A DNA stretch of 64,000 nucleotides from Bolinopsis microptera. Lineage: Eukaryota; Ctenophora; Tentaculata; Lobata; Bolinopsidae. Positions 1 to 64,000 of this stretch are shown piece after piece. The translations under genes were made by a program, and so were the position numbers. The stretch lies in the NCBI RefSeq assembly GCF_026151205.1, contig NC_087074.1, forward strand, positions 10,635,226-10,699,225, written 5' to 3'. A model generated the notes under the pieces. It saw nothing but the letters and a program-made list of their open reading frames with translations, was not told the DNA's origin and made no database searches. How positions within the stretch are numbered: the stretch's first letter is position 1; each line of letters opens with the position of its first letter.

Positions 1-1727
1 ATTACTTTTTTATAGAAATGACAATTTGTTGAATGTGCTTGCTTCATAACAAAAAATTGACCCGTGATGCCTTGCGGGACACAAATATCATATCTGTCAC
101 GAGAGTGTCAATTCTTAACATAGATCTACAGTACTTTTGAAATACGTTGAGATGGTAGCAATCAATCTAAATCCAACGGAATACCACAAAATGTCTATTT
201 AAGTCTAGTTAGCTATTCATTTAGTTATGGTAATTCATTTTGTCAAACAATGACAAAAGGAAATAAGGAGTAACCTATCACCTCTCACGTCTACTCAGAT
301 TAATAAAGTTCATTGTCCTACTGTTAATATACGCCTGATGGAAGTTTGACTAGTCAAGGATGATAAACGTTTGTAGCATAATTTTGGGCAAAGGGCACCC
401 GACAAAATCTTGTTGGATCCGTCAAAGGAGCGAGAAGGGCCTGCTTGTGATAAAAAGAAGCATCTTCTCCTTGGTTAGAGTAGGTTCTTGTGACATTATT
501 TGGAGAAGGACTTTTGAAGTGAAACTGTTATGGCGTGGAAATATATAGAACGTAAGGTGGCCGTAAAAGTGTCCTAAAGACACACATACAATTATCAGTG
601 CATCAGTGTTCACACTTTTCGGCAGTAGGTGCACTCTATAACCATAAACACTGACTTGTGTAATATGTAACGATTCCATTAAATGGTAATATCAAGCATT
701 CCTAATTGAACAGCAAATTTCTTCGATCGGTTTTGCTTTTATGGTTTTCCTGTTTAGTTGGGCCAGTAACAACTCCATTGTTTTTGGTACTTTGGTCGCC
801 TTATACGGCCTAAGCGGTATAACAAAAAAAGCGATATTATAATAATATTATTATAAATTTTAACTTAAAAACGTAAAACCGTGAATAATGTTATTTTCCT
901 TCCAATTATTATAACCAATTTTATTTAATCATATTCTGATGATTTAAACTAATCATAAAAATTACGAAATTAGGGTAACGTTATAAACATGTACAATGTT
1001 TCAGGTATTTCTCCAATTTTCTAGCATCGTGTTCCACTAAGCTACACCTAGGCCCACTGTGTTGTGGAGAGAAAGTTTAGTAACTGTCATCCATCAACAT
1101 GGGCCGAGATTGTTCACTGCCCTTATTCACGATTTTCCTGCAATTTATTTATTATCATTCCGTGACCGCAAAGTGTAGCACAACCCGATAAAAAGACAAG
1201 AACACCCGACAGACACAACCGCGATCAGCCCCGGACTAAAATCAAAGAAACCGATCCTTGGTGGAAACAGGGAGCATTTACCGGAGACCATGTCATGTGA
1301 GCAAGATTGCTGAATTCCCTTGCGCGTATCCGAGCTATCTTCACTCCATAGCCTTTCTGACAAACTGGATGGTGATGTTTGATTCTGGAAGAAAGAAAGG
1401 TTGTTCTCAATGTATAGTCATGTTAAGGAGTACACATTTTGTTAAACTCTCACAAAAGTGAAAAAATTATTACTCTGATAAAGCTAATTGTGCCCCATGG
1501 GCGTAGAATTATAGATTGTGAATCATCCCCAATATAGACATATTATTGAAACAAGGGGTCTGAATTATTGGACCAATCAGCTAGGCTCTCCCTCAGCTCA
1601 TGATTTTATGCAGAGGCATGAGGCATCGTTGTAGAAATTGTATTCTCTGTTCTTTTCCCTTTATAAGATTTAAGACAATGAAACTGGCTCGTGCAGAAAA
1701 TCAAGTAATTATATTGCTTCAAGCGCA
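1..1727. other. no recognisable gene
   Basis: AT-rich sequence with only short open frames, none with a recognisable domain. It forms the flank of the satellite array that starts near 1728. I see no RNA gene or transposon end here. Confidence 0.5.
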
Positions 1728-4700
1728 CAAGTAAAGGCTTAAAGGCTTGAGTAATGTTGCTCTCACCTCTCTATTTATATTGGGACAAGTAAAGGCTTGA
1801 GTAATGTTGCTCTCACCTCTCTATTGGGCCTACAAGTAAAGGCTTGAGTAATGTTGCTCTCACCTCTCTATTGGGACAAGTAAAGGCTTGAGTAATGTTG
1901 CTCTCACCTCTCTATTGGGACAAGTAAAGGCTTGAGTAATGTTGCTCTCACCTCTCTATTGGGACAAGTAAAGGCTTGAGTAATGTTAGTCTCACCTCTC
2001 TATTGGGCCTACAAGTAAAGGCTTGAGTAATGTTGCTCTCACCTCTCTATTGGGCCTACAAGTAAAGGCTTGAGTAATGTTGCTCTCATCTCTCTATTGG
2101 GACAAGTAAAGGCTTGAGTAATGTTGCTCTCACCTCTCTATTTATATTGGGACAAGTAAAGGCTTGAGTAATGTTGCTCTCACCTCTCTATTGGGACAAG
2201 TAAAGGCTTGAGTAATGTTAGTCTCACCTCTCTATTGGGCCTACAAGTAAAGGCTTGAGTAATGTTGCTCTCACCTCTCTATTGGGCCTACAAGTAAAGG
2301 CTTGAGTAATGTTGCTCTCACCTCTCTATTGGGACAAGTAAAGGCTTGAGTAATGTTGCTCTCACCTCTCTATTTATATTAGGACAAGTAAAGGCTTGAG
2401 TAATGTTGCTCTCACCTCTATTGGGACAAGTAAAGGCTTGAGTAATGTTGCTCTCACCTCTCTATTGGGACAAGTAAAGGCTTGAGTAATGTTAGTCTCA
2501 CCTCTCTATTGGGCCTACAAGTAAAGGCTTGAGTAATGTTGCTCTCACCTCTCTATTGGGCCTACAAGTAAAGGCTTGAGTAATGTTGCTCTCATCTCTC
2601 TATTGGGACAAGTAAAAGCTTGAGTAATGTTGCTCTCACCTCTCTATTTATATTGGGACAAGTAAAGGCTTGAGTAATGTTGCTCTCACCTCTCTATTGG
2701 GACAAGTAAAGGCTTGAGTAATGTTAGTCTCACCTCTCTATTGGGCCTACAAGTAAAGGCTTGAGTAATGTTGCTCTCACCTCTCTATTGGGCCTACAAG
2801 TAAAGGCTTGAGTAATGTTGCTCTCACCTCTCTATTGGGACAAGTAAAGGCTTGAGTAATGTTGCTCTCACCTCTCTATTTATATTGGGACAAGTAAAGG
2901 CTTGAGTAATGTTGCTCTCACCTCTATTGGGACAAGTAAAGGCTTGAGTAATGTTGCTCTCACCTCTCTATTGGGACAAGTAAAGGCTTGAGTAATGTTA
3001 GTCTCACCTCTCTATTGGGCCTACAAGTAAAGGCTTGAGTAATGTTGCTCTCACCTCTCTATTGGGCCTACAAGTAAAGGCTTGAGTAATGTTGCTCTCA
3101 TCTCTCTATTGGGACAAGTAAAGGCTTGAGTAATGTTGCTCTCATCTCTCTATTGGGACAAGTAAAGGCTTGAGTAATGTTGCTCTCATCTCTCTATTGG
3201 GACAAGTAAAGGCTTGAGTAATGTTGCTCTCATCTCTCTATTGGGCCTACATGTTAAGGCTTGAGTAATGTTAGTCTCACCTCTCTATTGGGCCTACAAG
3301 TAAAGGCTTGAGTAATGTTGCTCTCACCTCTCTATTGGGACAAGTAAAGGCTTGAGTAATGTTGCTCTCATCTCTCTATTGGGACAAGTAAAGGCTTGAG
3401 TAATGTTGCTCTCATCTCTCTATTGGGACAAGTAAAGACTTGAGTAATGTTGCTCTCATCTCTCTATTGGGACAAGTAAAGGCTTGAGTAATGTTGCTCT
3501 CATCTCTCTATTGGGCCTACATGTTAAGGCTTGAGTAATGTTAGTCTCACCTCTCTATTGGGCCTACAAGTAAAGGCTTGAGTAATGTTGCTCTCATCTC
3601 TCTATTGGGCCTACAAGTAAAGGCTTGAGTAATGTTGCTCTCACCTCTCTATTGGGACAAGTAAAGGCTTGAGTAATGTTGCTCTCATCTCTCTATTGGG
3701 ACAAGTAAAAGCTTGAGTAATGTTGCTCTCATCTCTCTATTGGGACAAGTAAAGGCTTGAGTAATGTTGCTCTCACCTCTCTATTTATATTAGGACAAGT
3801 AAAGGCTTGAGTAATGTTGCTCTCACCTCTATTGGGACAAGTAAAGGCTTGAGTAATGTTGCTCTCACCTCTCTATTGGGACAAGTAAAGGCTTGAGTAA
3901 TGTTAGTCTCACCTCTCTATTGGGCCTACAAGTAAAGGCTTGAGTAATGTTGCTCTCACCTCTCTATTGGGCCTACAAGTAAAGGCTTGAGTAATGTTGC
4001 TCTCATCTCTCTATTGGGACAAGTAAAAGCTTGAGTAATGTTGCTCTCACCTCTCTATTTATATTGGGACAAGTAAAGGCTTGAGTAATGTTGCTCTCAC
4101 CTCTCTATTGGGACAAGTAAAGGCTTGAGTAATGTTAGTCTCACCTCTCTATTGGGCCTACAAGTAAAGGCTTGAGTAATGTTGCTCTCACCTCTCTATT
4201 GGGCCTACAAGTAAAGGCTTGAGTAATGTTGCTCTCACCTCTCTATTGGGACAAGTAAAGGCTTGAGTAATGTTGCTCTCACCTCTCTATTTATATTGGG
4301 ACAAGTAAAGGCTTGAGTAATGTTGCTCTCACCTCTATTGGGACAAGTAAAGGCTTGAGTAATGTTGCTCTCACCTCTCTATTGGGACAAGTAAAGGCTT
4401 GAGTAATGTTAGTCTCACCTCTCTATTGGGCCTACAAGTAAAGGCTTGAGTAATGTTGCTCTCACCTCTCTATTGGGCCTACAAGTAAAGGCTTGAGTAA
4501 TGTTGCTCTCATCTCTCTATTGGGACAAGTAAAGGCTTGTGTAATGTTGCTCTCATCTCTCTATTGGGACAAGTAAAGGCTTGAGTAATGTTGCTCTCAT
4601 CTCTCTATTGGGACAAGTAAAGGCTTGAGTAATGTTGCTCTCATCTCTCTATTGGGCCTACATGTTAAGGCTTGAGTAATGTTAGTCTCACCTCTCTATT

Positions 4701-6388
4701 GGGCCTACAAGTAAAGGCTTGAGTAATGTTGCTCTCACCTCTCTATTGGGACAAGTAAAGGCTTGAGTAATGTTGCTCTCATCTCTCTATTGGGACAAGT
4801 AAAGGCTTGAGTAATGTTGCTCTCATCTCTCTATTGGGACAAGTAAAGGCTTGAGTAATGTTGCTCTCATCTCTCTATTGGGACAAGTAAAGGCTTGAGT
4901 AATGTTGCTCTCATCTCTCTATTGGGCCTACATGTTAAGGCTTGAGTAATGTTAGTCTCACCTCTCTATTGGGCCTACAAGTAAAGGCTTGAGTAATGTT
5001 GCTCTCATCTCTCTATTGGGCCTACAAGTAAAGGCTTGAGTAATGTTGCTCTCACCTCTCTATTGGGACAAGTAAAGGCTTGAGTAATGTTGCTCTCATC
5101 TCTCTATTGGGACAAGTAAAAGCTTGAGTAATGTTGCTCTCATCTCTCTATTGGGACAAGTAAAGGCTTGAGTAATGTTGCTCTCATCTCTCTATTGGGA
5201 CAAGTAAAGGCTTGAGTAATGTTGCTCTCATCTCTCTATTGGGCCTACATGTTAAGGCTTGAGTAATGTTAGTCTCACCTCTCTATTGGGCCTACAAGTA
5301 AAGGCTTGAGTAATGTTGCTCTCACCTCTCTATTATGCCTACAAGTAAAGGCTTGAGTAATGTTGCTCTCACCTCTCTATTGGGACAAGTAAAGGCTTGA
5401 GTAATGTTGCTCTCACCTCTCTATTGGGCCTACAAGTAAAGGCTTGAGTAATGTTGCTCTCACCTCTCTATTGGGACAAGTAAAGGATTGAGTAATGTTG
5501 CTCTCACCTCTCTATTGGGACAAGTAAAGGCTTGAGTAATGTTGCTCTCATCTCTCTATTGGGACAAGTAAAGGCTTGAGTAATGTTGCTCTCATCTCTC
5601 TATTGGGACAAGTAAAGGCTTGAGTAATGTTGCTCTCATCTCTCTATTGGGACAAGTAAAGGCTTGAGTAATGTTGCTCTCATCTCTCTATTGGGACAAG
5701 TAAAGGCTTGAGTAATGTTGCTCTCATCTCTCTATTGGGCCTACATGTTAAGGCTTGAGTAATGTTAGTCTCACCTCTCTATTGGGCCTACAAGTAAAGG
5801 CTTGAGTAATGTTGCTCTCATCTCTCTATTGGGCCTACAAGTAAAGGCTTGAGTAATGTTGCTCTCATCTCTCTATTGGGACAAGTAAAGGCTTGAGTAA
5901 TGTTGCTCTCATCTCTCTATTGGGCCTACATGTTAAGGCTTGAGTAATGTTAGTCTCACCTCTTTATTGGGACAAGTAAAGGCTTGAGTAATGTTGCTCT
6001 CACCTCTATTGGGCCTACAAGTAAAGGCTTGAGTAATGTTGCTCTCACCTCTCTATTGGGACAAGTAAAGGATTGAGTAATGTTGCTCTCACCTCTCTAT
6101 TGGGACAAGTAAAGGCTTGAGTAATGTTGCTCTCATCTCTCTATTGGGCCTACAAGTAAAGGCTTGAGTAATGTTGCTCTCACCTCTCTATTGGGACAAG
6201 TAAAGGCTTGAGTAATGTTGCTCTCACCTCTCTATTGGGCCTACAAGTAAAGGCTTGAGTAATGTTGCTCTCACCTCTCTATTACGCCTACAAGTAAAGG
6301 CTTGAGTAATGTTGCTCTCACCTCTCTATTGGGCCTACAAGTAAAGGCTTGAGTAATGTTGCTCTCACCTCTCTATTGGGCCTACAAA
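1728..6388. repeat. 44/47-bp satellite array with higher-order structure
   Basis: About 100 tandem copies of a unit containing AAGTAAAGGCTTGAGTAATG followed by TTGCTCTCACCTCTCTATT. Units joined by GGGAC are 44 bp; units joined by GGGCCTAC are 47 bp. Variant markers (TTTATATT insertion, TTAGTCTC for TTGCTCTC, CATCTCTC for CACCTCTC, ACATGTTAAGG for ACAAGTAAAGG) recur in fixed order. Marker positions 2371, 2645, 2877, 3249 and 3519 reappear at 3782, 4056, 4288, 4660 and 4930, always 1411 bp on. Markers at 2139 and 2371 reappear 506 bp on. Units carry stop codons (TAA, TGA), so the array is not coding. Confidence 0.97.
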
Positions 6389-7124
6389 ACTTCATAGTAA
6401 CCATACATCAGTGATCAGTTCCCGTAATCAGACTGCGAATGAGTCTTACAAATCTTACTTTTAAATCTGGATAACCTCAGAGGTGTAATATTTTCATTCG
6501 TCATCATCGAATTATTATTTATTTGAGCTAAGCTCAAATTGAAATTGTGTGATGTTACAAGTTTATTACTAGTTCATGTTAAAGTGAGCCATGTGATTCG
6601 CCCTCGTACCGTGTCCACTCCTTTAGGAGAGTACCGCCCTTGTGTCCTCCGCCCTCGTGTCCGGTTGACGTGTCAGGTGACTGAGTTAACACTAGACTAG
6701 ATCCGCACTTTGGGAATCGTGCAGGAAGCCAAATTAGGGTGTCGTAACAAACTATCATATGATTATCCAATCAATTTTGCTTACGCGATTTTAAATTAGT
6801 CATTTTAAATCTGCTTTACATATTTTTTCAGATCACACTTATGGGCCACTTTCTACCAAAACACATACACTGAACCAGTCTAAAACGGCCACATATAGAT
6901 GGGGGCAAGCTTACCACAATTGGTGGCAAGCTCGGCCGTAATTTATTAAATAACTGATTAATTGAATAATTAATAACGAGCCACGAGGCTTATTACATGC
7001 TCAATTCTCGATAATAGAGATCAATAATTTGTTAATAGCTGAAGTCGTTGTTAATACCTGAAGTCAGAATGAAGTGGGATGATACTGTTAATAGTTCGAT
7101 AGTAAATAATAGGCTAATTACAAA
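6389..7124. other. no recognisable gene
   Basis: Unique-looking AT-rich flank of the satellite. Only short frames without family resemblance. Confidence 0.4.
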
Positions 7125-7149
7125 AGGGGGGGGGGGGGGGGGTGGGGGG
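7125..7149. repeat. poly-G tract
   Basis: A run of G interrupted by one T, between AAAA and CACAAAAACC. Such a tract is prone to length error. Confidence 0.9.
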
Positions 7150-7253
7150 CACAAAAACCGAGAAAACCTCCTCAAACATCCTCTGCGAAAAGGTCTTCTT
7201 AATATTTGTTTGGAAGGCGCGGCATCTTTTTAGTAAATGCATGTGCGCCATAG

Positions 7254-7278
7254 CTAGGCAATTTAATTTAATTAAATT

Positions 7279-7347
<69 letters not shown>

Positions 7348-7382
7348 CTAGCGCGCTAGTATAGCTAAATTAAATTGCCTAG
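7254..7382. repeat. (TA)n microsatellite inside a 17-bp inverted repeat
   Basis: A long TA run (about 7281-7346) lies between the perfect arms CTAGGCAATTTAATTTA (7254-7270) and its reverse complement (7366-7382). GCTAGCTAGC-type repeats follow. The whole unit can extrude as a cruciform. Confidence 0.85.
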
Positions 7383-7710
7383 AGCTAGCTAGCTAGCTAG
7401 CTAATATAATCTATATTTTCGAAATATCGGGAGCGATAATATTGGACGCATAATAACATGCATGGTTTTGAGCATGTTAAGGTGTCACAAACCCACCCCT
7501 ACTATACCAGAGTACACACATACACATCCGAGGAGTTGAAAATAGGGCCAACCAAAGAGTTTTTTAAAGTGCGAAGAAATAACTAACGTTTTTCACTGAA
7601 ATTAAAAAAAGTTGCGGCAGAGCTACGTATGAGACAAATTCAAAATACTTTTTATTATATCGTAGATACTTGTATTACTGTGTTCATTTCTCCGGACCAG
7701 CCACCTGTCC

Positions 7711-7782
7711 CTGAGGACCCAGGCTATTATGTTCATTAACCGAATAAAGATTTGGCGGAATGACAGGCTGAGCGCGGCCCAG
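7711..7782 (-). repeat. 71-74 bp multi-hairpin dispersed repeat, copy 1
   Basis: On the minus strand it reads CTGGGCCGCGCTCAGCCTGT, then CATTCCGCC, a variable middle with TTAATGAACATAATAG, and ends CCTGGGTCCTCAGG. The same architecture recurs at 11804-11874, 34383-34433 and 52768-52841, and in part near 31175-31217. Confidence 0.8.
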
Positions 7783-7849
7783 TAAGCCACCTGAAGAGCA
7801 AGACAGACACCATATGCTCGTTTTGGAGATGAAACAGAAGGCAAAGGAA

Positions 7850-8700
7850 GATTTGAATAGATGCTATTATATTAGAAGTGGTATTATTTGTTGTGAGGAC
7901 AATTTCTTAGTAATTTAGTGATTTAAATTATTTTCATATTCATTTTCATGCTAGCCTTTTTCATTCACCCTTTAGAGTCGTTCTGATATGGTTAATAGCA
8001 CTTGTGCCTGGCGCCTGCTACTATCCATATGGGCGGGATATAAGCACATTATTTCATTTCATAATTTCATTTCATATATCACTCATTTTTGTATGGAATT
8101 AGGCTACACCAATGTTTTCCCGATCCATGACTCAAAGTGCCGAAGGCACAAAAGAGTCAAGGACAAGGGTTAGCGAACGAGGTTTTTTTTGTATATGGTA
8201 GCTTTTGTCCGTACTATACCTGCGTGCCTGCGAGCGTACGTGTCGCCCACGTGTCTGCCTGCGCAAAGTTATTTCGCGCGATCATCTGAATTAAACAATT
8301 GTTGGCGCGTGGTGCTGAAATGTTCAAGTACATTGTTAATTTCACCTTCACCTAGCTAACCATGTGCTTTCGCGCCACTGCGGGCGCGCTTGTTTCACAA
8401 GTCAAGAAAACTTTTACCGCCGTGAGGCGGGCGCGCGCTACTGCAAGCGCAAGGGCTCTGGATAGAGCAAAATTTCACCATGTACGCATCCCGCTAGGGA
8501 TTAATTGATAGCATAGTATTATTATTTTGAGTTAGTATTACTATTTTGCACAGATCCGTGTCAGGTTGCATAAACAATAAACATACGGTATATGGTTACA
8601 TAGAAATATACACGATTTTCAAATTCAATTATTATTATCTAACTTTTAAAACAATCTCGAAATAGTAAAGAAACATCTTAAGAGACTGATAAGTGCCCAA
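7850..8700. other. no recognisable gene; CG-containing stretch
   Basis: 8190-8480 is richer in CpG than its neighbours (GCGCG motifs, repeated CTGCGTGCCTGCG-like words). No coding frame is supported. A small hairpin lies at 8128-8159. Confidence 0.35.
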
Positions 8701-8735
8701 AAAAACATAACAGTTCTCTGAAAAATAAAGGTTAA

Positions 8736-10253
8736 TTATGAGGTAAATAATTTTCTCCACAAAACTCTGTTAGAGGCAGTAACCCTAAGATCATAAAAAT
8801 CATTAACATCACGTAATGGTAGGTTTCTTTTATTCAAATCATTTATAATAAACTTTAAAAGATTACTTTGGTGTCGACCAACACGTCCTTTCATGGTAAA
8901 TAACGCATTAACAGCAAATTGAAGAGCTCTCTGAGCTGGTGATAAGCAGTCACTGCGAAGGACATGTCCAAGCATTTTCCAGCGAGCATATGTCACTCGC
9001 TCTGACAACGATGTTACACCACAGCGTTCATAGAGTGCTTTATTACTGATAATAATGGGATAAGTCATCTTCAATATTTGACGCAGGTGTCTTCTATGAC
9101 ATGCATCAAGTTTGTCAAATAGGTTCTGAGGGGTAGCCCAGCTATTGCAGTTATAGAGCATAACAGATGTAACGTATGCTTCGTATATCTTAATCTTGGT
9201 CTTCAGATGAATCTTAGATCCTTGCATCCAAACTTTCTTGTATTTCTCGAATGCGACATTTCCAAGGATTATACGATGCTGTATGTCTTCTTTACTACAT
9301 AGCTTAGAGCCTAGGGACACACACTTCCTCCAAGGTTCTATATTTCTTAGAGGTTCTCCTTTTTCGTCCTTCTCACTACTTCCAGCCAGATAACACTTTA
9401 CAAACTCGGTTTTAGATTCATTCACAAACAAATTCCATTCTGAGAGAATTTCCTTGCAAATTGGAAGGAGCTGGTGTAACGAATCCTCATCTTCATCAGC
9501 AAAGTCCACATCATCAGCATATTCCCATTCTAAAGGAAGGGAGCTTTCAGATATGGGGGATTTGGGCGTAGATGTATAACAACAACTCTAAGGTGGTAGA
9601 GTGCTCCAGCTAGGTACATGGTAAACAGCGAGCCAGACAAACAGTCACCTTGAAAGGCTCCTATTGTGACTTCGAACTCTCCCGATGTCGTCTTTTTTAT
9701 CTTAATTCTGAGCTTGGTGTTAGCGAGCAGATATCTAACTAGTCTTATGTCATCTTCTGAGCATCCTGCATCTTCGAGTAGCCTGAGGAGAGTTGACCGA
9801 CATATCGTGTCGAAGGCTGATGACATGTCTATCCCCATTTTACTAAACTCCCAATGTTTCTCCTTGACAACAGAAATAAGAACCCTTTGTGTCCAGACAA
9901 TATTAGAGCAGCTGTGTCCTGATTTATAGGCATTCTGCCATGGCCCAGTGTAGTCTGCTATCTGTTGTTGAATACGCTGGAGTGTTATCATGGAAAGGAT
10001 TTTCCTAGTTCCATTGAGAAGGCACAAGGGACGCAGACTCTTAACTGGTCCTTTTGGTTTTCCAGGCTTCTGTAGGGGGGTAAGATATCCCTCAGTGAAC
10101 GATTGAACGTGCTCTTGTTTTTCAAAGGACTCATTGATAAGTGATGCAAACTTCATGTAGAAAGAAGGAGGTGCATACTTAAGGAATTCGTTAGGGAGGT
10201 TGTCAGGACCAACGGCTTTACCGTTCTTTAGTTTCTTGGCTGCTGTCTCAACT
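8736..10253 (-). pseudogene. LINE reverse transcriptase and C-terminal region
   Basis: Reverse transcriptase motifs: GPDNLPNEFLK and RPLCLLNGTRK, then GIDMSSAFDTI (first catalytic Asp region), GAFQGDCLSGSLF, then EYADDVDFADE (YADD, about 9510-9521) read in a different frame from the upstream part. The C-terminal part has the LINE region with NCNSWATP, RRHLRQIL and ARWKMLGHVLR. The upstream frame ends near 9530 and the downstream frame is closed by a stop at 9588-9590, so the break lies between them. Confidence 0.9.
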
Positions 10254-11684
10254 TCAAGTGCAGTTATAGGCGTATCTAATGTTCTTGACTATGTCTGCCT
10301 TATCTTCGTCATTGAGAGCAAGTTCTTCTGTTTCTGGTAGGAATACTGAAATAGGAGGAGTGTCCTTTGTGCTTGAAATTGCTCTGGTTGCTTCGAACAT
10401 TCTTCTGGTATCATCAGTGGAGTTGATCGTCTCAGCTAGAAGGTCGGCATGAGCGGTTTCAAGTGTAATAAGGCGCTTTGCAATGTCATTCTTGAGTCTG
10501 TTGATTTCCTTACGCAGGATAGTTCTGTCACGCATTTTGTTGTCGTTTAAATGTTGTAGTAATTGGTGTCTCTTTTCTGACATAGAGACGACTTGTGGGT
10601 CTGATGTTCTGTGACGTTTGGCTGTGTTTCCTTTCATACCCACTGTTTCAGATGCAGCAATTTTAACCGCCTCGAAAAGGTTGTTAAAACTTTCAGTGAC
10701 TGACTGGGCAGATGTATCAGTTTCAATCTTCTGAGCAGCATTTTGTTGAAAAGAACTTTGAACATCTTTGCTACAAACCAATGAGTTGGTGTTATACTGC
10801 TTGACTTTGTGTTTGGCAGTACTGTAAAGTTTGTAACGTTTACTGAGGTCAAAAGTTGCTTTTACAATTTTGTGATCAGATTGAAGTTTTGCACCAGCGT
10901 AAGACCTAGCGTCAACAAGCAGAGGGGTACTTCTAGATCTACATAAAACATAATCAATTTGAGAAAACCAGGGTACAGACTTTTTGGATCTACGGTCTTT
11001 AATCCATCCTGTAAAAGTGTTGGTGTGTCTGCTCGCATGTGAAAATGCAGTGTTGGCTGCATAGAGTCCATTAGTGATCATGAAAGCTAGCAACCTTTCG
11101 CCATTTTCGTTACGCCGACCAATACCATGTCTTCCCATGTTAGTTTGAAGACCACTTTCAAAATCTGATTTAGTCCGTTTCCCTAGCCTAGCATTAAAAT
11201 CACCCATGATGAAAAGTTCATGTCTGGCAGGAATTCTGATAGCTTCCTGGAGCCCACAGTAAAACTCATCAGCAATGCGTGGGTTCTGTATAGATTTGAC
11301 ATTAGTTGGACTGTAGCAGTTTATAATACGGGCTTTCAGTGATGGTTTCCCATGACACTTTGATGGTAGAGAAAGGTCCATGTATGCTACTCTGTCACTG
11401 ATTTGATGGTACGAGACAACATTTGATACAAATTTACTGTTGATAATAAAACCGAGTCCGCCATGCCAAGACAACTTCTGGTTAAACAAAAGAAGCCTGT
11501 GGTTGCCGGGAATAACAGTGTCTGAGTGTTTAGACACCTTAGTTTCTTGGAGGGCTATAACATCCAAGTTGTATCTGTCGCAATCATTTGCAGCTAGATG
11601 CTGCGAGTGTTCCTGACTAATGCCTCTAACATTCCATGTGGCGAAGTGGAGAGATGCCACCGTGAAAAAAACCGAACAAAACAA
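10254..11684 (-). pseudogene. LINE endonuclease domain
   Basis: A 476-codon frame with the exonuclease-endonuclease-phosphatase motifs in order: ATWNVRG, LQETK, IMGDFNARLG, a TNTFTGW loop, QIDYVLCRSR and the terminal SDHKIV. These are the metal-binding and catalytic positions of LINE APE domains, which nick target DNA. All look present. About 200 residues of linker follow, with a Lys/Arg/Glu-rich helix. The frame runs out near 10254 where the reverse transcriptase linker continues in another frame. Confidence 0.92.
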
Positions 11685-11803
11685 AGCTGAAGAGAAAAAC
11701 TGTAGGCTTCTTGGAAGCGTCAGACGTTCTGGTCGTAGTAGTTACTCCCATGCGTGCCCGTCACAGCAACACACCATTCAAATTCAATATGGAATTTTAT
11801 CAA

Positions 11804-11874
11804 CTGGGCGGCGCTCGGCCTGTCACTCCGCCATATCTGCATGCTTATAAACAGCAAAGACTGGGGTCCCCAGG
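11804..11874 (+). repeat. 71-74 bp multi-hairpin dispersed repeat, copy 2
   Basis: Starts CTGGGCGGCGCTCGGCCTGT and ends CTGGGGTCCCCAGG. GGCGG pairs with CCGCC around the first loop, and CTGGGGTCCCCAG is self-complementary. It lies just beyond the 5' end of the LINE. Confidence 0.85.
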
Positions 11875-12039
11875 TGGTATGGAATATGATAAAATACTCC
11901 ATCACGGATCGGGAAATTGAACGGCCATCCACAAAACTAAAAGAAAAGCGGTCGCATTTTTTGTTAGTTTTAGCTAATAGTAATATAATACCGTTAAATC
12001 GGTATTTTCTTGATTTATTCAATCAAAGCAAATTATAGA

Positions 12040-12875
12040 CGAATATCTTTGATGCAAGAGGTACGCTGACATTCCAAGTTTCAAATAATTAAGATTATAA
12101 CTTCATTAAATACAAAACTAACAGAAAACAAAAAAGTATAGTCGAATTGAAACATATAATAGTAAAATGATTATTTTTCTATTTTAGGTACCGTATTTAG
12201 ATTCTGCCGGAGTTCGTAAAGTTTTTCCACAACTACGTACTCTAACTGAAGCTATATCAATATATCATTATGAGATCTTGCCCGAATCAGCAACGATAGA
12301 CTTTTTCCCCGGGCTTTGGTTGACGATGTCAACCCATCGAGATCGTTGCTCTGCGAAGCAAGAATGCTAGTTCGCGCGGCGCGTCGAAGCGGCGAAGTCC
12401 TCCAACCCGGGCTTATCAATGTAATTAACCCGAATAACCTTTTGCGTGACTCCGAACTTCCGCGTTCTATTCTTTCAGTTTCTCATTCTCCTACTATCTC
12501 CGTAAACTTGTTCTACAGGGTTGTTTCCTGGTAGTTCCTCGTTATCTTTGTTGTTCTACTTTCTCCGGATGCTGCAACTCGACCTCCTGAGTAACCTGAA
12601 GATAACTTAACTTAATATTGAACGATTTGTTTTAATAATTCATCGTCAACTGAGTCGAATTATACAAAAATAATTCATTTTTATCATTTGACCTTCCTAG
12701 CCCACATTCTGAAAAAAGTAAAATACAAACAGGAAAATGAGCGGTAATCCATCACGCAAAACTAGTATAGCTCGCCGAATTGTAACAACCAATCTACCTA
12801 TATCAACGATAATTTGTTGCAATGTTCGAATGAAGAGTTTGTATGAAAATCATAATTTTAAATGGTTGACTAAAA
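12040..12875. other. no recognisable gene
   Basis: AT-rich, with a moderately CpG-containing patch at 12295-12420. It is the 3' flank of the GPCR gene. A downstream exon or 3' UTR cannot be excluded. Confidence 0.35.
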
Positions 12876-13826
12876 TCATAACCACATAATAACATGTGAC
12901 ATACCCGAGCAGCTAGCAAGTTTCCGAATACACTCCTTGAGGAAGGTGTTGAAGCTGGTTACAGTAAAACTGTATATAAAGAAGTTAGCGACAGTGTTGA
13001 AGTACCCACAAGTCGCTGCAAATCTGTAGAAATAAGTTCCCTTCACGTGGGCCCCAACCGCAAAGTAGATAGCGTAAGGTAGATAAGAGACACTGTAGAC
13101 AGACGCAGTAACAATGACTGTGAGGAGACCCTGCCACCTGAGGTTACCCCCACTTCTAGTTGTCACCTTCCTTGCTTTCAGCAGGTGTTGCACAAGCAGC
13201 AGGGTGATGGAGAATATCACCAAGTTTGGAAGGTAGGTGGTGAGAGCGAAGTAGGTGAGGAAGAGCCAGGATTTCCAGACTGGTGCTGAGTAGGCGTAGT
13301 TGTATCTGTAAATCCCGTAGTCAAATATGATGTCATCCGCTCCCCCTATGAAGAACCGACCCTGGCAGAGTAAGCTGACAACCCAAATGAAAGCACACAG
13401 TTTGTGAGCTCGTGTTTCAGACCAGTTTCTAGATCGCAGAGGGTGCTTTATCAGCAGCCACTTCATGATTATCAGTGCGAGAATGAGGAGTTTGCTGGAG
13501 AGGAAGCCGTAGTAAGGACCGTATGCCAGGATGTAACTCAAAAAGTTTCTACCAAACACGTTCCGATCTGCTGCTCTGGACACTGCTTGAGGGAGGATAC
13601 ACGTTCCAGAGACCACTATATCACTCACTGCGATGTGCTGGACGAAGACCACTATAACCTTGTGGAGTTTAAACGCTTTGTATTTTATAGAGGCTAGGAG
13701 AATGATAATGTCTCCCATTAAAGAGGCAAGGAGGATAATCATTAGCCAACCAGTCCAAATTATTAGGAACACTTCTTCTTTAGTGGAAACTCCGCGTTCA
13801 GTTAAATTGGAGCTGTTGTGGGACAT
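12876..13826 (-). CDS. rhodopsin-like (class A) G protein-coupled receptor
   Basis: A single-exon frame of 316 codons with seven hydrophobic segments. The N-terminus MSHNSSNLTERG has two N-glycosylation sequons (NSS, NLT). TM1 runs about residues 20-48; TM2 carries HIAVSDIVVSG in place of LAxAD. The third-segment end reads MKWLLIKHPL instead of DRY; TM4 has the expected Trp (FIWVVSLL); TM6 has SVSYLPYAIYF; TM7 reads NTVANFFIYSF in place of NPxxY. The ligand cannot be inferred. The atypical DRY and NPxxY positions suggest a lineage-expanded orphan receptor. It is the same general type as the broken receptor at 37-41 kb (same WxxxSL TM4 start). Confidence 0.88.
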   Translation of the reverse strand: MSHNSSNLTERGVSTKEEVFLIIWTGWLMIILLASLMGDIIILLASIKYKAFKLHKVIVVFVQHIAVSDIVVSGTCILPQAVSRAADRNVFGRNFLSYILAYGPYYGFLSSKLLILALIIMKWLLIKHPLRSRNWSETRAHKLCAFIWVVSLLCQGRFFIGGADDIIFDYGIYRYNYAYSAPVWKSWLFLTYFALTTYLPNLVIFSITLLLVQHLLKARKVTTRSGGNLRWQGLLTVIVTASVYSVSYLPYAIYFAVGAHVKGTYFYRFAATCGYFNTVANFFIYSFTVTSFNTFLKECIRKLASCSGMSHVIMWL

Positions 13827-13859
13827 CTCGAGGCTTTCCTGTCAAACCAAACCACTGCA

Positions 13860-14602
13860 ATAAGGGGAATGAGCAATAAGGGAAATGAGCATTTTGCTTA
13901 TCTCGTCATGCGTTTATTAATTTGAAAAACGAATTTGAGATGAAAGTAAAACGCTGGAAGTTTAACCTGCAAATATGCTTGGGCCGCGCGGTACTATAGC
14001 AACATCATATTAGTGGCGATTCGCTATACTGGTGAAAGTGCTTTCTTTCTCTTTTTGGGTTCGGATACAAGAACAAAATGACTTGATCAGATTCAGTGAA
14101 GATAAATAAGAATATGGAACACTGCAATACTATTATATGCACATAATATATCGAAACCTGAGAGTGGTTCGTATCTCATGGCAGCCAGACAGAATGTAAT
14201 TAATCAAAATATTACGTTAACTAATTCATACTGCATGGCATACTGTGTTACATTTCACTGACAGTGACACTGACACTCTAACGCATCACGCATGTGTTCT
14301 ATTTTGGGTCGATGACCACATTTGTATTCTGTTGTAAAATACAAAAGGAAATGAATGAAGCAGAATATAAATTGTGGAGTAGAAATGAGAAGATCGAAAA
14401 AATAATGCAGCTCGAGCAATATCCTGTATCCGCAAACAATAATTTTGATCTGCTAGTACGCGCGTCGCAATCAAAATTAACAATTATATTAAACTGCACG
14501 CGGGGTCGTTACGTTGCCAAGGCAACAATCCCCGTTTCTGTCAATGAATCTCTGCGCGCTTCATTTCTTGCACGTTTAACTGTTGAAACAAACGATTGTA
14601 AA
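13860..14602. other. intergenic region between divergent genes
   Basis: Lies between the minus-strand GPCR start and the plus-strand CFAP97D1-like start, so it likely holds both promoters and 5' UTRs. An in-frame extension upstream of 14603 to 14294 exists but does not match the family, so I treat it as untranslated. Confidence 0.4.
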
Positions 14603-15773
14603 ATGCACAGAGGTTATCAAAATATCACTCCCGCCAACAACAAAGTTCTAAAGAAACTTTGGGATGACACACGTTACAATCAGGTATATTGTAATTTACT
14701 TTGAGTCTTACTATGCTTAAAATTTTACATCCACCTTTTTTCACTGAAGTTTTAGCTCATGAGCATGGAAACATATTTTTCTTCGATACTTTAATTAGTT
14801 AATTGAAGTATAAGATTTGCACAAAAACAAAAATTCATCTTCTTTAATTATCTACTCCAATTCGAACCTATTAGTACTTGGTCATGGTGAACTGTGTGAC
14901 AGTGACACTTGCACTGACATAATTAAGATTTAAGAATGATCATGAAATTGAGAATAAAATAAATTTGCGCACTTTACCGATACTCCATTATCAATTTTAA
15001 GGTTCCTACAACGTAATGAACTATTTTAGCACCGAACGAACATCCTGTTCGCTGAAGGGCGTATCGACAATGCTGCCCCGAAGACTTACATGCACCTCCA
15101 CTTGAAACTGAAGAAGCTTCAAATGGAAGAGGAGCGGCTGGCTACTGTAGAGCGAGACAACAGAATACTCCTCCACAAAATGAGCAACGTGATGAGAACA
15201 AAAGGAACTGTGGACAACCACATAGACAACAAGTACATCCACAAGAGTCTGAACAAGGTAAAACGTCAGCGGGAACTAGAGAAGATAGCGTTTGAGAACA
15301 AGGCTATTCACAAGAGGATTAACTCGCAAGGGACACGGTACTGCAAAGAAGTGTGGTTGGATGAATGGCAGGTTAACGAGCGGTATATGGCGAACATCTG
15401 TACCTTCCCCCAGTTCTGGTACGATCGACAAGCTGAACAGGACAAGCCTTTCTTCAAGGTTTGTTTCGCGATTGAGGTGTAAGAGGTAAATTGTATCAAT
15501 GTTATGTGTCGGTGATCAAACCCTGATGATTGATAAACAAATTATATTTACCAAGTTCTGACTATAAACCTAATACAGGAGCTGAAGCAGGAGGCGTGTC
15601 TGAGACTTGGACAGGCTAATAGGCAGTTTCAAAAGGATGTGACGTTCCACAAGAAGCAGCAATACAAACACAACCAACAAAGGAGTCGGGAGAAGAAAAT
15701 ACGAAAAGAGAAGGCGGCTAGAGAAAAGAGGGTCGCTCTAGAGCTAGACTTCATCAAGAAACTCAAGGGGTAA
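14603..15773 (+). CDS. CFAP97D1: CFAP97D1-like ciliary/flagellar protein, three exons
   Basis: Exons 14603-14683, 15030-15458 and 15579-15773, all phase 0 with GT-AG borders, give 234 residues. The protein opens MHRGYQNITPANNKVLKKLW, the family's N-terminal YxxxxPxNNxxLKxxWD pattern. It continues with HLHLKLKKLQMEEERLATVE, RDNRILLHKMSNVM and the SLN...RQRELEKIAFENKAIHKRI helix typical of CFAP97/Hemingway domains, then a basic Lys/Arg/Gln-rich tail ending FIKKLKG. CFAP97-family proteins act in axoneme and sperm flagellum formation. The role here is inferred from the family. Confidence 0.85.
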
Positions 15774-16662
15774 GAAAGGGATTCCTTAACTCAGTCATTG
15801 CTAATGAGCGACAAAATAGATTTAAAGTGCTTGTAGCGAGGAAAAAAATTATTTAATGCAAACGTAAGATTTGATATTTCCGTTGCCAATTTTCCAAATA
15901 CTAACTTGACTCCACATAGGTTGTCGATAAAAAAGTTCAACAACCTTTACGGATCCCAAAAGCCCGGCAAGAACTTCTCTCAGCCCACTGCAGCACTGCT
16001 CCCACCCATCGAGAATGAATCGTCGTAAAATCTTACCGGACGATTTGATCAGCTTACTTGTTTTATGATTCAATAGAATTTCACGACGCTGGCCGCTTTC
16101 AAAATAACGATATTGAATTCCTACTATTTATTTGATGAAATTATATATCGTGGTATCTCGTTCTCAATTATTGTTTAAGTTAGAACTTAAGAAGGAAGTC
16201 GAGCGTCAAATTTCGTATTTTACAAATTTTCTGATTAAAATGTATGTACAAATCACAATATATATAATAGCATAATAATCATATCTGATATTCATAAATC
16301 ACAAATTACTTAATTTGAGTTTGTTTGCCATGCTTCAAGAAAATGTATTTTTCTTCCGTTTATTAAAAATAGGTATCGTGATGTTCTATATACACTTGTT
16401 TTCGACATAATCGTATAAATAATATTCTACCAATACAGCTGGCTAAACTTTATTCGCTGAAATCATTGCATAACTATCAAAAATCTGTCAAACACAAGCC
16501 AGCTCTCAGATCAGAATATCGTACACAAGAGCATCCGAATTGTCCTTAACTATCAGCAAAACTGATTGAGATACTTTTTTGTTTCAATAGTGTTATGGTA
16601 TTATACCACATAAAATTAGTGACGATCGAAGTCAGAGGTAAACATGATTGTTTCTTGCGCGA
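15774..16662. other. no recognisable gene
   Basis: AT-rich spacer between convergent genes (CFAP97D1-like on plus, the basic ORF on minus). Probably contains both 3' UTRs. Confidence 0.4.
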
Positions 16663-17186
16663 TCAGGTCATTTTCCAGTGGTCATTACAATAAGCCCCGA
16701 TGGACACATCATCATCTGAAGAAGTTTCAGAGCCGTCCTGACTAGACTTATTGGATCGTCTGATAATGATATTAGAGGGAACAGAGTACAACTTCCCCAT
16801 GTCCTTCCTCAGAGACTGAACAAGGAAAGCGTTATAGTTGAGAGGGTAAGGCTGGAGAACGCTAACCTCGGTTTTCTCATTAACCTCCTTGTTACAGGAA
16901 TTGGAACTCTTAGCTCTCCTTCTGATAATGGGGGCTTTTATCAGCCTGGCTTTGTTCCAGTCTATGACAGCTGCGTGAGCCTCTTTAGGAGGGGGTCTCC
17001 CGTAGTACCAGGTCCTGGTGGTGGAGATACTGCGAGGCCGGGTAGCGGCTACCGTGTGGGGTCGTGCTACCGTGCTGGGTCGGGACACTGTGCGGGACCC
17101 AGCTTGTGTGGACTTAGCCCGGGTCGAGGGACGTCTCTCGTGGTACTCCGGGTCACAGACTTGGGGGACGTCAGAGATAGAGAGAG
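16663..17186 (-). CDS. last exon of an unrecognised basic, Ser/Arg-rich protein
   Basis: An open frame runs from a plausible acceptor (TTCCTCAG, ending 17187) to a stop at 16663, about 174 codons. It starts SISDVPQVCDPEYHERRPST, continues with repeated Arg-Pro-Ser/Thr words (RPSTVARPHTVAATRPRS), then RTWYYGRPPPKEAHAAVIDW, and ends in an acidic SSDDDVSIGAY tail. Low complexity plus the conserved-looking WYYGRPPPKEAH core suggests a real cytoplasmic protein. The word YNAFLVQSLRKDM resembles YNNFIVNQLEMRF in the 20263-20862 ORF. I could not place the 5' exons. Function unknown. Confidence 0.55.
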
Positions 17187-17784
17187 CTGAGGAAGAGGTT
17201 GGTTAGTTTAACAGTCATTTAGAGACAAAGATAGTATTAACTTAAACCATTCACCAGTTTAGTAGTTCATTAACAGTCACTTAGAGAACATCACAGCCTT
17301 AACTTAAACCATTTAGTTAGACATACTAGTCAACTTGCAATTATAAATTAATTGTGACAGTGGAACGTCCTGTCTTGGTAGGATAATAATCAGTACAGAT
17401 ATTAGAGTTTTAGAGTTCAGACCCCATAGCTAAATTGAATGCAATCTGACTGCTCCTAGCTGTGTGACAAAGTTCCTTTAAATCTACAGGACACTTTAGT
17501 ATTGGAGCGGTATTGCTGACGGTATCTACTGACGTTTTTAACGACACCATTTGCAATATCGTCATTTTGAGCTTAATCCTACCACTACCACCTTCACTTT
17601 TAGACCTTTATGATGTTTAAAAGCCCGGTCGTTACTTCGACTTTTTACTCTTTGTGTATTTTTATTTTATGAGACCCGTGTAGTGTTTGTCTTAAGCTCT
17701 TTGCTCCGACGAGGAAAGAAAGTTTTTTAAGGAGAGCCGCGCAGACATGGGCACCGTATTATGTAGATTATTCAGTTACATCTT
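17187..17784. other. no recognisable gene
   Basis: Likely intron or intergenic DNA upstream of the 16663-17186 exon. No exon with a matching phase was recognised. Confidence 0.3.
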
Positions 17785-18150
17785 ATACAATATCTTTGCC
17801 GCATATGAGCCTGGAGCGAGGTAGTAGTTACTGTGTTTCTTTGCCGCATATAAGCCTGGAGCGAGGTAATAAATACTGAGTTTCTTTGCCGCATATGAGA
17901 CTGGAGCGAGGTAATAAATACTGAGTTTCTTTGCCGCATATGAGACTGGAGCGAGGTAGTAGATACTGTGTTTCTTTGCCGCATATAAGCCTGGAGCGAG
18001 GTAATAAATACTGAGTTTCTTTGCCGCATATGAGACTGGAGCGAGGTAGTAGTTACTGTGTTTCTTTGCCGCATATAAGCCTGGAGCGAGGTAGTAAATA
18101 CTGTGTTTCATATGAGCCTGGAGCGAGGTATCTAGTAAATACTGTGTTTC
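17785..18150. repeat. 45-bp minisatellite, about seven full copies plus a partial
   Basis: The unit contains TTTCTTTGCCGCATATGAGA followed by CTGGAGCGAGGTAATAAATA and CTGAG. GAGCCT/AAGCCT/GAGACT and AATAAATA/AGTAGTTA variants alternate. The unit is a multiple of three, so two minus-strand frames stay open (one repeats MRQRNSVFITSLQ, the other LAPGLYAAKKHS). The open frames are explained by repeat length, not by evident coding. Confidence 0.9.
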
Positions 18151-18179
18151 TAATGGTTTACTAATGACGTCAACATAGA

Positions 18180-20262
18180 ACAATTAATGAAAGTCAAGTT
18201 AGTGAGATCAGGTTAAATGAAGTGCAGTTAATTGCGGCTTGTAATTGTTTAATTTCTTATTAAGTTTCTAGTAATTAGTGCCAAGACAACTCTTAGATCA
18301 ACTGCGGTTGTTATTGAGTAGATACTTGAAGTTGACTCGACAATTAATTGCAATTCTGGTTCTATGTGACGTTTAATGTGACGTGAGGATTTCTTATCAG
18401 AGATTTTGGTCATTTCGTCATTGTAATCTTAAGACACTCCACAGTTTCCTAGTTCTCCCTTGATTGTGATACTCCCTTAGGCTTAACAAGTTCATTCATT
18501 CTAGCATGTGCTGTGGTATCTTAGCACCGATCTTTGCCGCAGGTAAGGAAACGTGGATATTCATCCGTCTAAGCTTGAATATCTTTACTTATTGCATGAT
18601 GATCAAATTTTAATATTTTGTGATTTAATTTTATAACCCAAGTGCTGCATAAGCCAGCATGCATGGAATTTTAAGAAATTTGTGGTGATTGTGATATGAT
18701 GCAATGATATTGTAGTCCACCATTTGATGGAAGATTTGAGATCAACTACATTTAGCAATAGCGTCACTGTTTCTATGGGGGTAAACGCGCTGTAAGATAG
18801 AGAAGAATCCTAGCACACGCCACACAGGCCAGTTCTCGAGGGTTTAATAATATTAATGATCAAAACTAGTATAGTTAGTACTTTAACGAGGCTGAAAGCT
18901 CTAAACTTAATACGAAAGCGATGAAGTGTACTACATAGCAACTTGTCAACTTATTTTTGTTAATTCTACATATTGTAAAATTGTACTATGCTACGTTCGG
19001 TTCATTGATTGCAGAGTGCGACAACTAATAACTATTAAGATTTAACGACGCATATCAACTATATTACTAACTGTATTATACAATATATACATGATGTATT
19101 AATATTATATTAAGTTGTGACAAAAAAGTATTTAAGTACCTGGCATGTCAAATCGAGTTTATTTTAGTTCTACAAACAACCTTTTTTTTTCAAATTTCAT
19201 CCAAACAACTTGACAAAACGTAACAGCAGTTCGATAAAAAGCATTTAATAAGGATCAAAGAGTCTCGAAGAGTCTCGAAAAGTAAGCGGATAAAACAAAC
19301 ACTGACCAAGTTAATGCGCTAGCTCCTAGTCTTAGTAAACAGTTCAGCGTGCACTCGAATTGCAAGCAAGTTCATAAACAATGAGAAATGTGAACGAGGG
19401 ACATATGAAAAGAGCTGCATACTAAAGCAACTTTATGGCTATCTGTTTATAATGTGGTCCATGATAAGGTGGACACATTTAAGTATTATTCATAGCATTT
19501 TAGATTGCATTCAAATCATTGTCTTCTCTAATTTAAAAAATTGTTTTTTCAGTTCATCTTTATTTGATCTTATGATTGTTTTAGCTACCACTTTAAATCA
19601 AGTTGGTGATAACGGCTCGCTCTGCTCGTTATTTAAAGTCAAGTGTAATGGTAGCTGCGAATCAGCCCAAAGGTTATGACTACAAAGTTAAAAATTTACA
19701 GGTAGGTTTTACTCGCATGCAGAAACAGAATAACGTTAGTTATTAGCTTTGTTAAACTATATGGTATTCGAGGAGAACTTAAAGTGTGCCGTTTTCTTTC
19801 GCATCGAAAGTTCGTTCAATGATAGGCTCGAAACGGAGGATTTAATTGTCTATAAAGCAATGAAAGGCATTCATTATGCGAGCGCAAACCATTGCTGCTT
19901 GGTGAATTTCTGATGGTGTCTTTGTGTCGTGACTATTTGAAAAGAACACTGCATGACTGCAATTTTTACAATGAAATTATTAGATATGAATGAATCAATA
20001 ATTGTACACTTGTTTTTAACCACAATCAGACAATATTTTTAAGTTAAAAACAGAGGGGGATCATCCCACGTTTTTTTCAAACTGTACACAAAGCACGATT
20101 CCACATTCTTCAAGTAAAATATGCAGACAAATCTCATCGAAACATTCATCACAAGAACATTTCACAACATCGTACACGGAATAACATCCAGTCTTTTTCA
20201 TTTCACCGCTCATCAAGGAACCTCAGCAGAGGTTCCCAATCAGGAACAACAGGACTAGAGTC
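18180..20262. other. no recognisable gene
   Basis: AT-rich. The words TTTGCCGCAGGTAAGG near 18532 echo the upstream minisatellite. No convincing exon or transposon. Confidence 0.35.
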
Positions 20263-20862
20263 TCAGGAGGTCCTGAGCACATCATACCCCTGACCTCTGA
20301 ACCTCATCTCAAGCTGATTTACTATGAAGTTGTTGTAACTGATGGGTAGCTGGTACTCTTGGAGTCTGTTCTTCAGTTCTGTGGAGGGTCTGTGTCTGAT
20401 ATCCTCCGGCTGGAACGGCTCCTCCACTTTGTCAGAAGGAGCTGATTTTATCCTTTTTCTTTCCACTATCTTGCAGGTGGTGCGCTTAACAGCGTTCTTA
20501 TCCAGAGCAGGTAAGTGAGCTTCACTGAAATTAGCTATCTGATCATCCAACTCTCTTTGTCTCCTCTTCTCTATCCGACCACTTATCTTCTTCCAGCTCT
20601 TCACCTTCTTCTTCTTGTTCTCCAGACCACAGATAATCGCAGCACTGGCTCTTCTCCAGCCATAATTTGGACTCATCCCAAACAAATCCTCGTCTTCACT
20701 GCTGATGGGGCAGATAGCAGTGCTGGAGTAGGGCATGGAGGGGGTGGTGCTGGTGACACTGTTGGTGGTGCTGGCTCGGGGTGTCTTTGCGAACTGGACC
20801 CTCCTGCGTGTGGGGTTTATAGGAACACCGCTGGTCATTCTGTTTGTTGATCGAGCTGACAT
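20263..20862 (-). CDS. unrecognised basic protein, single exon, 199 residues
   Basis: ATG at 20862 starts MSARSTNRMTSGVPINPTRR. A Ser/Thr/Pro-rich N-terminus leads to an acidic SSEDEDLFG patch, then NYGWRRASAAIICGLENKKK and a Lys/Arg-rich helix (about residues 90-120). The C-terminal part reads RHRPSTELKNRLQEYQLPIS, then YNNFIVNQLEMRF. No known domain recognised. The patterned C-terminus, and the resemblance of YNNFIVNQL to YNAFLVQSL in the 16663-17186 exon, argue that this is a real gene and may be a distant relative. Its neighbour is a ciliary gene; any link in function is only a guess. Confidence 0.55.
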   Translation of the reverse strand: MSARSTNRMTSGVPINPTRRRVQFAKTPRASTTNSVTSTTPSMPYSSTAICPISSEDEDLFGMSPNYGWRRASAAIICGLENKKKKVKSWKKISGRIEKRRQRELDDQIANFSEAHLPALDKNAVKRTTCKIVERKRIKSAPSDKVEEPFQPEDIRHRPSTELKNRLQEYQLPISYNNFIVNQLEMRFRGQGYDVLRTS

Positions 20863-21822
20863 CACTGTGAAACTGGGACTGTTAGTGTGTTGTAAAGGTT
20901 ACAACTTCAAACTGTATTCAAGGGGATTCGCAAAACCAAAAAGGTTACAACTTAAAAACTACACAACATTTTATTCGAAGACCATCATGATAATTTAACA
21001 ATCTGAATTAAGTAAGACTGACTTATCTATTGTAAGATATCATAGGATGGCAAATATTAAAGGCTCGCATTTAGTTGATCTACTAAGCAGTCAATTACTT
21101 TAATTATGGACTGTTATAATACGTGTATAGTCAGTTAATAGACGCCGGCTGATTCATTCAAAGCTTACAGATAAATTCAACTAAAAATAGTGATTCCGTT
21201 CGCTTTTAGTTTAATATTGACAAACTCTTAACTTCAACTTTTACATAAGTTGTCGCTATATTTACTACCGTCCATACAGATTGGATTTAGTGATTACTGC
21301 AACATTCAATGAGCCAAACACATGGACCAAGTTTATCAAGCAAGATTTATCAAGTTTCTGCACAGCATTAATCAAACACGATTGATAGGTCACTAGCATG
21401 CTTGACTTAACACCGGATGCAGGAGCCCTTTTTTGTAAAAAATGTAAGATAAATAAAACTTCTTAAATGTGAGTAAAACAAAACGCTAGACGTTTTTTTC
21501 AAATTTCAGACCAGGAAAGCACGATTGATTACTCTAGGCTGGCGGCTTGTAACATATAATATCACTATAAATCGCTCAAGCAAATCATCTGCTCTAAATA
21601 CTTAAAAATGCTCAAATGCTCAAAATATTTAAAGACACAGCGTCAACACAAAACTGGTCCATTAAGAAGCAGAGCAAGAATAAACACATCGTGACGGTGC
21701 CTCCCACAAATGACAAATGAAATAAAGTGCACATATCTCTTGACGTAGGTTGCTAAAAACAATTAATTAAAGGACAACAATATCGCAGCTGACTGAAGAT
21801 ACTGTTAGAGAAATAACTCTCA

Positions 21823-21860
<38 letters not shown>

Positions 21861-23035
21861 GTGCTGTATAAGCACTCTATCAACTACTTTAATTTAAAAG
21901 TCATGAGTTGTGCATTTGTCGTGAGTTGTCCACGTACAACTGGTCAGTTACTGACGCAGGTTTGAAAAAGCTACGATCACAACTTATAGCGGGTCCTGCT
22001 TACCATGTTAAAAAGCTGAGCTGTTAATTTGAGCAGCACGGTTTATGATGCTCTGAAACGTTACGATACCACGAGCACTAGTAGCACTGTTTAAGATGAA
22101 ACTTAGAGGTTGTTACTTAAAGTTATGACATACTCACATACCATGACATGTTTACTGTGATAGGCAGAAATAAGGGACTGAAAAGATAATGATATTGGTC
22201 TGTAGATACAGACCTTAACAGCATATACTACTATATTATATTCTTATAGGGTAGGTTCGAAAAATGGACAAAAGCCTGATCATAAACTGGATCTTTGTTG
22301 GAGAACAGGTACGTTTTTATAAAGGTTATACAATTATAACAAGGGTGACGTTATGTCGTAGGTTGCCGTGGTTACACCCATCATTTCCTCTATTGCCAGA
22401 GCTATTAGCGAGACGTAAAACCCGATGTCTTAACAGATAACCATTATGTAACAGCCCGTATAAATTATACTATTATAGTCAAAAGCAGAAAAAAAACCGC
22501 ATATACGAAGCGATTATCTGATGCAAATTGTTGTTTTAACTTTTTAAGTATTAGTGTTTAGCAATTGTAGATACATTTTCATTTCTTTACTTGTCAACTA
22601 ATGACACATCTCGGCCTTTTTGTACGTGCTACATAGCGTTCACATATACTCACAGGAAACATTTTATATGTAAAATTATGACTGGAATTTGAAAGGAGAA
22701 TCTCAGCGAACGGAATAAAGTTGGAAAATGATATTTTCGTGCATTAATGCATCAACATTGCCAAAATGCATGAAGTTACAGTTTTATATGGGCTCTGACC
22801 ATGGCAACACGGCATAAAACATTATTAGAATTGGTGCAATGAACGGTTAAATACTTAATGCTCTCCCCATTATGTGAATGATTAGTGAATTATCCCTGAA
22901 TTACTGTATATATCCCTGCTGAAGAACTGCAGGGAGAGCTCATACCCCGATCAATAATTCGGGGCAACACGAAACCCAATCCCCCAACTTAACTCCTGAT
23001 TGTCAGTGTAATCGGCTAATCACTTACCGTATCAC
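20863..23035. other. no recognisable gene; (GA)n microsatellite at about 21826-21855
   Basis: AT-rich spacer with one GA microsatellite. No family-like coding frame. Confidence 0.35.
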
Positions 23036-23225
23036 CAACAAATAACTAACAATTACGTACAAACACTAACTACTTCTAACAAATACTCAAAATTGCTAAC
23101 AAATAACTTATAATTACTAACAAATAACTTACAACTACTAACAAATAGCTAACAAATAGCTAACAAATAGCTAACAATAACTAACAAATAACTCTCAATT
23201 ACTAACTAATACTAAAAGTTACTGA
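23036..23225. repeat. degenerate CTAACAAATA-type tandem repeat
   Basis: Words such as ACTAACAAATA and GCTAACAAATA recur about every 10-20 bases. It lies immediately 3' of the small ORF at 23232-23420. Confidence 0.75.
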
Positions 23226-23231
23226 CGATTA

Positions 23232-23420
23232 CTAACCAGATTTTGGTCGCTGAGGTAGCTTCAGAGTCCTGCTCTGCGTCCAAGGTCTGCTGTTCTCTGT
23301 CCCAGGTCTGATGTTCTGCATCCCTGCTCTGCTCCCTTGTAGAGGAGATGTAGCAGGTCTACTAGCCGCCCTACTACGAGGAGCTGATCTAGCGCTCTGA
23401 GCCCTCTTAGTATCCCTCAT
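23232..23420 (-). CDS. possible small basic Ser/Arg/Pro-rich ORF or last exon
   Basis: From ATG at 23420, 62 residues starting MRDTKRAQSARSAPRSRAAS and ending LKLPQRPKSG. The composition (Arg, Ser, Pro, Thr) resembles the ORFs at 16.7 and 20.3 kb. The frame stays open upstream to 23552 without an ATG, so it may be a terminal exon. Function unknown. Base composition is higher in GC than its flanks, which favours coding. Confidence 0.35.
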   Translation of the reverse strand: MRDTKRAQSARSAPRSRAASRPATSPLQGSRAGMQNIRPGTENSRPWTQSRTLKLPQRPKSG

Positions 23421-23559
23421 CCTCGGGAACCTGTCCGACCCAACCAGAAACGTAGAGTGGAACATCACTGGAGCAAAGCTGATAAGCTGGAACAACACGG
23501 GAACAAAGCTGAAACTATCAAGCAAAGCTGTGTGTATATAACAAGGAAACAATAGCGAC

Positions 23560-24700
23560 TACTGGTAATTTAAAAGTAGAGCTATCGGAGGCAGCAGCTA
23601 GTCTGCAATGTGATTATACGGCCACGGAGAGATAAATAGAGCACGGTATATAGAGAATATAGAGGTATATATACCTCCTATATCGGAGAGGAGAGGTAAA
23701 TATACTTGAATACCAAAATATACTTAGTGATTGCAAGTTGCTATGACAAAGGGAGCTGGTAAATATGTTGCTACTCGATATGAAGGACAGGGGGGCACTT
23801 TGCTGGCGCATGACTCTGGAGAGAGAGAGAGAGGTGAGTTTGGGTGGTTTCAAATAACCTGAGAGAGCGTGCAGTGTTTGGGGAAGTGCTTAATTACAGA
23901 ATTAGAACGGAGATATCAGGTTAGCTGCAGGAGATGGAAATATTAGAGCATCATCGTTTCGTGATTAGAGATCGTGTTTAGTCACATAATAAAGATAGTT
24001 ATTGATCTGTAACTTTAAAATGTCTGATTACTGAACAACATTTTTGCTGAACTAAAACAAAATTGTGTTTACCTGAGTCTGGATTCTGTTGAGTGTTGAG
24101 TAATTTCTTAAGTCTGAACTCAAGTGTAATATTAATAACATCTTAACATACCTCAATAACAGTACACGGCTCTAGTGACCACTCAAGAGTAATGAAAAAC
24201 GCCGAATAAAGCCCGTAAGGTGTAGGCCCTAAGAACTGTAATATTGTTATGTACCTTTCGGATAAAGTAGATGGTGGTAGAAAATATTATTGTAATGTAT
24301 GATTAATGAAAATCGTTGAGAGATGTGTGAAGTTTAAAGGACATATTCGAAGTTGACGTTTGAGATTTACCTAACTTCCCAATTTGAATTTCAAAATAAG
24401 AATACCTATAAAGATTTGGACCTGGGGTCGTCGGACATAATGACATATTGTGCCTGCTCATTTTGGACGGTGAGAGTGACTAGAACTAACCTATTCAATT
24501 TGGTTTGGACACATAGTAAGACAGCACAAATATAGGTGAATTCTTCGTATATTTACATCACTAGCCTATAAAAATAAAATTAGGTTAGACTAATGAAAGC
24601 AATTTAAAAGTTAACAACTTGAAAATTTAAAACAGATTTTAATCTGAAACTTTACTAAAGAGCTCAATGTGCTAGGTAGAATGGACAACAGAGCATAACA
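23560..24700. other. no recognisable gene
   Basis: AT-rich. A short GA run occurs near 23820. Nothing supportable as a gene. Confidence 0.35.
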
Positions 24701-24706
24701 GATTAT

Positions 24707-26599
24707 TCAGCGAGTAACTACAATCCTATTTAACCCAAAAATATTAGTTCTAAATTTTGAAATAAGAATGCTCTCTTCTCTATCAAGTGCTGTTGGTCGG
24801 ACTTTTCTTACTACACCTAATTTAAAAACTCCCATAGTGAAATCAGATTTATGCGCTAGAAAACAATGCATGGAAAGTGCCGACTTCTCAAATGACAATT
24901 CATTATCAATTTTAAACTTGTTTCTGTGTCCATTCATTCTGATATGAAATGGAGAAACCGTTTGGCCGAAATAGGTATCGTCTTTTAGGCTCTGGGGAAG
25001 TTTATTACAAATTTGGCATTGGGCGACATAAATTATATTGCTGTCCTTACATGTCAACCGGAAATCCAGAGTTAAATCCAAACCATTGACAGTGATAACT
25101 TCGTTGGAGTTGAACAGTTGGGGACAGGTTGCACAGCCTCTCCCGCCACAGTTTTGGCTGACGGTGAAAGAATCCGTTTCGGAGCACGAACTGAGTTTTC
25201 TATTGCGCACTACTGTGTTGCCTATAGATGGCTGTTTACGTAGTGCAAACAATATCTGTACGTCTCCGCATAATAGTTTGATGTCCTCACTAGTAGAGTG
25301 TACCAACTTCCTAAGTTCAGTGACCTCTTTGAAAAATTTCACTGAAAAGACAACTTTGTCAGTGATTGGCTTCTTATCTTCCCTCTCATACAAATCGTGT
25401 TCTATTGATCTCAAGACTGCTTCAGGCTCTGTTTCCGTTAAGGTCCCCTCCTTGTGTCCACTTTTCATTAGGTCTTCTTTAAGTTCCTCCAGGTCCTCCA
25501 CACATGTGTGATCCTGCGAATTTCGCTTGATCACTCGGATCATCTGTGAGAATACTACTGATTTAAAGACGTGGTTTGGGTGGAAACTATCAGTATTAAG
25601 GTAAAGCCTGGCATCAGTCTCTTTCTTAAATAGTCTGTAGTCGATGTTGTTGTTCTCCCCCAGGGAGAGTTCTACATCCAAGTAGTTAACTGATTTGCCA
25701 AACTGACAATCACCGAACTGAATTCCAAATCGTTTTGCGGCTTCATTTAGTTTCGACACAAAAAGATCAAATTGCCTCCTGGAGCCCTTCCAAATTCCAA
25801 AGACATCGTCGATGAAGCGTCGCCAGAATAAAATAAGACTCCATAGCTGTATCATTTCAGGCCAGATGTTGATGAATAGCACCCAATGAAGCATGATATC
25901 AGCGACTTGACGCGAAATACAATTTCCAGTTGGGATACCCTTTTTGCCTGTGTACACATTTTCTTGAAAAGTGACAAAGGAGTTTGTGAAGATAATCTCC
26001 GTGAATGTTTTCAGAATAGCCTTTCGTTTATCAATCATAGTACTACCGTTCAGGGCATGTTCCAATGCAGACATAGCTATTTCAGGTTTTATGCTTGGAT
26101 ACAGACTGATCACGTCTAAAGTAAACAAGTTGATGGTGCTATATTTTGACATGTCTGCCGATTCATTAAGGTTTTTTATGTTACTGAGAAGGTCTGGTGT
26201 ATCCAGGAGAAACTCCTGTTGGCAATAAATCCTACTTATATCTGTTAGGTATGGGCTAACCCACTTTTCTAGCCTGTAAAGAGGGCCCTCCTTAGTGGCA
26301 TGGACAAGCCTGGTAGGGGGAACTATTTTCCCCTCAATCTGTTGTGGACTTAATTTATGCAGCTTAAATAGAGGGTACACATAAGGGACTACTGGTTTGA
26401 ATACATGTGCATGCATTTGGTTATTATTTTCATTAAGTCCAGTAATGAGTTTCTTGTCTTTTTCTGTGATTTTCCCCTCTGATAAAGCCAGAAGAACTGC
26501 ATCCTTAACATTATTCTTCACATCTGTCATTTTCTCTTGAACTAACCTAGTGTAAGTCTTACAGCGTGAAAGTGTAATGGTATAAATTATACCGTACAA
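24707..26599 (-). mobile_element. Penelope-like retroelement, open RT plus GIY-YIG frame
   Basis: An uninterrupted frame of 630 codons. The reverse transcriptase has YVYPLFKLHKL, NLFTLDVISLYPSIKPEIAM (catalytic Asp), KKGIPTGNCISRQVADIMLH, FWRRFIDDVFGIW (the DD pair) and NYLDVELSLGE. After a linker with a CxxxxxGCATCP word comes NIIYVAQCQICNKLP ... TYFGQTVSPFHIRMNGHRNK, a GIY-YIG nuclease of the Penelope type with its CxxC insert. The first ATG of the open stretch is at about 26530 (MTDVKNN). The region upstream of the RT is short, so the copy is probably 5'-truncated. No stop or frameshift in the core implies recent insertion. Confidence 0.93.
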
Positions 26600-28450
26600 A
26601 CCTTTTTTGTAAGATCATTTTATTAGAATAGTAAAATCAGAGATTTCTAAAAACATGAATAAATCGATTAAGTTCTAAGTTCACGTTAATGTTGTATGTC
26701 ACTCTTTCGCGCGCCAGTAGAGTAAAAGGTAACGTTGACGAATATTTGGACAGTACTGAGTTGACGGATAAGTGTAATATCACAGATTGTGCAACTTTAT
26801 TTATTACTAAATAAAAATCATCCCAAAAACGAATTGGAGCCGGGAGCCTGAATATTAATCGATTTCCCTGGAGACCCTCACGAGCCCAGGGCTCTGATAT
26901 TAAATATTGGCGAGTTAATTAACATACTAGAGCCAATATAAGCGCAATTTATTGCACCAGTCACAATTCTCTTTTCGAATAAATATATTAATGGATTTTA
27001 TATTTCATGATCTTTCAAAGGGAGCAGTTTTTAATTTTGGTGCACTGGTTAATGCTACTTTTCTTGCCTGTCAGATATTCTTTTACCGAGGAAGATTCTT
27101 TTTACTTTTTTAATAGAGATGATTTCACCAACATATAAATTTATCATTTTATCAAATTCTGATTAAATAATTGTATTCCCATACATACAATTTTGAACCA
27201 GATAGTATTGCTAGTTCTAATGTTTAAATTTTCGGTTGCTACTCCCACATGTTTTTGAAGCCAAACAATATCAAAAATTGCAAACTATAACTTCATCATA
27301 TCTTCAAGTCTAGCAAATCAGTAATTTTATCTGGTTTTCGTAACACGCATTACTTGTCTATAAATCTTACAAAACCAAATAAATTATATTGTGGTTTATT
27401 TGTTGCTTGACGAATTAGAACGGCTCCGTTTTTCGTGGGTCTTTGATTTAATAAGCACACTTTTACGGATCACAACTCAGAAGGTTAGCTGAAATTATTT
27501 TCGTACACAGTAAATTATAGTGGTATACGGTGTTATATCGGAAAACGGTAGAATAATAAAAATTCTGCCATGCGGTTAAACATAATGAATAGGTTAAAAT
27601 TCTGTAGAAGCATGGAAACCATAGAACTATGTTAAATTACCGTCAGATAAGCGTTTATTTTCTCTCTTATACAATATATGCATGTTTCTTCGGACATTAA
27701 TCAGCAGATTTGACACACTCTGGCATAAACTGGAACACCGTGAATGATACTGATACCTACATCAACTTGTTGGTTGATGGATCAGATAAGTATTTAAAAC
27801 AGGCATTGAGTTTTATTTTCCAACAGCGTCCACAATCCATTTCAATATCAGATTGATTGGAACACCTACGCCCTACAGTTATCTAATTCATAATTCAAAT
27901 TAGAAATGAAAGCAAGAATTTCACGCAATAATTACCACACTCTAGTTTACCTAACTCCAATACTGAGTCATATGGCCAAATAACACGATTTAAAAATGTA
28001 TACAATTTACGTTAGCCATAGCCAAATTAGGTAAACTAGCAGGAACCCGTATAACCCTAAAATGGTGTCAAGACTCAAGAGACTAAAAGAATTATTACCT
28101 GTTTACTTCGCGTTTTTGACACCACTTGGGGGTTCAAATTTTGGGCTCTAAAACTCCTATTCCTTGGTAAATTTTTTATTATTCATGCTGATTTGCAGGC
28201 CATTAAAGCATTTGACCCAGTCAAAAAAAGTTTCAGTTGTATATCTTTTAGTTTTACGGTTTTTGCAGAAAGTCGCGTTAAAGTTGATGCCCTGGTGTCA
28301 GTAAAATGGTACGGATCCAAATATATCGTTTTGCTTTATATAGTAAGATATGTTGCAGTAAGATATATAATAAGATATGTTGCCTCGTTTTAACTGACCA
28401 CTAAATACTAAGTACTTACGAGGGAAGGCATGTTGGTTAATGGATTAGGA
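26600..28450. other. no recognisable gene
   Basis: AT-rich. No transposon ends or exons recognised. Confidence 0.35.
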
Positions 28451-28454
28451 TATA

Positions 28455-29365
28455 CCTTATCGGACCTTATTTGGACGGACATTACATGAACGGACACAAT
28501 TATGAACGGACATTAATATGAACGCTCGAAGGCATTCAAAGCCATCAAAAATCCGAATTTTTTTCAATATTTTTTGACGTTTTTTAAATTTCAGCAAATG
28601 ATTTTTAAATCCATTTTTTATACAGTAAGTAAGAAAAGCAGTCATTAAGCAGTAAAAATGTTAAAATATGTGTACATGATCAGTGTCTAATATATCACAT
28701 ATCATCTTCATCAAATGGGTTTTCGTGCATGAAATAGTCCATGCTTAAAAGCATCAGTGATTTCTAGCTTTAGGGAAACCTTTTTTTTTAATCAAACTAC
28801 CCCGGTCCTGCATTTCAGTGTTAACTTTTACAAGCCATTCGGTGTGAAGTGGTTTTATCTTAGACAACTTAAGGTTAACCTTAACATCACGTGGAGCTTT
28901 CCCAGCACTTTGTTTCATATTACCTCCCCTGAGTAATATGAGCTATAACAACGTCGGACAATGTCCTTGGCAACACGATTTACCGTAATATCTAGAGGCT
29001 GGAACAAGTTTGTCATGTTGGCGGGGACTAGTTCATGAACTATGTTGTTGAGTGCCATAATTTCGTTGACTTTTTTCCGCCAAGTGACCCTTGAATTTGA
29101 AAACATTATATACTAGTAAAGTTTTCTGTGCCTCCGGCAGACCAAGGAGAACCTTTCCGTCGTTAACTTACGGCACAATAAAGTTCTCAAATTAGTTGTC
29201 ATATTCTGGACAAAAAGTTCGAAATGGAAAAAGTTTTGAAAAAATTTCAACGGACTTTAACTTGGACGGACATTAATTGAACGGACTTTATTTGAACGGA
29301 CATTAAGATGAACGCTAGGGCCTCCAGCGTTCAAGTAATTTCCGTCCAAATAAGGTCCGATAAGG
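28455..29365. mobile_element. pogo/Tc1-mariner-type element with decayed transposase
   Basis: Ends read CCTTATCGGACCTTATTTGG on both sides as inverted repeats (about 31 bp) and are bordered by TA at 28453-28454 and 29366-29367. GAACGGACATTA-like words recur near both ends as subterminal repeats. Inside, on the minus strand, is a remnant of the DDE_1/CENP-B-like transposase C-terminus: HELVPANMTNLFQPLDITVN and, in another frame, LKLSKIKPLHTEWLVKVN. No complete frame remains, so this 911-bp copy depends on a relative for movement. Confidence 0.85.
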
Positions 29366-29484
29366 TATACGTACAAATGACGCATGTCACTTTCTTTGTC
29401 AGAAAATATCCCCCATAAATCAAACTATACGGGATAGTTTGATTTATAGGGTCAACTTTCTGTATAATAATTAATATTTGTGGT

Positions 29485-29545
29485 ATTAAACAGGAATTAA
29501 ACAGGAATTAAACAGGAATTAAACGTGAAACAGGAATTAAACATG
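29485..29545. repeat. 12-bp tandem repeat
   Basis: Four to five copies of AAACAGGAATTA, one with a small insertion. Confidence 0.85.
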
Positions 29546-29689
29546 ACATGACTAAGGAGAACACTAACGAACTCGTTTTGGTAATACAAGAATTCATAAA
29601 GACGATCAGAACTCTAAAAATCGAGAGAAAGCTATAAAAATAAAATCTTAAAAATTAACCGCGTTACAAATTCACGAAAGAGAAGACAA

Positions 29690-30090
29690 AAATCGAATAT
29701 AATGATTTAAATACGATTAAAAAGAGTCATGGGGATTTGATAATGAAGATGAGTAGGAGACGGGAGGTGATGAATAGGACTTCTTTTCAGGAGGATTTCG
29801 AAGGTGAAAGGATTCTGTGAGGTACTTTCCAAATTCTGTTGCATGGAATGAGTTCATGATGGCCCCATATTCTTAGAGCATTATGAGGCTTTTAAGGTTG
29901 TCTGAGAGGTTGGACCAGAGGGAGTTGTAGCTGGGGCATTCATTTATGACGTGGTCCTCGGTTTAAAGGATTGGTGTTTCAAAGAATGGTATTTCTTCGA
30001 ATAACCGCATGACGTCGGTGTCTGAGGAGCAGCAAAAGCGACATGTTTTCAGTGCAGTGTTGTAGCGATCTCCATTCTCCAGTGTGGCGA
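29690..30090 (-). pseudogene. decayed LINE C-terminal fragment
   Basis: The minus strand reads GDRYNTALKTCRFCCSSDTD ... EDHVINECPSYNSLWSNL ... AIMNSFHATEFGKYL, the zinc-knuckle C-terminus (CxxC...HxxxxC) common to LINE polyproteins. Two in-frame stops show decay. Confidence 0.7.
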
Positions 30091-30295
30091 TAATATACCA
30101 CAGCCGTGAAAATCTGACCTCTAAATACAAAGCTCTTTATAATAATTTTACTTTTACATGTTTCAAGTTCTCGCTTTTAATGGTCAGCTATATATAAATA
30201 TACCCAGCAGCACCTTGATTCTGATCTTTCAGAGATATATATATTAGAGTTGCATCAAAATGTGCTAAGTACATGGTATTTATTGAACAGCATGC

Positions 30296-30415
30296 GAGCC
30301 TTTGTTTTACCAGCGTAGCCTTTTAGCTTAGAAAATCTTATACATTGCTGCTCGAGCTTTCTGTTTTATCAGCGTTGCCTTTTAGCTTAGAAAATCTTTT
30401 ACATTGCTGATCGCT
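30296..30415. repeat. two-copy tandem duplication, about 60 bp unit
   Basis: Two diverged copies share GCCTTTTAGCTTAGAAAATC and ACATTGCTG. Confidence 0.75.
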
Positions 30416-30419
30416 TTCT

Positions 30420-31140
30420 TAAATATTTGGTTTGATCTTATCACTGACTTATTAATGCACTACTAAAACAGTAAACGTGATTTCGGGGGTAATCAATACC
30501 CACATCTAAATTTAAGTGATATAAATTGTCGTAGATTATCGATTTTGCAGAATATTGAACCTGGAAAACCGATCAGATTACGAAATCTTCTAAAAAGGGG
30601 ATGAAAATATATTCGCAATGGCCAAAATTGTACAATGTACAAAACATATGCCACGCACTACGCAGCAAATGCATTCTATCGCTCTGAAATTCTATTTCAA
30701 GATTTATTGTAGTAAATCTCCATTTGTCAGACTATAATATCATTTCGGGACATAACTTAACACATTTTATAAATTTGTACTTCATCAGTCACGTTCAAAT
30801 TTAGCTCACACAAGTGGTATAGTTACTTACAGGTAATTATTTTACTTTGGATTTGTTAGTTGTCCGCTGTCAGGCTAGGTCTACCAATTCAGACAACTGT
30901 GTCAACTTGGTTATGTAATACAAAAAGCAGACAGTCAGCAATAAACAATTATTGTGAGATTAAAATTGTTATCGAATATGACAGCTCCAACAAATGTCGT
31001 TAAATAAAATAGCTTTTATTTGTAATAGAAGTAAGCTGCATGTAGTAGAAACATAATTGGGAAATCAGGATCAAATATGATCACACGTAACGCGCGCAAA
31101 TAACATGTGCTCTATCCAATGCGAAACTAAAAGTGATGAA
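30420..31140. other. no recognisable gene
   Basis: AT-rich spacer, nothing supportable. Confidence 0.35.
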
Positions 31141-31149
31141 AATAAGAGA

Positions 31150-31217
31150 TTAATCGACTGTAGAGTGATTTAGCGCGACCGGAATCTTTATGAACATAAT
31201 AACTTGGGGTCCCCAGG
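31150..31217 (-). repeat. solo end of the 375-bp element joined to a hairpin-repeat remnant
   Basis: AATCGACTGTAGAGTGATTT (31155-31174) is the reverse complement of the terminal repeat of the 375-bp elements at 37697 and 56664. It runs directly into GGAATCTTTATGAACATAAT and TTGGGGTCCCCAGG, a piece of the multi-hairpin repeat. Neither element is complete here. Confidence 0.65.
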
Positions 31218-31979
31218 TTGCAGGTTATAGTAATACATGTAATTGTATTGCGCGAGCGATTTTCAATTTCGCGCGTCCTGAAAATCGAGTCTACAAATTT
31301 ATCTCCTCCTACAATTTTAAAGCAATCACCCTGATCAAACTTTCGAAATATGTTCTACGGATCATTTAAAAGAGATGAGCCAGACAAAATTTTTTTGATA
31401 GGCCTTTAAACATTTTTATTTGATTTTTATCTTGGACTTTCAAAAAATCGTCAAAAACGGCCCCCTTAAGGCTTAATTAGCGTTCTGCATTTGAATTCAA
31501 TTTGAATTCAAACAACTAGTGGACTAGAAGTAAAGATGTTTTATGAAAAAAGGAGAGTATGACTTTGCTTGTGCAATAATTAAGGGTTTGTTTTTATAAT
31601 TAATAGTTAAAAATTTGTTCGACTACACCCCCAAACCATGTATTTAGGTACAATAACGACCGAAACCTGAAAATTGAGTAAGAGAGTCCTTTGAACTTTG
31701 AACTGTTTGGACTTTTGCATGGAGATGTGGGAAGGTTAAAAACCCCCATAAAGGGGAGACCCCGTAGTGGTAGCCCAACTACCGCTCTGTTATGCTTGCT
31801 TTACAAAAACAGTGGGTATCATCAAGGCTCAAGACAGGAGACTATGCCATCAGTTGGTTGATGTTCAACGGTTCGTTCGAAAAGTACATACCCAAAATCG
31901 AAAACAGGTTCAACAGACATCCAGCGTAGTATCCATTTCGGGAACGAAAACGTTAACAAAGGCCGGAAAAGAACAATCA

Positions 31980-32465
31980 CCTCTGATAAAATTACGACTC
32001 TTCTTATAAGGTCAGGATGAAGAGTCTTGGAGTTGAGGAGAATACTCGTGAAGTCTTCTCCTATTTATCGGGGAGCCACTTGGTCACCTCTGACATCATG
32101 CTCGTAGGTGACCTAAAATGCTCGTACAGGTGGTGTCAACCTTAATCCCAGTGACAAAAGACTGGATGAAAAAGAAGAAATCGAATGCACCCAGACCTTG
32201 CCGAGCTGTAAAGATTTGTACTATATGAAAGAGGTAATAGATTCCTTGACCTTCTGGGCAAGCTTGTGTCCTCAATCTATTGAACGGCAATGTTCATTGG
32301 TGCATTTTTGGTGAGCTTCACCTGCTATCAGTACAACGGACAAGTGTCGTTGACTTCATAGCAGTTTCACCGAGCATCTGGGAATATGGTGAACGGTTCA
32401 AAGTTCTTTCCTTAACTAACTTATCAGATCACAAACCTTTCCTCTGTCAACATACTAGTTAGAAT
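31980..32465 (+). pseudogene. decayed LINE endonuclease fragment
   Basis: Readable pieces are VTSDIMLVGDL (the GDFN region) and SVVDFIAVSPSIWEYGERF then NLSDHKPFLC (the terminal SDH motif of APE endonucleases). They lie in different frames with stops between. Confidence 0.7.
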
Positions 32466-32689
32466 CAATTGTTAGCCTATGTATTAATTCAAGAGGCTTC
32501 TTAAGATGCACTAAATGACCGAAAATGGGATGAGAGATGAATCGGCCCACCCACTGTTATGTAATCTAATTGAAAAACGCAGCGATACCACCCAGCGAAG
32601 ATTTTTGTGACTTCAAAGCCTGTGGGTTCAACAGACGAATATCTCCGATAAAGAGCCAACGGATCAAATACAAAATTACTTGGGAATGT

Positions 32690-33237
32690 GTAACTCTAGC
32701 AGTAAAAACTGCCCGTAGGCCCCATTTAGTTGCTCGTTTAGCTCAGTCAGTCAGGGATAGTTATGGATATGACTTGCCGATAGCTTGCTACGACGACGGG
32801 CCAAATGATTACCCTCGAGGTATTAGAGAATCAGAGATCGGTTAGCTCAGTATCCGTTATTGACGTACGTTGTCAGTGACGATGAGGATCTGGGAATAGC
32901 AGAGGGGAGAAACAAAGCCCTCAAAATGGTTGAAACAAAATATTTCTTCATTTTGGATGACGACGTGATGTTTATGAACACAACAAACATGCAAACGCAA
33001 ACCATGATTGACATTTTGGACACGACCGATGCCACACTTGTTGGTGGTCAGCTACTTGGAAGGGCAAATTTTGCAGCTTTAATAAAGTTTGGATATTTCG
33101 GTGGAACCCTCAGAAGATTGGGATACTTCCCTGGAACTTGTGCAAAACTTAACCAAACCGTTCCGAACTACCCGCGGTGTTTGAGATGCGAGCTTAACTC
33201 AAATATTTGGATGGCAACTGACTTACTGACTTAAGGC
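32690..33237 (+). pseudogene. beta-1,4-GalNAc/GlcNAc transferase-like (GT12, B4GALNT type) fragment
   Basis: The first part (about 32690-32835) reads VKTARRPHLVARLAQSVRDS ... ACYDDGPNDYP, the start of a GT-A glycosyltransferase fold. It shifts frame, then 32842-33234 reads YPLLTYVVSDDEDLGIAEGR, NKALKMVETKYFFILDDDV (the DxD metal motif as DDD), LVGGQLLGR and a CxxC pair (YPRCLRCELNS). The family transfers GalNAc from UDP-GalNAc in the Golgi. A stop at 33235-33237 comes before the conserved downstream acidic region. With the frameshift and LINE debris on both sides, I call it a broken copy or lone exons. Confidence 0.7.
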
Positions 33238-33390
33238 GGCTTCAGCGTCTGAGTATTGATGCGCTGTCTCCATAGAACTCTATCCGCCATAAGTCTGCCC
33301 ATTTCTCCAGTGTCGTTGAAACCCGTGTCAGCTCGTAGTTAGGCTATCAACATAAGTCATGGCTGGTCTTCCCTACTCTGCACCCCATGA
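33235..33390 (-). pseudogene. decayed LINE 3' end
   Basis: The minus strand reads GRPAMTYVDSLT, then in a shifted frame DTGFNDTGEMGRLMADRVLW and RQRI. This is the RGRPxxTYVDxL...DTG...LMxDRxxWR tail seen at the C-terminus of many animal LINE proteins. Confidence 0.65.
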
Positions 33391-33599
33391 GTTGGATGGC
33401 AAGGACAGAGCCTATCCCACAAATCGGGAGATGGGATCCTGAGCTGAAGGTTTTTTAGCACCTTCCACAACCCTATCAGGGTTAGGAAGGTAAAACCATG
33501 GGGTGCCCTACATAGACTGAATAAAATCTGGAAATCCAAACTTTCTAAATTTTCAGCGGAATAAACAAAAATTGTTTGAGTCATACTTTACAAATATAC

Positions 33600-34135
33600 G
33601 TACCAATCATTTATTATAAGCGTGATAACATATAGTAAATGAGGATGTTACAAAAGGAATTAATTTAATGTAGTTTGAGGAGTCCTAACTCTCCTCACGT
33701 CCAAGAATGGCGTTTCTTTTGTCGTTAATTATATAAGCGTGATATAACACTCTCGTCAACAGATATAAAAGTCTTATTTTCTGATCTAACATGATATTAT
33801 AATAAAACATACTTGAACTTTTATCATTTTAATCATTTGTATTCTATCGTCAGCTCAAACAACTTATAAACATCATCTTCATGCTTTTTGTATCTAACAG
33901 TAACATAAATCTAATAAATCTGTATCTGTAACTCTGTAAGTCAAAACTATTACAAACGTATAGTATAGTATCGGTAAAACAGAGAGTACTTCTGATATTC
34001 TACAATAATATGATCTGTTTTTACTTTCCACTAATCAAAATCTAGATTTGTCAAAATTTCTTGGTTCGACATTTCAGGGTGATTCAAAAAGAATGTTCGT
34101 ATTTTTAAAATGTTTTAAAATTTTACAACATTCCA
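33600..34135. other. 3' flank of the large minus-strand gene
   Basis: AT-rich with no open frame. Probably the 3' UTR and downstream region of the gene ending at 34136. Confidence 0.4.
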
Positions 34136-36720
34136 TTAGTATTTGTTGCAGATCTTCTCCTCGTAGTAATCGTATTCCGGAGATGGTCCCTTAATTCTGA
34201 GGGAGATACAATCGGAAGTTTGGAAATTCTTTGGTTTCTTCATCTTCATTCTTACAGCAGCCACACCATTATTGACTCTGACCTGAATAAAGTACATAAG
34301 ATTAAGTTGGGCTAGTTGCGTTGCAATTATGTTTAGCAATAGCCACTTAGATGATTGATGCTTTCTTCATTTCATGTTTTCACTGGGCGCCGCTCAGCCT
34401 GTCATTCCGCCGCATTATAGCCTGGGGTCCCGGCTAGGTAATTCATGATTATTATATTTTTTGTCGCATCGATATCTGTGAGAATTAGCCGATAAAGTGA
34501 TAACGCGTTTATAATTGATTTTACAATCTTTTCATTATTTTATAGGTTTACCCTGGCTTTTGTAGCTTTGCTGGAGGACTTGATTGAGCTGATGGTAAAG
34601 TCAGAGGGATCGAGTTTGAAGATACCTCGCTTCAGGTCCAGTGGCTTACCGTATTTCAGCGCCTATCAAAGAATGATTTAGTACGATAAGGTATTATCTT
34701 TTAATAATTATATGTAAAAATTGGAAATGTCATTAAAAGATTAAATACGTTAACCTATACCTATTCTATTGACCATGGGTCAGGTTTATTAACAACATAT
34801 CTGGGTATTATTAAAGTATTAACTTAGGTTAACCGTGTATCTAACCACAACTCCGTTTACTTACTGAAACTTCGAATATCAGGGAGATGGTCTTTTTGGA
34901 CCAGCTTGCTTTTATATTGTCCTTAAGCCTGTACTCAAATGCGGCTGAAATATGAAGTTAATGTAATTAGTTAAATTCTCAAGTCACGTCCGCCTGAAAG
35001 TAAAATTATTAGTTTAAAAATGTGTTATAACTGTATACAGTGCTTACCATGTAGTTACCATGTGGTTACCCATCATACCAAACTTATATAGTTTCACTTT
35101 CACTTCTCTCAAAGTCAATAAAGCACAGGCCCAAAACATGATTTCATCTCAAAATTATGGTTACCTTATCCGTTATCGGTCATAATTATCACGGACATTG
35201 CTTTCACGCTGAAGACCTTAGCGTGAATAATTAAGTCCGTGAAAATAATGTCTGTGGCATTAAGGTCCGTGAATAATAAAGTCCGTTAATTATTTCCATT
35301 AATTGTAATATGGGTGTCCCTACATATGCGTAGATATATGTGTAGCCGATTACTATATTAGTTTATTAGTATACTTATAAGACAAATATAATCACTCCTC
35401 AGTCACATTCAAGTGTTCAGCAAAAAGAGTAAAACACTTATTAAAAATCCCCAAAAAATTTTCACAATTTTTTGGAAAATTTTGGGCGGTCATGAGCGTG
35501 AATAATTATGTCCGTGAAAAATTTGGTCCGTGAAAAACGTGTCCGTGAGAATTATGCCCGATAAGTTATTTACCATTATAACAGAAGAGCCCAGCGACTT
35601 CGTTAAAGGCGCAAGGAAGCTTGGCATCAGTGTAGCGGGTGACAGAGCAATGTTGGAAAAGGAAGTCATCGTCTCTAGGACAATACATTTGGGTGAAGAG
35701 GAAGTCCACCCTGTCACTCTGTAGAGACACAGCTCTGCCGAACTGAAAGGGGAAACTTTAGTATTACATGAAATACGTGGTGTGTCTCACTTTTGAGCAT
35801 GGACGCACTTTTTTTCTTCCGTTGGCATAAAAATCTGCTTTTTGTGGTCTCACAATTTTGCACATAAATATGGATTATGATACCTTCAACAGATACCGAT
35901 TCAAGTTGGAATTCTCACATTATATCCATGTTGTTTGCAGACAAGTTGAGCCTCTCTATCACTCCAGCCGTCATCACAGAGCAGTCCCCATTTATCAGCA
36001 GCTCCAGTTGAGTCTGGTGTGGCTATCTCCAGGATGTAGGTTCCAGGGGCAGCTTGTTCCACTAACCTTGTTCTGATGCTCACTACGTGGAGTGTAAGTT
36101 TACAAATTAGAAGTTATAGTGACATTCAAACCTCACAATACTGCAATAGATATAAGCATGAACAAAAAAGTATGCATTTTTGTTAATCCTCAGCTCTGTT
36201 CTATGTTCATTAACACTTTAACAGGATTAAAATGCTCCCAATCTAAAAACACATTTGCACATGACAGTTAGCTACGATAGTTCAAATACGCACATTTTTC
36301 ACAAACAGGGTAGACAGCCTGGCCTATCTTGTTGCAGAAGGCAGTGTTACCACTCTCCTTCTGGAGCCTGTAGCCATCGTCACACTTGAAGGTGTAACTA
36401 GCGTCCTTGCCTGTCCCTGCTTTGTCTACAGCTTTGCCGTTATCAATGTAGGGTTTTAGCTCACATACTGGGAAGTAAGTGGTTAGCTGCAAATAAACTG
36501 GTGGTGTGCGCTAAATACTGGGGACGTTTGTAGTTGTAAAATATGGTTTTACAGTAAACTTAGACTAAATCCTATTCCATGTTTAGTATGATTAAAAGCT
36601 GTTACAGACCTTCTTTCTCGCAGATGGGGCAACATTCTCCCTCCTTGTAGACAGGTACACAGTCTTCCTCCATTTGCCAACAGTCGGCTACCGCACAGGA
36701 CTGCTCCTTCTCCCCTTCGC
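34136..36720 (-). CDS. exons 18-24: last VWC half, CCP, SRCR and unknown C-terminus
   Basis: Exon 18 (36720-36610): EGEKEQSCAVADC ... GECCPICEKE completes the VWC of exon 17. Exon 19 (36467-36294): a CCP-like domain, CELKPYIDNGKAV ... YTFKCDDGYRLQ ... VYPVCEK. Exons 20-21 (36082-35919, 35742-35574): SRCR domain, KWGLLCDDGWSDREAQLVCK, GYN/FGRAVSL, QMYCPRDDDF, EVAGLFCYN. Exons 22-24 give an unrecognised region (AAFEYRLKDNIKASW ... FKLDPSDFTISSIKSS ... VAAVRMKMKKP) ending EEKICNKY and a stop. No GPI or membrane signal. Phases: 1, 1, 1, 0, 1, 0, 0. Confidence 0.82.
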
Positions 36721-39700
36721 CTGAAATTTTAACAATCAGCTATTATATGACGGCAACTAACCGACCTTAGAAATAATACACTACAATCGTATTAATTGCG
36801 TTATATTTCTCTCGTTTTTTCGATTCTGGAAATGAACTACCATACTGAACTTTGGGTCATATAAAAAGAGTATAATCACACAGTCGATATAAAAGTATTG
36901 TACATCACAATTACTTTAACAATTGCATGAACTGCATGGCAGAATTGATCAATGACAATCATCATTACTTTTGGCATAGAAAAGTTTTACAAGACAAATG
37001 AAAATAACATGAATCAGGAGTTTCTTTCCAATTCGAATATTCTGACACATATTTGATTTAAACATTTAATGACAGTAAAAATCTCATGTGGTAAACATAA
37101 AATAGCGAAATTCTACAAAGTCCCAATGGTCTCCGGAGATCAGAAAAATCTTTGCTGGTTTAATTTATTCAGTCAGTTTACTTCATTAGTCATTCAAAGA
37201 GAATATTTCGAAATTTTTCTGTATCATCAAATTTCAGGACATCACGATAAATCTGTGACTGTATTTGCCTGACTGTCAAAATCATCCTATGCTAGCTTCT
37301 GTCACTAATCTCTTCATCCTTGGAGACGCTTGCACGACCGGAACTACATGTGACAACGACTGTATAGAGATTGCAGGGGACGACGACCGAGCCTTAAAAC
37401 GGTTTCGAAGAACCAAACTCACGCGTGTCGCTGTATTCAGATGTTTCAAACGGCCATAGTCCCTGATATTTCCGGTCAAAAATAACTTTGCAAAGAGCGC
37501 GAACCTCTTGTTTGTGAAGGAGTATATCAGAGGGTTAGCAACGAGGTTGAAAGATAAAATGTACATGTTCATAGCATTGACGTAGCGGGGAATATTTGTA
37601 ACTCCGGCAACCGGAAGGGCAAAGAGAACAACAGAAGGGATATATGATACTATGTAGACCCAGCAAATCAGGGATATCGTCTTCACTGCTTTAAAGCGAG
37701 CGTGCTAAATCACTCTACAGTCGATCTTCGAGATTGTTCTAAAAGGGCCCCCGACGGTTGTAACCAACTTCAATCGATGTATTTTCGGACGCTGATTCCG
37801 AATCACCCCCCATGACATAGGGTTAAAATGCTCCCCTGACGAGATATTGGCGAAAAACTGTCTCGATCACGTGATATGACCGTATAAGGAAGTTAGTCTA
37901 ATTTCTCGTTAGGGTTAGGGTTTCAGCATATGTTTTTGTTAAGGATCGGGTTAGGGTTAGGGTTGGGATCAGATTAGAGGGTTAGGGTTTCGAAGATTCG
38001 TTCAGAACTAGCTAGAGAACGGGTTGAAAAAGTCACGTGACAGTCGAGTGTAGAGTGATTAATCATCATCCGCTTTAAAGTTACTCTCTCGGGTAGCAGA
38101 GTCTACGATAGCTGAATTAGCGTACACTAGCCGGAGAATGATGATGTTTGCTATCACTGTGATTATTGCTGGGATAAATAGATAAAATCCAGATATCATC
38201 CTCAATATCCGAAGGTATGTGGATACGCTATCAATGTTGTCCCAATCGAAGGGGCTGCAGTTCAAGTGTGAAGGTTCGTACTTTATTGTCGGTTTGATCC
38301 CCGTCAGACCGATCAGGGAGGTAACGTAGAATATCCGGCAGTTTACAAGAAGCCCGACTGGTCCATGGACCACTGGTCTATGGACCACTCTAGGTGGTCC
38401 ATGGACCACTGGTCCATGGACCACCTTATCACTGAATAAGTGGTCCATGGACCACTTTAACAAGGTCCATGGTATCAGCAAGCACTTTAGCTTCCATTAT
38501 CATATGATCCAATCATACGGTAGACTTCTTCGCTAAGATTGCAAGATGTCAGTATTAACTACGAAAAACGTCGCAGAGATATATAAGATGAATTGTGGTA
38601 CACAGCCATCGTCGTTTTCGATATACAAGACAGATACTTGTACACCACTACTGTGTTTTCAATATGAGCCACTCACTACACAACGAAATCCATCGGATTA
38701 CAAATACTGATGAGCATGCAAGGGATTTCCTCTTTCAACGTGGTATTCTGAAGTCCTCTCTTTCCTGTCCTGGCTGCTCTTCTGCTATGAACCTTGTACC
38801 CTGCTCCTCTAAGAAGTCCTCAGACCTTCTCATCTGGCGGTGTTCACCCTGCTCAAGGTTTAGGAACATACGAACGGATAGTGTTCTCTCTGGACAGAAG
38901 CTCACCTTCTCACTATTCCTACAGCTGGTTTTCTACCTCAGCATCAAATCCCTTGCAAATGTAGCTATCTCTCAGCTCATAGGAGTATCAGAGAACACCA
39001 TCAGTGACTGGAAGACCATGATACATACAAGAGTAGCTGACTTTCTGGTATCCAATCCCTCTCCTCTCGGTGGACCTGGTGTTGTCGTGGAGATGGATGA
39101 GGCCAAGTTCGGAAAACGCAAGTACAATAAAGGAGCTTACAGAGAAGGGCAGTGGGTGCTTGGAGCTGTAGATCGGAGCAACGGTAACTGTTTCCTACTA
39201 CCCTGTCCGAACAACAGCAGAGGTGCATCCACACTACTCCCTCTGATTAGACGCTGGATCCTCCCTGGTTCTGTTGTCTATACTGACGAGTGGGGAGCCT
39301 ATAACAGCCTAACTACCGCTGGCTACACTCATCACACCGTCAACCACTCGATCCAGTTCGTGGACCCGGCAACAGACAGTGAGAAGTATTGATTTTTTGC
39401 CATCGACCACAGTCTACTATATCCTTCAACTACATATTTGTACCCTCCACTACCCTACTATGGTTTACACATCTGACAAGGACAAGAGATTGAACAGCAT
39501 CAATTCCTGTGACCCAATCTGCAAACCCTCTACTCCTTTGGATAAGTCGACTCAACGAGGCAGACCGCTGGTGGTAAGCAGAGCACACCCCAACTTCTGC
39601 ACACACTGTGGTGAGCGCCATGCCTCTATATCCTGCGCTGCTGTGGATCCTGTCAACATAGACGCTCCTATCCCAACTAATTCTACAGCTCTCCCTGTCC

Positions 39701-42700
39701 CTCCTTCCAGATGCCCCGACTGCACAGTGCTGAAAAGAACGGGTCCTACAATTACAGTCCTTGATGGTGTCGAAAGAACCGTCACTATCACAGAACGAAA
39801 GCTCTGCCCAACCCACCTTGTTGGAGACTCCACTGCTCCTCCCCCTTCCCCTCCTTCCCCTACCTACGTTCCGGATTCTCCTCCACTCCCACCAACCTTT
39901 ATAGCTCCAGAGTCCTCTGCTCCTCCTTCTCAAGTCGCAGATACAGACCTGGATTTGTCTGTGCACACTGAGCAGATTCTCGAAAGATTAGAGAGTGGTG
40001 ACAATCCACTGAACCTGCTACCTAGAGACCCCTCTCGTCTACCTACCTCCCCAACTGTCGACTCTCCCCTCAACCTCATCGAGATACCGCCTCCTCAACC
40101 ACTACCAGAGAGCTCGGCAGGACCTATCAGACGGAGGAATACCACACGGAGGAACATGGAAGCAGCAATCCATCAACAATATCCTCTTGTTTTGGAGATG
40201 GTGAAGAGTGGGACGAGCGCAAGGCAGGCTATTCAGCAGATTCAGATGCCCAGATCAACGTTCTACAAGTGGCGTTTTGTTGCAGAAATGAAGCTTGTCG
40301 ACTCCTCACACTATCATCACCTAGCTGATCAGTTCAAGGGAACCAAGCTGTGTGATCAATGTAAATACTGTTTATTTGAGGACTCTGCCTCTCTCAGAAA
40401 GACAGAGGAGATGAGGAAGAGCTCCGACCTTCTCCCTCTATCTATGTAAATTGTATGTTATTTACTTTTGTAATACTTATTATACATATTGCAATCATAA
40501 AGATGCCAATTTCAATTGATAATAAAAAATTAGATATAATCTTCATGAGTTGACTTATGGTGGTCCATGGACCACTGTACCTTGGTGAAGTGGTCCATGG
40601 ACCACCTATAGTGGTCCATGGACCACTGGTCCATGGACCAGTCGAGCTTCTTGGAGACTGCCGAATATCCAGACCCCAGAAAGCACCATCTTCAGACGTG
40701 AGGGTTCCATGGGGCTGTTCAGCGGGGACGCCAGGACCCTTACCCTGTGACATGACATGATCGCAATCAACATAGCCTCACAACAAAACGGGATGTATCT
40801 GAGTATCCCACAGTAACAAACAAACGTCCCCAACAACCACCGTTCTGTTGCCAAGGTAACTAACATTGGTATAAACTGGAGGAATGTAGCCAACATGTCC
40901 GCCACTGCCACGTGCTCGATCAGGATCACTGAGTTTGGCTCCATCCGGATAGCATTGTATTTGAGGGATCCTAGAAGTACAAGTGCGTTTCCTCCCAGAC
41001 CGGAGATTATGACAAGACTGTTGTAAACAAGGAGAAAGGATTTGATTCCAGTGTGGTGCTCTCCCAATACATTGTCAAGGGCGGTGTGGTTGAGGATACT
41101 TTCCTCATCGACATTCCACATTCCTTCAAAAATTGTCAAGGTTACCTTATTAGCTTATTGAATAATGTCATTTTAAATTTACGATTGAGGGGCAGAGATA
41201 CTGTAAAAAAGAATTACCGTGAAAATTAAAAATCGAATGTACTGTTGAGTGTTGGCAACGTAAGTCATTAAGCCTTAAGGTAAATTAAAAATGGATCGCG
41301 ACTTAAATTCTAGCAATTTCCGTGTTCTTGTCCATTATAAGATATAACATCCGGATCTGATCGATGAATAGTCATCAGAGATCCAGGAATTTCATGAATA
41401 TACCACCAAACGAAGGCCGATTAAAGGGTTCCTTTTGTTCAGCTAACAATTTTAATGAACAAAAGGAACTCCTAGATTACAAGCTATGATGGCTATTTGT
41501 TCAGACAAGATGTGGCACTGCTCAATAAACAGGGACATAAACAAACGCACAGTCATAAAGCAGTCTGCAGGGCCACGTGAGAAGGTAAAAGTACCTATTA
41601 AGTATTAAACCAAATAACGCAGAGTTGTATCATATGCTGACAACTGAAAGGAGGAAACAGAGCGGCCTTAACAACATAAAATATATTACAATTAGAAGAG
41701 AGCAAAGGAGAAATCTTTCGTCAAGTTACCTGATTGTCTTTCTGCTTATGCTGCTGTCTATGTCCAGAAAATAGAAGGATAAACACAATCAGGTAACGTG
41801 ACGAAAGATTTCTTATTTGATCTCTTCTAATTGTATTTGTAGTACATTTTATGTTGTTGAGGCCGCTCTGTTTTCTCCTTCCTGTCGTCAGTACAATTAT
41901 ATGATATAACATTGTTCAGGTTCTATGAGGTTTCAAACTGGATTGAAATAAATCTAATCTTCAAGAGTATTATACCCAACATTGACCGGCGAACTGATAG
42001 CTACTTCAGAAGCAATGAAACTACAATCTTTTAGATAAAATGAGTCATAGTACTTTCAGCCGGAGCCATCATAAGTGACATAAATCTAAAAGATAGTATG
42101 GTTAGTTTCTAAATATAAACTCAAACTCTGAAAAGGAAACTGCCGTGAAATATGAAACATCAACAAAAGGACCAATTATTTTTAAAAATAATTTATGGAA
42201 AGCCCCTCAGACAAAATAAAAATCAATTATGCAATAAAGGAATCTAATCTTAAAAGGGTTTGTACTATTCATTCCTGAGGGGCGGAGGGAATTTAAGGCA
42301 TGTATATATCGGTGCTCCTTAACATCTAAACTACTAGGACTTGAATTTTCTAGGATACACACTGAAACACTATTGTTAAAATTTTTCTTCTGAGTCAGTC
42401 CATGCTCTATATGGAGGTGGAGTCCTACGCAGTTTGAGTCATCATCCGTGTCAACCTTTTGCCCTAATCTAATCTTATAGTCTCAATTACGAGGGTAGGT
42501 CAAAATGAACAGTGAACACGAAAACATGGAATGCAATTAAATCAAATCAAATTTTGGAACGTTAGGTGACCTGAAACACAACAGCACCTCTAACTACTTC
42601 AACACATTTCTACAGGTATGTACCTCAAGTATGTAACTGAAGTATGTACCTCAAGTATGTACCTCAAGTATGTACCTCAAGTATGTAACTGAAGTATGTA

Positions 42701-45700
42701 CCTCAAGTATGTACCTCAAGTATGTAACTGAAGTAGTTAGTCAGTGACTAGCCGGGCTTAATAATTAGTTAGTCTGGCCAGAATTTAGGAAATTCCAACA
42801 AGGAAAAGGCTCTTATCAATATCAGGAGAGGAATTATTCAACGTTTCAATGTGACAACATCGTATTTATGATCTCAAAAGATTTCTCAAATTATTTGTTA
42901 TAAATAGTTCAAGGGGGCTATATTTATGAGTCGCATTTGAACTTGATTTCTCTTGGAGAATTTCTCTTTAGACTCTTAACTTGCGAACAAATTGAAGCAG
43001 CAAACTTTAGGCTAGAATAAAGTTTCTAGCCTAAAGTTTGCTGCTTCAATTTGTTCGCAAGTTAAGAGTCTAAAGAGAAATTCTCCAAGAGAAATCAAAT
43101 ATTTGTTATATAGTAGTGCTTATGGGTTCTAAAAATGTCGGTGCGAGTCAGAGTCAGATCCAAAATTTCAAAGTTGCAATTTTTAGATGAACATTTAAAT
43201 AACAATAGCCATATAATCTTGCTCAGTCTTGCTATTAGTATTACTTCTAATAATATATGGCGGCGTTTAAACCGGCATGAAAGCATCCAAAGCTTCGTAC
43301 TGTGAAATATCAGTCCACAACAACTATAGTACTCTAATTAGTCTAACACTCGGGTGCAATTATTATAGCGGCTGTTTACACATCAAATCACATCAGGTAA
43401 TGTCAGCTACAGTAGACATTCGATAGCTTAATAATTTAATTATTTGCAGTTGCAGAATTAGTTTAAAGTTTTTATAGAGGAAGCTAATCGGATTTAATAG
43501 TATGACCTCAATTACTGTCACTGGCCTTAAAAAGCCTGTTGGCTCCTACGACTGTATAACTACGTACAATCGTTGTATTGTTGGACAACCATAGCTGTAC
43601 AGAATCACGATGAAAATACGAAATTGAAATCGAAAATCCTCACGCAGACTTTATTAACTTGTCCCAAGTATAATAAACGTTAATTTTGACGTACACGACT
43701 ATGAGGTCAAGCTGCCTTTGTAGAATCTTGTAAAGAAGCAGCACGAAATCACGTGAATACATACTGGCAATAGCTAATTCTAACGTTAACCTACTATCAG
43801 TTTTATTTTTTAAGTACAGTTAGCATAATATTTTAAAATATCACACACGCACGCTGAATAATTTTGCTGGGGCGGTTATTTGACTTAAAATGTTTTACAA
43901 CTGGATCGTGCTTGTAACTTTCATAAACTGTATTATAACTATATTGTTTAAACGGGTCAAATGCAAAGAGGGAGATTTTTAAAAGTTGTATATTATTATT
44001 TTACAACGAAGCAGTTCATAAGTTCATACTAATTAAATAACAACAAAGCTCTTGCAAAATTGACGATATTTAGTTAATCAGTACTAGTACTACTACTAGA
44101 CGGAGATGTTGTAATTAATAAACAAAGAAAATGAAAATGACTGTAATCACCTATTTTCATGTCGTTATTGTGGCGTGCGTGTGTTAGATCAATACACAAT
44201 ATGGCCAGTTGGTAGATCACCGACCGGCTATAAGCCGGCTACTAACCGGCTATAAGCCGGCTTATAGCCGGCTACAATTTTTATAGCCGGCTATAAGCCG
44301 GCTTATAGCCGGTTAGTAGCCGCTTACATTTGTTGTTGAGCGACGGCTATTAGCCGGTTATAAGCCGGCTATTAGCCGTTTTGGTATTAAAAGTGGTTAT
44401 AAGCCGGTTACAAGATATTAACTCAACTACATCGTACTGAACGATAGTCAGGAGCCGGCTATAAGAAATTCAGTGAAAACGGCTATTAGCCGGTTATAAG
44501 CCGGCTATTAGCTGTTTAGGTATCGAAAGTGGTTATAAGCCGGCTATAAGCCGGCTATAAGCCGGTTATAAGATATTAACTCAGTTCAGTACGATGAAGT
44601 TAAGTTAATATCTTATAGCCGGCTTATAGCCGGCTTATAACCACTTTCGATACCTAAACGGCTAATAGCCGGCTTATAACCGGCTAATAGCCGTTTTCGC
44701 TGAATTTCTTATAGCCGGCTCCTGACTATCGTTCAGTACGATGAAGTTGAGTTAATATCTTGTAACCGGCTTATAACCACTTTCGATACCTAAACGGCTA
44801 ATAGCCGGCTTATAACCGGCTAATAGCCGTTTTCACTGAATTTCTTATAGCCGATACCTAAACGGCTAATAGCCGGCTTATAACCGGCTAATAGCCGTCG
44901 CTCAACAACAAATGTAAGCGGCTACTAACCGGCTATAAGCCGGCTTATAGCCGGCTATAAAAATTGTAGCCGGCTATAAGCCGGTTTATAGCCGGCTTAT
45001 AACCGGCTTATAGCCGGTCGGTGATCTACCAATTTCCCCACAATATAGATTAATATAGATTAATACTTTCAACACTACTATAGATTAATATAGATTAATG
45101 CTTTCAACACTACTATGTAACAAATAATTTTAGTAAATGGCATTCAACATGGCCGCTGGATTATTGATGACGACTGCTTATAAAGATAGACGAAACTATT
45201 TTATAAAAGGCTGCGAAGTTTGTGACGAATTGGAATCTATTTATTGTATTTTTCTGAATCTGGTGTAGTATCATTGCTTCATTGGCTTTATTGAAATGAT
45301 GAATGGCCCAAACACACAATCAATCACATTAATAAACTTTCCATGGACTATCAGCCAAGCTTACATTAAATATATTATAATAGTGTTATAAAACGTCATA
45401 TTGTCACTCTAAAACGAACAGGTACTGTTCTCGCGTTGCAGTATAAAATACAATATAAGAGAAAGACTATGAAAGTAAAAAAATCATCAGGTTATCATCA
45501 AAACTGATCACGATCCGGAAGTTTATCGTAAAATACTCATAAGCTCATATAATCGACTTAATAGATGCCCAACCTTAAAAGATCAGGATTGGAATCTTTC
45601 TGACATGAGTTCATTGAATAATATCACTTTCAATTATAAGCCCACATTTTCCGTAATCGTTTTCAACTACCCTTAACTTATCAACCTCTTTCGGAAACAG

Positions 45701-48700
45701 TTGTGAGCAGCCTGGATTAAAGATGGTTCTGATATGAGCAGAGGGCAGCTGACGGGTAAATTATTAAAAAAGTGTAGCTTGTCGTAGTTGTGGGCTTATA
45801 AACTTAACACCAGCGCCACTATAAAAATCACTGACAAATATTTTTATCAATATCAGTTTAAAACAAAATATTGCAACAGAATAGATTGAATAGAATTCTT
45901 TTGTCTTTTTGTCTATTCCTGCCCAGCTATAAATGGAAAACAATCAGAAACCAGAATTTCGCCGCGGTTACATCATGAACGATCAATGAAGAAGAAATGA
46001 GTGCCGTAGACACTTTTGTCTTAACACAATTAGGATCGAAAACAATAAAGCAATAAGCAGTCCAAATTTTGGGCATCCAAAACTATGAACGGCCCAAAAT
46101 AATAATCATGAGCAGTTATAACGGCTAAATTGCTCAAATATAAGGATCGTTTTAAAAAATGCATACAGTACTATATATGGCTACATAATATTTACACCTA
46201 AACTCCGAGAAAGAGGCGAAACAAGTGTAGCTCCTGATCCTCTCACAAGTCAAAGTGTCTCACTAACTGAGATTTATAAAGTTACTGTTAACTATAATAA
46301 CCGCATGTAAATGATATAATGAAAGTATCGTGGTACTGCAGGTAATTGAGCGAAACTGTGAATTACATAAAGAGATCCTGTAGGTTCATTTCCTCCTGAG
46401 ACTTTTGTTGATAAACGCTAGCCATAATATTTTGACGCGCCCCCGCTCTTGGTGTATTAATTAAACCGTGTAATTATAATATATGAGTGTCAGATAACAG
46501 GAACAGCACATGTACTCAAGGTACAGTGGATATGAAATTTCCCGTTTGGCTGGCACGATGGCTGGCTGACGAGTGAATGCAGCTGCCTTCCAGTGGATAA
46601 GAAATTTCCCGTTTGGCTGGCACGATGGCTGTCTAACGCGTGAACCAGAATGCAGCTGCCTTATATATATACAACTATGCGGCGAGATATTAGCTCGTCA
46701 TGTTGTTGATTTGTTGCGTTTTGATTTTTGTTTAGCCTTGAAAGTGAAAACGAACCGGCTAATATCCATGACTCATTTACTGAAATTAATTGTGCTGCAT
46801 ATTTGTGTTAAGAGTGAGGTTTAGGTCTCATGGAAGATCAGGAGGGCCAGGGGTCGAATTTCGTGAGAAGACATGTCGAATGGTCACATGCCGAACCCAC
46901 ACATGACCTTCATTTTGATTTTTCCATGCTTGCTTATATAAGTTGTTTTTATCCGTCCACGTTATTTTGATTTCTGTTCTTTCCATACTGATAGCAGAAT
47001 TTAAATGACGTCTAAGCTTAGTCTAACTAATTCAGCAGCAGAATGTCTCTGAAGATCAGCAGGAAAGAGGTGAAGATAATCTCCACCAAGAATGAGCTGC
47101 TAGAGATGGTCCAGCTTCTCAATCACGGAAATCCAAGTCAGGTTGCAGTAAATGTAGATGGTGATGAACCTTCAAGGGACGGAACTGTGGTTCTGCTTGC
47201 TCTCAGTTGGAATAGCCATGCGACTTATGTGGTCGATGTGCAAGTAAGTTTACTTTATCAAAACAATAGGCATGGCATATAAGTTTTATTAGTATGCAGT
47301 AATTATTACACTAGAATTAGTATTTGTTCATACGAAATATAAGTGTTTTGTTATGGCTATAAATATAATAGCCGGTGCCATTGTACTAATTTGCCGAACG
47401 TACTTCATCCTTTCTTTTCCCAGGTGCTAGGTTCGGCTGTTTTTACCACATCAGTAGATACAAAGGAGTGTCAAACAAGTCTGAAGAAAATGCTAGAAGA
47501 TGAAGCTGTACTGAAGATCTTTTTAGACCCAAGACCAGATTCTGATGCCTATACCATCATTATGGGATTCATCTTAAACACTGTGTCTGTCTTCAGTTGG
47601 CAGAAATAGCTGTAAGGCGGCAAGCTAGACCTACCTTACATGGGTATGTAAATGGGGGCAGAAAGATAATCTTAGCATACGGAGACCTTGATTCAGTAGA
47701 GCTGCAGGAATATGTTGATATTGAGGGGAAGGGAAAACAACTCATATTCCCAGATCAAGGAGGTTCCTACGATAACTTAACCAGGCGGCCACTCGACACA
47801 GTAGCTGCACAATACAGTGCTCTGGCAACTTCATACCTTGTGCCAGTGTATATGAATCTGGAGACAAAGCTGACCGAACCAGGAAAGAAGTGGGTGAGGG
47901 AGGAGTCGATAAAGAGGGTAGAAGAGTGCTTGCTTCCAAAGTTCGGGGGACGTGGCAAGTTCAGGGCCTTAGCTCCCCCTCACTGGAAATAGACTGATTT
48001 GCATATTATCTGCATATTTTAAATATTATCTGTTTAGGGGCTTGCGACGTTTTGATATTATCACTGACAAATAACCACAACCGAACGGGATTGTATATGT
48101 GCCATCACAGTGCTTAGAACTGATTACAGCCATTATTAATATTCCTTAACTGAACCTCATTTCGACTGTCGTACTGAAACCCCTTCGACTAGTTACAATT
48201 TCCCTTTATAAAATTGTATTTATACAATTTATTTATACAAAACATTTTTCAAATATCCTTATATGGATATTTGAAAAATGTTTTGTTCCTGTAACTTCCA
48301 AAGTTCCAACAGCAAGATGTTTTCTAAAACTCTGGTATACAATATCTTTAAAATTATCACAAACGTGAGAATAAAGTTACCGTTGAGTCCACAGTAGCAG
48401 AAAGTACAAGCGTCTGGTTTCCACTCGTCACCAGGCTGGTACTCGATAGTTTTACCTCCGTCATACATCTCACACGGCTTCTGACCTGCATATGGGTGGA
48501 ATTTATAATTTGATCTACATTTTTGATTAAAATTTGATTTGATATTATTAAAATATTGTAACTTTATATTGAACACGAAGTTTTAGAAGAAGGCTAAAAG
48601 TATTTATTCTTATTACCATTACTGAACTAAATTCTTAAATTATTAATTGTATCTGCAATTTGTCGTGATTATTGGATCAACTTCACAATGAATGATTAAT

Positions 48701-51700
48701 ATAGATGGTAATTGAATATGTTATTCAAAGAAAGTCTCACAGATGGGACAGCAGGCGTCTTCAGAATAGACAAATTCGCAACCTTCCTCGGGTTGCGCAC
48801 AGTCCATGGCCATGCAAATCTTCTGTTTAATGCCTCCTGAAGGGAAACCGGTCAGTATATTATAATAATTTCATTCCGGCAATACACTAGTGCATCAACA
48901 AAAACATCAAAAAAGGTAAACAACCCTTACTAACACCAATTATGAAAAACATCAACCGGTCAAGATAAATAGCAACAAACAGCCATAAAAAGTTTCTCCG
49001 CTTGATATCTGTAAATTTAAATTATCTAATGTCCACAAAGACGACAAGAATTGGGCTCTTAGAGTTGCAGCAGATCTGGAAACAGCTGCTGTCCATGGCC
49101 GGCAAAGGGAAGTATGGCAACGGATAAAAACACTGTCCGGTAAGAAGAATCGAAAATCAACTGCTGTAAGAGACAAATCCGGGAAGTTGATTGCTGATCC
49201 CTCTGCTCAGAGAGAGAGATGGGGAGAACATTTTTCGGAGCTATTAAACCCTCCTCCCACGAATGCGGATCTGTCTGACCTGGACCATCTTGAAGTGGTT
49301 CCATGCTTTCCTTATCTTGGTAATGGTGATGGTCCCCCCACTAGACTTGAGATTTTAAACTGTCTCAAAAAATTAAAGAACCACAAAAGCGCTGGGATCG
49401 ACGAAATCTCTAATGAGCAGTTAAAGTATGGGGCAAGTGGTCTTGTGGATAGGATGGAGAAATTGTTCTCTAAAGTTTGGAATTCAGAAGCAGTGCCTGA
49501 CGACTGGTTGAAAGGCATCGTGATAATTGTACCAAAGAAGGGTGATACCTCTCATTGCTCCAATAATAGGGGGATCACTCTAAGATATACAGCATCTAAA
49601 CTGTATCAAATCATCATTTTACAACGCATGAGTGACGGTTTAGAAAGTTTGCTACGAGACAATCAGTGTGGGTTTAGAAAGAACAGATCATGCATTGATC
49701 AGCTTTATTCACTCCGCACTATTATACATAACTGCATTGAATATAATATCCCCCTGTATGTAAATTTTGTGGACTTCAAGGCAGCTTTTGATTCCATTGA
49801 CAGGAATTATATTTGGAAAGCTTTCAGTCATTATGGCCTGCCATGTAAATACATTCGAATAATACAGGCATTCTTTAATGGAACTGTTAGTGCTGTTAGA
49901 CACAATGGTGAACTATCAGAATGGTTTGAAGTAAGTTCAGGCAGTGGCCAAGGAGACATTCAGGGTCCCCCACTTTTTAATGTCTGCCTCAATATGGCTG
50001 CTGAGAGAACAGAAAGCAACAAAGTGGTGTCCCATGGAGCGGTTCTTCAAAGATCTATCAGTCCGCTTGTTGATGATATCACTGTGTTAGATACAGATTA
50101 TGCAGATGACATGGCTGTACTGGATAACAGCGAGGAAGGTCTTCAAGAAACGACTGACCTTTTGTGTATGTATGGTACCCAGGGAGGTCTAAGAATCAAT
50201 GGTAAAAAGACTGAGGCTATGGTCATTGGTAAAGCAACCTCTCAACGGCCATACACGAAAGAAGCCACAGTGAACATCACTGTTGAAGACACGCCAGTGC
50301 AGCAAGTTAGTGACTTTACGTACTTAGGTACAATTATATCCAGCGACGGTACTATCGACCGTGAGCTGTCAGCTAGGATTCAGAAAGCTTCCGGAGCCTT
50401 CAATCAACTGAGTAATATATGGAAAAACCGCAACATCCAGTCTTATACAAAGATCAGGATTTATAAGGCAGCGGTTTTGACAATATTGTTATATGGTAGT
50501 GAGGTTTGGAACACAACCAAAAAGCAGCTACATCGCTTTGAGGTGTTCCATCAGCGTAGCTTGAGGAGAATACTTAGGATAAGATGGCTCGATCGGGTTA
50601 GAAACACTGAAGTGCTGGAGCGTGCAAAGATAAATCCAGTAGAGACGTACATAGGAGCAAACCGCCTGCGTTGGTTTTGCCATGTCACCAGAATGCCAGA
50701 CACTAGGCTTCCTAAGTACCTGCTTAATTGGACCCCTGCCCATGGGAGAAGATCTAGGAGCCGTCCAAGAAAGAACTGGAGAATATGTTTGCTGGAAGAT
50801 GCTGCAGCGTTTACAGGAAACACTGACATAGACCTAGAAGGAGCGAGCGAGATGGCTAGTGACCGCAAACTTTGGAGGGAGATGATACGCCACAAACGGG
50901 AGTTCATTGGTGCAGGCCACTCGAATGATTGAGGAGACCTAATCAAGTACAAGTAAGTAATGTCCACAGAACAATGATAGAACATTGAAAAGGCAATTAT
51001 TTCATGGAAAAATATGTTGTTCTTAAAATGTGTATTGTATACCTTCTCCCTCGATACATTCGCAACTCATACAACGGTCTGGTTTCCAAGACTGCCCTAT
51101 ATCGTAGGTTTCATTCCCAAGTGAGCACGGATCAGAACCTGCCATTATAAGCTTGGTTAATATAGCGGTAGGATTGCAGATATTTGTAAAAATATGTACA
51201 ACTATAATATGATAATACTATTATATAAAACTATTTAAACTATAAACCTGTACCGCCCTCTCTCTCATATACATATATTAATATATACTTGGCTAATATA
51301 TTAAAGGCCGCATTTAGCTCTCTTCCAAGGTTTTACTTTCGATTTTGACAAGCTATACGAAATACAGTGAAGGTATTTTGAAGGTTTTACTCACAATACG
51401 GACAGCACGTTGTCTTATCGTCATAAATAACTTCTGATTCTGGTCCACAAATTGGTATGCTACACGCAATCTCCATACACTCGTTTCTGTAGCCCGTTTT
51501 CTCTGGAGATTTGGTTATTAAGGAAACTTGGTGTAAAACGTTGTACCAACTTTGGATATAATTTCGATATTTGAGGCGTATCGATGATATTATTAGTTTT
51601 GCCGGCTTTAGCGATCGTCAACTATCAATATAAAAGTGTTATCGACCATAACAATATGTTTACAATTTATCAACTTCTCATGGTATGACTCAAAACACGC

Positions 51701-54700
51701 CCCATGACGTCACAGCTAATTTATCTATGAGCGTGAAGTAAAGCACTATGACGTCACATAGCTCCCAACCTAGAGTACAGAAAACATCTACCTACCATCT
51801 CGGACACAGGTGCAAGTACGGCACGGAGTATCTTGCCACGGCTCGTTCTCCTTGTGGAAAATCAGCTCTCCATCCTCGACTGAGTAACAAGGTTTCAGAC
51901 AAAGTGGGCAGCAATCTCCTTTCAGCTGTACTACTTCCCAGAGGCAACCGTCGGTGCTGGCACAATCCACTAATGAACAGTCGTCCTCGCATCTTGGACA
52001 ACATTCTCCAGGCACATAATAGGGTTTACAGTTAGGTCCAGGAAGCATGCAACTCATCATGGCACACATCTGCTTCTTCTCTCCTGAAGAGAATTAGATT
52101 AAAGGGAGTAAGAGATTGCTCTTCTTATTACAAAACGTCAGTACAAATATATTTTAGAAATACAAACAAATAATTATACGTCCAAGCGGCATTTATCATC
52201 GTTCAAACATTGCTAGGGATCATTAAACGCATGATAACCACATATGGATATTAAATCATGAAAACTAAATACTAGGCTCAAGGTAAGGATCTCCTAACAG
52301 AACAACGTCTCTTGAAACCACTAACCATCTTCCTCATAACATTGGCAAGAGGTACAGTCGTCCGGTTTCCAGGAGTCACCGATCTCGTATCCTGTTCCTC
52401 TGTGTGTACACTCGTCAGCACCTATTTTTATCAGGGTTACACACTGATTTATTTTAACCAACGACTGAATCTTCCACACTAAAAGCAGAATTGCTGAAAA
52501 TATTTTGAACCCGATCTTTATTTCTAAACTTACAAGAAGGACAACAAGCATCTTTACTCCATTTGAGTTCTCCTGTCTCACAAATGGGGATGTCACAGTA
52601 GATCTTAGCACACATCTGCTCCATCTTACCGTCGCCTGAGTGCATGTTTTGGTATTAAGGGCGCATTTTGTTGAAGGATAAACCTTTTTAAAACTGAGAA
52701 CAGTCTGAGATTTGATTGATGGAATTTCGACATAAGACATGAGGAACGATATGTTAATCACAGTTTACTGGGCGGTGCTCAGCCTGTCATTCCGCCGAAT
52801 CTTCAATCTGTTCATGAACAGAAAAGCCTGAGGTCCCCAGGTTAATCACAGTACCTGTTTCAACACAGTGGCAAGTTGTGCACGGGTCTGGGCTCCACTC
52901 GTCTCCTGCTTCATATACTTTAATTTCTCCCTCACTTGTTTTGACACTGCACGGATTAGCACCTGAACGGTTAAACTTGATGAAAATTTGTGGTCACATG
53001 TTTAATAATCGGTGCGATTAGACGCCTTAGTCAATACTTAAATGTAGTCATATACAGGGATCAATGTATTATTATTAAATCACTTTAGAAATCACAGGAA
53101 CTCACATATAGGGCAACACTGGTCCTTTGGATAGATGACCTCTGTTTCACAGATCGGGAATGCGCATTTAACAGAGGCACACATTTCAATCTTCTCGCCT
53201 GTTTCTGAAGATTTAATTAAACTTGTTGTTATTGCCTTTAATCTCAGAGTGAAAAATAAATAGCAATAATTTGTTTTGAAACTGGTCAAATCTTTGGTGA
53301 AAATATCAGATAGAAATTAATTCCTAACAGTGAACGTCCATTACCTTCATTCTGCATACAAGAGCAAAAAGTACATGGGTCTGTATTCCACTCATCTCCC
53401 ACATCATACACGTTTCCATCGTGTTCACATTGACCTATAATTGACTTTTACAGTGAAATGAAGCCTATTGTTCACACAAAACAGTTTCCCTAAAAATGAT
53501 GAAGTTCAGGGTGATTGCCTCATCTTTTTCAATTAAACTGTGAAAAGAAGTGTTTCCAAACCTTTAGCAGGGCACCGGTCCTTAGGTATACACTGTCCCT
53601 CGTGCAGGAAGGGACTGGACCGAGGACATTGACACTTCTCCACACATTCCTTGGTGCACATTGGTCGGGGGTCGTCACATGTGATAGTACAGCTCATACC
53701 GCACGTGTTCCACACTGTCCCTCCTTCGCATTCTGAATATGAGGGTTTTGGTTCAATGTTTAGGTTCGTTGGAACAAGATGAGCCAGACACAATGTTGAC
53801 GTGAGAGAAGTCATTAGTCAGGATATTTGACTCCTATTATCTTATTATCATTTCAACCCTGTGTTAATTCTGAAGACATTCCACCATGTCTGTGGTCACG
53901 TTTTGATACCGGATCTCAAACTTAACTATACTACATATTTAATCGGGAGCTGAGGTTCGTAATAAGTGAATCTTGACTGATGAATAAATTTACTTCAGAT
54001 ATTGGATCTCTGAACCCGACTTATGATTAGAAACCAAATACCTTTAAAAATTTAAAACTTAATAAATCGTCATATATTAAGTTTTCCACTATGATTTTAG
54101 GACCTGATTAGGCGCCATTCGAGTATCATATATTTCATTTAACTAGGAATCGAATAGGCTTCCAAGTTCTTATTCGTATCCGCTCACTCTTGAACACACG
54201 AGCAGAATATATAATACCATCCAAACTAAATTCTACAATCTTGGAGAAACCATCTTTTAAACTAAACCTCTAAAGTTATTTACCTGGCGTCTCAGGGCAC
54301 TCGTTGGCTGGCATACACTCCCCATTGTGAAGAATAGGAGTATTTGGAGGACATGTACACTTAGCCACGCACTCGAACGTGCAGAATGGGTCGGGTTCAG
54401 CACATGTTGGGGTGCACTTGCTCGCACACTCCTCAAATACCATTCCTCCTTTGCACTCTGAAATAGGAAGGTTTTAATAGACTGACTATGATCATGATGT
54501 GGGATTCATCGACAAAATGAAGAACAATAACATTTCTAAGGATGAGTTTAGCTGATTAAAACGTGTAGAAAAATTAACGAACCAGGTTCAGGTATCTCCG
54601 GGCACTTCTCCTCCATAGTACAAACACGTTGATGGAATATAGGTAGTTCCTTGGGGCACTCACACCTCGGTACACACTGCTCTGTACACATTGGATTGGG

Positions 54701-57700
54701 ATCCCTACAAGATGGAGTACAAGCACTTCCACACTCGTTGAACACCAGGTTGCTCTTACACTGACTTGAGTCACATTGGCTCACTGCCACGCACTCTCCC
54801 TCCTTCCAGATAGGTTTGTCAGCAGGACACTGACACCTGGGCACACAGTTCTTGGTGCAGACCGGATCAGGGTCGTTGCAAGTCTTCAGACAAGCCAGCC
54901 CACATTCGCTCCATTCCTGGCCACCACTACAAGTTTCTTTACTTGCGCTGCACTCTTCGACGACTTCCTCGCCGTCGAAGAAGTTAGCGAAACAGCCTCC
55001 ACAGTAGTAGGGCTTACAGGTTGCGTCCGAGTTTGAGGAGCATTCGTGTTGTTCACAGGGGTTGACGGGACACTTAGGTATCCAATCCTTGCACTCCTCT
55101 GGCGAAGAGAGGTGTAAAACATGATACATTTAATTTTAAAACATTTTTGATCTGGTTATTAATCTAGAGTTATTTCAACGATTTTTATTAAATTTCATGT
55201 ATGGAAAATGGTTGTCGCATCAGGTTCAATATCATTCCATAAACCTGCTTAAAAAGATTGACTTACCAGGTTCCTCTGGACAAGAAGATTCAGGAATGCA
55301 AACACGGTTATGAAGGACAGGAGCATCTTTAGGACACTCACATCTTCCTACACAGACAGCAGGACAGTCGAGATTATTCTCCTTTTTCCCACTCTCAGCT
55401 ATAGAGAACGCTTCAGTGTCTTCCTTATGACTACAAGTGCGCCAAGGTCGGACACATGCACTGCCACAATCATTGTATTCAAGGTTACTCTTGCACTCTG
55501 GTAGAATTTTGATATTAATGTTGGAGCGGAACATCTTCCGAAATGTCCAAGAACAGCCCTTGGGACATTTGAACTTATGACAATATGGCCAGTTAAAAGG
55601 ATTAAACGGGTTAAACGATTCAAAAATCAAATTACAATTGAAATGTCTAACCCAATTAAAAAAATAAATTTACCCAAAGTCAAAAAGTATATATCTATAT
55701 TATAATTTAAACTTGACGAAATTTCCCCGGCAACGGGGACATAGAAGAAAAAACACCGAAAATCGACCTCAAAATGACCCTCTGGTGAAATCAAACCCAG
55801 CTCGCAAATGGAGTTGAAACCTCGCCATTTTTAGCAGGGTTGTAGAAAAAGGATAGGAATAGGCTATAGCATTCTTAGAATTTTGATTTAGGCTTTAGAT
55901 TTTTTATAATTAACGTCGGAAGTGAGGTTAAATAATCGTTAGAATAATGGCGTTATTTTAGCAAAGGTTTACTGCGCTGTTGCGTAGAAACGTTAAAGTA
56001 GGAGGTGCACGATAAAAATAAACTTGCTCGGATTTTAAAAATTTTTGTACCAGTGTTTTCTAGAGACTGTGAGAATTTTCACAATACCAAATTTGTCATA
56101 CCTTTTTGGAAAGATCAGTGCCATATTTGATGGTGCGCGGCTTTTGGAGCAAAAGTAGCTGTAAAAGTCGCGTAATTTGACCAAATTCGTCCAAATTTGA
56201 CCATTTTTGTCGTATTATTCGGATTTATCTTCAGTTCCTTAAATGAGATCATTCTGAAAATTGGCGACGACCTTCCAATAGGGCTTTTACAACTGTCCGA
56301 AAAATTTGGTGGATATCGGAGTTGATATAGTGATCAAAATGGGGCAAAATACGCTGCTTTTAGCTGTAACATAGTTTCTGTTAATTGGATATGCTTTAAA
56401 TTTTTGGGACACTTTCCTTGTAAGTTTATGAGTAAGCTTACCAATTTTTGTTGCAATTGGAGGTCGGGAAGGATACTCAATATTTATTTGTTTGAAGAAA
56501 ATTGTGCTGGCCGAAATTAGCGCTAAAAAACCATCCTACAGTCGGCACGCGCGGCTCACTGTCGATGGCGCACTACCTAGTTAAAGTGCACGTGCGCGAG
56601 CAAGAACATCTTAACTACGCGCGTTGTTATGCTGTATGCTACGTCATAATTTCAAAACTAGCTCGAGCGTGCTAAATCACTCTACAGTCGATCTTCGAGA
56701 TTGTTCTAAAAGGGCCCCCGACGGTTGTAACCAACTTCGATCGATGTATTTTCGGACGCTGATTCCGAATCACCCCCCATGACATAGGGTTAAAATGCTC
56801 CCCTGACGAGATATTGGCGAAAAACTGTCTCGATCACGTGATATGACCGTATAAGGAAGTTAGTCTAATTTCGCGTTAGGGTTAGGGTTTCAGCATATGT
56901 TTTTGTTAAGGATTGGGTTAGGGTTAGGGTTGGGATCAGATTAGAGGGTTAGGGTTTCGAAAAGTCGTTCAGAACCAGCTAGAGAAAGGGTTGAAAAAGT
57001 CACGTGACAGTCGAGTGTAGAGTGATTAATCATCATCCAAACTAGCTCACATTTACGCTCACGCTATGACTTATATTCATAACTTTGGTTGTGATTGGTA
57101 TTTTTTGATGCGGTAAAAAGCATCGTTTTGGGAATCCGAATACTAACAACGCTGTCGCCATTGTTAGATAAATTCCATTATGTCTACAGTATAACAGAGC
57201 TATATGATGAAGAGAAATTAAAACATAACTGATTTTTAAAATTTCCTCGAACAAAGCTTTCTACTAGCGGGTTTCTAGTACATTATACAAAAGAGTTAGT
57301 TTAACTTTACAATAATATTAATAATTTTGGCCCAGTAATCGGTGGGGGGGGGGGGGGGGGGGGGACAATGGATGTTTTTTTGTGAAACTTGATTTCGAGA
57401 TAGCAATTGACCAACAAACTAGGACCAGTGACCGAACTTTTGAGGGGGTCCCGGACCCCAACCGCCAAACGGTGCCCGCGGGGCAGCCACGCCCATATTT
57501 GTTCCAAATTAGGCCCAATTTAGCCAAATACCCTGAACATGCCCAAAACCCAGATTTTAGGTGCTCTACTTGTAGCTAGTGGTCTCTTGAACTCGTATAT
57601 GAAATTTCATCAAGATTGGAGAAAAAATGACTGAGTTATGGGCCAAAAACCATATGCCCATATTTGGGCATACGCACCAAATTTGGTAGATTTCGTCCCA

Positions 57701-60700
57701 TAAATTGGGCAAATATCAATATTTTTGAATGAAACTTACTTTATAAGAAAGGTAAGCCTAAACTATACATATTCTCTGTAAGTTATAGCTTTATATCTGT
57801 TTAAATGTGGATACTAAGGCGAAAAAACCACAAAAAATAAACTAAATTGCCTGTATCTTGGTTCGCGATATTCGCGGAATTGATCTCATTAAAATTGTAA
57901 TAACTCAATCAGTTTTCAAAATTTTTGCATGAAATTTTCGGAATCGACTCGAAATCGCATTTCCACCTTATTTTGAGAACAGATTTTTGATTTAGGCCTC
58001 CAAAAACAATTGGCGGCCAAATTCCAATATTTTCCCGGACAAATTCAGAATTTGGCCGCCAAATTTTTTTTGAGGTTTTTTCGCCTTAGTATCCACATTT
58101 AAACAGATATAAAGCTATAACTTACAGAGAATATGTAGTTTAGGCTTACCTTTCTTATAAAGTAAGTTTCATTCAAAAATATTGATATTTGCCCAATTTA
58201 TGGGACGAAATCTACCAAATTTGGTGCGTATGCCCAAATATGGGCATATGGTTTTTGGCCCATAACTCAGTCATTTTTGTCCAATCTTGATGAAATTTCA
58301 TATACGAGTTCAAGAGACCACTAGCTACAAGTAGAGCACCTAAAATCTGGGTTTTGGGTATGTTCAGGGTATTTGGCTTAATTGGGCCTAATTTGAGTCT
58401 AATGTTAATAACTCTGTTAATCCACGTATTAAACCATGTGCAAAGTGTGTCCGCTCTAAATCGGTAGTTCATAATAAACTTGTTAGACCCTTATGTTGTC
58501 AAAAACTAGGAGCTGAATTCTATTCCAAGGAATCAACCAAACCATTATTTAACAGTCATAAACTCCTTACTGTTCACAATCTTTACAAACTTCGTACTAT
58601 AACTGAACTTTTTAAAATAGTGAAATATAGGGTACCCATTAGTAGAGGCTCTTACGGGCATTGTCTGCTCGATACGTTAGGGACCCCAGATACACCTTAC
58701 TAGACGTATTTTTGACCGTAGAATCGATTGAAAGTGGTTTCAAGATGATTGGACTGATTGTTCTGGGGTAAAATCGCAAAAAAACCGATTTTTGGGCCAA
58801 AAATAGGCCAAAAAACCATGTTTTTTGATATTTTGAGCAAGTTAATTTTGTTGGCATGTCGGCAAAACTTGCATAAAGATAGCTAAAAGACAGCCGCACA
58901 AGATTGTATAAAAATAAAACAAATCCCTCTATTTGTTCTGAGGTAAAAATCCAAAAAAGTGGTAAAAATTTTGACTTTTTTGCTTTAAGTTTGAATAATT
59001 TTTTGCAGTTGTATTAAATCAACCCAAAAATAGTCACATCGTGTTTGCCTAAATTTTTCCTTTCCGAGAAGTACCCACTTCATATACTTAATCGAAGTTT
59101 GAATATTGTCACTCCGCAAGCGTTTTTGCCAAATTTTCGACGCGCACTACGCGCAAAAGCATTTAGTTGTTATCAATTGGCACCCGCGCGTTCATCATAA
59201 ATTTCAAACAGCTATAACTCAGCGAGATTATGTCCGTTCTAGCTCATATTTTCACACTAAATAGAAAATAATGTGATCTTATTGCTGACAAAATATGGAT
59301 ATAATTACTTTATTTGCCTTAGAGTAATAGACTGTCAAAGTTTAAAACGCGCATTGGTATAGCACGTGACTAATAAGGCCAAATTTATACTTCTTAACAT
59401 ATTATCGATCCTTAGACATCATACTATTGTGTCCAATTAGCGGTTAGGTCTCTAAACTCGTAGCAGAAAACACGTCTTTTTGCCCGTAAGAGCCTCTACT
59501 ACATATCTCTCTACTCTTTACTTAACATGTCTGAACTGAGGGATGACCGTCTAATACCACCAAAGCCAAGCCATAACTTTATTTATAAATCTTCTTGGCT
59601 TTGGAATCAATTCAAGGACTCCAATCCACAGAATAAACCTGACTTTGTGAACACATCCTGTAACTCAATCAAATCAAGGCTAAACCGATCTCTTCTAGAT
59701 GCCCAAAGCAGGTTCGATAATGAGTGGCATAATGACAACTTTAACAGTTTTGGACCATGCTAGATTATTGATAAAAACGTGGAATTTATGTAAACAAATA
59801 CTTAAATACTTAAATATTGCCGTTTCCGTACGGCGCTATACGTAATATATGTTAAAAGCGCGCCGCAGCTACTCCCTACCTCAACATTTGCGCGGGTTTC
59901 TTAAGCGCGCACGTACGTTTATTCTTGACCGTTAATCAGACCCATGACATAACGCTATAGGTGGCAGTGACTGTAATTTTCTTCAACAATTACTGAATTA
60001 TCCATCCATAAAGTGATTTACAAAATGACACCTAAACCTCGTGTTTCGGTGTTCACTTAAACGGTACTTGGCGGCTGAACTGTGGTGTCTGACGTTTGCA
60101 GCTAGATCGGACTCTGCATGATATTGTATTAGCAAATTTGTATAGTGTATAATTGTTTAGTGTTTATAATACTCTGCAACCTGGTAGCACGGCTGACACA
60201 AAAACAAAATGTTGGCCTGGCTTGTGCATAACCAAGTAAATAACACGCACTCCAATAAAAGCCGTCTGGAGAAACTCCGCAAAATGTTCATTGTAGTCAA
60301 CGGGCACAAAGAAGCACTACTAGCAATTGTGTCCTTTACCCTCCTACATAATTTGAACATTTTTGTGGCTAACTCATTGAACAACATCTGAATTAAATGT
60401 GTCTAGTATTAATAGATTCAGTAAGTAATTTTTTCATGTACGCTGTACACTGTAGTTAGTAAATCAAATCAAACTTTTTCGATCAGCCGCGCGCTGAACC
60501 AGTGTTGCACTAGGAAAAAATTGTGTATATTTTGTTCATTTTTGAGTGTAAATTAATTTATTAATTTATCACAAATTATTTTATTATAATATAACCACTT
60601 ATGTGAAATGGTTACTTTGACTTTAAATATTTGAACTAAATATGAATTGATTGTGGGTATAAAATAAAATTTGTTTTACTAAAAAAAAATTTGTTTTACT

Positions 60701-61785
60701 TTGGACCAAATATGGGCGTGGCTGCCCCGCAGGCACCGTTTGGCGGTTGGGGTCCGGGACCCCCTCAAAAGTTCGGTCACTGGTTTTAGTTTGTTGGTCA
60801 ACTGCTATCTCGAAATCAAGTTTCACAAAAAAATATCCATTGTCCCCCCCCCCCCCCCCCCCCCTTAAAATTAAGCTTCACTAACTATTAAATAAAGCTT
60901 AAAATTAGATAAGACAGTAAAAAGGATTGGGCTTCAAATACCTTTTGCAGGAGGAGGAGGAGGTTCCAGGCACATTTCCTCAGTAATACATTTTCCATCT
61001 CTCCAAATAGGTTTGGTTGGGGGACACTCGCACTTAGCCTCGCAAACCTCCGTGCAAAGAGGATTAGGAGCATCACAGGACTTGGTACAAGGACTACCAC
61101 ACTTATTCCACTTCTGTCCTCCTTCACATCGTTGGTTAGGCTGGTGGGAGCACTCTTCAATAACATTGCCACTGGAGTCCACAAAACGAGTGTAACATCC
61201 CCCGCAGTAGCTGGCTACACATTTCGCGTCGGGATATCCGGGACACTCGGCGCTTACTTGGCATGGGTCAACGATACAGTTCACTATGTTCGAGCATTCT
61301 TGTGAATTTTCTTGTCGGTAGAAGAAGTTGTTTATTAGAAAGTAATATAGTAATATTGATACCTGAACTCAATTTAAAACATTGGAAGTATGAAAGGGTT
61401 CAAAATCAAACAAGGAAACTAAAGAACTGGGTAATCACTGACAGAAATAGTTTATTGTTTCCTCACCTATTATAGGTTTGGGCCTAGCGGCATCTTCACT
61501 CTGACAGAGCCCCAGCAATAGGACCTGAGATAAAATAATTGTAGACAGAATTCAAATCTGTGGCATAATTTTTAGAACTTGCACCTCTGTTTGATTTTCA
61601 CAATTTGCTTTGAAGCTAAACTTGGCTAGTTGGCTGAACAATATGTTACTGCTTGCCACAAAATCAGGGCTGGCAAAATTAAATTCTATACAGCTATCAG
61701 CAGTTTACAGGAAATTATACGAATATTGAATCTGAAGAAAGGAACTTACCCCGAGAATCAAACCACTCACTCTGCCTAACGTCAT
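34136..61785 (-). CDS. secreted TIL-VWC-CCP-SRCR multidomain protein, 24 exons, 1228 residues
   Basis: Assembled by hand. Exons in order: 61785-61750, 61524-61467, 61298-60942, 55497-55267, 55098-54583, 54457-54284, 53732-53562, 53434-53345, 53204-53106, 52962-52855, 52635-52534, 52421-52326, 52083-51796, 51502-51395, 51138-51043, 48836-48741, 48485-48381, 36720-36610, 36467-36294, 36082-35919, 35742-35574, 34944-34865, 34662-34552, 34282-34136. All have GT-AG borders. After exon 1, every junction down to exon 19 is phase 1. The total is 3687 nt. Domains: signal peptide, two YCGGC modules, six TIL, six VWC plus a half, CCP, SRCR, unknown tail. No membrane segment, so likely secreted into matrix or mucus. 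TIL and VWC families bind proteases or growth factors; the role here is inference. Exons between 48 and 36 kb could be missing. Confidence 0.82.
34383..34433 (+). repeat. multi-hairpin dispersed repeat, copy 3 (shortened middle)
   Basis: CTGGGCGCCGCTCAGCCTGT then CATTCCGCC, and after a short middle CCTGGGGTCCCGG. It lies in intron 23 of the large gene. Confidence 0.8.
35173..35565. mobile_element. short inverted-repeat DNA element beside a splice donor
   Basis: Left end TTATCGGTCATAATTATCAC and right end (reverse complement) TTATCGGGCATAATTCTCAC form terminal inverted repeats. GTCCGTGAA words recur inside each end. No coding frame. Its right end lies about eight bases from the donor of exon 21 (35573), so the element forms most of intron 21. 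The subterminal GTCC style recalls the 28455-29365 element, but the sequences differ. Confidence 0.7.
37697..38071. mobile_element. 375-bp inverted-repeat element with 9-bp duplication, copy A
   Basis: Flanked by GCTTTAAAG at 37688-37696 and 38072-38080. The ends share AATCACTCTACAGTCGA / AATCACTCTACACTCGAC as inverted repeats set 10-13 bases in from the tips. Inside are several TTAGGG words (GTTAGGGTTAGGG, GGTTAGGGTTAGGG, GGGTTAGGGTTTCG). No coding frame. It interrupts the GPCR between TM5 and TM6. Superfamily is uncertain; 9-bp duplications fit Mutator-like or Merlin-type transposases. Confidence 0.9.
38664..39392 (+). CDS. Merlin/IS1595-type DDE transposase, C-terminally short
   Basis: From ATG at 38664, 242 residues starting MSHSLHNEIHRITNTDEHAR. 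An N-terminal zinc ribbon (CPGCSSAMNLVPCSS ... WRCSPC) is followed by a helix-turn-helix-like stretch (LANVAISQLIGVSENTISDW). The catalytic core has VVEMDEAKFGKRKYNKG (first Asp), GAVDRSNGNCFLLPC and VVYTDEWGAYNSL (second Asp), then NHSIQFVDPATD. Family members continue with a segment carrying the third acidic residue (the E of an NxIE/TxIE motif). Here the frame reads SEKY and stops. So this copy lacks the third catalytic residue unless splicing adds it; a GTGAGA donor-like word follows ACAGACA. Confidence 0.88.
   Translation: MSHSLHNEIHRITNTDEHARDFLFQRGILKSSLSCPGCSSAMNLVPCSSKKSSDLLIWRCSPCSRFRNIRTDSVLSGQKLTFSLFLQLVFYLSIKSLANVAISQLIGVSENTISDWKTMIHTRVADFLVSNPSPLGGPGVVVEMDEAKFGKRKYNKGAYREGQWVLGAVDRSNGNCFLLPCPNNSRGASTLLPLIRRWILPGSVVYTDEWGAYNSLTTAGYTHHTVNHSIQFVDPATDSEKY
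39460..40449 (+). CDS. second ORF of the Merlin-like element, Pro-rich with HTH-like C-terminus
   Basis: 329 residues from ATG at 39460 (MVYTSDKDKRLNSINSCDPI); the frame is open from 39379. It contains Cys pairs (FCTHCGERH, RCPDCTVL, KLCDQCKYCLF) that could bind zinc and a long Pro/Ser linker. Near the C-terminus, LEMVKSGTSARQAIQQIQMP then RSTFYKWRFV reads like a resolvase/psq-type helix-turn-helix. I do not recognise it as a known family. It lies within the element ends, so it is either an accessory transposition protein or captured host sequence. Confidence 0.7.
   Translation: MVYTSDKDKRLNSINSCDPICKPSTPLDKSTQRGRPLVVSRAHPNFCTHCGERHASISCAAVDPVNIDAPIPTNSTALPVPPSRCPDCTVLKRTGPTITVLDGVERTVTITERKLCPTHLVGDSTAPPPSPPSPTYVPDSPPLPPTFIAPESSAPPSQVADTDLDLSVHTEQILERLESGDNPLNLLPRDPSRLPTSPTVDSPLNLIEIPPPQPLPESSAGPIRRRNTTRRNMEAAIHQQYPLVLEMVKSGTSARQAIQQIQMPRSTFYKWRFVAEMKLVDSSHYHHLADQFKGTKLCDQCKYCLFEDSASLRKTEEMRKSSDLLPLSM
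41428..41469. repeat. 14-bp-arm hairpin
   Basis: GTTCCTTTTGTTCA and its reverse complement TGAACAAAAGGAAC, separated by 14 bases. Confidence 0.85.
41627..41908. repeat. imperfect inverted repeat, about 120-bp arms
   Basis: Left-arm words AAACAGAGCGGCC, AACAACATAAAAT, AGAAATCTTTCGTCA and TTACCTGATTGT recur inverted at right in mirror order, around a spacer of about 45 bases (near 41745-41785). No coding content. Consistent with a small foldback element. Confidence 0.85.
41910..42610. other. no recognisable gene
   Basis: AT-rich intron 17 sequence upstream of the nested GPCR. May hold its promoter. Nothing specific seen. Confidence 0.35.
42613..42736. repeat. 13-bp tandem repeat, about nine copies
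   Basis: Units AAGTATGTACCTC and the variant AAGTATGTAACTG alternate in a regular order (two or three of the first, then one of the second). Confidence 0.92.
42943..43098. repeat. perfect 75-bp-arm hairpin with 6-base loop
   Basis: Left arm 42943-43017 (starts TTGATTTCTCTTGG, ends GGCTAGAA) and right arm 43024-43098 are exact reverse complements. The loop is TAAAGT. I found no mismatch over 75 pairs. Function unknown. It could be a recent inverted duplication, a hairpin RNA source, or a foldback assembly artefact. Confidence 0.95.
43100..44194. other. no recognisable gene
   Basis: AT-rich intronic sequence without supportable features. Confidence 0.35.
44203..45038. mobile_element. 836-bp foldback element made of CCGGCTATAAGCCGG repeats
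   Basis: Flanked by CACAATAT at 44195-44202 and 45039-45046 (8-bp duplication). Both ends carry TTGGTAGATCACCGACCGGC as inverted repeats, six or seven bases in from a GG-starting tip. The body is a near-continuous palindrome of CCGGCTATAAGCCGG-type words with mirror-image inserts (GATAGTCAGGAGCCGG, GTACGATGAAGTT). No coding frame. Confidence 0.88.
45050..46525. other. no recognisable gene
   Basis: AT-rich intronic DNA. ATAGATTAATATAGATTAAT short repeats occur near 45048-45100. No exon supported. Confidence 0.35.
46530..46662. repeat. two-copy tandem duplication, 65-72 bp unit
   Basis: AAATTTCCCGTTTGGCTGGC, ACGATGGCTG and ATGCAGCTGCCTT occur twice in the same order, with a short insertion in the second copy. 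Confidence 0.88.
47043..47992 (+). pseudogene. EXD1-like 3'-5' exonuclease-domain gene with one frameshift
   Basis: Exon 1 (47043-47243) starts MSLKISRKEVKIISTKNELL and has VAVNVDGDEPSRDGTVVLLA; exon 2 (47424-47992) has LEDEAVLKIFLDPRPDSDA. Then the family-like YHHYGIHLKHCVCLQLAEIA continues in another frame (one base missing near 47550), and the rest reads cleanly to GRGKFRALAPPHWK and a stop. Exon 2 is 569 nt, one short of a multiple of three. The intron is kept, so it is not a processed copy. DEDD exonucleases need D-x-E in the first motif and an Asp near the LQ; here they read NVDG and VCLQ, so it would probably be inactive even with the frame intact. EXD1 relatives act in piRNA and germline RNA complexes; this role is only inferred. 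Confidence 0.75.
48237..48286. repeat. 22-bp-arm perfect hairpin
   Basis: Arm ACAAAACATTTTTCAAATAT plus CC, loop TTATAT, exact reverse complement. It lies between the EXD1-like pseudogene and exon 17 of the large gene. Confidence 0.9.
48381..48836 (-). CDS. exons 16-17: VWC second half and next first half
   Basis: Exon 16 (48836-48741) reads GIKQKICMAMDCAQPEEGCE ... EDACCPIC and completes the VWC begun in exon 15, 2.2 kb upstream across a LINE insertion. Exon 17 (48485-48381) reads QKPCEMYDGGKTIEYQPGDE, then WKPDACTFCYCGLNG, a first half. Its second half is 11.66 kb away at 36720. Confidence 0.84.
49022..50932 (+). mobile_element. LINE reverse transcriptase, open frame, 5'-truncated (RTE-like)
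   Basis: The frame is open from about 49022 to the stop at 50930-50932 (about 636 codons) without frameshift. Motifs: KNHKSAGIDEISNEQLKYG, IVIIVPKKGDTSHCSNNRGI, NFVDFKAAFDSIDRNYIW (first Asp), SSGSGQGDIQGPPLFN, DYADDMAVLDNS (YADD), GLRINGKKTEAMVI, DFTYLGTIISSDG, and a C-terminus with HQRSLRRILRIRWLDRV, ANRLRWFCHVTRM and RRSRSRPRKNW. The endonuclease domain is missing, as expected for 5' truncation. AAGTACAAGTAAGTAA follows the stop and may be its 3' tail. It lies in intron 15 of the large gene, on the opposite strand. Confidence 0.93.
51043..53434 (-). CDS. exons 8-15: VWC domains, each split over two exons
   Basis: First halves carry YDVGDEWNTDPCTFCSC-type words (exon 8, 53434-53345; exon 10; exon 12; end of exon 13; exon 15). 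Second halves carry MCAxxxCxxPxC ... CCPxC words (exon 9, 53204-53106; exon 11; start of exon 13; exon 14). Several second-half exons end in T before a GT donor and the next begins GT, so the last Cys codon is split TGT. Exon 13 (52083-51796) fuses a second half, an extra half domain (DDCSLVDCAS ... GDCCPLC) and a first half. Exon 14 uses the acceptor ending at 51503, which keeps frame. Confidence 0.86.
52768..52841 (+). repeat. multi-hairpin dispersed repeat, copy 4
   Basis: Starts CTGGGCGGTGCTCAGCCTGT then CATTCCGCC, middle TCTGTTCATGAACAGA (a perfect small palindrome), end CCTGAGGTCCCCAGG. It lies in intron 10 of the large gene. Confidence 0.88.
53562..55497 (-). CDS. exons 4-7: five TIL domains and second YCGGC module
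   Basis: Exon 4 (55497-55267): CKSNLEYNDCGSAC ... CECPKDAPVLHNRVC, with an insertion before CPAVCVGRC. Exon 5 (55098-54583): a second ATCKPYYCGGCFANF module, then two TIL domains (CSGGQEWSECGLAC and CKSNLVFNECGSAC). Exon 6 (54457-54284): CKGGMVFEECASKC ... CTCPPNTPILHNGEC. Exon 7 (53732-53562): CEGGTVWNTCGMSC ... CQCPRSSPFLHEGQC. All exons are symmetrical 1-1, the form that lets domains duplicate by exon shuffling. Confidence 0.87.
55500..56655. other. intron 3 sequence, no exon seen
   Basis: AT-rich with a CG-containing patch at 56540-56640 (GGCACGCGCGGCTC). Nothing codes for a TIL-type domain here. Confidence 0.4.
56664..57038. mobile_element. 375-bp inverted-repeat element, copy B
   Basis: Same length and nearly the same sequence as 37697-38071, in the same orientation. 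Flanked by a different 9-bp duplication, AAACTAGCT (56655-56663 and 57039-57047). Again carries internal TTAGGG words. Inserted in intron 3 of the large gene. Confidence 0.93.
57343..57504 (+). repeat. poly-G-ended dispersed repeat, copy A
   Basis: Begins with about 20 G, then ACAATGGATGTTTTTTTGTG, CTTGATTTCGAGATAGCA, GTGACCGAACTTTTGAGGGG and GCAGCCACGCCCATATTTG. A second copy in opposite orientation lies at 60705-60864. It ends exactly where the 57505 foldback begins. Confidence 0.88.
57505..58395. mobile_element. 891-bp foldback element, arms about 323 bp
   Basis: Ends CAAATTAGGCCCAATT and its complement. The left arm (to about 57828) and right arm (from 58074) are mirror copies with few differences (for example GGAGAAAAAATGAC versus GGACAAAAATGAC), around a spacer of about 245 bp holding AATTTGGCCGCCAAATT-like words. 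No coding frame. No clear target duplication seen. Confidence 0.88.
58396..59765 (+). pseudogene. LINE reverse transcriptase C-terminus split by a TA-flanked element
   Basis: 58401-58641 reads VNPRIKPCAKCVRSKSVVHN ... LLTVHNLYKLRTITELFKI. 59502-59762 continues LYSLLNMSELRDDRLIPPKP, WLWNQF and LNRSLLDAQSRFDNEWH, ending SFGPC and a stop. This is the C-terminal tail of a CR1/Jockey-type LINE protein. The halves lie on either side of the 858-bp element at 58642-59499 and are also out of frame by one base after its removal, so the copy was already dead or has decayed since. Confidence 0.75.
58642..59499. mobile_element. 858-bp DNA element with 19-bp inverted ends and TA duplication
   Basis: Both ends read GTAGAGGCTCTTACGGGCA inward, flanked by TA at 58640-58641 and 59500-59501. 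No coding frame. TA target duplication fits a Tc1/mariner-type transposase. It is nested in a LINE tail. Confidence 0.9.
59766..60700. other. intron 3 sequence, no exon seen
   Basis: AT-rich, with CG words near 59850-59910 and 60485-60500. A 60-codon frame at 60209-60391 has no family resemblance. TTTGTTTTACTAAAAAAAAATTTGTTTTACT near 60670 is a short duplication. Confidence 0.35.
60705..60864 (-). repeat. poly-G-ended dispersed repeat, copy B
   Basis: Inverted copy of 57343-57504 with few differences (GCAGGCACCG versus GCGGGCACCG). Ends in about 21 C on the plus strand. It lies 80 bases 3' of exon 3 of the large gene in its transcription direction. Confidence 0.88.
60942..61785 (-). CDS. exons 1-3: signal peptide, first Cys-rich module and TIL domain
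   Basis: Exon 1 (36 nt) and exon 2 (58 nt) give MTLGRVSGLILG then VLLLGLCQSED, a signal peptide with cleavage likely near CQS-ED. Exon 3 (61298-60942) holds a module ending AKCVASYCGGCYTRF ... VIEEC, then a TIL domain from CEGGQKWNKCGSPC through CECPPTKPIWRDGKC to EEMC. The exon 3 tail is Pro-rich (EPPPPPAKG). Splice phase is 1 at both ends of exon 3. Confidence 0.85.
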
Positions 61786-61789
61786 AAGA

Positions 61790-63575
61790 TCAACACTTGT
61801 TCAACAGAAACTGTGATAAAACACCAATCAGAAATAATATCGAGTACAAATCTACGACACGTAATATGTTATAAGTATATATTTATAATATTAATATTAT
61901 TATCACCATAAAATATAATATGCATGCTTAAATGTTCCCGCCCTAATTTCCTTCATCACTGTCGACGGAAAGCCGGGAACATTTTATTTTTTGTGCCCTG
62001 GATCAATTTCGAATTCAGGGCACAGAAACCAACATTTTCCCGCCATTTCCTTCAAAGTTCCGCTTTAGGAAAAGAAATATACTTTAATTCATAACGTCAT
62101 GTTTCAAGTCACGTACAGACAAATTATTGGGCAACTGTAGAGCGCACTTGAGCCCTCGAAAACGAAACATTTGAAAGTTAATCAAGCTTTGGATAAAAAG
62201 ATACTAACATATGAGTGCAAAATAGTTTATATCTGCCTAATTAACTGAAAAGCAAAAGTGACGATGCGATCGCGAAAAGGCAAAAGAAAAGTAACGTTTA
62301 TGGACGTTCTCACTTTAAGCAAGCACGAGTTTGTAATTGTATGTGATCGGCTGTGAGTGTGATACGTTTCATAAAACATTGCACGTCTGCAATCGTGACA
62401 CGATGCTTGATTTTTCTGATCTGTTATAAAAACTAGTTTAGGAGTTGTCATTGTGAGATGAATTTGGAAAGCCGTGTTTTCATACTAATCGATCAATCTG
62501 AACAGAGTGGTATTAGTTTATCAATGTATTTGAATTAGCAACTAATTAATTGTTGGATGTCAGAAAGTTGTTCTTCGTTGATATGATACCTAATCAAGAA
62601 TAACGATTATCGATGAATGATCTCATAGTCGTCTGAACGGTCGTGTTGTGGGTCAAAACAAAATATGTACATGTAACAAAATAGCGTCTTTTAAATAGCG
62701 AAAATAAAAACACGGACTACTAAAGGACGGCATGAGCGTTAAACCAGCTAAAAGAATTAAACAACTGTCCTGTAAAATCAGGTCCTAGTTACAGTAGGGA
62801 CCTTACAGTCTGACGGAGATTGAGTTATCACAACATCAGGATTCAGGCATTAGCCATATAGGAATCCTAAGTCCTTGGAAATTTATACGGCAGAGTATTT
62901 GTACGATATCTTAATCGTATGATGTGTGACGTACAACTAACAGGTACCAGGTAGCTCAGTGTTATGTACACAATGATCTACTCAATTTGTCGAACGTTGG
63001 GCCTGTTATATATCTACAAATTTCTTCAATAGAATCGGATATCGCAACAAAGGAAATGCAATAATGTAGATCTAGAGTTTGGAATGCTTGAATAAAAAGG
63101 AAGTTAAATTCATTAAAAATTAAAAATTTTCGATGACATCAGTCGAACAGCAACCAAGAAAATGTTTGCTCTGGTATGTCAAATGTTGTCAAAGCAACGG
63201 TCTCTATCCACAAAATTTAAAATATAACACTGTTGTCAAAGGCGGAACTTAAACTGATTTAAGTAATGAAATATAATAAATTGGATCATTCTTAAACTCA
63301 GTTATAAAGCTTTAACATCATTATCATATTGCTAGCCTATCATGTAAACAGGTCCCCATATGCTGTATAAAAAATATACAGTACGTGATGACTTATTTAA
63401 TCAGTTGCGTGATCGAATCTTTGCTCTCGACACTACTTTTGAGCCCGTGATGCTATCTCTTCATTCAGTTTATCCAGCATTACCATAACAACATATCTCA
63501 TCGTTCATCTTTAATACTTTAATATAATTAGAAAGTAGGCAAATTCAAAGATCAGTAAATACCGCAATTCTGCGG
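61790..63575. other. upstream region of the large gene, no other gene recognised
   Basis: Holds the expected promoter and 5' UTR of the minus-strand gene starting at 61785. No TATA or initiator element could be chosen with confidence. Confidence 0.35.
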
Positions 63576-63580
63576 GCCAG

Positions 63581-64000
63581 GAAACGAGCGTGTGTCTCTG
63601 TCAGACAGAGTTAACTGAGCTCAGAAGCCAGATGGACACTCTGCTGCAAACTATAGAAGTCAAACAAGGAACTCTACTGCAGCTGACTGAGATGAAAGAT
63701 GAAATAAATTTAATGAAAGTGCGAATTGCTGAAATCCCAGAACTTGTGCAAGCTGCTCTTAGGGCCAAAAGGGTCCAGAGAACCATTATTGACAATAAAC
63801 ACACCTATGGTAAAAGAGCCCACCACGGGACCGCGAAAATTCAGTAGTGGAAATGGCCTTTGGGTTGTAATAAACTCAGATAAAATTGACGTATCAGATC
63901 ACGTCGAGGTTGTAACAGACCAAGAGTTCATCCTCAGATCTCCACCTAAACCTATCACAGGAGGAGCTAAGTGCAAAGAAACTGTCACTAACTGCTACAA
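63581..64000 (+). CDS. partial coiled-coil ORF running off the window
   Basis: After a possible acceptor (GGGCCAG at 63574-63580) the frame reads TSVCLCQTELTELRSQMDTL, LQLTEMKDEINLMKVRIAEI and PELVQAALRAKR, a heptad-patterned coiled coil, and stops at 63847. From about 63800 another frame reads PMVKEPTTGPRKFSSGNGLW, VVINSDKIDVSDHVEVV and RSPPKPITGG and stays open to the window end. A one-base shift or an intron may join them. Could be a host gene or the first ORF of a retroelement; not recognised. Confidence 0.4.

Follow-up and report, generated by a model that had tools for sequence, protein, structure and literature searches.

Naturally polymorphic null alleles caused by transposons are a known kind of system, in which a coding exon is broken by a recent insertion and the empty allele persists. 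The locus that we describe here, in the ctenophore Bolinopsis microptera, appears to share both features but differs in that two different transposon families are found in one reading frame. Our literature searches gave nothing on point among the matches listed, either for insertion polymorphism in ctenophores or for comparable null alleles. One of the two elements has the features of the Merlin superfamily (relatives of the bacterial IS1016/IS1595 elements), namely an IS1595-type DDE domain, 8-bp target-site duplications, and inverted ends; it differs in being deleted within the transposase and in having a second reading frame. The other element is comparable to MITEs with 9-bp duplications, in that it is short and non-coding, has many near-identical copies, and makes duplications of constant length, but it has only an inner inverted motif and no perfect terminal inverted repeat. 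Finally, the surroundings of the locus resemble false heterotype (haplotype) duplications, in which near-identical adjacent blocks are joined by doubtful filled sequence. Gap fills between the copies are a described mark of these false duplications, according to the available text of PMC9516828.

We analyzed a window of 64,000 nucleotides from contig NC_087074.1 of assembly GCF_026151205.1 (positions 10,635,226 to 10,699,225 of the forward strand). Positions are those of the window unless they carry the prefix C3, which denotes the same contig. The minus strand of the window encodes a rhodopsin-class G-protein-coupled receptor (GPCR) of 373 amino acids, which runs from an ATG at 41121 to a stop codon at 37282 and is interrupted by two elements. 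The gene's three pieces are at 41121-40663, 38336-38072, and 37696-37282 (these coordinates count the target-site duplications at both ends). If one copy of the duplication is retained at each site, then the coding sequence is 1,122 nt (373 codons plus the stop) and is open throughout. The first-pass annotation had described an intact frame of 1,140 nt. It was right that there is no stop or frameshift, but its length was counted from a TTG at 41139 and includes six codons ahead of the first ATG. Residues 44-294 of the protein match the full 7tm_1 profile from Pfam (positions 1-260 of 260, E = 1.5e-19). The nearest relatives with solved structures are the ghrelin, somatostatin, CXCR3, and galanin receptors; their matches have E values of about 1e-9 to 6e-7, so a role as a peptide receptor is no more than a reasonable guess.

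The two insertion points are as they had first been described. A simple hydropathy scan places the 2,326-bp element (38337-40662) in the fourth hydrophobic segment (TM4), where it is flanked by an 8-bp duplication, GAATATCC, at 38329-38336 and 40663-40670. By the same scan, the 375-bp element (37697-38071) lies between the fifth and sixth hydropathy peaks (TM5 and TM6), and its 9-bp duplication, GCTTTAAAG, is at 37688-37696 and 38072-38080. As it stands, the interrupted gene encodes TM1 to the middle of TM4 and then reads into element sequence until a stop at 40606, so we infer that this copy is null.

A protein search of the genome identified an intact copy of the receptor at C3:10478429-10479550, on the same strand and about 194 kb upstream. 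The intact copy is fully open (373 amino acids) and differs from the interrupted one at 9 of 1,122 positions (99.2% identical), with no frameshift; the next relative listed after it is just 36% identical. In the upstream copy, each target site is present once (at C3:10479092-10479099 for the 8-bp site and C3:10478835-10478843 for the 9-bp site) and neither element is present: both sites are empty. Because such a similar copy on the same contig has single target sites and no elements, the split frame is not a chance reading. The nine differences comprise four synonymous and five non-synonymous changes (dS = 0.015, dN = 0.006), which are too few to decide about selection. We found no excision footprint at either site in the empty copy. 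Most simply, both insertions were exact and took place after the two copies of the receptor split. That the remaining frame is still undamaged so soon afterward would not be surprising.

The 2,326-bp element can be assigned to Merlin because of its inverted ends, its IS1595-type DDE domain, and its relatives with 8-bp duplications. Its terminal inverted repeats have 89-nt arms that are 88% complementary (this figure includes part of the target duplication). The element carries two frames on the plus strand, both given here from stop to stop. The first (38592-39392) is a truncated transposase that ends in DPATDSEKY and matches DDE_Tnp_IS1595 (E = 5.1e-14, profile positions 6-104 of 153); for comparison, the copy on C1 matches with E = 1.9e-18 over positions 6-131. 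The second frame (39313-40449, 378 amino acids) has a weak match to CCDC106 (E = 7.6e-5), which falls under Pfam's curated cut-off. In the copies on C1 (at 6.15 Mb), C8 (at 17.5 Mb), and C4, the transposase continues after DPAT with GVHTNTQEGLW and the frame is longer. Relative to the C8 copy, the copy in the window has lost about 436 bp at the transposase and its frame ends early, and hence it is non-autonomous. No one protein of the window copy has three catalytic acidic residues: the block after DPAT, which we presume to have a role in supplying them, is absent.

Pfam gave no match to Zn_Tnp_IS1595 in the Merlin frames up to E = 0.01, yet there are two C-x2-C pairs near the start of the transposase frame. 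The available portion of PMC8101967 states that the superfamily is without this domain and reports Merlin from three other ctenophores; no statement that Merlin has “two ORFs” was found in that portion. A literature search for Merlin transposons in Bolinopsis found no report, which is weak evidence on novelty. Among the six Merlin copies with both flanks read (including the one in the window), five have 8-bp duplications and the copy at 17.5 Mb of C8 has none. An 8,582-bp Merlin copy on C1 was considered as a possible giant multi-gene element, but it is the same, shorter element as elsewhere with an apparent non-LTR retrotransposon inside (a label that is based on the reading frames).

The 375-bp element is non-coding, and we call it MITE-like because of its small size and high copy number. 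A first look gave 3,005 candidate copies, and all 40 that we scored were at least 97% identical. At 12 loci with 13 hits (counting the copy in the window), 10 of the hits have an exact 9-bp duplication and three have none. The outermost bases of the element are unpaired, and its inverted motif is an inner pair of 22 nt that matches at 86%.

Both families look recently active. The Merlin copy in the window has 4 private changes (relative to all other copies) among 2,273 comparable positions (those represented in two or more of the seven other copies used), and the MITE-like copy has 2 private differences in 375 bp relative to 11 relatives. The first-pass annotation had offered very recent insertion as one way to account for two clean hits in an undamaged frame, and the near-identical copies of both families, together with the empty sites in the same assembly, bear this out. 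It had also offered a polymorphic allele. This agrees with our own reading, in which the intact copy in the same assembly, with both sites empty, is best taken as the other allele. We think it probable that the two copies of the receptor are alleles of one heterozygous animal: one is intact, and the other has lost its function by a recent double insertion.

Such an allele would have arisen by two germline events. A non-autonomous Merlin copy, presumably mobilized in trans by the transposase of longer relatives, would have inserted in TM4 and produced the 8-bp duplication, and a non-autonomous MITE would have inserted in the loop between TM5 and TM6 and produced the 9-bp duplication. The two alleles would be about 194 kb apart in one assembly because the assembler placed the haplotypes of a heterozygous region in series, one scaffolded after the other instead of being merged.

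The receptor copies are part of two larger blocks. Window positions 32570-63955 pair, on the plus strand, with C3:10473663-10506953, which includes the intact gene, and the end of the upstream block, at 29471-31740, pairs with C3:10890401-10892591. These two parts of the window and their partners are the scope of our comparison, and collinearity extends to at least 63955. Between positions 36946 and 63955, we identified seven insertions of at least 100 bp that are only in the window copy, seven that are only in the upstream copy, and one site that differs in both. Over ten blocks, 1.38% of about 13,988 bp are mismatched (short or indel-rich blocks and 36946-37696 were dropped, and the denominators are approximate). 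The divergence is patchy: there are 90 mismatches in about 4,791 bp at 51.2-56.0 kb versus 12 in about 4,595 bp at 57.0-64.0 kb (p = 1.4e-15). We count both the private insertions on each side and this patchiness in favor of two alleles.

The main rival to the allelic reading is that a segment of roughly 190-220 kb was truly duplicated in tandem. In this case, the receptors would be paralogs on one haplotype, one of which became a pseudogene by the two later insertions. We consider this possible but unlikely. In its favor, one contig carries both full copies, collinear and in direct orientation; the window has no run of N; and the patchy divergence could have been produced by gene conversion if the copies are in tandem. 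On the other hand, the limits of homology coincide with error-rich stretches and with what are likely to be contig ends, which is what we would expect if the contig from one haplotype was placed beside its allelic partner.

The first of these stretches (31696-32569) lies between the blocks and comes from the interior of a non-LTR retrotransposon, a relative of which contains Exo_endo_phos_2 (E = 9e-9). It has 23-48 gap openings relative to each of four relatives, while those four have just 0-3 among themselves. The second is the left end of the upstream block (C3:10473663-~10478088), which has about 2.5-7 short indels per 100 bp when aligned to the window; these fall sharply to 0-2 per 500-bp bin at about 36.95 kb in the window (C3:~10478.09 kb). 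We considered whether the window might be the error-rich side of the alignment at 32570-36945, but two coding stretches, one glycosyltransferase-like (with one shift in the window) and one sushi, keep their reading frames in the window and are disrupted upstream. The SRCR stretch gave a mixed result. Its core can be read in both copies, and the upstream copy has an open frame whose front part is disrupted in the window; we took this front part to be non-coding. Both error-rich stretches look like fills with raw reads at the ends of contigs. Since the window has no run of N, it can only be argued that the join at 31696-32569 is a fill, albeit a probable one. Furthermore, about 45 bp at the left of this stretch can still be matched to the other block's far end. 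A fill that opens by continuing the upstream block is what a real spanning read would give, so this observation favors a true duplication and counts against alleles.

The gene content at the junction also bears on the choice. The downstream block begins inside a glycosyltransferase-like gene, and the other (upstream) part of this gene continues only beside the upstream block, which counts against a tandem duplication. Another possibility that we considered is that flanking copies of the retrotransposon at the junction recombined and so duplicated the blocks. No such copies were seen in about 7.7 kb of outer flank on the left and 2.8 kb on the right, and the sequence at the junction comes from the interior of the element. 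A match between the sequence to the left of the upstream block and C3:10.383 Mb proved to be due to a neighboring glycosyltransferase-like paralog.

What has been published about the assembly bears on both sides: its construction, size, and duplicated BUSCOs count for the allelic reading, and a statement on heterozygosity counts against it. The accessible part of PMC10232365 states that the B. microptera assembly was made with wtdbg, HiRise, TGS-Gapcloser, Purge Haplotigs, and pilon, and it gives a k-mer estimate of the genome's size of about 254 Mbp, versus 264.65 Mb in the assembly. Duplicated BUSCOs are given as 4.7% in the section of PMC11797021 that we used. The excerpted text of PMC9585324 states that a PacBio library was from an F3 cultured individual and speaks of low heterozygosity in California, which is the point against two alleles.

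The third suggestion of the first-pass annotation was that the elements are removed by a programmed or somatic process. If the elements were cut out in some cells, then the interrupted gene could be used there. Each element plus one copy of its duplication is a multiple of three (2,334 and 384 bp) and the remaining frame is open, which are points in favor. However, neither element can be removed by exact GT-AG splicing, as there is no suitable pair of donor and acceptor at either site, and the empty copy shows no footprint of conventional excision. This lack of a footprint, along with the nine differences in the coding sequence, implies that the empty copy belongs to a separate lineage and did not arise by excision from the interrupted one. 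Given that there is an intact copy, removal is also unnecessary, and we consider it very improbable. That both insertions are assembly errors is scarcely credible: error-rich joins do occur nearby, but the sequence around both elements is clean (from 37.0 kb on, each 500-bp bin has 0-2 short indels), and the elements end where their families end and are flanked by exact duplications of sites that occur once in the other copy.

Returning to two alleles, the locus is most likely a clean but ordinary case of mobile DNA knocking out a gene. We lean slightly toward a broader view, that a natural knock-out allele of the receptor is segregating in a ctenophore population and that both families are still moving, including a two-frame Merlin that acts in trans on deleted copies. 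If the reference animal is heterozygous, then there should be animals that are homozygous for the loss of this peptide-receptor-like GPCR, which would allow a comparison with intact siblings. The interrupted gene would then be a natural GPCR allele that is probably null, in an animal that likely branched early. Also, a single assembly supplies paired filled and empty sites for Merlin and a second transposon family, both of which appear to have been active recently. More generally, parts of the assembly may hold both haplotypes in tandem, which would lead to their being miscounted as gene duplications and pseudogenes.

We asked if two hits in one gene are a coincidence that needs explaining. 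Based on the local density of insertions (7 window-only events of at least 100 bp in 16,304 aligned bp), 0.48 insertions are expected in 1,122 bp, and the probability of two or more is 0.085. If the two hits in the receptor are left out of the density, then 0.37 are expected (P = 0.054). At these densities, the double hit is unremarkable. A pair of GPCRs at 6.54 and 6.63 Mb on C13 is 95.3% alike, and we read these as ordinary paralogs.

The 2326-bp Merlin element, the DNA transposon that interrupts the GPCR gene, has repeated copies of a palindrome, TGGTCCATGGACCA, at each of its ends (window 38358-38470 and 40556-40645), and these are possible candidates for transposase binding sites. Another Merlin copy, with an 8-bp duplication, is found at C1:6148128-6156709 (C1, C3, C6, C9, and C13 are large contigs of the same assembly, and the window lies on C3). 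This copy is 8582 bp long and reads as having a long non-LTR retrotransposon nested within it. The second frame of the element (window 39313-40449) has a weak match to CCDC106, and its end resembles a helix-turn-helix. A 233-bp piece of this frame also occurs elsewhere, unaccompanied by other parts of the element, at 94-96% identity (and at 77-83%); relatives lie at C9:16005955 and C6:15716992. The sequence of the second frame may be captured or shared.

The 375-bp MITE, which interrupts the same GPCR gene, has another copy in the window (56664-57038; 98% identical), and that copy sits within sequence that is missing from the upstream copy (the collinear block of C3 that includes an intact GPCR gene). 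Inside the MITE, GTTAGG, the common telomere unit of animals, is present in short runs (window 37908-37989).

Two stretches of the assembly, window 31696-32569 and C3:10473663-10478088, are unpolished and resemble raw reads; genes within them would appear broken from sequencing error alone.

A 635-amino-acid frame region at window 24495-26546, which may be Penelope-like, has at least nine near-full copies (97-100% identity), and a Pfam search of this region gave no match.

As for other GPCR genes, a pair at C13:11221727 (+ strand) and C13:11515913 (- strand) is inverted, 294 kb apart, and nearly identical (99.0% over 1478 bp, ungapped); it is possibly another duplicate or a retained haplotype. 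The window itself contains a second GPCR frame at 12876-13841 (7tm_1, E = 1.8e-13).
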